This document shows positions 1 through 64,000 of a stretch of 64,000 nucleotides of DNA, piece by piece. The DNA comes from Sycon ciliatum. Its lineage: Eukaryota > Porifera > Calcarea > Leucosolenida > Sycettidae. Numbering within the stretch: the first letter of the stretch is position 1; each line of letters begins with the position of its first letter. A program made the translations under genes and the position numbers. A model generated the notes under the pieces. The model saw only the letters and a program-made list of their open reading frames with translations, was not told the origin of the DNA and made no database searches. The stretch spans positions 4,740,264 to 4,804,263 of the forward strand of contig NC_088655.1 of NCBI RefSeq assembly GCF_964019385.1. The letters run 5' to 3'.

Positions 1-185
1 TTCTGTACCCGTCTACCCGAGGTCCTCACGGGTAGCAAGAGTACCAGACTACCCGTGCATACCACTATTTATAACATTCGATGCACATGTCAATACATAG
101 GAAGGGAAATTTTGATGAAGCCCTCTGTCTCATTTCTGTGGTCGAAAAGCAGAAGGAAGACTGATAGCTGCCAGTTTGTCCGAGT

Positions 186-312
186 GCATTGTCAATACAA
201 TAACCCAGGTTAAACCCTGCATTGTCAATACAATAACCCAGGTTAAACCCTGCATTGTCAATACAATAACCCAGGTTAAACCCTGCATTGTCAATACAAT
301 AACCCAGGTTAA
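186..312. repeat. 33-bp minisatellite, left block (about 3.9 units)
   Basis: Head-to-tail 33-bp units containing GCATTGTCAATACAATAACC followed by CAGGTTAAACCCT. The same units resume after 1284, so this is the left part of one array split by a transposon. Because 33 is a multiple of 3, both strands stay open for long stretches; I do not regard these as proteins. Bases 1-185 show nothing recognisable. Confidence 0.95.
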
Positions 313-1284
313 CCCTTTATGTACCAGCCATCTAATGTATGTAAGAGGCTATCACAGCCAAAGAAGCAACCATGGTATCAAATCTAGACAACTTTTGTAT
401 ATGCAAGTTGTGTTTTCCTGACTCCATATGTATCACTGCACCCAGGTAAGCATGGATATTGGTACAGCATGCAGTAGTATATGAAGGCCATAGGTGGAAT
501 ACCAAAGATACGCGCCAATTGTGCATATTTCTGACCAACCAGGGTATCACAAACAAATAGACTGAGAATTAGTTTGTGCTTGTGTACTGGGAACATAGGG
601 ACAAAACAACCTCATAAGCGTTGTCTCAGTGCATGAAGAGTAACAACATACCAGGGAAATGGTCATATTTTTACACATTTGAGGTAAAACAATTGGTTCA
701 AAATTGCAAATTTTGAATTCTTGTCTCAGATTCGAAATCTATATTTTTCTTCATCTACTCACATCCAGCGTCAGGTAAGTGAAAGAGAAGACAAGAAGCA
801 GTCGCTGGCTGATGAATTACGCCTGCCTTGACGATTTTAGGCCATCGCTGCCCTCCCTCTCGCTCCTGTTTTGAGAGCGAATACTGCGATGGGATCAGCG
901 ATACAAATTTTCAATTTCGAGTCGCATTCCGCGATGATATCGCCACAGCCGATCTCTCCAATCGTCCACCACGTCTAGAAGACGTCGACATGACCTAGAA
1001 CAAGCTACATCTTCGCTACAAGCAGAGAAACTGAGCGAGAACACGATCGAAACAGCGAAAATTGTTTGCGCTGAAAAGCATACTTTTGAACGCGTTCGTT
1101 CTCCATACTTTCAAATGGCAACCTACCCATATCATACATCAAAATTTTCAGTGGGATCTCAGCTGTCAAGCGCAAAAAACCGCGGGTCGATCGCAGCTAC
1201 GGCGGCGGGGAACGGCGCGCTTGATTGGAGTGCAGCGAACCGTACCATATGGTACGGTTCGAGATGGGGCTGGTACATAAAGGG
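313..1284. mobile_element. piggyBac-like non-autonomous element with TTAA target duplication
   Basis: Terminal inverted repeats of 17 bp are perfect: CCCTTTATGTACCAGCC at 313-329 and its complement at 1268-1284. Each end is flanked by TTAA (309-312 and 1285-1288). The satellite unit itself contains GGTTAAAC, so the element sits in the TTAA of a 33-bp unit and the two half-units rejoin across it. TTAA duplication plus ends starting CCC are hallmarks of the piggyBac superfamily. No transposase is seen in the 972 bp, so it would need to be moved in trans. Confidence 0.85.
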
Positions 1285-2235
1285 TTAAACCCTGCATTGT
1301 CAATACAATAACCCAGGTTAAACCCTGCATTGTCAATACAATAACCCAGGTTAAACCCTGCATTGTCAATACAATAACCCAGGTTAAACCCTGCATTGTC
1401 AATACAATAACCCAGGTTAAACCCTGCATTGTCAATACAATAACCCAGGTTAAACCCTGCATTGTCAATACAATAACCCAGGTTAAACCCTGCATTGTCA
1501 ATACAATAACCCAGGTTAAACCCTGCATTGTCAATACAATAACCCAGGTTAAACCCTGCATTGTCAATACAATAACCCAGGTTAAACCCTGCATTGTCAA
1601 TACAATAACCCAGGTTAAACCCTGCATTGTCAATACAATAACCCAGGTTAAACCCTGCATTGTCAATACAATAACCCAGGTTAAACCCTGCATTGTCAAT
1701 ACAATAACCCAGGTTAAACCCTGCATTGTCAATACAATAACCCAGGTTAAACCCTGCATTGTCAATACAATAACCCAGGTTAAACCCTGCATTGTCAATA
1801 CAATAACCCAGGTTAAACCCTGCATTGTCAATACAATAACCCAGGTTAAACCCTGCATTGTCAATACAATAACCCAGGTTAAACCCTGCATTGTCAATAC
1901 AATAACCCAGGTTAAACCCTGCATTGTCAATACAATAACCCAGGTTAAACCCTGCATTGTCAATACAATAACCCAGGTTAAACCCTGCATTGTCAATACA
2001 ATAACCCAGGTTAAACCCTGCATTGTCAATACAATAACCCAGGTTAAACCCTGCATTGTCAATACAATAACCCAGGTTAAACCCTGCATTGTCAATACAA
2101 TAACCCAGGTTAAACCCTGCATTGTCAATACAATAACCCAGGTTAAACCCTGCATTGTCAATACAATAACCCAGGTTAAACCCTGCATTGTCAATACAAT
2201 AACCCAGGTTAAACCCTGCATTGTCAATACAATAC
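1285..2235. repeat. 33-bp minisatellite, right block (about 29 units)
   Basis: Continuous, almost invariant 33-bp units identical to those at 186-312; there are about 33 units in total. The lack of divergence points to recent expansion or homogenisation. Long minus-strand open frames here just translate the repeat. Bases 2236-2399 downstream show no gene. Confidence 0.95.
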
Positions 2236-2403
2236 ACAACAATAGCGCGCTCAGACTGATTCAAAAGGACACGAAAATCCACATCCAGCCTCCATCAATA
2301 ATTATTGCTTTCTTCGCTCCTTTCTGCAACGTGACCAGCCAACATGGCCAGTAATGACACGTAACCAAAAATAGCTCTGTCATTTCACCACCATGCTCTT
2401 TAA

Positions 2404-3902
2404 CCCTTTCACTGCCACTGTCGACGAAAGTCGACAGCGCATTCATGCACTCTGAGTGCCACTGTCGACGAAAGTCGACAAGCAAACATGCAGTCCCCAG
2501 TGCCACCGTCGACTTTTGTCGACGACTTTTGTCGACAGGCAGACTTCACCCAGTTTGGGTCGCTATTTTTGACTATTGGAGATGTTTGGCCGTGGTAGAG
2601 GGCCACTAGGCCCTAGAAGAGGTCCATACCCATCGAAATACGCTGCCAGAAGCATGGGTTGCCATTTGAAAAAATCGAACCAGCGTCGTTGAAAAATGCG
2701 CATCTGATTTTTAGCCGAGCGGCGCGGAAGAAATCGGTTCTCACGCACTTCCACCTTCCTGAGTCGGTGCCAGTTTTTTTCTCTTTCCCGTAAACTTTCA
2801 TTGCAAGGAGCATGACATTTGGTTCAGACTTGATGCCTAGCCATTACCCAAGACTCCAGGCGGCTATCCATTGGGATAGGCGGTTGGAGTCACGGGTAGA
2901 GACAACCACACGACGGATTCCTCACGGACGCATTCACTGCAAGCTTGGCGGAAACAGCGCTGGCGGCGCTCACCGAGTCCAGAACTAAACTTTTCTAAGA
3001 ACTACCACGTTACAATGGCGACCAGCACAGTCAAGAGACACTACAGGTATGTCAGCTACAACATAATTATATTCTTTCTACAACGACACCTACCTCAAGC
3101 TCAATACCTGACGATCTACTGCAAGCTGATGCGAAAGTGCATTACACCCGCGAACGCCGCGCTTGTCAACGGAACAGGGAAGCGCTTCACTCTCCGAAGT
3201 CGAAATGTATTCGGACTGCTGCTAGTCAGGAGAACAAACGACCACCATGGCGGCAGAACATTCCGCAGCTGTTCACCGACACGATCTGCTTCACCAAACG
3301 ACTTACGATCGTTTCGTTCTCCGAGTTTTCTGGTGGCAGCAACTAGAATTTCGTCCGCAACAACAGGACGAAAGTCTCTCGCAACTGAAGTCCTGTTGCC
3401 ACGAAGACAGAGAACATTCCGCACGCCATCTCTTCTGCTTCCAGTGTTGTAGCTCTCCGGTCCACTGGCAGATCTTTCAATCCCAGCTAACAAAAAAAGG
3501 ATCTGCTTCTCTCTCCAAAACAACAACTAATTTTACTTCGCGAGTGTCCGGGCCGATCGTGTACATAGTGTATGTAGCGCATGCGGCGCACGCCGCACTT
3601 TCGCATGACATGACATGCATTTTTGCACAGCGGCTGGCGCTGGAGCGCCCAGCACGGTTGTACTTCGGATTTTGCGATTTTTTTCGACGGCAATGGCTTC
3701 CTTTATGAGTTGTCTACCTACGATGTATACTTTGGAAAGCGATATTCCGTACAGAAAGTACCAAAAAATCCATGAGAAGTTGGCCTTTCGATTTTTCGAG
3801 CTGGAGGCAAAAAGTGCCTGGCAGGGAGGGGGTGTACAGCTCAGCTGACAGCCTGGCAGGGAGCGCCTTGTCACCTTGAGTGGTCAGCTGGCAGTGAAAG
3901 GG
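2404..3902. mobile_element. second piggyBac-like element (TTAA target, 14-bp TIR)
   Basis: CCCTTTCACTGCCA at 2404-2417 and its complement at 3889-3902 are both flanked by TTAA (2400-2403 and 3903-3906). Just inside the left end is a cluster of GTCGAC-centred repeats (ACTGTCGACGAAAGTCGACA and variants, 2415-2540), suggestive of subterminal transposase-binding sites. Several open frames of 60-153 codons lie inside, but none shows a transposase motif I can recognise. It differs in sequence from the element at 313-1284. Confidence 0.75.
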
Positions 3903-3963
3903 TTAACGCCCCAGTCTGTACCGATGTGTATATTTTTCTTCGTTTCTTTCCTTCTAATGGAGG

Positions 3964-4150
3964 AGAACATGGATGCAGTGAATGGGATTTTCGGTCTTTG
4001 ACCACATTGCTGGTGAGCTGATCTACTCACCTCCCACCGCTTTAGGAGCTGCATCTGCGCCTTGATCCTTGAAGGGTGGTGGCGTTCCTACAGATGCGGG
4101 TGCGGAATACTCGGTTTTCAGCCGAGTCTCACGCGAACCGTGACTTTTTT
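3964..4150 (+). repeat. dispersed repeat family A, copy 1
   Basis: About 185 bp nearly identical to 16230-16412 (both start GGATGCAGTGAATGGGATTT and end near CTCACGCGAACCGTGA), with a rearranged third copy at 23320-23575. No terminal inverted repeats or TSD were found. A short hairpin near the right end (CGGCTT..AGCCG) is conserved. Origin unknown; a SINE or a MITE fragment are both possible. Confidence 0.75.
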
Positions 4151-4402
4151 CCTTTCTAATTGCATCTTTGCTCTCGGTCCGTGGTCGCATTCATCCTCAC
4201 CTCCTTGTATTGTGTACTTCATCAGGTGTCAGTGTAGCATGGCTACTTCATAACACGTAATTTGTGATCACATAGATAGTACACGGTAGCCCGAATGCCT
4301 TGATTGCTGAGAGTACACGGGTTACACCATGAACTGAACTGTAGACAGGGAATGAATAAATAAATAAATAAATGCCGGATTAAACATGGTGCTGGAGCTT
4401 AC

Positions 4403-4533
4403 CTCTGGCCGCTCGAGCAGTTGCCATTCCTCCGGTTGTTCCGAGATCTCCTCTATCACCTTGTCCAGCAGGGCTACGGCGTAAACCTTCGTGTACTGCT
4501 CCGTGAACTTCAGCAGCACTGCCTCGATCAGTT
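4403..4533 (-). CDS. internal coding exon of an unidentified gene
   Basis: A 131-nt exon on the minus strand with a good acceptor (TTTGTAG just before it) and donor (AGAG|GTAAGC). It enters in phase 1 and leaves in phase 0. The 43 complete codons read LIEAVLLKFTEQYTKVYAV, then an acidic helical stretch ending WQLLERPE. The composition (Leu/Glu/Lys helices, no stops, exact splice sites) is that of a real protein, probably helical-repeat-like, but I do not recognise the family. Neighbouring exons were not found; flanking DNA is repetitive. A partial copy lies 111 bp upstream on the same strand. Confidence 0.6.
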
Positions 4534-4601
4534 CTACAAAGGCACGCATGCGATGCAGACACACAACACAACAGTACAGCATTCAGCTAAAGTGCTACAG
4601 C

Positions 4602-4674
4602 GCGTACTGTTCCGTGAACTGCAGCAGCACAGCCTCGATCAGTTCTGCACAGCACAGGCACGCATGCGATGCAG
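4602..4674 (-). pseudogene. partial tandem duplicate of the 4403-4533 exon
   Basis: The acceptor and first 16 or so codons of the neighbouring exon are repeated 111 bp away (minus strand: acceptor TGTGCAG, then LIEAVLLQFTEQY followed by a stop). The duplicated block includes about 40 bp of intron (the GCACGCATGCGATGCAG stretch). A cryptic second acceptor therefore sits upstream of the genuine exon. Confidence 0.6.
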
Positions 4675-5826
4675 CCACAGAATACAACAGCACAGCGTTC
4701 AGTTATCGTAGTGTCTGCAAGTAGGCCAGTTTGAATTGAATGACCTGCTTTCTCCTGGTCAGCAGCCCTTCGTCAACTGGCAGGATTCTATTTCAGCTTT
4801 GCAATACTGTTTGGTGACGTGTGTGCCACATGTTGTGTAAAATATATCACCAAGGATACAATTCTCTCCTTTAACACCATACTGCATGTTGACACTCAAC
4901 GTCACACACTATCTACCACCCTTCCCCAGTCCACAGCCTGGTGTTTGTAGGTCTGGCACTGCACAGTGCCCTGTACAATGCACTGCACCTGAGGGCACAG
5001 CCCCGGTGCTCACAGGTCTGGCTCTGCACTGAGACTGGCACGCACCTGACTCACACCATCAAATTCGCTTTGAGGAACTCTCCGCACACGCCGGCAGCAG
5101 ATCTACAGCCAGTCCAACACCACATCTACACACGTGCGCAGTCGAAGAGGAAAGTCTGTAGTGTTGTTTTCGGCCTGGCACGTCTGCAGCATGCACTGCT
5201 GTTGTAGGTGAGAGAGCGATAATATCACCAGAACTGAAGCATATAAAGTGGTGTCTGACACGCTACGGTCACACCACTATTTGCACCGGGTACCCTGTGA
5301 ATGGATAAAGGGCACTGATTTGAGCTCTAAATTTCGAAAGTTTTCAGAGGAGACATCCCAACTCTACGAGTAACTTGTACTTCAGGTGGCTGACCATATC
5401 ACCCTAAAATACCTTCCGACGCCCCTGATATAGCGGTCATGATCTGCTGTTCCACCGGCCTGATGATTCATTGTGGTCCGTTTATTGTTTGGGCAATGGA
5501 GTGCAGTGCATTTTCAAACTGCAACGTCAAGATGAAGACTTCTTGAGAGTGCAAGAAAAAGATGGACTGAAAACATGTCGCCGGGTGAACACTTGCCTAT
5601 GTCTATGCACTACAAACGTTCTTCTTCAACTGCAGAAGATGTACACAAGCAGGGGCGTATGAGGAACCGAGCGAAACGCAAGGAAAAGGCGAAAAGTTGC
5701 TTTCTACAGGGGCACCTGGTTTGCTGAAAAAAATGCAAGTTTTGCATTTCGCACGCGGTTCCTTGACGACATAAGCACAAAAAGTTGCGTTTACGCAGTT
5801 TTGTACCTAGTGTGGCTACAGCCTAA
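4675..5826. other. no assignable gene; contains dispersed repeat B copy 1
   Basis: No convincing exon. Roughly 5330-5440 resembles 23075-23205 (shared phrases TTGTACTTCAG, TGGCTGA and ACCTTCCGACGCCCCTG), so it is a diverged dispersed repeat. The stretch at 5808-5826 resembles the right end of the MITE that follows and may be the end of another copy. Confidence 0.4.
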
Positions 5827-6704
5827 GGGCCCTTACACACTACTTACATGTAAAACGCAACTAACGTTGCGTATGCGCCATCCTGATCAAGTGCAGTTGC
5901 ACACTGACAGGTGATCTGCTTTTTACGTACATGTGTTGCAGTTCGGATGAAAAGTTCTGCTCTCAGAACGAGTGCTGTGTGTGCTTCTTCGATTTCGTTC
6001 TGCATCTTGTGTTGGAGCCATGTCCATGGAGCTCAGGTTGACTCCGGCAAGGAGAAAGCGGCGACATAAAATTGTTGCCGCCATGATATTGCAGGACCTG
6101 CAGAAGCTAGTGAAGTTGTCTGATGGCGGTCCTGTTCTTGATATTTTCTAGATGACTGATCACAGTTGCTCAAATTTCATGGTCACGACGATGCTCATGC
6201 TGTTGCGGAATGGTACCGTCAAATACAGAATTGGTCGCAACTTGTGGACAGCTCACCCTGAGAACGAGTTTGGAACGCCTTGTTTTTTTGATATATCGCC
6301 CACAGCTCCATGAGCTTCGCCTCCATTTCTTCTGTGCACTGGATTTTCGGCATCGTGTCGCGCGCTCAGCAAGCAAACAAGATCGAGTCTACTACGGCTT
6401 GAACAACAGGAGTTCAAGTACGAGAATTTCAGAAGCAGGCGAAAAGTCCAATGGACAGCTGAAATTGAAACACAAAAATCCACACAGCACCAAACAGCAA
6501 AAACACCAACAAGAAGTTGAAGTCCGAAAGCGCGGGAAGGCATAAAAGCTAAAAAGCTAAAAAGCAGCCTTCTACACCCGTCCGAGATCTGAGTAAAACG
6601 TTTACGCAACTTTCTAGATTTCGTGCCATATGACGTCAGTCGGCATGACAACTTTTACAGGAAAGCAACAAAAAAGCGGTTTTCTACGTAGTGTGGTTAC
6701 AGCC
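5827..6704. mobile_element. Harbinger-like MITE candidate (TAA target)
   Basis: Flanked by TAA on both sides (5824-5826 and 6705-6707). The ends are imperfect inverted repeats sharing CACACTAC and a following AAAAC-rich stretch (GGGCCCTTACACACTAC versus the complement of GTAGTGTGGTTACAGCC). A 3-bp TAA duplication fits PIF/Harbinger. A short plus-strand open frame at about 6020-6151 (MSMELRLTPARRKRRHKIVA..) is the only coding-like stretch. The TIR match is weak, so the family call is tentative. Confidence 0.4.
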
Positions 6705-6822
6705 TAAACGAGGCCTATATTCTAGACTCCTTTCCTATGAAAATAGTTGATTCATGAAGCAATCAAGCAAAGGACACAGAGCATAGCTGAGTGTTGGCAA
6801 GTGGATCTACTAATATTACTAG

Positions 6823-7455
6823 TAGGGATATCAGCGAACGCACTGCGCAGCCCATCTGCGCAGGTCAGCCTGGCCCATCTACGCGCGGCCGACAAAAAAA
6901 CTCATGAACCCTTTCATTTTTTTGCAAAATAAATCGTGCGAAGAAGATGCACGGAATGGCTGAAAACTAGGCTGAGGAAAAGTAGCATCCAGAGACTCTC
7001 AAACAAATTCCGGGCCCATCGCTTCTGACAATGGCAGCGAAGACATCAGGGAGCTGATTGCAGCAACTCTCTACCAAGCGCGACGCTGGTTACTCACCAA
7101 GGCAGGGCGCTTCCATCGCGCAAGAAATGGCCGCGAGCGAGAAATGCAAGTCCGATTTTGGAACGATCCAACCAGGGTAATCCCTTGAAAATTGGCCTGA
7201 ACACCTCTCATACTGGTGTTTCACGATGTGCAAACTTTCAGAGAAATCGACCGGGGAGAACGTGGTGAGCTCGTGGGTCCTCCTGTATCGCGTATGATTT
7301 GAATGGTCGCGGGGACAGAAGAACAGTAATTTTACGACTCCCAGCGGTGCAAACAGACCGCGGCCATGTTTTCTCTGTCGGCCGCGATCACGTTCAAAAA
7401 ATCGATGACGCAATGCATGCGCAGAGGCCTGCGCAGTGCGTTCGCTGACATCCCT
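6823..7455. mobile_element. hAT-like MITE with 8-bp TSD
   Basis: Left end TAGGGATATCAGCGAACGCA and the right-end complement AGGGATGTCAGCGAACGCA match over about 27 bp with one mismatch. ATTACTAG flanks both sides (6815-6822 and 7456-7463), an 8-bp duplication typical of hAT. The 630-bp interior carries no clear transposase. Confidence 0.75.
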
Positions 7456-7463
7456 ATTACTAG

Positions 7464-8679
7464 GTAGTAGAGTTACTACTACCACTTACCAGTAACATTC
7501 AGCACAGGCAACAAATAATGCAAGTGTTGAAGTCCTTTTTGCGGAAGAGCCACTTGCATTTCAGAGCTAAGTGACTGCTGCAGACGACACCACCAGCCTC
7601 AGCTCAGGTGCAGTGATTCATGAGACTCGGAGAGGACTTCTGGAACGAAGCCCGGCTCGCCGCCGGCGGGCACTTTCAAGTACGGAGTACGAGTACTCTG
7701 GACTTACGAAAGCGGAAAGGGGCTCAGGCGAAAATAATAAATTCGGCACAGCGACACGTTGCACTAGCAGTGCTCTTCTAGGACAGACTCACTACAATAA
7801 CAAAATCGTGTGTTTCGTCGTCTGCGCTGCTGCCTGCAATCGGCGTAAGTAATCAACTATGACTACAATCACGTACGGAAGTAATGAAGGAGCGGCTACT
7901 GCATTGCGACGAGTTCCATTGGCTTTGGCGTCAAATCGAAACTGCATTTTTGTTGCTACTGTGCCCAGGAGATGTAGGCTCCGCCGCTGTTGCGTGGCTG
8001 ACTTTCTTCCAAAGACCAACGTACTGTAAGGTGACTTAGGTCCAGGACGTACAGGTTAGGTATCACAACAGGTAAAAGCCACGAGCGAATGCAAGGACTT
8101 AGGTTGCTGATGCTGCGCCGCAAGTCGCGAACACAATCAAAGCAAGAGCAGGACAATAACTTCTCTCCCAGTCCGGGGCGAGTCGTATGTGTTACGTAAC
8201 GTTCATACCTAGGCTAGGTACCAAGTAGACGAAATAAATAAGTAAAAACACTATCCGCGGGCTAGCTGTGCAGATGTGCCTACGCGGCGGGGGTAAACAT
8301 GGTGAACAACAAGCTGCCAGCCTTTCCGACCTGGAAATATGCCGGTACGCGGTATGGTAGCAAAAACACCCACAAGGCCACATATGCCTCGCAACAATCA
8401 ACATGCGAGTCAACAAACAACACGCACTGCGCGCGACGCGCATCACTATTAAAAAGTACATGATTGTTGTCCCGAATCAGGTGAGCATGAGCCTCAGCTG
8501 AGCCTCAGGGTGGGCCTTAGTTCTGGCTCGACAATGCACACAGCTCCAGTCGGCCATACGCGGACAGGAACAGGAAATAGAGAAAAAATAATAATAACGG
8601 AGAAGAAATCTCCATCAAGATGAGTGGGAGGCCTCGAGGGTGGACGTGTGCCAAAAAAAATTCAGCTGCTGTTTCCTAC
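7464..8679. other. no assignable gene
   Basis: Unremarkable composition. A strong plus-strand donor (CGGC|GTAAGT) lies near 7847, after an open stretch from 7571. Without a recognisable protein or partner exon I leave it unannotated. Confidence 0.3.
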
Positions 8680-8734
8680 CTTTGATTTCCTGTTGTTTCG
8701 CCTCGTTGAGCGGACCTCCGACAATGTTGCCCAT
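8680..8734 (-). CDS. candidate first coding exon (N-terminus MGNIVGGPLNEAKQQEIK)
   Basis: Minus strand: an ATG at 8734-8732 opens 18 codons ending in a good donor (AAAG|GTAGGA), leaving in phase 1. The N-terminus MGNIVGG fits an N-myristoylation signal (Met-Gly-Asn start). The open frame extends upstream without a Met as a hydrophobic stretch (LLCSCGAGFLFVSYAG), so this could instead be an internal exon containing a membrane segment. No downstream exon was located and the family is not recognised. Confidence 0.35.
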
Positions 8735-9199
8735 CCTGGCAGCAGCTATGGAAAGCCTGTGACCGGCGTAGGAGACGAACAGAAAACCTGCCCCACAACT
8801 GCAGAGCAAACCACCCACAAGTTAGTTTCGCACACCGCGACAACAACTACTGGTAGTACAAGAGAACGAGCGCAAAGAAGAGAGGGGACGAGGCCAACCA
8901 CGAGTTCTTTTTTCAAATCCACTTTCTGTAGTAGTAGTTCCGTGCCGTCGTCGACGCGCGTCCGCAGTTGCCGGCGCACAATCCGCATATCCGTCCGTCT
9001 AGTGTCTCACTCTCAGTCCTCAGCTCATGAGCTCAGCGGACTGGCATGACTAGTGTTGTACACATGATTGTATGTAGTCATGTAGTAGATCTACGTCATG
9101 TAGCTGCTAGTGCTAGCCTGTAGTGTAGGCTGTACTGCTAGGCCGGCCCCGTGTCGGCATTTTTTTTAGCATTTTCGGTACAATCCGCGAACCCAGCAC

Positions 9200-10752
9200 T
9201 AGGCCTTGACGGATTATGCTAATATTTTCGTGAAATTATGCTTTTCGCATTGCTGAAAAAAATGCAGAATTATGCTATTTTTATGCTAAAAGTTATCATA
9301 ATTATGCCGCATTATGCTCACATATGCTGCTAATGCATAATGGTTCTGTGCAAAATAACAAGGGAATTTTTTTGTAGAGGGCGTTGTACTGTAGTAGCAA
9401 AAGTTCAACGGGGTCAACGCACCGTCCGACCTAGCTACGACCATCACTGATTGTAGTGGACTGGACATGTTATCAAGGGAGTCATAAACCTACAACGTCC
9501 TAGTGCATCTACTTGCACTTGTACTTGTAGAACATGTACAACTGTATGGAATTTCAGCCCTCACCATCGTCTACACGGATTTCAAAAGCGTCGACCTCCA
9601 TTTTGAAAACATGGTGGCTGGCTAGGCTAGCCGCGCTACCCGTAGTCGCACGTGCCCACCGCGTGTCTTAGCGCGAGCTTCGAGCTAAAGATCATGTCGC
9701 CCATTCATTTTCCTGTGTTTCCCCATTTCTTCGAACTCGCTCAGCTTTTGCTTCCGAGCAGCTTTTGCTTCAGCTTTTGCTTCGCTCGCGCTCGTGCTTC
9801 AGCTCCACGCTGTAGTCTGAGTTTAGTTCTCTTGTCTTCTTCCAGCAGAATACTGCAAACTCTACAGCACGTCGAGCTTCTCCTAGAAGAGTTTCTTTTG
9901 CGTCGAGGCAGACTGTCAATCGTTTCAGTCCTATCTTGCCGTCGTCTCATGAGCGCCCGAAAGCAACAGTATCTATTTTCTTGGCGTTTCATTTTCTGGC
10001 GAACTCATTCACCTACTACTTCTTCCTTTATGAAACTTCAGGTGGCTGAGTTCTCCCACTAGCGACAATCATGCCTTGGAAAAGAACAGGATATTCCTAA
10101 GGTATATACAGCCAGTGCAGTGATGTCAGTGTACTGCACTGCAAAAAGCACCTGCATGTACTGCGCGTAGTTGTTGTTTGTTTTGTCGAGAAAGAATCCC
10201 TTTCGCACTCGCGCGGGCCGCGAGGGCGCAGCACGGAAACGGGTCTATTGAATTCATTTCTTGGTCGATTTTGACAACCAATACGTCGTTGTTTTTCTTT
10301 TTTCACTGGCTATCCTTTCTCCGCTTCCGAATTGCGATGCCGTCCACCTGTAAAGCCTTGAAGTGAAACGAGTGGAGGCCGGTTTCGGAGGTAATTTTCG
10401 GCCAAACAGCAATCAAATCGAAAAATTCGAAGCGGACGATCTGTTGGTATCTATCGAAAGAAGACGTTGGTCCATAAAAAATCTTTGCAAACTACACCGT
10501 ATGAACCAAGGAATTACGGTAAGTTTGAGAATTTTGGTACATTAGCTGTACGCTGATTGGTCGATTAGCGCGACCGTTGAGAAACGGGCCAGTGACGCTT
10601 TGTACAGCGTTGGTGAGGGCTGAATTTGATGCGAACAGGCGGATTATTCCAATTTTATGCGATTCGTATGGAATTTGCCTCGAATAATGCGACTATTCGA
10701 TTTTGGCAGGAATTATGCGAAAAATTATGCTAGCATAATCCGTCAAGGCCTA
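9200..10752. mobile_element. hAT-like element with perfect 8-bp TSD (copy 1)
   Basis: The ends are inverted repeats TAGGCCTTGACGGATTATGC / GCATAATCCGTCAAGGCCTA, flanked by CCCAGCAC on both sides (9192-9199 and 10753-10760). The subterminal regions are rich in ATTATGC motifs on both strands. Around 10330-10510 lies a broken coding stretch (MPSTCKALK, then a stop, then an open frame ending at a GTAAGT donor) that may be a transposase exon remnant. A 479-bp deletion derivative sits at 37246-37724. Confidence 0.85.
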
Positions 10753-10967
10753 CCCAGCACTGCACTAGCACTTTGCAAATTTGGCCTCGTGATGCAGCAT
10801 TTTGGGGGAAACGGAGCACTTGGCCGTTGGCGTTGTGTATCAAAATTGAGAGAAGAAAAACTTCCCAAACAAGAACGTCACTTCCGCATTCCGTAGGTTA
10901 TACGTTAGTTTCTTGTTGAGTAGTTTTAAACTTTACATGTATGAATTGAAAATAATGGTTTTGACCA

Positions 10968-11003
10968 GGGAGTCGCAAAATACCGGTGTTTTCTGACTCC
11001 CTG
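10968..11003. repeat. short perfect hairpin
   Basis: CCAGGGAGTC and its complement GACTCCCTGG are separated by about 16-20 bases. It does not coincide with any other feature and could be a remnant of a small MITE. Confidence 0.6.
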
Positions 11004-11165
11004 GTTTTGAGTCTTTTGACGGCGTGTGCTGAGGATTACAAAAAGTGAGCATTTTCCGAGCATTTTCGGCAAGGTTTACGAGAATTTCCCAAAAGCATTT
11101 TCGGCAAAGACTTTAAGTATTTATTAAAGTTAGTTTCGGGCATACATGTATTACACCAGGCCCTA

Positions 11166-11364
11166 CAGGCGCGTGCTCGGCGATGGGCACGGGGGGCACG
11201 TGCACCCCCAAAATTTTTCAATCTGATCCAAGGCAATTGTAATGTATGCAAATATGCTCTAAAATTCAAGAAAGGTTGCAAACAAATTGCAGAAAATTGC
11301 CGGGGGGGGGGGCTCCCCTCGGCTCCCGTGCACCCCCCTAGTTGGGGGGCCGAGCACGCCCCTG
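11166..11364. mobile_element. short MITE with CAGG(C/G)GCGTGCTCGG ends
   Basis: Left CAGGCGCGTGCTCGG and right complement CAGGGGCGTGCTCGG; both ends carry GTGCACCCCC-type inner motifs. CCCTA occurs just outside both ends, so the TSD length is ambiguous. Possibly hAT-related. Confidence 0.5.
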
Positions 11365-12773
11365 CCCTACTACTAGGACTAGCAATCAAACGATTCAAAC
11401 TCAAAGTCAGTCATGTACGCGCGAGATTTGCATGACTCTGTCTGATCGATTACTCGATCATGATGAGCTTCTGAAAATCTCTCACTGACGCCTTCAGTGT
11501 CGAGGCGCCGACGTCGCGACATGACACACTCCATGATCCAACTACTGGATTCACTGGCCAGAATAAGCCACTTGAATCAGCTGTGTGGTGGATAGCAGGC
11601 TAAAATTAGTGGCGGTCAATTCATCAGCCTTGCAAGCTGTTGAATGGTGTAATCCCAGCACAAGTCGCTATGTCTAACATAGCTGTTCGCTATCATCGCT
11701 TCCGCGATGGGCAGGTCTGAGGTTGTTGTTGTAGAAGTTTATTTAACGTCGCACCACAAACAGGCGATTTCGCCTCCTTTGATACATGTGGACGACAGAA
11801 GGAATGAGAGAGAGAGGGGGGGGGGGGGACAGAAGTATGGAGAGAGGAAGGGTAGAAATAAATAAGCAATCAACCTCAGGGCTACACCAAAGCAAAAACG
11901 GAATGGGAACATACTATATACAAAATTGCTTCATACATATATTGCAAAACACGTTTACTATTCTTCAGTCCGCTATACCACAGAAACACACTAGCCGAAA
12001 AGCATTTAAACGGAGCCATGATGCGCTTTTAGCAGGGCACAGAACTGAAGGTGGCTGGGCTCGGAACGGAGATCAGGCGGGAGCTGGTTCCACAGGACTG
12101 CGCCGATGAACTGCATGTACAATCATCATGTACATGTACTTCCAAAGAATCCATGATACTAGTAAACCAAAAACTAAAAGAGTAAAGATCTACTGACCGC
12201 GTAGAGCCATTGTAAACCTCTAGCCTAGGCTCTACGCCTCGTCTTCTACCTCCAGCTGCCACTAGGCATGGGCCGGTAATGCTAGCGTTATGCCTGGCAT
12301 TATAGTCCCTTTTTTCCAGGTGGCATAATGCTGGCATTTTAAATTTATAACACCATTTCGCATGCAAAATTGGCATTACAAGCATAATTGCCGGTCGACA
12401 ACGGTGTCATGCATGAAGCTGGCTAGGTCCAGTTCCGAAAATCGTGCATCTGAACCCGTCCGGCTTCGTCCGCAGACTTGACGTTGCAAATCAACCTTCT
12501 CAGTGGATTGTTTCAGACAACATGCTCACTGATGTTTTTAAAAGTTTTTTTCTTCTACGCTTTGGCCCTGATCCAAGACGGCCTTCTTAAATCGACTTTT
12601 CCCACTTTCAAACTGGACTAATAATTGTGTCATTTGATTCATTTGCTTCGTCCGTACAAGAGGCTTTTCACAATCAGTGCTAGCATCACCAATTACGGCC
12701 GAGGGATTCTCCGAAAGTAAACCAAAAGTTTAAAGCTGCCCACGTATTTCGTCCACCCATTCTTACCAATCAG
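11365..12773. other. no assignable gene; transposon debris
   Basis: About 12240-12400 carries TAATGC/GCATTA subterminal motifs like those of the hAT family that follows, probably a decayed copy. A short G-run and GA-rich stretch lies at 11806-11830. No exon is supported. Confidence 0.35.
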
Positions 12774-12877
12774 TAGGGTCCAGCGGATAATGCTCCGAAA
12801 ATGTTCGTATAATGCTAATCATAATGCACCAAAAACTACCTTGTAATGCTGATCTGTATAATGCTTCAACAAGGCTA

Positions 12878-14487
12878 TAGGCACCGGCGGATAATGCTAG
12901 CATAATAACTAGCATAATGACCCATGTGGGGAAGACCGGCACTGCCCTAGCATAAAGCCTCCAAATGTGACCTTGTGTAGCACAATCGCGATATCGATGT
13001 GTGAAACTAGCACTACGTCCAGATGAAAGTGTATGCTGGTTTGCTGCGTTTACGGAGTTGTTCAAACTGCACTGACTTGTACTTGGAGCTAAATATAGCA
13101 TTGTGCACACTTTTTGCAAATTTGATTTCCAAATTATTATATGCAATGCTTGTCTTGAAGTTCAATGTCAATGATACGGCGAGTCTTTTCCAAGTAAGAA
13201 CGGTAGTTTGTAATTATTTTGGCCTTCAACTTTAGCATGTTGAGTCGTTGTTGACAGTGAAATTAATTATAAAAGTGGTGAGTCCTTCGCTATAAGTGAG
13301 CAAACTAGTTGTACTGTCGTAGCTTGTCGTAATTTGTTGGCCCGATGGCAGCTACGGGAGACGGAGGCTCTGGTTTTGAAACAGAAGATGAGAGCAGTGA
13401 GAGTGATGGCTTTGTTAGCGAAGAGGGAAGCTCTGACTTGGAAAAGAACGCGGCAGCCGACAGTCTTCCAGCAGCACAACCAGCTGCTATTGCCCGCAAA
13501 AAGTCGTTTGCAAGAAGTGGAAAGTCGAGCGACTCGAGCCAGAATTCCGAAGCAAAGCGCGTGAGAGTGTCAGCTGGGAAATCCACCGCAGCTCCTCGAC
13601 GCAGCACCCACGATCGGATAGCAGAATTCCCAGGCGAGTACCTCTCAGTTTCTGCGGGGAAACTCTACTGCACAGCTTGTAACTTGACGATCAGTATCAA
13701 GCACAGCATTGTGAAAGCGCATGTGAATAGCCAACGACATGTGCAAGGAAAGGAGAGTAAGAAGCGGGCGAAACTTCACCAACAGGCAATAACTATTTCG
13801 TGGAAAAAGTTTTCAAGTGAAAGCACGTCTGACCTGGCGGGAAGCGGTCTGTCACAAGCTGTGTCCGAAGATGTTGTTGTTCGGCGGGCCAACGTTGTTG
13901 AGGCTTTCTTAAAGGCTGAAATTCCGCTCTGTAAGGTGGATTACCTGCGCCCTCTCCTGGAGAGTGGTTACGGACGTTTAACATAATTATAGCACTCACA
14001 TGGCTCAGCTGATTCCATTCCTGCACTGCAAGGAGGAAGATGAATTAAAGAAGGAGATATCAGGTGCACCGTATGTGGCTGTCATATTTGATGGAACTTC
14101 CCGCCTGGGAGAGGCACTTGCAGTGGTTCTGCGGTATGTGGATGCGGATTTCAAGATTCATCAGAGACTTGTTCGCTTCCATGTACTGGCAAAGAGTCTG
14201 GCAGGCCTGGAGTTGTCACGGGAGTTGATCACTGTCCTATCTACAAAACTTCAACTGTCTTCTGGGAAAGTGCTCGCTGTGGTCCGTGACGGTGCCGCTG
14301 TTAATGGAGTAGCAGTACGGAGTATGCAGGAACTTCTCTACCCACAAGTCATTGATGTCAAATGCGTGTCCCACAGTTTGGACAATGTCGGCACTGCTAG
14401 CATTATAACTAGCATAATCGCTCCAAATAACTAGCAGTGCTAGTAGCACAATTTCCTCATATAACTAGCATTATCCGCCGGTGCCTA
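12878..14487 (+). mobile_element. related hAT-like element nested in the larger one
   Basis: Ends TAGGCACCGGCGGATAATGC and its complement. Flanks on both sides contain ATAATGCTTCAACAAGGCTA, which is tandemly repeated (23-bp period) just to the right, so the exact TSD is obscured. The same TIR family bounds the 203-bp MITE at 29838-30040. The transposase frame runs directly into the right-end sequence, implying the 3' half of the gene was deleted. Confidence 0.65.
13345..14434 (+). pseudogene. hAT-family transposase, frameshifted and 3'-truncated
   Basis: First frame 13345-13986 (213 codons): an acidic Ser-rich N-terminus, basic region, then a BED-like C2H2 finger around residues 108-134 (LYCTACNLTISIKHSIVKAH ending in NSQRHV). 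A one-base frameshift between about 13960 and 14000 leads to the second frame 14000-14434, which holds the start of the RNase-H-like catalytic core: YVAVIFDGTS, then VRDGAAVNG and VKCVSHSLDNVG, resembling the hAT 'DGAxxN..HxLD' region. The protein breaks off at 14395 where the element's right-end repeats begin. It cannot encode an active transposase. Confidence 0.75.
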
Positions 14488-15868
14488 GCTAGCTATAATG
14501 CTTCAACAAGGCTAGCTATAATGCTTCAACAAGGCTAGCTATAATGCTCTTGCTTTGGAACAAAAAATGGAAGGAAGGCTGCACATTGTCAAACTTCCAG
14601 GAAAGGACGCATTTAGTCGATCTGCCTCTGAAGCTGCTACAATACATGTATCTCTCATGAGCTCCACCACTTCTTAGCACTATACGACTGGATCGAGTCT
14701 CCATTGGTTGCTCTCCACTCCAACTTTCATGCAGGGCTGTGGCTGAATAGTGGGTGTATCAAATCTTTTCCCTTGCTTATCCATGTAGTGAGAAGTGAAA
14801 CCATTATTGCTGGTGGTCATTTGGATGCTGGAAGCATATCATGGGAAGTGGTGTTCCTGCCTGCAGACAAGATGTCACTGCTTCCACTCCGTGAAAAATG
14901 CCAGTCTTCATCTGAAACAGCTCAAGTGAAGCCAGTCGACAAACGATCTCAGATCGAGATCCCTCCCATTTGCGGAAATCCTGAAAACACATGGTCAGAA
15001 GTTGTTTTACCGCTCTACATCCTCTTGCGCTGTCTTCTTCTCCTGAGGTTGCGTGGAGACAAATGGTTGGCCACAATACTTTTCTTTTCTGATAGCACTT
15101 GACTGTAGGCCTTGCATTACAATCGTCCACGACGAACTGTACGTGCTTCACCAGGAAAGTAAGACACCCGCTGCTGAGCACTCAAATCGTCTTGGTAATG
15201 CGTCCATGAGAAATTCTAGTTCTTTTCGAGCCTGCTGATCTGGACTCGGCAAAGGCAATTATTTGGAACAAGCTCTTTCTGTATATAGCCGCTCCTTCAT
15301 CTAGGTCCAAATTTATCAATAGATGAGTGCTTTCTTCAGTATCGCTAGAGATATGCTATGGTCAGAGCCTATGGCATAACAGGAAAACTCCTCTTCGTCT
15401 CTTTGATATTCACTTCGCGTACGTCTAGTCTCCTCCATGGCTCTCCATGATTTCTAAAAAAGAACTCCTAGTAAATCATCGTTCCGGATATTGTGTAACA
15501 GCCTCAGTTGCAACGTTGGGCATGCTACATCACCTGTACATTTACCTGACATAAAGACTTTATGTAGCAATGGCATTACATGTATGAAGTCAGGTAAATG
15601 TAGCATTAGCGCTAAATGTGTTAAGTGTCTACAAATCACAAAGTTATGTGCCGGTACAATACATGGTGTTGCACCTCATGGCTTTAACCGATTGTTGCCA
15701 GAAACCTTATATTTCCCGACATTATCCACTATGGAACTCGTTATGCCGCTGAAACCTCACATAATGCTCGTCATGTTCCTTTCTAATGCTCCATAATGCT
15801 CTGATGCTCGGATAGTCTCATAATGCCGAATATAATGCCGGCATTATCCGCTGGACTCTACCAATCAG

Positions 15869-18349
15869 TGGCTATAACCATGATATTACGTGACACCCAT
15901 CAAACATCTGCTGCAATCTACATACCGGTATTAAATGTACATGACACAAACAGGGCATCGTTTGATGAGTGTTTTTTGAAACACGAAACTCGGAGTCACG
16001 AGAAGGATTTTTGGTCTCTGTTGTTCTGCCCTGTGTGGTAAGCTCTGGCCTTTTTGAGTTATTGAGCACTATTGTATTTTCAGCAAAGACTCCAGACACG
16101 TTGTCTACATATAGTACATAATTATTATAAATGTATGTGAAGGTTTCACTTGATTTTTACTGTACTACTTGTCTAATAACATTTCCATGTCATGGTATTA
16201 TAGATAAACTTTTGTTTTGTGCTGGCACGAGGAAAACATGGATGCAGTGAATGGGATTTTCGGTCTTTGACCACTTGCTGGTGAGCTGATCTACTCACCT
16301 CCCACCGCTTTAGGAGCTGCATCTGCGCCTTGATCCTTGAAGGGTGGTGGCGTTCCTACGGATGCGGAAAACCCGGCTTCCAGCCGAGTCTCACGCGAAC
16401 CGTGAATTTTTTATTTTTTTTGGTTTTGTTTTGTTGAAACATGTAATGTTATTGGTTTACAGCATGTTACAAGGTGGGAGACCACCACCGTGTTCGGAAA
16501 CACAGTCACCTTACTACACCCATACTGTTCAGATTGTCGTGAAGGCCGAGGCGCCACTAACCACCATGACCACGGAGGTTGTAATACAATGTAGTAGTAG
16601 TAGTAGTAGTAGTAGTAAGAATAAAGATGACCGTTTCCGAACGCGGTCGTCTCCATCTTGTTACATGCTGTCAGCCAACAACTGAACATGTACATGTATA
16701 GTAATACAGTGCGTAGTAGGTGTAAGGGAAGGCCCCTGTAACAAGAACGAGTGTCCAGAAGAGATTGAGTCGAGCAGCAAGACGAGTGTCTTTTGTATTT
16801 CGCCGAATTGTGAACGATGGGCTTGATGGACGTCACGTGTGCTTAGCATGCCAGCCAAGATGCACCAGCTCACAGACATGCATTCATTGCAGAGTTTTCA
16901 ATCCAAGGCAAGGGACGGTTCGCAATGTACAAGTACGTTGTATTCTCAATCTCAACATCGTGAGAGATCGCGTCTTCTGTACCCTCGCAGAAACCCTGTG
17001 AATGTCATCCGAGGAGACAGCACTTCTAGCAAAACGTTGCTTGATCCGCTATTTTCGTGCAGAGATGCATGGATTGGTCGTGGTGAACATGCGGAATTTT
17101 GACTCTTGGGTACTACAATGTCGTGATTGTTGTTTTGGACGACGGGGAGGGAGGTTGATAGCCACTGTGATCTGGTGATTGTTGCAGGGAGAATGAAACC
17201 GCTGGGAGTGTCGACGGGGAGCTCGGTTGCATCAGCTGACGGCCCAGACTTGAAAAGCAGCTTGCCCGGCCCCGAATCGGACAGACTACAAAATGAATAG
17301 GTCGGTCATCATCATGATCATGGTCATGACATGTGGAGTCTACATTACACGGTCGCGTCTGCATGATGACGAGTCACGGTAGCTACGTAGGGGAGTATTA
17401 CCGGTCATCATGCACGGATTTCCCTTGCGGATGATTCATGCACGCGGTATTTCCCCACTGATCGCGCACCCTGTGATTCAGTGTGAAAACGCAAGGAGCT
17501 CTACATATACCAAGGACTCAGGTACGTACATAGTGTATCATGTGAAGCCTATGGTGCGAACAAAAAACTGTTTTCTAATCTTCGGCTGCGCGTTGTTCAT
17601 CTGAGATCTTCCTACTTGTAGCTACAAGCTGCTAGTCCTTCGAGGTCAGAAGCCTGATAGAAAGCGATCAAGCTTAGTCAGAGGTGCTGCGAAACAAATC
17701 GCTCCATCTGACATTCCGCATAAGACACTGCAAACGCTTCGCTTGGCTTCAGACTTCTGTCGTCGTTGCAGTGTATTTTTTGTTGGGCGTTTCATAATCC
17801 CGAACAGCTGTAGACTGGAGAGCGATCCATACCTTCTCTGCTTTGTTCTTGCAGATGTCAACAGAAAAAGGTGAAAACGATTCGGATTGGTTGAGCTGGT
17901 TCATCAGGCCAGGATTTTCAGTCCACAGCGCCACAGATTTTATGGGACACTGACAGTCACTGCTAGGCGGGAGTGGAGTATCTTGAATCTGTCTGGAGAT
18001 TGGTCGCCTTTATCCTCAGCTCCGCTAGCAGAGAGAGAGAGAGAGAGATAATATATAGGGAGCCAAGTAAGTAACAGTTGGTTTAGCGATACCGGATAGT
18101 CATCGCGCACTCAGCTCAGCTCGGACTCTTTCAGAACGAAAGAAGAGGCTGTCTGGTCCCTAGCTGATGCCCTCTAGGCTAGCCTCCGCTATCTCCCTTG
18201 TCCGCACGTCGTATCATATGTGGTACGGAGTAGACTACAACTGCAGGGTATCCATTCCGTGCTTGGCGTTATTCGCTTTAGTTTAGTCCAGCAGATCGAG
18301 CAGATCAGTTCAACCGGGTGCAGCAGTGCAGCCAGCTCGTGTCCAGAAA
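15869..18349. other. mostly non-coding; repeat family A copy 2, a GTA microsatellite and the CARD-gene upstream region
   Basis: Family A copy 2 is at 16230-16412. A TAG/GTA microsatellite lies at about 16590-16618. Around 16720-17100 there are short open frames with a few cysteines but no recognisable domain. A (GA)n tract at 18031-18048 lies upstream of the CARD gene; its promoter should be in this region but no clear core motif was seen. Confidence 0.35.
16230..16412 (+). repeat. dispersed repeat family A, copy 2
   Basis: Near-identical to 3964-4150 across its whole length, same orientation. The boundaries are inferred from where similarity stops. No TSD seen. Confidence 0.75.
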
Positions 18350-21300
18350 ATGTCATCGTCTTCACAAGAGCTCGACGAGGACCAAATCGTCGCGTGTGAG
18401 CAGGCGGCCATGCAGGCGCTGATCTCGACCATCAGCGACACGATCGACGCCAGCCACATGCTCATGTACTTCCAGCAGGAGAAAATCATCGATCCCAAGG
18501 AGAAGGAGGCCATCAAGAGAGGCCATCCGACGCGAGACGAGCTCAACACTCGATTTTTGGACTTGGTTTGCTATCAGAAGTTCAACTTGGGTAACATTAC
18601 TGCCTACCAGTGCTTTGTGCGCTATTGTATCAAGAACAGAGCTTATCCCAAGCTCAAAGAAAAGCTGTGCCGCGAGTTTGAGAAGCAGAAAGCGCCAACC
18701 GACGCGCCAGGTAACTAACTATTAAATTTAGCCTGTGCTGGCGTGTGTGTGTATGTGTGTGTGTGCGTGCGCGTGTATGCGTGCGTACGTGTCCGTGCGT
18801 GCGTACGCGTCCGTGCGTGCGTATGCATGCGTACGTATCTGTGCGTGCATTGGCACGTGTGTGTATGCATGTTTTGTCCAAAGATCGTAGTGGAATGATG
18901 AATGTCAGAATTACGAATGACAGTCCCGCACTCATTTCTTTTTTTTTGGGGGGGGGGGGGGGGTTGCCCGTAATTTAATTGTCACAGTTTATCATGACCC
19001 TACAAACGTACCGTATGTTTGCGGGGCGAAAGTACGGTTGTCATTTTAACTTCACTGCGCGTCCGCGGTTTCCACCTCACTGTCTCAAAGACCCACTGTA
19101 CATGTACATGACTGTATTTGATCACCGTGACACAAGTTAGCAATGGAACAAGGCTGAAACTAGGCTGAAACTAGGCTGAAACCAGACTGAAACCAGCAGG
19201 CTGAAACCAGACTGAAACTAGGCTGAAACCAGGCTGAAACTAGGCTGAAGCTAGGCTGAAACCAGGCTGAAACTAGGCTGAAACCAGACTGAAACCAGGC
19301 TGAAACTAGGCTGAAACCAGCAGGCTGAAACCAGACTGAAACTAGGCTGAAACCAGACTGAAACCAGGCTGAAACTAGGCTGAAACTAGGCTGAAGCTAG
19401 GCTGGAACTAGGCTGAAGTTGTATTACTCAGATTTAGCTCGGATGTTGAGCCAATGTAATCGTGGATATAGAAAAAGAAAGGACCAAAACGTAACATGTA
19501 ATGTTAGGAGTTATGACCAAGTTATGACCAAGTTCAGGGTATTCCCTGTCAGTTTTGTACCTTGTTCTCCCACTTGGTAACTATAGTATTCAGTGTCTGC
19601 TCCAGAGCCGGGTGAGCCGGGTAATCGACCCGGCTGGGCGGCGCTTGGACCCCGTTGAAAATATAGTACCAGGTCATCTGTGACCCGGTTGGTACTTTAC
19701 ACGTTCGAACTTTGAAAGGACTAGTACATGGCTTGTATGTGGGACAGATCATGCATAGGCGCGCGTCGAATACATGTGTACCCGGCTCCGACCCGGTTGA
19801 AATGGTTGCGCCAGGTACACGTGTACCCGGCTGTCCTACAATCCTAGAGCAGACACTGGTATTATGTGGTTACTTTGTTGTACAGTTGGTCACAACTCGT
19901 AACATTTGCCCCTTCCCATATTTTATATCCATAGTTTCAGTTCGAGCACTCTGGCAAGGTACGTTCGGGCCTGGTTTAAATCTGGCTTTGGAAATTTTTA
20001 TTTTTCATTGCTATCAGGTTCGGCCTCATTCCCTCTGTGCTGCGCTGATGAGTCCACAAAGGACGAAACGGTTCTGTCCGTAGATTGAGTATCCATAGTT
20101 TCATGGATATCTACCAATGCTCAGACAAAACTTTCTCACGTATCAACAATGCGGTGTTATTCCAACTGATGGCTATCACAAGAAACTGTTTTCGGAAATA
20201 ACCCACCAACTTTGCCTTCATGACTGTGTGTTTAGAATGAGTGCGCAGTTCATCCTTTGTCATTTCTATAACAATGATGTCATTTCTATAACAATGATGT
20301 CATTTCTATAACAATGATCGCGTTGTGTTACATGTATCTGCTGTGTTTGTCCGCAGCGCCATACGTTGCCCGTGTCAGCTCGCCCAGCGAGGGTTACGAG
20401 CCGGACCGCGTGTCCATCACGTCCAACTCCACCGACGCGTCTCCGTTCTCACGGCCTGGCTCCTCGCGTCTGCCCAACGATAGCATGAGCAGCTGGTCGG
20501 CCATGTCAACGCCAAACTCGTCGGGTCGCCAGTCGGCAACGCCGGCCACGGACTTCTCGCCAGGGCAGACATCCGTGACTCCCGTCACTCCCGTGCAGCG
20601 AACAATGCCGCCGGTCAGAGCGGTTGACGACGGGCAAGGCGCCCGAAAGCTCATCCCCGAAAAGGTAGTGTTCCCACCACTGGCCGATACACTGCCGTCG
20701 CCACCGCGAGCACAACCCTCTGCTGCTGTTGTTGGTGCTGCTGCTGGTGGTAGTGGTGGTGGTTCCGGCAATGTACCAGCGGCATTGTTCACGCCGTCGC
20801 GAGCTCCTCATTTCAACGTGCAGAACCTGCCGTCCCGCCAGCCCACCTCCACCCTATCTCTATCACCGTCATCGTCCTCGTCGTCCATGTCCATGTCGAC
20901 TTCCAGGCAGGGCTCTCTTGTAGCAAAGGAGAGTGTGTCGTCATCGTCAGCCTCCGATGGCAGTGACATGTACAAGTCACGCTCATCTCCATCAAGTAAG
21001 CGAGGAGGCGGGAAAATCGGTTATAGACACAAGCGTGCATGCATGCATGCTTGGGAAGGCTTTTGTTCTCTGCTATCTTGTCGTGCAGAACAACAGTCAA
21101 AACATGATGTTCCCTTTGCTTATCGGTCGTGCGGCCCGTGTGTGTGTGTGTGTGCGCGCGCGCGCGTGCGTGCATAACCGTGTGTCCGTGCGTACGTGTA
21201 CGTGTGTGCATGTATACATAAGTATTATGTGTACACAAAGGCACATAATGAAAACCTTGGCAAATTAGCAAAGCATATTGCCTCTGTGTATTGTGTGTAC

Positions 21301-21872
21301 AGTAAACTTTGCGTATAACGACACTCGGCGGGGCATCAGAACAGTGTCCTTATTCGCAAAGTGTCCTTATACCCGAAGTGTCCTTATACCCGAAGTGTCC
21401 TTATACCCGAAGTGTCCTTATACCCGAAGTGTCCTTATACCCGAAGTGTCGTTATACCCGAAGTGTCGTTATACCCGAAGTCTCATTGCAGGTATAACAG
21501 GTAGATAAGACTTTGCTCTGGGAATGGAAATGCTGTCCTTATTCGCGAATCGTCGTTATATCCGCAGTCGGTATTAGCGAAGTTGACTTTATGTGTGTGT
21601 ATGTGTCTGTGCGAGTGCACTCACTCATGCGTTCACTCACATCTGTCTGTGCAATCTCGTTGTCATGACTGTGCATCTCCAGGTGCTCAGGCGGTGTATC
21701 GTGAAAGTCCCTGCGGCCAGCCATCTTATGCAGGTCAGTTACCCGTGATGTCGCGTGTTATAGCCGGGCGTATCCCTGTAGAAACCGATGTCAGGGCTAT
21801 CGGGCAACGGTGTGTGTGTGTGTATGTGCGTGCGTGCGTGTGTGTGTGCGTGTGTGTGTGCGTGTGTGTGTG

Positions 21873-21923
<51 letters not shown>

Positions 21924-23791
21924 GTGCGTGCGTGTGTGTGTGTGTGTTGTATCAGATCCACTCTGATTTAGCCACCCACACTAGTAGCAAGTATTACCTT
22001 CACTGGGGGCAGGGGTACCTGCAGTTGGATCCCAGGACGGATACCCTGATGCCGTCAATCCTTTTTCTGCACCTTGTCCTCACCCACTTACTGAGGTGTG
22101 GTGAGCCCATAAGTGGGATCATTTTCAAGTCCACCCAGAGTTTTGGGGATTTCAGGGGGTGTCGGCCGTTGGGCGGTTCAATAGCCAATTGAGTCATCTT
22201 TCCAAGATTCCTTTTGAGTCTCTCTCCCCTCTCCCGGGGAGACCCACGTGGCCAGTTTTGGCAGTGAGCAACAAGTACAAGTACAAGTACAAGTGTGTGT
22301 GTATGTGCGTGTGTGTGTGTGCACGCATGCGTGCGTGCGTGCGTGTGTGTGTGTGCGTGTGTGTGTGTGATGGTATGTATGGCGAAATTTCACTCCATAC
22401 TTTTACAAGGAGTCACCAATGGCATGTGTGTCGGGCTGCTCTGCTCTGGGTGCACTCATCGCATTGCTCATAGTCGACGCTAGGTGGTTGTAACGACAAA
22501 TTGCGAGTAAGAAGATAACACTATACAGGGGTATCGGACACGCTATGGGCACTACGCTATTGACCGTACTAGCACCACTCTTTGTCCAAAGTACAGTAAA
22601 CACCTGTAATGGCGACCACTCGGATATGGCGACCACTCGACCATGGCGACCACTTTTCCTTGTCCCGGACGCATTTACATTCAAAACACCTCGGATAAGG
22701 CGACCACTCGCTCAACGCGACCGACGACCACCCACCCGCGACCGTGTTGCACAGTGCTAGTCATGTAAATGTACGCATGGCATGGTGCACCAGGCATGGT
22801 AGATCTACACATCAGTGCAGGAAGTGTAGATGTACATGGTGCATGCACAACATTTGACAGGGCTGAGGACCCCAGGCACATGAGTCGTGCTAGAGTAGCA
22901 TAGGTGTGTGCACTGTGATGCACTGATCAAAATGATGTATCACATGTGGATATGGTCACATGCTCCACTGAACCTGGATAAGAAGACCACCTGGCCACGG
23001 CGACCACTTTTTCTCGTCCCTTGACTCCTTGAGGGGTCGCCTTAGACAGGTTTCACTGTACCCCGTGAATCAATGCAATGCACTGATGTGGGCTCTGAAT
23101 TTCCAGAAATTTCGGCTCAGCCACCCCTCCCTCGCGCGTGAATTGTACTTCAGATGGCTGATCGTACCACATCAAATTACCTTCCGACGCCCCTGCTATG
23201 CAACGCTTTCTTGACTCCATGCTTTCAACTACGGCCACTTGCAATGCCCTTCTGTCTGACAGGCCAAATTTGAACCACAATGTTGGCGGCCGTCGATGAA
23301 CTTTCATGGATTTATTGTGAATGGATGCAGCGAATGGGATTTCCGTCTTTGGTGGTGGGTCTGATCTACTCTGGGGGGGGGGGGGGGGGGGGGGCTGCAG
23401 TTTTCAACGGGTACGTTTCGAGGTCCACTCTTCCAGGGTATGCTTAGATGCTTGTGTGTATGGGGGAAGGAGGGAGGGGATGACAATCTTTTTCCCGGTT
23501 CGCGTGAGACTCAGCTTTGAGCCGAGTTTTCCGCATCCGCAGGAACGCCATCACCCTCCAGGATCAAGGCGTAGGGGGATGACAAACATTACAGAAATAA
23601 AGAACAAGAGAGAGACAAGCACAAAGACAATGACGGGACACCATTGAGTATTCTGATGTCTAACTGTTTTGCAACGTATCCCATTTCCGTTTGTGTGTGT
23701 TCCAGAACGTGCATTTCAACCAGGAACCGAATCCGTGACACCTGCGTTGGATGCAACCGCCGCCTGGGTGCGCTCAACAGGAAACCCTTAA
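18350..23791 (+). CDS. CARD-like death-fold adaptor with Ser/Pro-rich tail (4 exons)
   Basis: Proposed exons: 18350-18710, 20357-20995, 21683-21733 and 23706-23791 (378 aa). All junctions are GT-AG and all three introns are phase 1 (GTAACT, GTAAGC and GTCAGT donors), so the frame is preserved throughout. Residues about 10-105 form a six-helix CARD-like domain; diagnostic stretches are QALISTISDTIDASHML, then IIDPKEKEAIKRGHPTR and YPKLKEKLCREF. CARDs bind other CARDs in apoptosis and innate-immune signalling. Exon 2 encodes a disordered Ser/Pro/Gly-rich tail; exons 3-4 add about 45 residues to a stop. The ATG at 18350 is the first Met in frame. Intron 1 contains a hammerhead ribozyme in the sense direction. 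Exons 1-2 are firm; exon 4 is less certain. The exact partner and gene name cannot be given. Confidence 0.7.
18742..18872. repeat. TG/CG-rich simple repeat in intron 1
   Basis: Alternating GTGTGTGC/GTGCGTGCGT runs just after the exon 1 donor. Open frames here are low-complexity artefacts. Confidence 0.85.
19148..19420. repeat. minisatellite of AGGCTGAAACT-type units
   Basis: About 23 imperfect units of roughly 11-13 bp (GGCTGAAACTA, GACTGAAACCA and variants). It lies in intron 1 of the CARD-like gene. Confidence 0.9.
19591..19858. mobile_element. MITE with 12-bp TIR and 5-bp TSD
   Basis: CAGTGTCTGCTC at the left and GAGCAGACACTG at the right are perfect inverted repeats, flanked by GTATT on both sides. 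The interior is rich in ACCCGG motifs in both orientations. A 5-bp TSD does not match hAT (8), Tc1 (2) or piggyBac (4). Superfamily not assigned. Confidence 0.65.
19940..20089 (+). mobile_element. solo hammerhead-ribozyme retroelement (retrozyme-like) with 14-bp TSD
   Basis: A 150-bp segment homologous to the 136-bp core of the satellite at 47034-48300, in the opposite genomic orientation. It is bounded by a perfect direct repeat TATCCATAGTTTCA (19926-19939 and 20090-20103). The flanking duplication marks an insertion, as expected for target-primed reverse transcription. It carries one complete hammerhead motif and lacks the 90-bp spacer of the array. It sits in intron 1 of the CARD-like gene, sense strand. 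Confidence 0.8.
20040..20083 (+). ncRNA. type I hammerhead ribozyme (intronic)
   Basis: Stem I CTGCG/CGTAG (one G-U pair), core CTGATGA, stem II GTCC-ACAAA-GGAC, core GAAA, and a short stem III of 4 bp (ACGG with CTGT, one G-U pair) with a TT loop. The cleavage triplet is GTC, predicted cut between 20078 and 20079. All invariant core positions are present. Short stem III type I hammerheads are known from Penelope-like elements and animal retrozymes and usually cleave best as dimers. Because it is transcribed with the host gene, it could cut the intron. Confidence 0.9.
20259..20318. repeat. 20-bp tandem repeat, 3 copies
   Basis: Three direct copies of GTCATTTCTATAACAATGAT just upstream of the exon 2 acceptor of the CARD-like gene. 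Confidence 0.9.
21127..21220. repeat. TG/CG-rich simple repeat
   Basis: Runs of TGTGTG and CGCGCG in intron 2 of the CARD-like gene. Confidence 0.8.
21300..21589. mobile_element. pogo/Tigger-like MITE with internal 18-bp tandem repeats
   Basis: The left end CAGTAAACTTTGCGTATAAC after TA resembles the complement of the right end (AGTCAACTTCGCTAATACC). Internally, 18-bp units containing GTGTCCTTATACCCGAA repeat about seven times (21343-21482). TA flanks fit Tc1/mariner-pogo. The ends are diverged, so the limits are approximate. Confidence 0.45.
21811..21950. repeat. (TG)n microsatellite
   Basis: About 140 bp of TG with occasional CG steps. VCVCV-type open frames here are artefacts. Confidence 0.95.
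22276..22372. repeat. TACAAG and (TG)n microsatellite
   Basis: Four AAGTAC repeats run into a TG/TGCG tract. Confidence 0.85.
22594..23058. mobile_element. pogo/Tigger-like MITE, family M1, copy 1
   Basis: TA-flanked. Ends CAGTAAACACCTGTAATGGC and, on the complement of the right end, CAGTGAAACCTGTCTAAGGC. The interior repeats GGCGACCACT several times, a hallmark of this family. The near-identical copy at 61163-61587 defines the boundaries. No transposase. Confidence 0.75.
23061..23230. repeat. dispersed repeat B, copy 2
   Basis: Diverged match to about 5330-5440 (shared TTGTACTTCAG, TGGCTGA and ACCTTCCGACGCCCCTG). It starts immediately after the right end of the M1 MITE. The motif CAGGGGCGTCGGAAG on the complement may be a transposon terminus. 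Confidence 0.5.
23320..23575. repeat. dispersed repeat family A, copy 3 (rearranged)
   Basis: The left 50 bp matches the start of family A in the plus orientation. After a 20-base G-run (23375-23394) and about 95 bp of other sequence, the right half of the family appears inverted (GGTTCGCGTGAGACTCAGCT onward). An internal inversion or two head-to-head fragments would explain this. Confidence 0.6.
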
Positions 23792-23989
23792 CCAAGCCGT
23801 CCTTTCCTTTACTGTGTATGGATTGCGGATGTGATTGCCGTGGCCATGTGTGAGCGATGCTGCGTTGACCAGGTAGAGGCTGCTAGTCAAGGCCAGATGG
23901 CTTACTCAAGGCTAGATGGATTACGTTAGATACGATGGTGTATCAGATAGGTACTACCGCTCTTTGTCAGCACTTGCCTTTCACGTGTT

Positions 23990-24032
23990 TTCTGTGTGTG
24001 TGCGTGCGTGCGCGTGTGTGTGTGTGTGTGCG
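23990..24032. repeat. (TG)n tract
   Basis: TG/CG alternating run downstream of the last proposed CARD-gene exon. Confidence 0.85.
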
Positions 24033-24478
24033 TGTTATGATGTGTTATGGTGTGTCACAGGCACATTCAAGCATACAAACATACAAACACACACACATAC
24101 ACTCATGATTTTCTTCCCTTGAGCTCTCACTTTGCCGTATAGAATAAACTGAGAGACTGGACCGCTACACTACAAGTCCGCATCGCTGCTACATATTATA
24201 TTCACACGTCTGCACAGGCTGTCACAAAACTGTGGTATGAGTGTGCATGAGGCTTGCTCGGTGCAGCGAAGAATACAGTGTCAGCCAGTTTGGTCTGCAC
24301 TGCCGCTGCACAGTGCTACTGTGTAGGCAATGCTTATGCTTGCCAATGGCAGGCGACCGTGCGCTTTCATGCCTGCCCATCATCAGCTACACAAGGTCAT
24401 GCTTTCTATTTTTCACTTCCTCCTTGCACTTCCATTATTTTGAGACCAAAGCAAGCATGTGTTGGTATTCTAGTTGTT

Positions 24479-24502
24479 AGAGAGAGAACGGGGGGGGGGG
24501 GG

Positions 24503-24593
<91 letters not shown>

Positions 24594-24645
24594 CAGAGAG
24601 AGAGAGAAAGAGGGGGAGGGAGGGAGGGAGGGAGGAAGGGAGAGA

Positions 24646-24682
<37 letters not shown>

Positions 24683-24745
24683 ATTAAGGGAGAGAGAGAG
24701 TATGTGTGTATGTATGTGTGTGTGTGTCTGTGTGCGCGCATGTAC
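24479..24745. repeat. (GA)n compound microsatellite
   Basis: A G-run followed by about 230 bp of GAGA with GGGA interruptions, ending in TGTGTG. ORFs of RERER or SLSLS are artefacts. Confidence 0.95.
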
Positions 24746-26119
24746 GCGTGTAAGTGTGTGAGAAAGAGAATCAGAATGTAAATTAAATATTTTTGCCACT
24801 TGTGTCATGGCAAGGACATTACGACTTTCTGAGGTCAGTCTACTTACCAGGTGCCATGCTCTGTTATCATGTTAACCTTGCATGCAAGCAAGCCGCAGCC
24901 CAGTATTAGGCCCTCTTCAGTCTACGTACATAGAAAATCCAGTAAGTAAAAAATTTAATTATCGTGTCCGTTTCCGAAGGGAGCTCACGACGGCCGCTAA
25001 TACCCGGTAAACCTTTGACTCTGCGCAGTTGCGCCAGGAGATGTCTGAAGCAGGGAATCGTACAAAGTGTGTACGCTTGCACGACTGCCCGGTGAAAATA
25101 CGGTAAATGCAGGAAAGTTGCCTTGTACAAGGGTTCGCACCCTACCCGAAAGGATCGGGCAGCTTTTTAGGCGTCCTGCCAGATTATTGTAGTTGTCTTG
25201 GAAACTTCTATGATAATGTGACTTATAGTCTGTTTTAAGTACCTAGTCTGAAGACGGCCGGGAGGTGCCTGTTGTGTCGTACTCACATAAGTGACATAGC
25301 CGTGAGTTTGAATCTAACTCCTGACATCATGCATGCTGGGTCATGAACAATACTGCATCAGGATGTACAGACCTAACCATGTAGAGAAATCTGACCTCAT
25401 CGTCGTCGGGTATCAACCTGCTGATACTGATGTCAATGATCCAACTTCCGGTCTGCATGCCATAAGCGTGAGCGCGTCCATCAATCGAGCTGGCCAGCTT
25501 ATTATTAATTTTCTACAAGTACCCCCTCCCCCCCCCAACCTCACACACACATGTACCCCTCCCCCCCCCCCAACCTCACACACACATGTACCCCCTGGCC
25601 TCCCCCCCCCCAACCTCACACACACATGTACCCCCCCCCCTCCCCCAACCTCACACACACACATGCACATGTTATACGTGTAGCACAGTCAGGCTCGCAC
25701 CACCTGGTCCGAGGTCCGGGTTTCAACTGTATGAATGATGGGCCTTCCGGGCCCTGTAAGGGTGATACGTAGGGTGAGAATAATAAGTAAAATAAAAAAC
25801 CCACTGTGAAAGATAGATAGAAATGATTTGCATCGGCTTCTTTTGGTGTTAAAAAAACACACATACAAAATACTACTCAATCTGCCCCGCGGCTATTGTC
25901 GTAATGAGACAGCTTCAAGTGCGCCTTTAGCACAGTTTGGTTCGGGGTAAAAATATTTTCAAGTTCCTTTAAAATAGTCATAGAAATCGTCACAGAAATA
26001 GAAACATAGAAATCGTCACAGGAAACTACCAGCCGTCGCCAGCCAAGTGCAACTCACGTCACATCCAACGCCCATCGATCGCATCTCCGTGGCAACCTAG
26101 AGAATAAAGAACCCCAAAC
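24746..26119. other. no assignable gene
   Basis: Near 25290-25310 a GAGTTTGAATCT stretch resembles a Pol III B box but no tRNA fold is evident. The C-rich repeat at 25520-25665 is listed separately. Short repeats of CATAGAAATCGTCACAG occur at 25979-26020. Confidence 0.35.
25520..25665. repeat. C-rich minisatellite, about 4 units
   Basis: Units of roughly 30-40 bp: CCCCCAACCTCACACACACA followed by TGTACCCC. Strongly strand-asymmetric (pyrimidine/CA-rich). Confidence 0.85.
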
Positions 26120-26601
26120 CTAGGCCAATCGCAGCGCTCGATACTGCGCCGTCTGGTCGCGTGTGCGTATGCGCTTGATGGCCATGGGAACGTAGAGACC
26201 GATGATGAGCAAGATGAGCACACAGCCGATGACGACTATGGAGATACACAGGAACGCCAGTTTGGCGTGCGAGTTCGGTGTCCCACTGTCGTCCAAGTCG
26301 TCAGAGTCTTTGCCGCCGTCGGATCTGATCACGTTCCTCGGCTTGGAATCGTCCGAGCGCTGGTGAAGTGCGGGTGGTTGTGCGGGATCATTCACCCTTG
26401 CAGTGCCTACTCTCTTGGTTGGGGCGGCCTCGTGGGTGGATGGCTTTGCTGGCGTTGCGGCGTCGTCGTGGCGAGAGTCAGCGGGAACTGCGACCTTCTG
26501 TGCTCCGCCACTCCTCTTCTTGACACCTGGTCAAATAGAATGCGAAATATTGCACATGCGGGCGCACGCACGCACGCACCCACACACACACCCACACCCA
26601 C

Positions 26602-26632
<31 letters not shown>

Positions 26633-28918
26633 ACCGTGTGTGCATGCATGCCCGCGCACATACATAAATAAAAACTCAGACAAAGTACAGTACCGTCGGG
26701 ATCTGAAGAACGGCCAGGCTAGAATTTCACCAATCTTTAAGAATGGTCAGTCAGGGCATAGCTTAAGTATTTCATTTAGCTCGGACAAATGTCCTTCCGT
26801 TTTGAAATCTGTCCGGACATGCCCGGACCTTTTCCACAACACATTTTCAGGGTGTTTTTTAGTAGTACTGAAGTATATTCACAATGACTCATTATGTGGA
26901 CGTATCTCACACATTACTACTACGTGGGATATGTACAACTCGCCAATTTATTTGTATTAGAAACTGAACTATTTACTGACGACAAATGTATGTACAAGAA
27001 AGCGTTGCAGTCAAGAATTCAGTTGCAGCTGATATTCTTACACGGCGAGGAAGGCATCCCAGTCTTCCAGGTCAAGTGCATCGCTCATCTCAGGTGAGGA
27101 ACTGATGGTGCCAGTAGCTTCTGGAGCACGTTCCCTGGGGGATCTGCGACATTTGTCAGCCCACCACAGGTCCACAGCGTGCTGTGCATTGAACTGGCTT
27201 GCTGGTGGCCCATTGATGGCTACTCTGTCTACAAACTTGATGCACACGGAACACTTCAAACATTCTGCTAACAGCCGATCGTTCTTCTGCCGGTCATAAC
27301 TCAGCCCGGCGGAAGTAGTCGGCTCTGCATCGTTGTCCGAGATCCACTTATCGCAAGTAGCGGCCTTCACATCATGGACTTTTTGCCCGGCGGCAAGTCC
27401 TCTGAATCTCCCTTTCACTTTCCAGAAGACATTCTAAAAGCCTATCTGCATTCCTGGTCAGTGAAAGAGTGAAAAATAAAAGATGACATCTTCCTCTCAA
27501 GAGCGAACAACTGCACTAGCAGTAGCAGTCCAACCCATCGATTCAAGTGCGAAGTCAACCCCAACGGTCGAAAGTGTGAATTGACTGTAGCAACAACGCG
27601 TTGCTACAGGCGGATCAAGTAAATATAGTGCAGTCTACGCCTGAGACTACGGTGTACGTGTTAGTTGTACGATATGCAAGTCGCATTTGGCACGAAGCTC
27701 CGAAGAAAGCCCAACTCTGAATAAAGGTCGCTGCTCTTTTTTTACTTTTTTGACCGGACAGTCCGACACTATGCCGGTGAAATTGAAAACGTCCAGTCAG
27801 TGGCCGAAAATGGCTGGAAAATGTCCTCTGTCCGGCCGTTAATCTATGCCCTGGGTCTAGGCTGCATGTTTTGCAGATAAGAACGGAAACCGTACGGTAC
27901 ACTATAATGTACAGGTCCTCCCTCATGATAACGAGTCTGGTTATTACATAAACCCCGATAGTGAATAAAAGTCTGAAATCCCCTGGCAAAATGCGGTCTA
28001 TCCAACTGTTTACAGGTCCGGTTACAACATAATTCGTTAGTACATAAAATTCATTATAACGACCCTTTGCTCAGGACCCCGGAGTGCCAAACCCTCTGTG
28101 TATGATGATTATTGACCATTCAGGACCAAGGCCAAAACACACAGTAGGAAACAGAAGACACAACTTATAATATACATGTAGTCGTAGATATGCACCGTCT
28201 TTTACATCCAAGGAAGAGCTATTTTGGAGATTTTCAATTATCTTATAACGAGTTGAAGCGTCGACAATTTATGTTGTATCCAGGGTAACTCGGTAAGCAC
28301 AACTTAGTGCCTATTACACCTTTAGCTACAAGTCCTGTTACAAGATAAGTCTCGTTACAAGACCAACTTTTTCATGGCCCAGAGATTATCTACTAACGAG
28401 CGAGGACCTGTACACTCAGACGTACTGAAGTACATGTTTTAAGATGTATTCATTTCAGCCCTAGTTTTATGGTCGAATCACGTGTTTCAGGGACATGTAC
28501 ATTATCATATTGCGTACAACGCAGGATAGCGTGTGCGCAAACCGAGTATATTATGTCATGGTCGTGCTGTGGAGTTGTACAAGCACAATGAGTTGCTGTC
28601 AGGGAGCGCTATTTTCAGTACTTCGCTGCTGCATAAAACCGGCTAGAAACGTGTATCATGAACCCTACAGCATGTGATGTGAGTTTTCTCAGCGGGAGAC
28701 CCCATAGAAAGGCTATCAGGAGTTGCACAATCTAGGCAGATTCTACTCTTTAAAAAGATGCAACAGCGTACACTTTCCAAAAACAGGTATGTTAAAAATC
28801 TCATACAAAAAGCCAAGCTCTTACCGTCCTCTAAGCCCTCGCCTGTGGCAGAGCATGTTGCCAATAGCAACATAAGAGCAATGGCGGCCAAGCCAGGCAA
28901 GCCATAGCAGCGATGCAT
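26120..28918 (-). CDS. small secreted/type I single-pass membrane protein (2 exons)
   Basis: Exon 1 is 28918-28825 and exon 2 is 26526-26120, joined in phase 1 (GACG|GTAAGAG donor, GACCAG acceptor), giving 166 aa. Residues 1-24 are a textbook signal peptide (MHRCYGLPG then AAIALMLLLATCSA). Residues 33-120 are a hydrophilic, Ala/Pro/Asp/Lys-rich ectodomain without cysteines. Residues 121-144 (LAFLCISIVVIGCVLILLII plus GLYV) are a transmembrane helix, followed by a 22-residue basic tail ending QYRALRLA. The fit of phase, signal peptide and TM segment argues strongly for this two-exon model, although a missed middle exon is possible. The 2.3-kb intron is filled by transposons. No family recognised; a receptor-associated or syndecan-like stub is speculation. 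Confidence 0.7.
26590..26635. repeat. CA/C-rich simple repeat
   Basis: CACGCACGCACC into a C-run and (AC)n, inside the intron of the membrane-protein gene. Confidence 0.85.
26752..27853 (-). mobile_element. hAT-like element with CAGGGCATAG ends
   Basis: Left CAGGGCATAGCTTAAG and right complement CAGGGCATAGATTAA are inverted repeats. Both subterminal regions carry GTCCGGAC-type motifs. The 8-bp flanks do not match, so no TSD is proven. CAGGG termini fit hAT. It contains the open frame at 27038-27418. Confidence 0.6.
27038..27418 (-). pseudogene. transposon-derived zinc-finger-like fragment
   Basis: A 126-codon open frame inside the hAT-like element. The stretch LLAECLKCSVCIKFVDR followed by a region with a single later His and Cys resembles the N-terminal CxxC finger seen in some hAT-derived ZNF862-like proteins. 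The His/Cys partners expected later are poorly conserved and no catalytic core follows, so this is probably a transposase N-terminal remnant. Confidence 0.4.
27912..28410. mobile_element. pogo-like MITE, TA-flanked
   Basis: CAGGTCCTCCCTCATGATAA at the left; the complement of the right end reads CAGGTCCTCGCTCGTTAGTA. TA on both sides. Internal GGTTACAACATAA-type motifs recur in both orientations. It lies in the intron of the membrane-protein gene. Confidence 0.65.
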
Positions 28919-29837
28919 TCTTCCTGGAGGAGCAAAAACAAGTCCAGGAATGCACAAAATTTAATGTGCATAAAACAATGACCCGCATTCAGTTTTCCCC
29001 ACCATGGCTGGTTAAAATCGCCCGCATCACATGTTTATTGGCACTATGTCATCGTGATTGTGGAATAATAATAATAAAAATAACAATAATACAAAGATGT
29101 ACAGGGACACACACACAATGTACATACATGTACACAAGTGCGCACACACATACACACGCACGCATGCCCAAACATGCACACCCACACACACCATACTCAC
29201 TCGCTTAGAAGCCCGTCCCCCCCCCCCACCCCCCCCCCCCCCCCCCTGGAACGACCGTAAATAATACAAGCCCCTCTTGAATAGAAGCCCGGACTACTAT
29301 TCGCAAAGCCTGGGGTGACCAGGTAGTGCCATGTATCACTATGGTAAGGTCAGGTGCATGCAAACCATCTTGTGCATGTTTATTGTACATACATGTCAAC
29401 ATACTAAGGGAGTTGCAGAAGCTGGAGAGAGTGCTTGATGTGCCTAGACACAGGGCCTTATTTAAGTGAATTCGAACGTCTCTTATCCGGGCACATTGGG
29501 ACCGAGCACTGCCCGTATCTCTTAACCCTTTGCCGACTGAACTCAATGTATAATTATGGAGAATTGTACCCTCAATTTTTAACCTTGAATTGCACGTAAC
29601 TTTGGTTTCCCTTGGACAGTTGTCATCGTCTTGGGCATCCTGTAAATCCCATGACCAGAGCAACACTATCAACTCAAACTCGAGTGCACGAGAGCGCTGG
29701 ACCAGCGCAACACTAAGCTGTTTGTACCCTTTGTGTTTGCAATCATGATGGTCAGCACCCATAAGCCATACGTTAACCGGGACAGGCTGATCCGCGAGTG
29801 AATGATAGTCATGAGCCAACATAGCTACCCTGGGCCA
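28919..29837. other. no assignable gene; CA repeat and C-run
   Basis: (CA)n around 29106-29200 and a C-run at 29217-29246. The minus-strand open frame 29205-29822 has no recognisable domain and runs through the C-run, so it is not annotated. Confidence 0.35.
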
Positions 29838-30040
29838 TAAGCACCGGCGGATAATGCCGGCAGAAAAATTGGCAGAATTCGGTACTTTTTCTGGTAAGTT
29901 TCATGCATGTCTGGTATGTGGATAAATAAATGGAGCAGAATTCGAGGAATTGCCCGCCATAAGGTTTGTATGGTTCTGCCAATTTCACTGCTTTTCGAGC
30001 AGAATCTGCCACCTTTTCCAGCAGAATCCGCCGGTGCCTA
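29838..30040. mobile_element. 203-bp hAT MITE with 8-bp TSD
   Basis: The ends TAAGCACCGGCGGATAATGC and the complement of the right end TAGGCACCGGCGGATTCTGC belong to the same TIR family as 12878-14487. Flanks CTGGGCCA and TTGGGCCA match at 7 of 8 bases. The interior has GCAGAA/TTCTGC subterminal motifs. Confidence 0.8.
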
Positions 30041-30492
30041 TTGGGCCACAGTACATGAACTCAGGCGCATAGCCCGGGACACAGGTGCATACCCCCCCCC
30101 CCCCCCACCCCTCCAAGCCTTCACTCTTCGCTCTGCCGGTGCATGTTTGGGCCAGATGACCTCCCAGGATCGCAGTTCAGTGCCTGCTGTGATGGCAGAA
30201 TCGACAGTGCCAGTGTGCAAAAATCCATTTGTATTTGGAGATAGATGTTAGCTGCACTGCTGACTTAGCTGTATGCATGTACACTGCAATTTTAAATACA
30301 AACCTATACTGCTTGAACTACTTCAAGAATGTTTCTACCATGACCCCCCCCCCCTTTCCTCCCAAAAAGGTGCACCAGCAACGGCAGTTGCGCAACCAAG
30401 CTACAAAGCAATTTACGTGTAGGCTGGAATGACCCCCAGTCAGGAAAACTTGGGAGTTTCGGATATTTTAAAGATCTATTGCCTGCTACACC

Positions 30493-30604
<112 letters not shown>

Positions 30605-30742
30605 TCATCACAGCCCATTCGGCTCCCTTCTCCACCATCAACCTACGCTCTTGTTCCAAGGAGACGCTGACCTGCTATTGCCTACAAGGACAAGGTTCGC
30701 TCACTGCCCTCCAATCACCATACGGTATTATTATATTCACAG

Positions 30743-30874
30743 GCTCATCGATTGCCTTCGTTCGTTCCCATTGCCAGCATCTGGATGTCGTCAATTACTT
30801 CAGTGCTTTCCCCTTCGGGCATGGTGAATGCATAAGAAGATACCCCAGGTTACCAAAGCATGAATTGACCTCAG
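30743..30874 (+). CDS. candidate internal exon, phase 1-1
   Basis: A 132-nt stretch between TTATATTCACAG and a TCAG|GTAAGC donor; open throughout in the frame with phase 1 at both ends. It encodes SSIAFVRSHCQHLDVVNYFS, then AFPFGHGECIRRYPRLPKHE and LTSG. Symmetric phase and strong splice sites support a real exon. Two Cys and three His give no recognisable domain. No partner exon was found. Confidence 0.4.
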
Positions 30875-31795
30875 GTAAGCTGCAGCTCGAGGATGGAAGC
30901 AACGCGCAAACACACTGACTCACCTCCAAGATTTCCTCTCGGTCGCGAAGAAATTCGCGTCGCTCAAGGCACCCGCCTGGATCGACAGCCTCCGGTTCCC
31001 CTCGCTTGCGACTCGCACAGCGAGGAGCTCTCAGCTGGCCAATCCTCTTCTCCTGATGGCTGCCAGCGGAGTGTTGCAATGGCTAACACTATAAAATGAA
31101 AAGGACTCTCGTCCTCCAGATCCAACCTGAGCCGAATATGTTCGGATTAAGTTAGTTTCTTGGCATGGCAGTTCACACTTCCCGGTCCTTCCGGAAGGCT
31201 CAACCGGAACACCTGATCTGGTCTGCTCTGCTGACTGATTTTACTCTGAACCGGTTTCCAGAAATGTTTCTTGCAACACATGCAGTAAACCGAGCGGGTT
31301 TTGACCCTACAGGCTAGGTTCACCCCAAGGAATGCAGAAGCATCCATATCCGGACCCAGCAGGCAGCAGCTCTGCTTTTAGCCCCCCGCAGTCCGCAGAG
31401 CGGTGGGCTGACCGGTGACCCTGTCTGTACAGTCATCTACATATATGTAGGGCTAGGCATATAGGGCGTAGCTATGTGAGGTATAATAATCTCGGAAAAG
31501 GTGAGGGTTCAACGGGGTACACTAAATACAACCGATTCGCCACACCCGTAAGGCCTTGGCTCCAGATCTTGGCCCCATGGGCGCCAATTGCGGTACGTAA
31601 GCGCGCTTTGAGAACTTCGGTAGCCATATATGCCTAGCGTGGCGATCTGCAGAAAAAATGAGGGTCCAAATGGGACGCGATGAGACTCGGATCGGCGAAT
31701 GCCGCGGGGCCTCCCAGCGCGCCAGCGGCAGTGGGTGATGGGCACAACGACATGACGACGGTAGCTTGCGGACAACATTGGTGGCATGAAGCCTA
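30875..31795. other. no assignable gene
   Basis: Open frames on both strands are short. The part from about 31500 may be the decayed upstream (endonuclease-side) portion of the LINE that follows, but no motif confirms this. Confidence 0.3.
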
Positions 31796-34096
31796 GTGAC
31801 TGCCAAGCGTCTTGGCGCGACGGGCGAGCAGGACAGTGTCATGGTGGAACTTGTGACCAGGGCTTCTGATCCCAGGTGGTGGACGCCGGAATGTAGTAGT
31901 GCAATCGCACAAAAGCATTCAGCGTGGAAGAGGTGGAGCCGCTCAAAAGCCAGTGAGACACTGAAAGCAGCCTATGTCCAGGCAGTTACCAATGCTGTGT
32001 CAACTCTGCAGCAAGCCCAACTTTCCTGGGAGGAACACCTCAAGCAGAAGCTTCGAACAGGCAACTTGCGGGACAAACAGTGGTGGAGTACCATTAGAGC
32101 CGCCGCCGGGAAGGAACGACACTCTGACATTCCTACTGTAGTATCCCTGCCCGGCCAATACGGAAGCAATACGGAACTTCACCGTATGTATATTAATTTT
32201 AGTGTATCTCCGCATATAAGCGTACGGCGTCTGCTGAATAAAAGCGGCTGCGCATTTCTGTTTAGATGAGATTTTGATAATAACGAGCTATTCAACCTCC
32301 AGGTGTGCACCGGAGAGAAAATTATTTATTTGCCGCTTCTTCTTTAATTTAACTTCTAATATATCCTAGGTGTGTACCTAAGAGAATAATAATAAAAGAT
32401 AACTCGTGTTAATTGCACCGCGCCTACCACTCGGCTACCTGTTACACTACGCTTGTTGATTCCAACCAGCGTGAACATCTCACAGCCCGCTCCAAGGCTG
32501 AGTGCTTCGGTACCTACTTCTCGCAGAAGTGCAGTCTTGGTGGTGACGACTTGAGTCCCACTGACATTCCAGACCATATTCCACCTACACCATTATATCA
32601 GTTCATGGACGTGCACTTCAGGGTTCCCATTGTCCGTAACACTTGTCCAGACTCGACGCAGGGAAGGCTACGGGCCCCGACCAAATTCCAGCTCGTGTCC
32701 TTAAGGAATGCTGCCATGAATTAGCACGTCCCCTGTCAACTCTCTTCTCGCTCTGTTTTCGGTCCGGTGTCCAGCCAGCGGCCTGGAAAACAGCGAATGT
32801 GGTACCAGTGTACAAGAAGGCTTCTCGCTCCCTGCCAGCAAACTATCGCCCGGTATCCCTCTTGTCCATCTGCTCTAAGGTTATGGAAGGAATCATTTAT
32901 CACCAGCTAGTAAACTACCTTGAGCGCCACCACCTCCTCTCTGCACGCCAATTTGGCTTCAGACGAGGCCTAGGAACAGCCGACCTCCTCAAGCCTTGAA
33001 TCATGAGTGGACTCTCACCACTGGAAGTGGAGGATGCTCGATGGTTCTTGCGGTAGATATCGCAGGCGCCTTCCACAAGGTATCACACATCGGAGTCACC
33101 TGCAAGCTGCAGACACTCGGCATCCGTGGTAGAGCCCTGACCTGGCTGACAGATTATTTGTCTCTCAGGAAGCTACAGGCTGTTGTGAATGGCCAGAGTT
33201 CGTCGCCCTACCCTATAGAGTCAGGAGTACCCCAGGGGAGCATACTGGGGCCAACTCTGTTCCTCATCTATGTAAACGATGCGGAGCAGTGCCTAGCTCC
33301 TGGATGTTCACTGGCCACCTTCGCCGATGATACAACGGTCTACACCTGTATTGGATCACCGAAACTGCTCCCAAACAGTAAGAAGAGCTTACAAGCCACC
33401 CTGGATGCGCTCCATGACTTGGGCAAGAAGTGACGGATCAGGTTTGAGCCCACAAAGTCACAGCTCATGACGATAGCCCATCAGCGGCACAGGTGGCCTA
33501 TCATGGACCTCACGTTTGGAGATCACACTGTGTCTGAGCTATCGGAGGTAAAACTCCTCGGCATCACATTTGACTCGGGCCTCTCCTTCAAAACCCACCT
33601 CCACAACACAGCACTCAAGGCGAATTCCCGCCTGGGCTTCCTGCGCAAAGCTGCTCGCGTACTCGATGGTGCTGGTAAACGAACCGTCTACAGAGGTTTT
33701 GTGAGGCCAGTCCTAGAGTATGCCCTCCACATTCTTGGCCCTGATGTCCTCCTCCAGAGTTTGGCAGCAAGGTGATTGGTCGCCGCTCTCAGCTATATGT
33801 ATAAACTGATGTGTCTGGCAGGGCCACCGCAACTAACGTCGCTGGTCCCCCCACAGCTTCCTCCACGAACATTTCCTCGAACTCAGTCCCACCACTGGGT
33901 GCGCCACGAGTCTCAGCTACAGAACGTCCTCCCGGCTTCCTCTCCTGATTACGTGCGACGGTGCTTCCCCTACAGCATCATTGACGAGTGGAACAACTTA
34001 CCCCCAACTGTGCTGCAGTCTCCGCCACGCCTGACGGCCCTCCAGTCGTTCAAGGGCAAGGTACATCAACACCTACGACAAAGCCGCTGGTATTGA
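31796..34096 (+). pseudogene. CR1/jockey-type LINE reverse transcriptase, broken
   Basis: Successive plus-strand frames cover an ORF2 protein. 31796-32180 is the linker region (DPRWWTPECS..). 32413-32724 and 32643-32999 include RT motifs (VVPVYKKASRSLPANYRPVS then SLLSICSKVMEG). 32996-33433 holds GVPQGSILGPTLFLIYVND and the catalytic FADDTTVY. 33467-33775 is the thumb, and 33776-34096 the C-terminus with IIDEWNNLPP. At least four frameshifts and an in-frame stop (TGA at 33431) break it. About 230 bp at 32180-32410 has no coding match and looks like a secondary insertion. It is not functional. The endonuclease domain is missing or unrecognisable. Confidence 0.85.
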
Positions 34097-35039
34097 GCTA
34101 CAGACTCGCTGTAACACCCCATATACCCACCTCACTTATCTATTTACATGTGTTTCGTAATCCCGTCCATGGTGCGCTGGATAGCGCTAACGCCGAGACC
34201 CTAGGTCGGCCTTGCTAGTCCCGCCTCACCGGCACAGGCTCCCTGAGAGCCCCTACTAGTACATTGTCTGTCTTTCTCCTTTGTTGTCTCGATCATTATT
34301 TTCTTTTGTCTTCTTCTTCTCCTCTCTTTGTGATGGTCTATCAGTAGGAGGTGCATTCTGTAAAAAAAATGCCCCAGGGGCTGCTGTGGCTGTCGACGTC
34401 GGCGGGTCGTGAGGTGCGTTCGCAGGCCTACATGGCGCTCGGACAACTGCAATACTAGTATACAGACTCTCACTAGCTACATAGTACTCTGATTCTGGCA
34501 CGTTATTTCCGCATTGAATAGTGATTGATTGTACATGTACATGTACATGATTGTACAATGTACATGTACATGTACATTGTACAATCATGTACATGTACAT
34601 GTGTACAATGCCATGTACATGTACATGTAGGTCTGGAGCTGACGACTTCTTCTGACTACAGTAGCACCAGTAAAAGCTGCGACCACTCGGATAAGGTTGC
34701 CACCTGCCAGGCTGTGTTTTGGACGTCCCTTGGCTGGTCGTCTTAGATAGAAAAAAAAGAAAAAAAAAGGAAGAGTGTTTGCTCCCCACATCGGAGCTGG
34801 CGCTATTCCAGCGACTTGACTTGACACTAGTCTGACTATCGACTGCCATCCAGAGCACACGAGAAGTCCATCGAACCTTCCACTCGGCAAACCTGCAAGA
34901 AAGCGATACACAGTGTTTCAGGGAACTCACCTCTCATCCGTTCGGCTTGAGTAGGCTGAGGAAGATTGTGGGGTGTGAAGTAGTGGCTGTGCTACTTCAG
35001 GGATCACATTACTAATTAGTGATAAAAAAGGAAATGTGA
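34097..35039. other. LINE 3' flank, (ACATGT) palindromes, M1-like MITE fragment
   Basis: Roughly 34655-34750 carries CAGTAAAAGCTGCGACCACT and a right end TGGTCGTCTTAGATAG, a decayed relative of the M1 MITEs. No gene. Confidence 0.4.
34530..34630. repeat. palindromic GTACATGTACAT tract
   Basis: ATTGTACAATGTACATG is followed by its reverse complement, with further TACATG repeats outside. The tract could form a cruciform with about 18-bp arms plus smaller ones. Confidence 0.85.
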
Positions 35040-35225
35040 ATGACAAAAAAAAGAAGGAAAAAAAGATGGTCGGATGGCGTCAGAGTGGGTGGGTGGGATT
35101 CGAGTCCATGACTATGGCGTTCGGATGCAAACCGATAACGCCAAGCTATGCAGTCGACCCCGGTGAGAAACCAACTCGGCAGGTAGATTCGTATACGAAG
35201 TACACTCTCAACAAAGCCGACCGGT
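35040..35225. repeat. SINE-like repeat with tRNA-like boxes, copy 1
   Basis: An A-rich stretch, then TCGGATGGCGTCAGAGTGG (resembling a tRNA-Leu 5' end with box A) and GATTCGAGTCC (box B consensus). It shares start and end blocks with 36265-36475, including GAAGTACACTCTCAACA near the right end. Orientation is uncertain because box B is nearly palindromic and the A-rich tract lies 5' on the plus strand. Confidence 0.45.
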
Positions 35226-36264
35226 GAATGAAAGCTGCTGCATGGATACTCCTACTTCAAGTTCATGTTCATGTACAATAATCATTGTACGCGTACTGCC
35301 ATAACCCTGACCCTGATGCATACTTCATTTCGCATTCGTGGACGACATGGTGCTACGGTCGCGCGATGCCGGATGGGTCGAACAGATAACAAGCCGAGCT
35401 GGCATGAAGTCAGATCACGCCAACCTTTTCGCGACTCGACCGAAGTAGAAAGTATAGCGTAGTCGGGTGGACATACTACGGTACAGATGAAGCTACGAGA
35501 TGCCTAGGAAGTGCTTCTCGACCGTGGTAGGAAAGAAAATTTTAGTAAAATAGCTTTGGTTCGGGAACTCATCCCAGATCCAGGTTTTGTAGAGAGCTGC
35601 TCTAGTTCCGACTCTTTCATCCATTGCGTTGTAAAGTATAGGAGAGATCCATGCTGCCAAGTAACTAAGTTTGATTGTGGCAACGCACCAACTAGCGTTA
35701 CTCCATGCACTAAGTGTACTAGTCAGGAACATCAGAAGGAAATGAATGAAAGCTACACGACGCAACTCGATGTGTAGGTGCCATCCTAGCTAGCTGTTCA
35801 TCCCTGCGCTCCGGTACTGGCACGTTTCCAATGTAAACCACTAGTACTTGAAGTATGAGAGAGTAGTCGCAATACTTGGCAATGTGTTCGGGCTTTACTG
35901 GCAAGTGTACTGCTATGGGACTGGCTCTAGCCTAGGCCCTACTGTATCCGAGTTCTCAGTGACAGTGTAGTACAGTATAATGGTAATGGATTGTGCCAGT
36001 TGTGGGAACTCTGTTCGCTACTCGCAGGCATGCATAGTACATTATTGTATCTACCAGTCAGCCTGCCTCTACCACTGAATGGACATCGCCATTCGATTGC
36101 CCTCCGGAGCTCCTACAAGTACTAGTCTTGTACATCGACACAGTGAAGAAAACAAATGGGAGGACACTGATCGTATCAACAATACATTTGTAGGCGTAAC
36201 ATCTCACCCTGACTCGCCCAACCCAGTGCAATCCAAGACTGCAAGAAAACGAGAAGCTGGTGAA

Positions 36265-36475
36265 AAAGAGAAGAAGAAAAAAAGAAGTAGGGTCAGATGG
36301 CGTCAGAGTGACCGGGGTTTGAGTCCAAGGCGACCCGTGACTGGAGTGGATCACCGCCTGTGGTTCACCATGCTTCACACGGGCCAGGCATGCCGAGTCC
36401 TCGCACCCCAAGCAGCCCTGGCACAAGTGCGAGTAATATCATAGACACGAAGTACACTCTCAACATAGCCGACCC
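36265..36475. repeat. SINE-like repeat, copy 2
   Basis: An A/G-rich tract, CAGATGGCGTCAGAGTG, GGGTTTGAGTCC and, at the right end, GAAGTACACTCTCAACATAG, in the same order as 35040-35225. The internal sequence between the box B and the right block differs. Confidence 0.45.
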
Positions 36476-36886
36476 GCTGTTCGAGCACGCACACCGAAGA
36501 TTTATGATGATTCATCCACGGTCTGACGCATGATCCACACGTGAACACAGCATGTTGGCAGCAGGGCTACAGTACAGGGCCGGCTGCATCGCTGGGGAAT
36601 GCACTGTGCAGAAGGGAGTAGTAAAATACAGTAGTAATATCTACATACAGTAGTATTTTACTACTCCCTGCTCTCCAGGCCAGGGCGCCTAGGCTAGGGC
36701 CGAGTAGATCTACTCGAGTAGACTACATGTCTAGAGACAGTAGCACAGTCAGTCAGTACATCACGGACGTGACGTCACCAGGTGACACGTCGTACTGATC
36801 GTACGATCGTTGTCATTCTTTTTGTCACATAATGTCGATTGACATCACTGTTGCTACAATGTTGCTAGCGCTACATCACTCATCAG

Positions 36887-37741
36887 TGAGTGCGTTCGAT
36901 TATGCACGCAAATCGATTCACGAATCGATTCATGAATCGATTCGCGCTATTCACATCACCCCATGTGAATAGAGTGAATGGATTCCGAATCGATTCCAGG
37001 GCTCATGACATGAAAATCGAACGACTTGAATGCACTTGAATCGATTCATGAATCGATTCAAGTGTGTAATCGAACGCACTCAGTGAGTGCGTTCGATTAT
37101 GCACGCGAATCGATTCGCGCTATTCACATCACCCCATGTGAATAGAGTGAATGGATTCCGAATAGATTCCAGGGCTCATGATATGAAATCGAACGACTTG
37201 AATGCACTTGAATCGATTCATGAATCGATTCAAGTGTGTAATCGATAGGCCTTGACGGATTATGCTAATATTTTCGTGAAATTATGCTTTTCGCATTGCT
37301 GAAAAAATTGCAGAAGTATGCTATTTTTATGCTAAAAGTTATCATATTATGCCGCATTATGCTCACATTTGCTGCTAATGCATAATGGTTCTGTGCAAAA
37401 TAACAGGGGAATTTTTTTATAGAGGGCGTTGTACTGTAGTAGCAAAAGTTCAACGGGGTCAACGCACCGTCCGACCTAGCTACGACCATCACTGATTGTA
37501 GTGGACTGGACATGTTATCAAGGGAGTCGTAAACCTACAACTTCCTAGTGCATCTACTTGTACTTGTACTTGTAGAACATGTACAACTGTATGGAATTTG
37601 ATGCGAACAGGCGGATTATTACAATTTTATGCGATTCGTATGCAATTTGCTTCGAATTATGCGATTATTCGATTTTGGTAGGAATTATGCGAAAAATGAT
37701 GCTAGCATAATCCGTCAAGGCCTAGTAATCGAACGCACTCA
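36887..37741. mobile_element. two tandem palindrome-rich MITEs (second one interrupted)
   Basis: Unit 1 (36887-37082) and unit 2 (37084-37741) both begin TGAGTGCGTTCGATTA and end with its complement. They share internal blocks (TATTCACATCACCCCATGTG) and a perfect 32-bp palindrome built from CACTTGAATCGATTCA and its complement. Unit 2 is split by the hAT-like element at 37246-37724. Head-to-tail tandem MITEs separated by one base are unusual. Confidence 0.75.
37246..37724. mobile_element. hAT-like deletion derivative (copy 2 of 9200-10752)
   Basis: Same ends TAGGCCTTGACGGATTATGC, same left 360 bp and right 110 bp as the 1553-bp element, with the middle missing. The perfect 8-bp TSD is GTAATCGA (37238-37245 and 37725-37732), and the target is the end of a MITE. 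Confidence 0.9.
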
Positions 37742-38510
37742 TGCTCAGTACATGAGTCACAGGATGTGTGCACTGGACATTATAGCAATAAAAACTGCTT
37801 TATGGCAGTTTTCTAAAAAAGGTTATTGTGTTCTAGTCCATGGACCCCGTCTAAAAAGTAAGGAATTAACGAAATGTGATAGCCGAAAATTAAAAATTCA
37901 CACAAAACCTCACAATAATCACACACAGGATGAAAAGCGAGAAGACCTTTTCCCCTCGTGGTCCTCTTTCCTATTCATGCATGTTGGCACAGTACTCGTA
38001 CAGACCAAGATGGACTCTTGGTCGGACTAAACAAGTGTTGAAAGCAGTATTTAAAAAAAAACTAAGATCCTCAAGTGTAAATAATCGACGTGGAGACAAC
38101 AATTTTATAATAAATGGCGACGAGGAGACAATAACTTTATTAATGCGATTAATAGTATTAGTGAAGTGGACATTACAAAATGATGAATGAGAATACATGT
38201 ATCTAAAATGGTTGTTCCTAATCGATTTTCTTGAGACTATCATCAGGGAAAATCGTCTCACAATAGAGGCTATACGGAGAAACAAACTACTTATAGGTTA
38301 TCGGATAGTGGGAAGTATACAAGGTGAGGTGTGAAAAAAAAACTAAAGTGGGAGAGAAGACGAAAGAAATTAGAAGAAAAGATGTGAGAGTGTTCTGACG
38401 GTGTGAGCTACTACATAAGGTGAGTGAAATGAAGGCGTGGAAGCAGGTGAATGTGATAGAGTGAGGAACTGTGAGGTGTAGGTGTATGCGAATGAATACG
38501 TGTGTGAATG

Positions 38511-39869
38511 CTAGGTGAAGAGTCTCAGTTTTGTGACATTTTCTTTCTGAATGCATAGATTAGGATTGTGTTTACGGATGAAAACAGCTTCTAATACCTT
38601 AAGTTCACGAAACCTACGAGCACGACACAAAACAGTGAAGCACGAATCATCATACACTGAGCGGCATTGGCTACTAGACAAAAGGTGTTTCTTAATGGCT
38701 GACCCTTTCGTTGTGGTCTCACCTTCAGTCCGGTCATCTTCATCTTGGTTGTCCAACTCACTCTCTTCATCACTGCTCTCACCTTCCTCATCCTCTTCCT
38801 CTTCCATCCCGTCCTCTGCACCCAACGACCATCCCACGCTACTGCTCGCTGCCAGTCCATGTCCGGTTGTAGATGCCATTACCAGCGCACGAGTCATGCT
38901 CCTTGTTACTGGTCTCCGTACCTGTGTTTGGCCATTTCCTTCAGTCTCACGTACCTGTGTACTTGTAGTACGTTCAACCGGTACTGTGTGGTTCTGTTGT
39001 AATTGTGCAACTGGCACCTGTTTGCGGGGACGGCCTCGTCCAGGTCGCTGGGCTTTGGCTCCATCTGACAATAGGTACAATGGTACATGTTGTTTGACGC
39101 GTGCGTTCAGGTGCTGAAGGGTTCTTCCTACATATCGGCTATCACAATGCCGACATTCAAAATGATAGATTACATGGCTAATCAGTTGGGTAGGAAGAAC
39201 ATCCTTCTTCACCGTGAACGCACGGCCCGTAGTAAAGACTGTTGTCAATGCTGTGGCAAAATAGGTTTGTCTGACAACAGTCCTCACGGCACGGGCCACA
39301 TCCAGCGAAATTTGACCTTTCCATGGAAGTCGTAAAAACACACGACATGGGTCAGGTCCAAACTCAGGCTCGGCAGCCTGAATATCAGGTTCGCTAAACA
39401 GCTTACTGAGGAGCTGAACAGGATATCCATTCTGAACGAATACCTTCTTCAGGAAACAAAGCTCTTGCTGAAGCTTATCAGGCGAGCAAATCCGCCTAGC
39501 GCGCATGATCAAATTTCGTACGAGATTAGTTTTGTATAAAGTCGAGCAATAGGAGTCGTAGACAATGTATTGCCCGATGAACGTTGGTTTTCGATATACT
39601 GAAGTTGAAACACCCATCTCCGTTTTCTCGACTAACACATCGAGAAAAGACAAACGGTTTGACTGCTCATGTTCACATGCAAATTTCAGAGCGGGATGTA
39701 GATTGTTGAGCATACCAAGAAACTCATTCGATTGTTCCAGATTACGGAAATGCGTGAACGAATCATCCACGAATCTAACATATAAGCTAGGCCACATCGC
39801 ACTTGGAATCTTCGATTCATGAAACCCGACAAACACATTGGCCAGAACTGGACCCAATGGTAAACCCAT
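38511..39869 (-). pseudogene. Penelope-like element ORF: partial RT plus GIY-YIG endonuclease
   Basis: A 452-codon open frame, 5'-truncated. It starts inside the RT (MGLPLGPVLANVFV, the PLE 'SPLGP.LAN' motif) and includes YVRFVDDSF with the catalytic DD. The connector follows (RLSFLDVLVEK, SVYRKPTFIGQYIVYDS, LLSKLF region). A GIY-YIG-type nuclease region comes next at about residues 225-270: CRHCDSRYVGRTLQHLNARV then KQHVP. After a long acidic/basic linker, the C-terminus ends with LKVLEAVFIRKHNPNLC. PLEs reverse transcribe at nicked or telomeric ends using these domains. The upstream fingers/palm of the RT are absent, and a stop codon precedes the first Met at the junction with copy 2. Confidence 0.85.
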
Positions 39870-40187
39870 TTATAATAGCAATAAAGAGAACAAATTCTGG
39901 AGTCATCGCCACACTACAACGAAGTCATGAAAGTTTACCAGAATTAATTTTCTTGTCACATTCATCAGTGGAAAGTCGTGACTGAAGAGTAACCATGCTG
40001 AACAATGATTAAAAGTAATATACATTCAATGATGTGTTACGAGAACAAAATACAGTGCCAAAGTAGAATGAGGGAAGGTGAGACAATAGAAGTGAAGTGA
40101 GAGCTACATGTAAGTGCAACGGCGGGTGAGAAACTAATAATTATAACGCTAAAACGGTGTAGTGAGACAAACAATCATGCTGTGCAC

Positions 40188-42503
<2,316 letters not shown>

Positions 42504-42506
42504 GAT

Positions 42507-43219
42507 TTAACAACAACAACAACAACAATGGTAACAATTTACCATCAAGATCAAAGGAGGAGTCAACGAACAGAGGTTAAACAACATGAAGCGAGCCTGG
42601 GACCGATCGGTGTTGATGTGGAGAATGACACGGAGGATGACACTGACGACGAGTTGGGAGATGAGACGGAGGACGAGGTTGCGGTTGTTGGAGACGAGGA
42701 ATCAGATGGTGATTGTGATCGTAAGAAATCTGCCGTTTTTCTAAGTTTCTGCAGGTGTATGATGATTTTAGTTTTCTGTTCTTTGTCGTGCACGGTATGC
42801 TAGTCAGTTGAAAGTACTTGAGGCTGTTTGTATTCGTTTGCATAAGCCTGATCTTTGTAAGCAAAAGAAACATGTAGTTGCGTTAAAATTGTTTTCGTAG
42901 GTGCACAGCATGATTGTTTGTCTCACTACACCGTTTGAGCGTTATAATTATTAGTTTCTCACCCGCCGTTGCACTTACATGTAGCTCTCACTTCACTTCT
43001 ATTGTCTCACCTTCCCTCATTCTACTTTGGCACTGTATTTTGTTCTCGTAACACATCATTGAATGTATATTACTTTTAATCATTGTTCAGCATGGTTACT
43101 CTTCAGTCACGACTTTCCACTGATGAATGTGACAAGAAAATTAATTCTGGTAAACTTTCATGACTTCGTTGTAGTGTGGCGATGACTCCAGAATTTGTTC
43201 TCATCATCGCTATTATAAA
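42507..43219 (+). pseudogene. Penelope-like copy 3: C-terminus and 3' UTR, inverted relative to copy 2
   Basis: Starts in a short (CAA)n, then reads YHQDQRRSQRTEVKQHEASL as in copy 2 and continues through the acidic region. A deletion of about 19-30 bp at 42745 shifts the frame (loss of the HLLSHPKCLQ segment). The 3' UTR matches 39869-40187 in inverted form. Confidence 0.8.
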
Positions 43220-43341
43220 ATCCTCAAGTGTTGTGATTATTGTGAGGTTTTGTGTGAAACTTTAATTTTCGGCTATCACATTTCGTTAATTTCTTTCTTT
43301 TTAGACGGGGTCCATGGACCAGAACACAATAACCTTTTTTA

Positions 43342-43652
43342 GGCTACCGACCTCTGGGTCATCCCTCAAATAAAGAGAATACTGTACTAATAATAATCCT
43401 GAGGTCTGTGTGCAAAAATGAAAATGAGTTGTCTTTGCAATTGTTTGGTGTTACTCCTAGAGGTGTAAACGATGTTACATAGTTTGCTCACTTTGTTGGT
43501 GTCATTTTTGTTTTCATTTCTATTTAGACAAATTTTGTGTTTTTCTAAACTTGATAAATTACCACCTTGTCACGAGTGTTGTTTTCTTGATCTTTACCCT
43601 ATTTCAGTGTTAGTCTTTCCAAATAATAATTGAGCCATTCCCTGTATTATCC
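43342..43652. other. AT-rich flank, no gene
   Basis: No coding or repeat signal recognised. Confidence 0.3.
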
Positions 43653-44030
43653 TTGATGAGAAGGGAGCGAAATATCCCTTGGCGGATTATGCTCGGTGAA
43701 CCTCGTGTCGTGCCGAATGATGACCTGTATGAGCTTGCTCACACTGAGCCAATATCCGCTATGGCAAAGCGAGCGAGATGGCGTCTGCTTGGACACATCC
43801 TACGCCAGCCATCATCGACACCAGGCAATCAAGCAATGATTGCATACGCATCAATGGAGGACGCTGTGAGGCACAGGAGGGGAGCTCCAAGGTCCTGTTT
43901 AGTCACCACCCCCCAGCAAGACGTCAAGTTCACCGCCGTCGCATTGAAGACGAGCCGGCACCTCGAAACCCTAAGAAGTTGTGCAGTTGACCGGCAGAAG
44001 TGGAGTAACATTTGTTCTGCGGTGGTGTGA
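43653..44030 (+). pseudogene. LINE RT C-terminal fragment (second LINE family)
   Basis: 125 codons with the LINE C-terminal signature: IPWRIMLGEP.. RARWRLLGHILRQPSSTPGN, then ..RHRRGAPRS. It is 5'-truncated, as expected of incomplete reverse transcription, and followed within 75 bp by a (TTTA)n tail. Confidence 0.6.
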
Positions 44031-44103
44031 ACACACATGACCGGCTGTGATTTTGGTGTGGACGCACATGACTAACTGTGATGACCAATGATTTCATTTC
44101 ATT

Positions 44104-44107
44104 TATC

Positions 44108-44142
<35 letters not shown>

Positions 44143-44165
44143 TTTTATTTTATTTATTTATTTAT
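44104..44165. repeat. (TTTA)n microsatellite
   Basis: About 15 units. It probably derives from the 3' tail of the LINE fragment just upstream. Confidence 0.9.
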
Positions 44166-44619
44166 ATGTAGGTTTGCAGCGTACGGCAAACCGTAGTTAT
44201 CGCTGACAACCGAGCAGCAGGCAAAAGCCACGCGCGTGGCTAGGCGCACAACAATGGGGCTGTCTGGCATGCAATGGCGGGCAGCCGTACTGGGGAAAGC
44301 CCAGGCCGCAGTACGAGTACGCCCATATGCGCGGGCGAGACTACCCCATATTTGCATAAAGGTATCAGCACTACTAATACAATGTTTACTACAAGCAGGG
44401 CTCATGGCGCCTAATCTCTATATTAGGAAGCAGTTCCTTTCATGGCACGAAAGGACTCCAGCGCGCGTACTAAGCCTCAGCCAAGGTACAGTACTAACCG
44501 AGTACGCAAGATAGAACAGGCGGTGTGGCGGAGCAAACATACCACGTATGGAAGAGGCGAAGTCCCCGGATGCCGCCCGGTCCACAATGACAGACACCAC
44601 CATGCTTATATGGGAAATA
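44166..44619. other. no assignable gene
   Basis: Not clearly part of either flanking LINE. No exon found. Confidence 0.3.
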
Positions 44620-46095
44620 AGGCGTGAGAGCCCACCAGGTAAGGCTGTTACCTGCCCGATTATGTCAATCCAGTTTGCAGACGATATAGCCTTGACTTCC
44701 ACCCGCCGCAGCGCTGACCTCGTTTCTTCTGAGCTCACAACAGCCGTCTCTAACCTAGCTCGCTGGCTAGCCTCCCGTGGTCTCATCCTCAACGCCACCA
44801 AGAGTCAGCTCCTTGTCTTTGCAGGATCCAATGGCCAGAGTCCCAACGTTGTGGTAAAGTGCGATGGCATACCCGTGCCAAGCGTCACCAGTGCCCGCTA
44901 CCTTGGCATCACCTTGGATGTACGCATGTCATGGCAGCCCCAGGTCGATGCGAGCATCACGAAAGCCAATAAGAAAATTGGAACTCTGTGGCGGACACGA
45001 AAGTCGCTAACACTTGCTAGCCGTGTGCTGTTCTTCAAGGCAGCTATCATGCCGGATCTACTGTATGGGTCCGTTGCGTTTAGCCCAGGTCTCACTCAGG
45101 CCCAGACCGACCGGCTCCAAGTAGCACAAAACCGTGGGGCAAGAGCAGTTTATGGCCGGCCGGGGTTCTCTCGTGCCAGTGATCTCCTGGAACGCATGCA
45201 GGTGTTCAGGATTGGAGAAATACATCGGCAGAAGGTCCTGGTCTTTGTCTGGAGGTGCATACACGCCAGTGCGAGTCCATCCCTCCAGGAGCTCTTCGTA
45301 CGCTGCGCGGATCGTAGGACGCGCCTGGATCTCGCCCTGGGGCTCCGTCTACCAGCTACACGAACCCGCGCCGGACGATCTCGCCCTGCCTCCCGAGGTA
45401 GTGCCCTTTGGAACGTCCTACCGGATGCAGTCAGAGTACTGTCGTCTCTCAGCAGCTTCAAAGCTGCCGTCGTACCGTATACCCTCCGATCTTCCTGATG
45501 TTATGATTAGAAACTTGCCCTGAGACAGCTTCCTGTCTGTGATTGATTTTCACTGTTTACCATTATTATTTGCCATGGCGACCTCCGTAAGTCCGTAACT
45601 GGCAGGGCAGGGTTGGGCCTTTCATCCTCCCGATGTTAGTAGCAAGTACCGGTACTCTCGTTAGCAGTAACCGTTAGTACTTTGTTTGTTTGTTTTTTAT
45701 TTTATTTTTATTTTATTTTTATTTTCTCTATTTTATTCTCTTTACCAGGCGTGGGCCATCCCCTGGCCAAACAAAATGGGTGCCTTATTATTATTTTTCT
45801 GTTTCTGTTTTAATGACAGTCCACTGCACGCCTGGAAAAAGTACTTAGTTTATTAGGCGGGTTACAGAACTATCGACTTATCGTTCGCTGGCTTACTTGT
45901 AGTTTGATAACGCTTCGCTGTAGTTTGATAACGCTTCGCTCTTCATTGAGATATCTACCATTCTCTCTTTGTTCTCCTTATTTTCTCCCCAACCCTCCTT
46001 CCCTGTAACATAATAACATATTCGCTGCCTTGTCATTGAGCATTTGTGCTCGTTTGGATTTGCGAATTCAAATAAAGTATACATACATACATACA
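44620..46095 (+). pseudogene. 5'-truncated LINE: RT C-terminus, 3' UTR and (ATAC)n tail
   Basis: The open frame to 45498 starts just before the catalytic motif SIQFADDIALTS and continues through the thumb and connection (YLGITLDVRMSWQPQV, then RASDLLERMQVFRI) to a C-terminal WNVLPDAVR motif, similar in layout to the LINE at 31.8-34.1 kb but a different copy. The 3' UTR extends to AATAAAG at about 46070 and a short (ATAC)n at 46078-46095. The RT fingers and endonuclease are absent. Confidence 0.75.
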
Positions 46096-47033
46096 AGGCG
46101 GGCCGCATAAGCACGTGGCAAGCGCAAATAGCGTAAGACGTACCCACGAGGCCACAACGCGAGAGTACGGCAGCATAGCAGAGTACGAGAGTACGATGCC
46201 GGATCAACGCAGGGCGGACCACGGTGTGGTAGTGCCACAGCACGAGGCACCTCAGCAGTTGGAGGTGGCGAACGCAGGGACAGCATCAATATTGGCAGCT
46301 AGCAGCAGCAGCAGATGGGCGTGATTTTTTTTTTTTTTTCTTCTTCAAGACTAGCAACGAGGAGCAGCAGGCAACCCTCGTTTCACTCGTGATTGCTTAA
46401 TCACATGGCAAAAACAACAAAAATGCAACCCCATTCTATGGTGCTATGATGTGTGTGTCTCGGGGGGAGGGGCGATAATTATTTTTTCTAAGAAAGAGCT
46501 TTGCTGATGTGGTGTATTTTGAACTCATGAGAAATCTTCACCGTGATCGTCTTCGTCAAATATCATATCTTCTCTTTTCTCTCTCTGCCGCGGTGCTTTT
46601 TGTCGCTCCATTGTCGTGAGTTCCCTTTGGAACGTAGACGAGAATTATTATTATTATTATTATTATTATTAAAGGCTGAATTATGCTTCCCATTATGCCC
46701 AAATTATGCCAGTGATTATGCTACATGTACATTATACTGGAATTATGCCAATGATGGCGCTATGCTATGCTGCGGTCCAATCTACTAGTATGGTGAACTC
46801 AGTACAAACAGTCCTTGGCGGATTACGCTCGGTAATTTGCTGAATTATGCTTTCCATTATGCCAGTGATTTTGCTACGTTAACAATTATGCTGGTATTAT
46901 GCCAAGGATGGTGGCACACTGTGCCCTTGTACTCTTGTTGCACTTTGCAGCGTTACACGAATGAAAGCGATAGCATGGCTGTAAGGCTCTGGCTGATTTT
47001 CTGACAGCAGCCCAGCTATATACATCTTTACTT
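46096..47033. other. no gene; (ATT)n and ATTATGC-rich transposon debris
   Basis: T-run at 46325-46339; (ATT)n at 46644-46671. From 46675 to 46930, many TTATGC motifs and a phrase TTGGCGGATTACGCTCGG (also at 43679, as TTGGCGGATTATGCTCGG) indicate decayed hAT-like subterminal sequence. Confidence 0.45.
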
Positions 47034-47040
47034 ACTCAAT

Positions 47041-47084
47041 CTGCGGACAGAACTGTTTCGTCCTTTGTGGACTCGTCAGCGCAG
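47041..47084 (-). ncRNA. hammerhead ribozyme, array unit 1
   Basis: Minus strand: stem I CTGCG/CGCAG, core CTGACGA, stem II GTCC-ACAAA-GGAC, core GAAA, stem III ACAG/CTGT with TT loop, cleavage after GTC (between 47046 and 47045). Outer stem I continues past an internal loop with CTC/GAG. Confidence 0.93.
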
Positions 47085-47266
47085 CACAGAGGAAATGAGG
47101 CCGAACCTGATAGCAATGGAAATAAAAATTTCCAATCAGGCCCGAACGTACCTTGCCAGAGTGCTCAAACTGACAAGTCAGTGAGCTCTGCATAACGCAA
47201 ACAGCAAAGGCACTACCCCACGCAAGAGTGCTCAACTGCTACAAGAGCAGGAGCGAAATACTCAAT

Positions 47267-47310
47267 CTGCGGACAGAACTGTTTCGTCCTTTGTGGACTC
47301 GTCAGCGCAG
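47267..47310 (-). ncRNA. hammerhead ribozyme, array unit 2
   Basis: Identical motif to unit 1, all core bases present. Confidence 0.93.
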
Positions 47311-47492
47311 CACAGAGGAAATGAGGCCGAACCTGATAGCAATGGAAATAAAAATTTCCAATCAGGCCCGAACGTACCTTGCCAGAGTGCTCAAACTGAC
47401 AAGTCAGTGAGCTCTGCATAACGCAAACAGCAAAGGCACTACCCCACGCAAGAGTGCTCAACTGCTACAAGAGCAGGAGCGAAATACTCAAT

Positions 47493-47536
47493 CTGCGGAC
47501 AGAACTGTTTCGTCCTTTGTGGACTCGTCAGCGCAG
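47493..47536 (-). ncRNA. hammerhead ribozyme, array unit 3
   Basis: Identical motif to unit 1, all core bases present. Confidence 0.93.
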
Positions 47537-47719
47537 CACAGAGGAAATGAGGCCGAACCATGATAGCAATGGAAATAAAAATTTCCAATCAGGCCCGAAC
47601 GCACCTTGCCAGAGTGCTCAAACTGACAAGTCAGTGAGCTCTGCATAACGCAAACAGCAAAGGCACTACCCCACGCAAGAGTGCTCAACTGCTACAAGAG
47701 CAGGAGCGAAATACTCAAT

Positions 47720-47763
47720 CTGCGGACAGAACTGTTTCGTCCTTTGTGGACTCGTCAGCGCAG
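47720..47763 (-). ncRNA. hammerhead ribozyme, array unit 4
   Basis: Identical motif to unit 1, all core bases present. Confidence 0.93.
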
Positions 47764-47946
47764 CACAGAGGAAATGAGGCCGAACCATGATAGCAATGGA
47801 AATAAAAATTTCCAATCAGGCCCGAACGTACCTTGCCAGAGTGCTCAAACTGACAAGTCAGTGAGCTCTGCATAACGCAAACAGCAAAGGCACTACCCCA
47901 CGCAAGAGTGCTCAACTGCTACAAGAGCAGGAGCGAAATACTCAAT

Positions 47947-47990
47947 CTGCGGACAGAACTGTTTCGTCCTTTGTGGACTCGTCAGCGCAG
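47947..47990 (-). ncRNA. hammerhead ribozyme, array unit 5
   Basis: Identical motif to unit 1, all core bases present. Confidence 0.93.
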
Positions 47991-48172
47991 CACAGAGGAA
48001 ATGAGGCCGAACCTGATAGCAATGGAATTAAAAATTTCCAATCAAGCCCGAACGTACCTTGCCAGAGTGCTCAAACTGACAAGTCAGTGAGCTCTGCATA
48101 ACGCAAACAGCAAAGGCACTACCCCACGCAAGAGTGCTCAACTGCTACAAGAGCAGGAGCGAAATACTCAAT

Positions 48173-48216
48173 CTGCGGACAGAACTGTTTCGTCCTTTGT
48201 GGACTCGTCAGCGCAG
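48173..48216 (-). ncRNA. hammerhead ribozyme, array unit 6
   Basis: Identical motif to unit 1. The unit is complete through the core and stops at 48300, where unrelated sequence and a (TG)n tract begin. Confidence 0.93.
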
Positions 48217-48321
48217 CACAGAGGAAATGAGGCCGAACCATGATAGCAATGGAAATAAAAATTTCCAATCAGGCCCGAACGTACCTTGCCAGAGTTCTCA
48301 AAGAAGAGGCACCTGTGACGT

Positions 48322-48450
<129 letters not shown>

Positions 48451-48518
48451 ACGCTCCTTATAAAGAAGAGGCCCCTGTGACGTGTGTGTTTGTGTCACGC
48501 TGCCCTATCCTAGGCCCT

Positions 48519-48669
48519 GAGCACGCGAAGCGTGCGAACAGTGTAGCACAGTGCAAGTGTAGCTAGCGGCCGCAGAAGCACTGAGCACGCGAAGCGTGCG
48601 AACGAAGCGTGCGAATCGTGTAGCTAGCGGAAGCAACCACAGAAGCACTGAGCACGCGAAGCGTGCGAA
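48519..48669. repeat. GAGCACGCGAAGCGTGCGAA hairpin repeats
   Basis: The short hairpin unit occurs three times here and again at about 50143-50163 and 50230-50250, i.e. on both sides of the foldback, in direct orientation. Confidence 0.8.
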
Positions 48670-50127
48670 GTATGGAATCGAGCATGAGTACGAGGACGAA
48701 AGTGCGGAATCGGAGCCCGACGCGCGCTAGCGCGGAGGGCTCCGATTCTAGCACTTGAGTCCGAGTACGAATGCTTTGATACCATTTCTGACATGCATTG
48801 CACGAACTACTTCGTACTACTAGTACTACTACATGTAGTACTTCACACATACCTAGTACCTACTCAAGGCACGCACACTAGACCAGACAAGGAACACAAC
48901 TACCGGTAGTCGCCAGTTTAGTACTTCAGACATGTTACATAATGACTAATGTACACAGTCACAACACAGAGATAAAACAAGGGCGGTCTAGTCAGCTAAA
49001 AACCAGGTCAGTTCAGCTTCTCTTCTTCGCAGTGACTACAGCCTACAGCCTACAGGTGCAGGTGAACATTGCAGTTTGCAAAAAAAAAAGCGGCCTCTGA
49101 TGGCTGAATCGGAGCACGCCTAGGCGTGCTCCGATTCAATCGGAGCACGCCTGGGCGTGCTCCGATTGGAAAATCGGAGACCTGCAAGCGCTCACAGGTC
49201 TTCAGTGGCTGATTCAAAGCACGGCAAGTCGCGCTAGGATTCGCTGTTGCCATGTCGATTGTCATGTGACATGTCAGAATCGTGTTTCTGACATGTCACA
49301 TGACAATCGACATGGCAACAGCGAATCCTAGCGCGACTTGCCGTGCTTTGAATCAGCCACTGAAGACCTGTGAGCGCTTGCAGGTCTCCGATTTTCCAAT
49401 CGGAGCACGCCCAGGCGTGCTCCGATTGAATCGGAGCACGCCTAGGCGTGCTCCGATTCAGCCATCAGAGGCCGCTTTTTTTTTTTTTTTTTTTGGCTGC
49501 AGTTCTGGATGGAGAGTCTCCAACTGCAACCAATGCTGCTACCCGTGCTCTTACAGCGCCAACAACGAGCGTTCAGCGATCACAGCAGCAGACTGAGTTC
49601 CACGATCCCGACATTGATGAGTACACCGCAACTTGTGACCCAACAGTGCAATCCCCAACTCACCAACGGTCTCTGATGCAGAAAGCTACGAAGACCATCA
49701 ACTTTTCCGGAGCTCAGTTTGGTGCAAACTGCAATGTTCACCTGCACCTGTAGGCTGTAGGCTGTAGTCACTGCGAAGAAGAGAAGCTGAACTGACCTGG
49801 TTTTTAGCTGACTAGACCGCCCTTGTTTTATCTCTGTGTTGTGACTGTGTACATTAGTCATTATGTAACATGTCTGAAGTACTAAACTGGCGACTAGTTG
49901 TGTTCCTTGTCTGGTCTAGTGTGCGTGCCTTGAGTAGGTACTAGGTATGTGTGAAGTACTACATGTAGTAGTACTAGTAGTACGAAGTAGTTCGTGCAAT
50001 GCATGTCAGAAATGGTATCAAAGCATTCGTACTCGGACTCAAGTGCTAGAATCGGAGCCCTCCGCGCTAGCGCGCGTCGGGCTCCGATTCCGCACTTTCG
50101 TCCTCGTACTCATGCTCGATTCCATAC
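48670..50127. mobile_element. giant foldback (inverted repeat arms about 610 bp)
   Basis: Left arm 48670-49279, loop of 6 nt, right arm 49286-50127. The arms pair nearly perfectly from the central TCTGACATGTCACATGACA outward to GTATGGAATCGAGCATGAG / its complement. The right arm has about 232 extra bases (49486-49722) next to a poly-T run that matches a shorter poly-A in the left arm. Smaller palindromes such as GAGCACGCCTAGGCGTGCTC are nested within each arm. It resembles a foldback transposon or a recent inverted duplication; no TSD was seen. Confidence 0.85.
49495..49722 (+). pseudogene. coding-like segment present in only one foldback arm
   Basis: The plus-strand frame reads SPTATNAATRALTAPTTSVQ.. 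then FHDPDIDEYTATCDPTVQSP and TINFSGAQFGANCNVHLHL, ending with a stop inside the shared arm (about 49753). Composition and codon flow look protein-like (Thr/Ser/Gln-rich with a short C-terminal strand motif). The end GANCNVHLHL is also encoded by the left arm, so the segment was either captured by one arm or lost from the other. Family not recognised. Confidence 0.4.
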
Positions 50128-50295
50128 AGCCACCACCACGTGCTGAGCACGCGAAGCGTGCGAACAGTGTATGTAGGTGGTAGCAGACACGATCAGTACG
50201 AGTAGCAGTAGCAGCCGCGCGCAGAAGCACTGAGCACGCGAAGCTGCGTGCGAATCATGTAGCCACCTAGCCTAGGCCATAGGCATAGGTAGCAA

Positions 50296-50633
50296 TAGGG
50301 CTTGAAAGTGCTACGTCACAGCATAGCAACAATTTCAAAAATTCAAAAACTGGATCCACTTGGATCCAGTTTTTGTATGGATCCAAGCACATTTCAAGCG
50401 GTCTTACCCACAGCATGGTGATGTAGCCAGTGAAACTGACTGATTTGGCTACTGGGGGCGGGGTTACAACTGGTGGCGAAATAAAAGTCACACCTGCATG
50501 CGACATGAGTGGGTTGCTATGCACCCACATACATAGGCAATAGCAAAGTCACACCTTAGTGGATCCAAAAGTAGAAATCTGATGTCAACTTACTACTCCC
50601 TGGCCGTTTTGACGTCATCACTTTCAAGCCCTA
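50296..50633. mobile_element. MITE with TAGGGCTTGAAAGTG ends
   Basis: TAGGGCTTGAAAGTG at the left and CACTTTCAAGCCCTA at the right, followed inward on both sides by a TGACGTCA-like motif. Contains a perfect hairpin AAAACTGGATCCA..TGGATCCAGTTTT at 50345-50375. Flanking 8-mers do not match, so the TSD is lost or different. hAT-like by termini. Confidence 0.6.
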
Positions 50634-53600
50634 TACTGAGTACTAACCGCACAAGCGCTGCGGACCACGTGAACCGTTCTCTGCAAATAGAAACATCTGC
50701 AACAAAAGGATACAAAAGATCTGCACTGACCAGTCCGTGCGCCAGATTCAAAAAAGTCGTCTAAAAGTTGACTTTTCATTTTCTGCACTGGGCAGTTTGC
50801 GGGTACTTTTTGAGTCGCATTCTCAATGGTGGACAATTTTGGAAAATGGTTTTGTGTCTATGGCTCGTTTGTTTTGGCATTTCGCTACCTGTGTGGTGAG
50901 CCTAAAAATTGCGCTTAGCCGTGGCAACGCAATGGTGTATTCCGTTTTTCAGCCAGATGACTTGTTTCGCTGTGGTCCGGCATCTTCCTAGATTCTCAGC
51001 CGTCGTCGAATTTGAGTATTTTCGAAACATTTTTTAGGGTGCAGGCGTGGGGCAAGGCTTTCACTCCCAGCCAATGGCACCATTTGGCATAACTCAGCCC
51101 TATGAACACGTCACCAGGCCCTCGTTAGTGTCCAGCCCATATTTCCGAAAAATGGACTGGACTTGAAACTTGAGTGTACAGACAGTACTATGCATTATGC
51201 ACGTAATGACCGTTGCAATAACTTTCGCAAGCTACACGACAAGGACTCGCTGCAGAATAAGTCTGAATAACATAATGATATTCACACCATATGCCATTGT
51301 GGTGCACCGTGATACCAATGACAGTATATTTATCGGTGATCAATTGCTTACTGGGTCGCTCCGTTGCCGAGAACGTCAACTTTGCGGACTGTGGAATGAC
51401 CCGCGACACCGCCAACCACCCCTGACACAAAGCCAAATGCTGAAAGAGCTGACTGATACGGTACCTAGCAAGTTAACTGGATAATGCTCATCTTCAACAA
51501 AACCAGGACATAAAACAGTGCTATGATAAACTACCTCCAGTCACCGGAAACAAATACAGTGCATTACGCATATGGATAGAGATTGCACTAGGACATGTAT
51601 AATTGTATACCAATCTTAGAGAAACAAAACAAGTTATCGAGTCTATACCATCAGAGTTGGCAGCTATATGTATTGGATTCTCCTGGTGTGCAGAATGATG
51701 CTGGCGGCGTGGTTCATATCCACTGTTGGCTTGCTGTCGGCAGTACCTTCACTATATTATCACGTCTAAGGCATTTTATAGTCTGCATGACTTGGATCAG
51801 AACGCCATAGTTATCCACACGAGAATGGTAATAAATCCAGATCACTAAGGCCTTCTTCATTGCAGTTGGCGCAATGCGTTCACGGGATCGCGTCTCCGAC
51901 CTCCAAATTGTAATTATAGCTGGCTAGTCTGTTGTTTATTGGCAGACAAGAATTGCGATGCTTCTTCAAAAGAGGCAGTTTAGCGATGTCTGTCCATGAC
52001 ATATTCCGCATTGCTGTGTGTGGAAGGAAAGGTGCAACAATATTAGATTGCTGCTGGCCATAGACATCAAACTGCAACATCTGGGCTTCAGCTGTCACAG
52101 GTCCATTGACAGAGAGACTGCCGCATATTGCACATACTGCAAACTATTGACTTCATGCCATCGCCTCATGGATCAGAAGTCACCACACTGAAAGAAGAAC
52201 AGCAGAGGAAAACAGAACTGATGCAGTTAATCGATGCAGTTAATTGGCAGCAACAAATTTACTCCTTCATTTTCATTCGACGAATTTGAGTCGTGTAATG
52301 CAAGAAAAAAGTCAGAGAGCAGGATCTAGGAGAGGGCATGCACCAGTGCTGTTGTGCCTATAATAATTAGATGCTCAGAATTTCACCACAATAATGCACA
52401 TAATACTGACATATTTACACTATGCAACCTAGTAGTCAACAAATTCAGAAAAAAATCTAGTACTTCAGCTGGTGAAATATCCCACCTCTATCCCCTAAGC
52501 TCAAATGTCCCTGTAAAATTGATAAAGGATTGGTAGATGCTCACTCGGAGTGGTGTTTGAAAAGTAACACAACAGGTCATGACGATTTAGAGCATGCTCA
52601 ATTGTCTCTTCTCATAAAATCACAATATTGCCTGTGCGTGGTTTATTTCGGGTGCAATTGTGGGGCACAAAGGTATCACTCTAATTTCTCGTGCATTCGA
52701 AAGATAAAGCTTTGGTCTATCACCCCACAAAGCGGCTTTAGTGTCCGCGATGGGTAAATGCCTTACCTAGTGTGAAATTGGTGACCATATTCCTCGTTTC
52801 AGCAATTACAAAAATGAGACATTCGTCCTTGGTGGCTGCTCACGAACTGCAAGCTCCAAAATAATTTTCCAGGGTACGGCCATAGGTGTCTACATCACTC
52901 CGAGCCATCTCTCCAGTGTAGGAAAGGTCTCCTGACGAGACTAGAAGGGCTCTAAGCAGCAAATTTCATTCAAATATTCACCATTCGGAGATAGGCGAAA
53001 TCAACAGAAAACAAGCCCGCAGGTGCGGCGCCTTGGAGGCTACGATTCCCGCGAGAAAATGAAAATCGGTCTCTCAAGGGCCTTGGCGCACGGACTGTGA
53101 CTGCACTCTGCATCTGCAGTGAAGAGCGCATCGCACTTTTGTTCGTAAGTTTATGAATTTTTTGAGCCGCTTCATCCGCCACCAGGTGATGGACAACCCT
53201 GACCAGCCTCCCGAAGGCGTAACAGACGTCCCTCCTTCTCCTTCCAACGATGAAGAACCTCCCTAGCGATCCCTATAGTCCGTGAGCCAAAACTCAAAAT
53301 CACAAGTGCCGTTGCACTCTCGGAGGGACAAGTCGCCGCTTACAGTGTTGGTCAAGGACATCACAAAGGATACGTTTTCGCTTGTTGGACGTTCCAGAAC
53401 CGATCCAGAGGCTTGTGGCTCAATGTAGCTGAACCATCGGACCTTATTTGTCAGCTCGGATCACGTGACCCACCCCGCTGCCGCGTGCGGCAAACAGCAG
53501 CGAGAGAGCGCTAAGTCTGACCCGCGAGCGTTTCTTGCGACTAGTCGACTAGCGCGCGCTCGTGAGATGCACACAAGCGCGCTGGCCCAGAATGCTTTGT

Positions 53601-53779
53601 GGCTGTTAGTTTTAGCTTGGCGCGCTCCGACCTTTGTTGAGAGAGAATAGCAGTAGACGGCGCTGTAAATTTGAATAATTACTAGTCCATTTTTGAGAGA
53701 GAAAGGAAAGCATACCCTCCTGGACAAAAAATTATAATTGGTAGACTGCAGCGCTTCAGAGCTGGTACTGGATGACCTC
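50634..53779. other. no firm gene in 3.1 kb
   Basis: Two stretches look weakly coding. At 51170-51484 (plus) there is a 104-codon frame with DTNDSIFIGDQLLTGSLRCR, possibly a retroelement remnant. At 51880-52098 (minus) a frame (MLQFDVYGQQQSNIVAPFLP then SWTDIAKLPLL) ends in a stop and has a plausible acceptor upstream. Neither is recognised. At 53411-53470 about 60 bp matches 57737-57799 inverted. Confidence 0.3.
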
Positions 53780-53933
53780 AAGCATTTGGCGGATCTCGTA
53801 CTCAAGCATTTGAGGCGATAATGGACGAGACTCCTGGGGAAAGGATGCAGAGAATGAAGCATTTGGCGGATCTCGTACTCAAGCATTTGAGGCGATAATG
53901 GACGAGACTCCTGGGGAAAGGATGCAGAGAATG
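53780..53933. repeat. 77-bp perfect tandem duplication
   Basis: Units 53780-53856 and 53857-53933 are identical, starting AAGCATTTGGCGGATCTCGT. The second unit contains the ATG of the candidate exon below. Confidence 0.95.
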
Positions 53934-53971
53934 AAGAGAAAACACTCGTATGTGGGAGCACTGAGAAGCAG
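53898..53971 (+). CDS. candidate first coding exon
   Basis: ATG at 53898 opens MDETPGERMQRMKRKHSYVG then ALRSR and runs into a consensus donor (GCAG|GTAAGT), leaving in phase 2. A GC-rich stretch with CACGTG at 53461-53640 lies upstream and could be a promoter. In the first copy of the tandem duplication the same ATG reads into a stop after 25 codons. No downstream exon with matching phase was identified. Confidence 0.35.
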
Positions 53972-54189
53972 GTAAGTTCTAGTGCAATTCCTAGCCAGTA
54001 ATTAATTTCTCGCCATACGTTCTCTTTTTTGGTGTCTTCGTACAAGTAGGTCTCCTAATATTCCTAAATTCTCCTGCCAGACCGAGACTGCATAGAGTAA
54101 TGCCAGTACACTTGCAGCAAGAGTACATCGCCAGAGTGTGTAGCTATAGTACATAATAATGATCTATGCTGCATAAAATGATTTCATAG

Positions 54190-54690
54190 CAATTTCGGTA
54201 AAGGTACAGTTAGGGTGCCAAATTATTTCGCACTTTCTCAGTGTTCTGCGTACTGTCACCGCGTGCTTCAAAACACAGTAGCTGTTGACATGGACTTTAT
54301 TTTCATCAGAACCGATCAGACAAGGTACTGTTGACGCATGCTTTGGAGCAGTGAGCCGAAGGTGTTTTCCTCCTGCCGAACTCTTTGCCTCAACACGAAC
54401 TCGCAGATGTAGTTAGGAAGCAACTTGCGGGACGTGCCGAAGTTGCGTTTTGAGCGCTTCGCGCGCATCCACATATTTTCGACATTGTTGGTATTGAGCA
54501 CCGGGACGCCCAGCCATTACCACAAAAAGGCACAAAGTCAAAGGAAACAACGCTAACGACACAAAACTTCGAAACACACTCAGGCACGCTAGAAAGTACA
54601 CAGAAAGCACGCATGACAGTACGCAGAACACTGAGAAAGTGCGAAATAATCTGGCACGCTAAACTGCACCTTAACCGCAATTTCCCTATG
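54190..54690. mobile_element. Merlin-like MITE with long TIRs
   Basis: Inverted repeats of about 80 bp: ATTATTTCGCACTTTCTCAG then TGTTCTGCGTACTGTCA in the left arm and its complement in the right arm. Outer ends are diverged (GGTACAGTTAGGGTGCC versus GGTGCAGTTTAGCGTGCC). It contains a transposase C-terminal fragment (54316-54501, minus). The TSD could not be fixed. Confidence 0.6.
54316..54501 (-). pseudogene. Merlin/IS1016-type DDE transposase C-terminal fragment
   Basis: Reads MLNTNNVENMWMRAKRSKR, then NFGTSRKLLPNYICEFVLRQ. The 'NTNxVEnxWxxxKr..GT.R..L..Y..EF..R' layout is that of the last catalytic Glu region in Merlin and ISXO2-like transposases. Only this portion remains. Confidence 0.6.
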
Positions 54691-56986
54691 CCTAACCAAC
54701 TTCAATAGCAATTTGAAAAAGTGTAGCCATTTTTCATAAACAAACAACTTGACAACATTGTTCTTCTGTAATGTGCCGCTGGCATCTCCATGTCTAATCG
54801 TCCCCATCAAAGCCACTTGCTGACTACTTACTAGTAAAATGGGTTTGGACGGTTGTCAGATTAGCTGACATGTTTCAGCCAACACAAACATAAGCAGTCG
54901 TCAACTCTTAAGGCCAAAAGAGCTTGGGAAGAAAATGAGAAACCTTGGCTATGAAAGCACATGAAGCGTTAGAAAAAAAACCCGCAACCTTGGACCTGGA
55001 ATACCGGTGTCTCCTCCAGAGGCTGTTCAAGCGACCCTGTTGACGACTACAGTCAAACATCGTTAGGACGAACTTCAAGGGACTGAACAAGTTTGTTTGT
55101 CTTATCCGGAGTTCTTTTTATCCAAATCTGCCAAAAAATTGATATGCGTATCATATGGACTCGGATGGAGAGCAAAGGATACTTTTATAGAAAAGAAAAG
55201 GACCAAGGAACTGCAGTGCTATGATGTCCACTAACACCACCAGTTACTTGACAATGTACATCCGCCAACGTCCTTGACAGCTAAGATTTTCAGCTTGTGC
55301 TTGTCTTGGTTGCCACCACCTTCTTTTTGGGACATGCATGATGTAATAGACCAATCCCGAAAAGATAAGATTGTCTGGGTTCGAAAGGGGGCATGTTAAC
55401 TGAGAGTACACTGTACAACACATACATGACACTACCTGATCAGCATGCGGCACAGGACGTGTTTGATAGTTTGCGTGTGAATGCGGGGGTAAGTACACTG
55501 TTTTCTCGTTAGTTGCATGCAAGAGAGACGAAGCGACAGAAGGCAAAGCCCTTTGTGGGTTTTCTCTCTCGCACTGGTAATGTTCTGCTATTGGAGTCGA
55601 AATGCTAAGCCATAATCCTTGTTTCGCTCTTCTGTGTAGTGTGAAGAGGTCAACGAACATGTAGAGCTCACTTTGATGAAGTAGGCAAGGCTGTGAGCGC
55701 TGTGGCTCAAAGCGGCGATAGGCCCTAGACCTTATGAGGTATTTAGAGTGGTATTGTTTGTTGCGAGCGCTTCGTCTTGGATGAGTCCTGCCTCTTTCCT
55801 ACCAGGTTTCCTCCTATAGGACCAACCACGAAGTGACTGTACTCATCTGTAGCCGATCGATGTTCTACTGCACAAGAAGATTGCGTTTTCCAAAGACCAT
55901 CGCCATGTCACACCGTCGGTACGAGTTCATGATGAGAATCATCATTCGCGCAAGTGTGATGAAGAACTATTTCGAAAACCTGTGACAACATAGTCTCTAC
56001 CCCCGGGACGACAACTATGCGCAGGTTCTGGAAGGGGAGAATGTCTCCAGCGATAAGAACGAAGACGACGGCGGTATTTCGGCAATCTGGTGTCAGCGGA
56101 GGTTGGCAAGCTCCTCCGCCTTCGCGATCCAGTACATGTACAGTAGGTGACATGTCGACACGAGCATACGGAAACACAGCATACACTGTAGTATTGTTGC
56201 GAGAGTTTGCTGAAGAAGTCCATGTCGGAAAATCCATCAGCTCCGAAAGCTACCTGTAGGTGGGCGATGCGACTCCAGCTTCAGACTACAACAGTCAGGA
56301 CTTGTAAATAGTTGAACTTTGTGAAGCAGCAGATCGAGAAGTAATTTGAAATCGTAGCTGTTTGCGGTATGGCGGCGCTATGTAGCTTGTATTTTTTTTA
56401 CGGAGAGTCGATTGCCCCGCGAATGTTCCTCTCCTCGCCGAGAGCTAGCTGCCCTCCAAACTCCGTCAGGGTCTGCCTAAGGTACCGAAGGTTCTTTGAC
56501 TAGCTGCTGGCAGGACTCCATCAAATCCTTTAGCTTCAGCCCGGCGAGCAAACGGTCTCTCTCTCTCCTCCGCCATCAGCTGACACATACAAAATAAATA
56601 CAAAACGGTGCACTTCACACGAGCTGGCTTCCACGCGTGCCCCCTTTCACGTACCCAGACAATCTTTTTGGGGTTGGTCTATTGAAATGGAAATTTGGCC
56701 CTACTTTCGACTACTGGGTTGGAATCCTTTGAAGTAGGGGTGAAAGGATCCCTGAAAATTGGCTATCGATCACCTATAGTAACTGTTGTTAACCATTGAA
56801 TTACCGGTTTGATATAGCCATATACTCCGGTGTTCAATTTCATTGACACAGTGCTACTTTGTTCTCATTTGCGAGAAAGAAAACAACAACAAAGGTCGTC
56901 AGAATAATGAGGCCACAGATACCAGATCACTTAGAATCACAGTTTTCCACTGTAGATATTAGGTAACAAACGGGTATCTGGCTTAA
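54691..56986. other. no assignable gene in 2.3 kb
   Basis: Near 55047 a CAGTCAAACATCGTTAGGAC stretch resembles a pogo-type TIR without a found partner. At 55908-56259 both strands are open for about 90-109 codons without a recognisable domain. A (TC)n of about 14 bases lies at 56553. Confidence 0.3.
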
Positions 56987-58110
56987 TGGGGAAGTTAAGG
57001 CAAAAATTAAAATTTCACCAGTTGTAGTCTTCGGGGTGCTGAGTCGAATGGTCTTGGTCCGAGAAAGCTGAGACGCTCCGTTCCTACTTGAATCCCAATC
57101 GAACTCGCGCACTTCCACCGAAACTGGGTGACTGCGCCCTACTAGATGGGGATTTGTATGCAAAATGTCACTAAAAGCGCCATTTCGTTCTTATAAAAGC
57201 ATGGATGACCGCGATTGGCCCATATGTTGTAGTCTTTTGGACGCTGAGTCGATTGGTTTTGGTCCGAAAAGGCTGCGATGCAGCGTTCCTCCTTTACTCC
57301 CAATCGAACATGGTTGAAGAAGCGGTCACGTGCTCCTGGGTGCCGAAATCACCTGGTCACCACGCCAGCAGGCGACAACTTTCACACCAAGGTTCAACTC
57401 GAGTGACAGGACTGCACCCAAAAAAGGTCAAACAGGCTACTAAGTTGTACCCTGCAGGCACGGTGACCAGGTGACTGGCGTACGCAGGAGCACGTGACCG
57501 CTTCTTCAACCATGTTCGATTGGGAATAAAGGAGGAACGCTGCATCGCAGCCTTTTCGAACCGAAACCAGTCGACTCAGCGTCCAAAAGACTACAACATA
57601 TGGGCCAATCGCAGCCATCCGTGCTTTTATAAGAACGAAATGACGCTTTTAGTGACATTTTGCATACAAATCCCCATCTAGTAGGGCGCAGTCACCCAGT
57701 TTCGGTGGAAGTGCGCGAGTTCGATCGCGGCAGCTGGATGGATCACGTGATCCAAGCTGACGAATAAGGTCCGATGGTTCAGCTACATTGAGCCACAAGC
57801 AAAGGAGGAACGCTGCATCGCAGCCTTTTCGAACCAAAACCAGTCAACTCAGCGTCCAAAAGACTACAACATATGGGCCAATCGCAGTCATCCGTGCTTT
57901 TATAAGAACGAAATGACGCTTTTAGTGACATTTTGCATACAAATCCCCATCTAGTAGGGCGCAGTCACCCAGTTTCGGTGGAAGTGCGCGAGTTCGATTG
58001 GGATTCAAGTAGGAAGGGAGCGTCTCAGCTTCCTCGGACCACGACCATTCGACTCAGCACCCCGAAGACTACAACTGGTGAAATTTTAATTTTTGCCTTA
58101 ACTTCCCCTT
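56987..58110. mobile_element. Kolobok-like element: TTAA target, long nested inverted repeats
   Basis: Ends (T/A)GGGGAAGTTAAGGCAAAAA, flanked by TTAA on both sides (56983-56986 and 58111-58114). G-rich termini with TTAA duplication fit Kolobok better than piggyBac. Outer arms of about 180 bp pair. An inner block (57186-57340) pairs with 57470-57640 and again with a partial copy from about 57797. A 62-bp foreign piece (57736-57798) separates the repeated blocks. No transposase. Confidence 0.7.
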
Positions 58111-58828
58111 TAACGGGTGGGTTATCAGGTGCCCTTTATCCGCCATACCTTTTCCAAAAAACATTGCATTTGCTTGTGATCGCAAGGGGCCATCCAAGGT
58201 TACCAATAATATTTTGAATTATTTTCCAAACGAAAAGATTTTGTTTGGGGGTGGGTGGGTTTGATGGAGTTTCGTTTTGAAAATAATTATTGAATGCAGA
58301 TGGGGAATGCCCAGTTACTTTTGGGTGTCGAAAATTAACAACAATATTTTATTGGAATTCGTTTTACCTGCAGAAAGGGTGGGAGGGTGCTGAAAAATAC
58401 TAAAACCTTTCGTTTTGTAAAAACAACCGGTAACCCCGGACGGTCCCTAAGCGCAACGTGTCTTTTACAGGCATTCTGAAAGGAGAGAGATTTTCAGGCA
58501 ACAGTTACTACAATAGCCTTCCGGACTTCGCGCCATGAGGATATGCGAAGTCATGCAAGTACACTACACCGCGACAAGCACAGCGTCCACACTCACTGCG
58601 CTACATGCAAACAGTCAAAATTGTCGTAGCTACAATGGATACAGTGATATGTACCAGGATTGAACAAGCAAAAACACACTCAAAACTGTGCACCGAACTG
58701 TACGACTGTACAAGCAAGCTTATAATACTGTACCCTGCAATCCTACACGACTATTGGGTACTCGTTTGCTAACGGATCAGCAGCTAAACAGACAGGTACC
58801 CGGGTTACCCGGATCACCCCTTTCACCC
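58111..58828. other. no assignable gene
   Basis: AT-rich with several TGGGTGGGTGGG-type stretches. No coding signal. Confidence 0.3.
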
Positions 58829-59400
58829 CTAGTAGATATGATACTGAGTTGTGAATGGATTGGCCTGCCTGGGTGCTAAAGGAATGCCCGCAGTCGAAGC
58901 TGGTGTGGTGGCCACTATTGGTCTGAAGACCATTGGACTGGCGGCGACTGTCACAGGTGCAGACCACTGCGGTACGTGCATTGGCAGTGGACACGACGCC
59001 ACCGGTACAGCCTGCCGCTGCGGTGCCGGTGAAAACAGCGTGAACTGCTGCACTGGCATGGAGCCCGTCATGGCAGTGCCTGCCGGTATTGCGACAACCT
59101 GGCCCGGCGGAGCATGCGGCACAAACGCTGCAACAGTCACCTGGGCGCTACCGGTGGCCAGCGGCAGTGACTTGGCCGCTCTTGGTCACTGGCTGGCTCC
59201 AAATCATCCACGTTGTTCAACATGTACTCACTTGCTGAGTGGAAGAGAAGTTCTTGGGCCATCGTGCCATGGCCGGTCAGCTTATTTTCATACCAGAACT
59301 CACGTTCGAACGCACTCTTTTCCACCGGCTCTGGTGGCAGCACTTCATTGCACGCCAAATCAATGTCTTCAGATGATGTCGTGTCAACATCCAGCTTTGC
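58829..59400 (-). CDS. C-terminal exon(s) of an unidentified gene
   Basis: Upstream part: a 169-nt exon 59400-59232 with acceptor GTGTCTACAG and donor GCAA|GTGAGT, reading AKLDVDTTSSEDIDLACNEV, then PPEPVEKSAFEREFWYENKL and TGHGTMAQELLFHSA. Downstream part: a Pro/Ala/Val-rich frame from about 59187 to the stop at 58829 (VTVAAFVPHAPPGQVVAIPA .. NPFTTQYHIY). The two are in different frames. A very short intron (about 45 bp, acceptor at CCAAGAG) would join them in phase, or there is a sequence error. The first exon can also read on through the donor as SEYMLNNVDDLEPASDQ. The acidic N-terminal and Pro/Ala/Val C-terminal composition recalls a transcription activation region, but no domain is recognised. 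Confidence 0.45.
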
Positions 59401-59493
59401 CTGTAGACACCCACTTATTGGTCTTTTGTACAGACTTTCAACCCGGGCTGAACTCGACCCTGGTTGACAATTCTCATGTAAACGCAGCCTAAA

Positions 59494-60302
59494 GCCTGGT
59501 TCACACTAGGCCGATTTTCCGGCCGATGCTCCGGCACCGACTTCGACATGGAGTCTGCCGACTGTGTCGGATGAGTCGGACGTCCTGTTCACACACGGGG
59601 AACGACTCACTCGCATCGATTATCCATAAAAGCAAGAGTTCATGGTTGAGAGTTCAAGAGTTCGCCATTGTTGCTTCATCGGGGAGCAAACAAACTGAGG
59701 CTCGCCAAACATAGCTATAATTTAAAGACGGACGCTCGACACAGCCAGACACTTATCTCAATCTCACCTTCGCTTTCACGTTCCAAATTGCAGGAAAGCG
59801 TTTGAGCTCTTCTGCGAAGAGGCAGGTCTTTGTTGTAGACCACACTCCGGGCATGTTGTTGTTCGTGGTGGTGTTGGATACTCTTTGTCACGTCAAACCA
59901 TTGTCTCTCTACTATAAAGTATAATTCAACTAGGCCTATGGCGCGTATGGTCCGAAGAGAAACAAGGCGATATACCGGTAGGACTTTACATTTCATCAAG
60001 AGTACAAAGTACAAGGGGTCATGAGCTCGACATCGACGCTCTTTGCTGTCATGGTGAAAAGCCTACCGTGATTGGTCCGAATCCCGCTCCATCACGTGCA
60101 AGCAGTAAAAATCGGCCGGCTTTTCGGCTAAATATCGACCAGTCGATACTTGGCCAAAAACTAGTGCGACAAGAAAATCGCCGCAGATTTGTCGGAACCC
60201 TGTACGACAACACCGTTCACACTACGCAATTTTCGCCCCGATCTTGAGGATTTTTCGTACGAGTCCATGTCGGCCGAAAAATCGGCCTAGTGTGAACCAG
60301 GC
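59494..60302. mobile_element. Harbinger-like MITE with TAA target and 31-bp TIR
   Basis: GCCTGGTTCACACTAGGCCG at the left matches the complement of the right end over about 31 bp with one change. TAA lies one base outside each end (TAA-A/GCC.., ..GGC-A/TAA). The 809-bp interior has several CGGCCGA motifs. No transposase recognised. Confidence 0.7.
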
Positions 60303-60323
60303 ATAAGACACGACAATCCGGCA

Positions 60324-60452
60324 ATGGTGGAGCTGTCGCAGTTCCATCCACTGGTGATGAAACGTGCGCGGTATCAGCTATTCCTGTGCATGATAGACCA
60401 TGCCTGTAGCACTACGTCTGTGTTTACTTTTGCCGATGGAAGCCAACTTTAA
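60324..60452 (+). CDS. small open frame, possibly an exon
   Basis: 42 codons: MVELSQFHPLVMKRARYQLF, then LCMIDHACSTTSVFTFADGS and QL. Composition is protein-like and it lies immediately outside the Harbinger-like element. No splice partner or family was found. Confidence 0.25.
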   Translation: MVELSQFHPLVMKRARYQLFLCMIDHACSTTSVFTFADGSQL

Positions 60453-61162
60453 TACTCGCCCATATTTACATAAGATACTTTGTCATGCTCTCAACTGTTA
60501 TCAGGTTAGCTCCGGCTCCATGCGTATTAGTGGGACGACAGTCGTGGCATCCAGAGGCGCGAATGAGGTGGTGATATGGTGAGCAGAGGCTGGCATGCCA
60601 CCCCAATGGACATCTGAACAATACAAGTTGTGCAGCATCTGTACGGGACAGGGTATGAGCACAAGTGAGTTCTTATGCTCTGCTGATGTATATTGATTCT
60701 GTGACTATAGTCAATACAGATCCCATCATATTGTAACCCTTTGCCATTGTCACTCGGAAATTCGGCCCTGATAAGCAGTATGAAGGATGCATTTAGCTCC
60801 AGGTATCTGTTTTGGGGGAGGGCCACATACAGTAAGGTCGGCCCCCGAAGAACGCTTTGCCGAAGAACACTGACTTAGGCTGGAAAATGGCCCAGATTTT
60901 AAGAACAATTCAGGCTAGATTTACAGATTTAGCACATGTACCGTTTTCTACATGTTTTCCATGAGGTGTGATCGCATGGTGCTGTTCATGAATAAGAGCA
61001 AAACTAATGACATTGCAACAGGTTAGAGCAATGCTAGGCTGCACACTCTGAGCCCCTGCGTTTTTCGGCGTCCGCTCTTACTGTATGCATGTGTGGTGTG
61101 TTGCTGCCACTATGTTGTACCAGCAGCATCTTCAAGTGGTGGACTGATCTTGTAACGGTGTA
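60453..61162. other. no assignable gene
   Basis: No exon or repeat recognised. Confidence 0.3.
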
Positions 61163-61587
61163 CAGTAAAACCTGTAATGGCGACCACTCGACCATGGCGA
61201 TCACATTTCCTTGTCACGGACGCATTCACATTCAAAACAGCTCGTATAAGGCGAGCACCCGCTCAACGCGACCGACGATCACTCGCCCGCGACCGCTTTG
61301 CACAGTGCTAGCACATGTAAATGTACGCATTGCATGGTGCACCATGCATGCATGGTAGATCTACACAGGGTGCATGCACGACACTTGACAGGTCTGAGGA
61401 CCCCAGGTACATGAGTCGTGCTAGAGTAGCATAGGTGTGTGCACTAGTGCACTGTGATACTGATCAAAATGATGTATCACATGTGGATATAGTCACGTGA
61501 CCCACTGAACCTGGATAAGAAGACCACCTGGCCACGGCGACCACTTTTTCTCGTCCCTTGAGGGGTCGCCTTAGACAGGTTTCACTG
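61163..61587. mobile_element. pogo/Tigger-like MITE, family M1, copy 2
   Basis: TA-flanked; CAGTAAAACCTGTAATGGCG left, CAGTGAAACCTGTCTAAGGC on the complement of the right end. About 90% similar to 22594-23058 by eye, sharing GGTAGATCTACAC and CTGGATAAGAAGACCACCTG. Confidence 0.8.
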
Positions 61588-61666
61588 TACCTATTTGCTA
61601 TTGCCTGGCGCCGTGTTTTGTCAGTTGTGCCTGTTTGAAGTTGCCAGTCTAGCTTGTATTGATGTA

Positions 61667-62184
61667 CCGTAAAAGCCCGTGTGAACGCCCACCCAGTATA
61701 TCGCCCACTCCCCGTTTAGGTGCCCAGTGCCAACACTCTTGTCCTGTTTTCTAGCCCACCTCCGTGAAAACACCCATGGGCAAAAGGCTTTTGCCGAAAG
61801 CACAAGTCCAGTACACAATGCAGTGTATGTACGGTACTGTAGTAGAACTTCGTGCACTGTGCTAACCTGATTTGTACATGCAGTACAGTCAGACCTCGCA
61901 TAACCGCACACATCCGTTTTCCACAAAAATATCCGGATAGGCGAGGGAACCGGATAATCGAACACACATACTGTATGTAAGCATGGCATATGCTGTACAT
62001 TTGTAACCAACTATTTTCTTCCGGATGGCGAGGGATCCGGATAAACGAGGACCGGATAAGCGAGGTCTGACTGTAGTACAGTATGATTTCACTTAACCGA
62101 AGTAACGCCCAGGCCCGGATTAACGCCCATGTTCTGGACCTTCACTGACATTTCCGCCCAGGGCCCTATTACGGGCTTTTACGG
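61667..62184. mobile_element. TA-flanked MITE carrying a nested MITE
   Basis: Ends CCGTAAAAGCCCGT and ACGGGCTTTTACGG flanked by TA (61665-61666 and 62185-62186). The GCCCA motifs recur. Interrupted by the element at 61886-62073. Confidence 0.7.
61886..62073. mobile_element. 188-bp pogo-like MITE nested in the previous one
   Basis: CAGTCAGACCTCGCATAACC left and CAGTCAGACCTCGCTTATCC on the complement of the right end; TA on both sides (61884-61885 and 62074-62075). Internal CCGGATA motifs. Confidence 0.8.
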
Positions 62185-62186
62185 TA

Positions 62187-62557
62187 TTCCCGTTGAAATT
62201 ACTAGGGCACCATCTTTGTAATGGCGTTCCCGTTTTTGCTGTTGCCAGGGCCGTGTTTGTATTGGTGTGTTCCTGTTGAAGTTGCCGGGGCACCATATTT
62301 GTAATTTATTTATTTCACTCAACTCGTGGTGCATGACCAATTGGCACGCAAAGTGCGAGAGAGGGGTGATAGCCAACCACGGCAAGAAAAGAAAAGAAAG
62401 GAATAAAGAACTCTTTACTTTGTGGAATCATGCCTTTTGGCTCAGGCATATGTGGGGTGCTGTATCATGTAGTGTACTGGTAGGGTGACTGGCGTACGTA
62501 TCACTACGAAACTGTGCTCAATTGTAGCTTACCTCACTCTGTGTTGTTTTTTCTCAG
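62187..62557. other. no gene; short local repeats
   Basis: Imperfect copies of GTTGAAGTTGCCGGGGCACC and AGGGCACCATCTTTGTAAT type phrases occur at 62190-62300 and weakly at 61590-61660. Confidence 0.35.
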
Positions 62558-62609
62558 GGTCAAGCCATCGCCAGCATGATCGGCACCCTGAACAACGAAG
62601 TGATTCATG
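62558..62609 (+). CDS. small coding exon, phase 0 to 1
   Basis: 52 nt between a strong acceptor (TTTTTTCTCAG) and donor (CATG|GTAGGC), reading GQAIASMIGTLNNEVIH. Splice sites and an uninterrupted frame support an exon. No partner was found in the window and the family is unknown. The plus-strand gene it belongs to may continue beyond the window. Confidence 0.45.
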
Positions 62610-64000
62610 GTAGGCTTTGAATCTTACTCTCTATGCACTCTATTGCTTATACTGTAAGCAGGAAATCTTCGGACAGAAATATTTTCGGACAAAGCTGAAT
62701 TTCGACCTTTCGTACGGTTTTTATTTTCGCACAGTGTTACATGCTAAATGCACGTGTTCGCAAGCAGTACGCATGTATCTTATTGTAAAGTGTACATAAT
62801 TTCACATGAACACATTTTATTTTTAGTACAGAATTTATTTTAGTCCAAAAGAGGCCATGTACGAAATTGTACGAAATAAATTCCATCCGAAATCAGCATG
62901 CCACTTTAGTATCGCCAGTTGTTCATTTGCTTACAATGTGTTCGTTCTACTAGTACGGGTGCTGGCCAAAGAAATCCAACCTAATGAATTAAAGTTGTGC
63001 CGCGTTAGAGCCCGGTGCTATTTTATTCATGAGGTTGGATTTCTCTGGCCAGCACTGTATATTAGTACACTACAATGTCTGTTAGAATCTGCGAAGTAAA
63101 ATAAACAACAACAACAACTACAGAAGTGCAAAATTTGAGTCTTTACAGCCTGCCCATTAGAAACATTCTGAACTTCACTAGTTCAGTTCCAGTAAACATG
63201 CGTTCGGATTTGCATTTTGCTGCTTGGTTTTGATGTATGTGTAGTTAGTGCAAGGCAAGAGCTTAAAAAAATGTTCTTCCCGTTAGTATGCCAAGTGAAT
63301 CAATACAGGTATGTTTTGTCCTATCGTCGTCATCATTGTTGTCTGTGCCACACAGGTATGGCGCGTTCTTCGCTTTTAAGCGAAAAGGAAGTTTGCATCA
63401 CCCTTTTCCTCGTGGAGGAGTACTTGAAAGGTTCTGGTTTTCATGGCATGATTGTACGGGTGTGATGTACAAGCATGTACCATGCATACGACTGCTAGTC
63501 TTGCAAGAGTTTGCTGCTCAATGAAATCGTGCGAGTCAAGTTTGCACCTTGCAGCATTTCATGCTCATGTCGTATCCATGCTATTGACACGTTGCCTTTT
63601 AGGCCTCTACGTGACAAGTCTGCCTTATTTAGGTGTCTAATTATTTATCTATCTCCCGTAAACGGGTTCATAATCGTCTTTATTTTATGTCTTCACACAA
63701 GGCCTGGGGCCTTCCTTATTTGGTATACCCTGTTATTTCCTTAGCTGGCTCCCGCTCTTTGTGATACAGTTTATACACATTATTGCTAAGGTTTGGTACA
63801 CTGCGGCATGCGGGTGTACTATGGTTCATTTTGTCCTATAGTTCGTACGGTGGATCAGCCTCCTGCCCGTAGTTAGATATTATCATGATTATGGCAATCG
63901 CCTTTCTCTCTCGCTCTCTCTTGCCTTCCGCCTTCAGACAGAAGCTTCGGCTTTCGTCTGTCAAAGTTGCCTTGTGCTCTCAATATTGGCTCTTGAACTA
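62610..64000. other. no assignable gene
   Basis: AT-rich. An AAATAAACAACAACAACAAC stretch occurs near 63100. A possible acceptor at 63355 (CCACACAG) opens a short frame. Nothing is annotated with confidence. Confidence 0.3.

Follow-up and report, generated by a model that had tools for sequence, protein, structure and literature searches.

A hammerhead-bearing tandem array in the sponge Sycon ciliatum is very probably a dispersed, non-coding metazoan retrozyme

The metazoan non-LTR retrozymes (Cervera and de la Pena, 2020; PMC7229834) are described there as non-coding repeats that carry a type I hammerhead in tandem units of 150-450 bp, have a GC content below 50% and target-site duplications (TSDs) longer than 4 bp, and are found as multi-unit copies in genomes that also contain Penelope-like elements (PLEs). 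Their hosts as given there are cnidarians, rotifers, platyhelminths, annelids, molluscs, crustaceans, insects and amphibians; the paper contains neither the word sponge nor the word porifera. How retrozyme RNA returns to DNA is presented in the same paper as a hypothesis, in which target DNA or a small RNA primes the circle. In this study, we have analysed a stretch of 64 kb (the window, C14:4740264-4804263) of the genome of Sycon ciliatum (538 Mb, 313 contigs), together with copies elsewhere in that genome counted by sequence pattern. A sequence-only reading had likened an array of hammerheads in the window to animal retrozymes, and our data support this comparison: the hammerhead is of type I, the units (226/227 bp) are in tandem and lack coding sequence, GC is 0.496 (marginal against the limit of 50%), TSDs reach at least 11 bp in 18 of 36 loci, and both multi-unit copies and PLEs occur in the same genome. 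Based on our results, we consider it highly probable that the locus is a metazoan non-LTR retrozyme, non-coding and non-autonomous, inserted by a borrowed reverse transcriptase from a predicted ribozyme-processed RNA.

Other described systems share part of these features. The hammerhead repeats of Nematostella have 15-bp TSDs, which resemble those of the copies reported here; their ends and unit phases, unlike ours, are left undescribed in the excerpts of that report (PMC4918200). In the same way, a shared 3' end beside the cut combined with variable 5' ends, as found here, is undescribed in the Results and Discussion of PMC7229834. PLEs with hammerheads in their pseudo-LTRs have, according to the excerpts of PMC11167929, type I-like motifs in tandem, AT-rich targets and an internal start 3' of the cut, as here, but they encode a reverse transcriptase and GIY-YIG whereas the present element is non-coding. 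The anole PLE of that study has a preference for AT-rich DNA, starts internally on its RNA and carries out extension on both strands; its start lies 111-118 bp into the ORF and its cut at +26, which places the start ~85-92 nt past the cut, as compared with 10-13 nt here. Plant LTR retrozymes (excerpts of PMC4918200 and PMC7229834) are also non-coding, hammerhead-bearing and present as solo and full copies. They differ in having a type III hammerhead, LTRs with a primer-binding site and a polypurine tract, and 4-bp TSDs; our copies have a type I hammerhead and TSDs of 11-16 bp. The element is not a plant LTR retrozyme and, on the examined loci, not a PLE pseudo-LTR either. Among the papers listed by one open-licence library, we found no report of a sponge retrozyme (in the excerpts of PMC4918200 and PMC7761336, the sole "sponge" is a microRNA-sponge reference), and the family is apparently new in Porifera.

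In its sense direction, which is the minus strand, the array reads core-(linker-core)x5, in which six 136/137-nt cores alternate with five linkers, each 90 nt long (Table 1). Tandem Repeats Finder, run on the 64-kb window, gives a 226-bp period, 5.6 copies and a 99% match at 47033-48302. Where six units of 226-227 bp had been counted from the sequence, six hammerhead cores are indeed present, but the array is bounded by core edges at both sides and consists of five complete 226/227-nt units plus one 136/137-nt core. The five linkers are identical, and four substitutions and one single-base insertion separate the six cores. This extra base, carried by three of the six (cores 1, 3 and 4), accounts for the two unit lengths, and along cores 1-6 it follows the non-periodic order +-++--. 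The four changes at paired positions preserve pairing; as all are one-sided and no shuffle control was exceeded, we rejected them as a sign of selection on the window copies. No open frame of at least 130 aa overlaps the array, and ARAGORN found no tRNA in the 64-kb window. We likewise rejected a Pol III promoter (A- and B-box-like words with one or two mismatches each, and a T5 run between them) and a linker derived from a degenerate core, for which the match spans 14 bases with one mismatch and is weak, since 38 of 5000 shuffles equal it. No TSD is detectable at the flanks of the array, and the right flank is rearranged, lying within a duplicated segment that surrounds a (TG)65 run; at 48301-48500, AAAGAAGAGGC, then A or C, then CCTGTGACGTGTGT is present on both sides of this run, at the right edge of the array. 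The window also holds a solo core, absent from the sequence-only reading and ~86% identical to the array core. The perfect 14-bp duplication TATCCATAGTTTCA around it shows that it inserted as a unit.

Table 1. Positions of the array, its parts and the solo copy in the window
Feature	Positions	Strand	Remarks
Retrozyme array, core-(linker-core)x5	47033..48302	-	sense strand is minus
Core 1, 5'-most in sense	48166..48302	-	hammerhead 48172-48217; predicted cut 48178/48177
Linker 1, 90 nt	48076..48165	-	identical to other four
Core 2	47940..48075	-	hammerhead 47946-47991; predicted cut 47952/47951
Linker 2	47850..47939	-	identical to other four
Core 3	47713..47849	-	hammerhead 47719-47764; predicted cut 47725/47724
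Linker 3	47623..47712	-	identical to other four
Core 4	47486..47622	-	hammerhead 47492-47537; predicted cut 47498/47497
Linker 4	47396..47485	-	identical to other four
Core 5	47260..47395	-	hammerhead 47266-47311; predicted cut 47272/47271
Linker 5	47170..47259	-	identical to other four
Core 6, 3'-most	47034..47169	-	hammerhead 47040-47085; predicted cut 47046/47045; terminates at shared 3' terminus ATTGAG(TA)
Left TSD of solo copy, TATCCATAGTTTCA	19926..19939	+	14 bp
Diverged solo core, same family	19940..20089	+	intact hammerhead 20039-20084; same 3' terminus as array
Right TSD of solo copy	20090..20103	+	identical 14 bp

Each core contains stem I (CTGCG/CGCAG), CTGACGA, stem II (GTCC-ACAAA-GGAC), GAAA, a short stem III and the triplet GTC. 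The assignment to type I made in the sequence-only reading is borne out by the Rfam and pattern searches, in which the catalytic positions are intact in all six copies. The Infernal search that it had proposed as a check matched all six on the minus strand over the full RF00163 model (Hammerhead_1, 1-45/45) with low E values (4.8e-5 searching 1.5 kb, 0.0021 searching 64 kb), but the score of 30.1 bits each lies below the curated gathering score of 34, at which nothing was reported, and the six matches, being near-identical copies, are not independent. Over both strands of the array, RF00163 was the only Rfam family to give a match. Within the 64-kb window, the pattern CTGANGAGTCC-N(3-8)-GGACGAAAC-N(4-10)-GTC has 7 occurrences, against none in 100 dinucleotide shuffles of it; the seventh match is the solo copy (20045-20078, plus strand; RF00163 25.2 bits, E=0.088 for 64 kb). 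The stem III of 4 bp closed by a 2-nt loop that had been claimed is not feasible as a hairpin, because a hairpin loop requires at least 3 nt; we evaluated stem III as 3 bp with a 4-nt loop in the monomer, or as a longer intermolecular stem with two U-U mismatches in the dimer. The idea that such a stem favours dimers finds some support in the folding energies (-28.0 kcal/mol for a hammerhead pair sharing stem III vs -17.2 for two monomeric hammerhead folds), although neither fold is the predicted minimum. When the 226-nt monomer or circle is folded with nearest-neighbour energies, the hammerhead lies above the ensemble by 7.7-8.3 kcal/mol. For the isolated 44-mer, an alternative fold reaches -12.0 vs -8.6 kcal/mol for the hammerhead (solo copy, -9.7 vs -5.9), and for two 44-mers the alternative (-28.4) is slightly better than the hammerhead pair at -28.0 (solo, -26.9 vs -22.6). 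As modelled, then, the hammerhead is not favoured.

Genome-wide, the pattern above has 2697 matches (1334 + 1363; reversed control 0), a count to which more than one family contributes. Exact type-A hammerheads, the type of the array, number 1119 in the whole genome and linkers 1812 (0 for the reversed patterns). Through linkers that lack an adjoining type-A hammerhead, we found a sister type, C, with a 228-bp unit and 1384 exact hammerheads genome-wide (reversed-pattern control 0). Its sequence is CTGCG CTGATGA GTTC AAAAA GAAC GAAA CAGCATGCTG TC CGCAG, with a palindromic stem III (ACAGCATGCTGT). Between A and C, stem II changes from GTCC/GGAC to GTTC/GAAC, a C-G pair becoming U-A on both sides, which is a single compensatory event and not many. 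The 42 arrays with at least two exact units in C1:1-82.56 Mb are all pure (24 type A, 18 type C). The exact pattern found 0 relatives in GTDB genomes, and the specific patterns gave 0 matches in IMG/VR and 0 in phages; a generic hammerhead pattern matched at least 120 viral contig stretches in IMG/VR and hence is not retrozyme-specific. Two IMG/VR contigs, L058 and L068, have three and two matches to a hammerhead pattern. At two places on C1, a type-A and a type-C copy stand tail-to-tail with their hammerheads 36 and 46 bp apart (C1:4093534/4093604 and C1:63711489/63711569). A third family, B, which differs in sequence, is built of 352-bp units whose stem III, GTAC, is short and palindromic (L121-L124, L126-L134, L139-L142, on C1); at three of its loci, two of them overlapping (L121, L141, L142), there is similarity to the C-terminal part of PLEs on the opposite strand.

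The insertion footprint was studied in 37 family-A loci, namely those among the first 100 pattern places (C1:1-17.7 Mb) and the two window copies; L135, whose flanks repeat those of L125, was dropped from flank statistics, leaving 36. A search with the triplet GCC gave 37 places, from which 30 loci were cut out and, after exclusion of 4 overlapping ones, 26 added, for a set of 63 in which L207/L208 and L209/L210 look duplicated but were kept. In 60 of the 63 loci, with no filter on ends, the 3' end is no more than 5 nt away from ATTGAGTA; the other 3 end elsewhere. The cut is predicted 10-13 nt upstream of this common end, ATTGAG; for most of the loci, selection required the hammerhead to be intact as far as GTC or GCC, which does not fix an end 10-13 nt beyond. 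Ten further loci were picked by their linker in C1:1-17.7 Mb, without a nearby type-A pattern match and after exclusion of one such pair: 8 terminate at the shared 3' site and none at the cut, the exceptions being L215, which terminates within the linker, and L220, which breaks within the hammerhead. The 5' ends vary over many positions in core or linker, so that two fixed element ends, as considered from the window array and solo copy alone, had to be dropped. Inserts measure 0.15-5.6 units, with at least one unit in 24 and at least two units in 11 of the 63 loci. For TSDs, alignments had to reach the 3' end, and all 37 loci passed. Taken as the longest stretch common to both flanks, a TSD of at least 11 bp was found at 18 of the 36 loci, as against 7 of 1260 mismatched flank pairs, and was missing at the other 18. 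Five of these TSDs are TA-, TAA- or similar simple repeats, and the other 13, judged by eye, are 11-16 bp. Multi-unit inserts are among the carriers: L180 (5.57 units), L176 (4.56), L175 (2.05), L177 (1.54), L169 (1.35) and L156 (1.26). AT content is 72% in the 18 bp that follow the 3' end and 53% in the loci.

Target-primed reverse transcription, as known from non-LTR retrotransposons, is marked by a common 3' end, ragged 5' ends and TSDs, and their combination here argues for that process. Since copying would start 10-13 nt past the cut, and a linear self-cut monomer offers at most that length, the template must have run across the cut without a break. Inserts of several units with TSDs arise most simply from one event, and multi-unit arrays can therefore be inserted whole, from either a circle or an uncut multimer. 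How retrozyme RNA returns to DNA can be read from the copies: they show a single start site next to the cut, a template that spans the cut, several units per insertion and TSDs of 11-16 bp. This footprint and, apparently, a host group (sponges) near the base of the animals are what they add to the knowledge of retrozymes. In our model, each 226-nt unit of a transcript would have one type I hammerhead, RNA multimers would cut themselves, probably best through pairs of hammerheads, and the monomers would be ligated into circles. A borrowed reverse transcriptase, plausibly that of a PLE, would nick AT-rich DNA, begin copying at the single site ATTGAG, cross the cut junction and circuit the template a variable number of times. 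The expected products would be inserts of 0.15-5.6 units whose 3' end is shared and whose 5' ends are ragged, flanked by duplications of 11-16 bp.

This retrozyme reading has to be weighed against other origins of the array. The sequence-only reading had called it a satellite array, a label that we find misleading for a dispersed element: TSDs on several multi-unit inserts, one 3' end and variable 5' ends imply that arrays were made by insertion and not by unequal exchange only. An ordinary satellite, in which an inactive hammerhead repeat was amplified by unequal crossing-over, would account for head-to-tail 226-bp units that are 99% alike and for a window array without a detectable TSD. It is contradicted at the TSD loci, which do not look like local amplification lacking an insertion signature, since copies are dispersed, solo copies have TSDs, and TSD-flanked multi-unit inserts differ in 5' phase while sharing one 3' end. 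We regard it as very unlikely for the family, but it could apply to a later expansion of the window array. We give still less credence to the core being the terminal repeat of an autonomous PLE, with the array as a coding-free remnant of its pseudo-LTRs. PLEs do bear type I hammerheads in pseudo-LTRs (excerpts of PMC7761336), and the window contains PLE reverse transcriptase/GIY-YIG fragments (38514-39854 and 40191-42503). Against this, Rfam (E up to 10) detects no hammerhead near these fragments, and five PLE proteins compared with the 37 family-A loci of ~3 kb (E<=1e-3) show similarity in only one, L164, where it is upstream of the insert and ends ~300 bp before it, so it does not flank the insert. 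Among the loci examined, a sample from one part of the genome, there was no complete PLE flanked by cores. The likeness to PLEs in the sequence-only reading consequently stands by analogy, but not by neighbourhood, with a single locus in 37 having PLE similarity within ~1.5 kb.

The template itself is the next question, and here we lean towards circles. Copying from an uncut linear multimer, with circles unnecessary and the hammerhead incidental or acting later, is doubtful to us but a serious contender. The window array mixes units with and without the extra base non-periodically, as expected from a copied mixed source array, and its order cannot be explained by a single monomeric circle. For the anole PLE, hammerhead mutants left insertion unchanged and the dominant substrate was unprocessed RNA (excerpts of PMC11167929). 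There are also consecutive cleavage-dead units: two GCC in L193; GTC with GAAG, GCC and GCC in L189; and GCC, GCC and GTC with a broken core in L199. Against an uncut multimer speak the absence of any A/C mixing in the 42 arrays and the absence of additional upstream source sequence where TSDs abut the element. In addition, the six units of L180 alternate GCC, GTC, GCC, GTC, GCC, GTC (GCC being cleavage-dead), as a dimeric circle cut only at the live triplet would give. We rejected this alternation as proof of circles, since it is one case with a probability of 2/20 given three dead units of six, and L193, L189 and L199 are counter-examples. Circles are further favoured by one variant common to the four complete units of L176 and one common to both units of L177. 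With circles preferred, a bolder version can be proposed tentatively, which we hold to fall somewhat short of an even chance: arrays would be direct rolling-circle cDNAs of ribozyme-made circles, whose size is set by the cleavable triplets (L180 being the footprint of a dimeric circle), inserted by a PLE-type enzyme that primes both DNA strands and so leaves head-to-head twins. If true, the genome would record in vivo ribozyme activity. The natural cleavage-dead variant also offers a way to ask whether the ribozyme matters for spreading. As to regulation of such circles, a linker segment, ACTGACTTGTCAGT, might switch them off as an anti-hammerhead, as in plant retrozymes and viroids. It can form 11 consecutive pairs with GCTGACGAGTC, which are used in the minimum-energy monomer and circle, and shuffling just those 14 nt lowers the folding gap (observed value reached in 2 of 200). 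This block was found by folding and is weak against whole-linker shuffles: of 2000 shuffled linkers, 94 pair over as great a length and 805 give a duplex at least as good in energy, which makes the observed one average, and 62 of 300 attain the folding gap. We rejected it as a candidate and consider the switch improbable.

With respect to the enzyme, the helper is plausibly a PLE, and a LINE may instead have served. Among the 129 runs of types A and C in C1:1-82.56 Mb, 9 neighbour pairs lie closer than 1.5 kb, vs ~0.3 expected by chance. Of these, 4 share a strand and 5 are on opposite strands (3 head-to-head, 2 tail-to-tail), with a single cluster at 63.71 Mb accounting for two of the five. 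Opposite-strand neighbours of family B are head-to-head in 5 of 5 cases (C1:1-17.7 Mb). These orientations are no more than suggestive of two-strand priming.

Some minor observations concern the surroundings of these copies. Reverse-transcriptase fragments matching PF00078, possibly LINE-derived, are found at 32924-33433 and 44515-45498, both on the plus strand. A pure (TTG)397 run of 1190 bp (40571-41760) lies in a PLE-derived reading frame and yields a long poly-threonine frame. Next to the array there is a fold-back element (48670-50127) with inverted arms at 48670-49080 and 49723-50127 that are 98.5% identical, and a near-palindromic centre at 49080-49485. A 33-bp repeat occurs in 28.8 copies with a 100% match at 1283-2234 and in 4 copies at 185-316. 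Two protein matches point to a calcareous sponge as the probable host: a PLE fragment of the window matches a Sycon ciliatum protein at 62% over 69%, and the frame at 13333-13986 has a 91% match to a EukProt entry labelled scpid, the label of Sycon ciliatum. Finally, on C1, a type-A array on the minus strand (C1:50178180-50178889) has some exact hammerheads and linkers spaced 452 bp apart, possibly alternating like L180.
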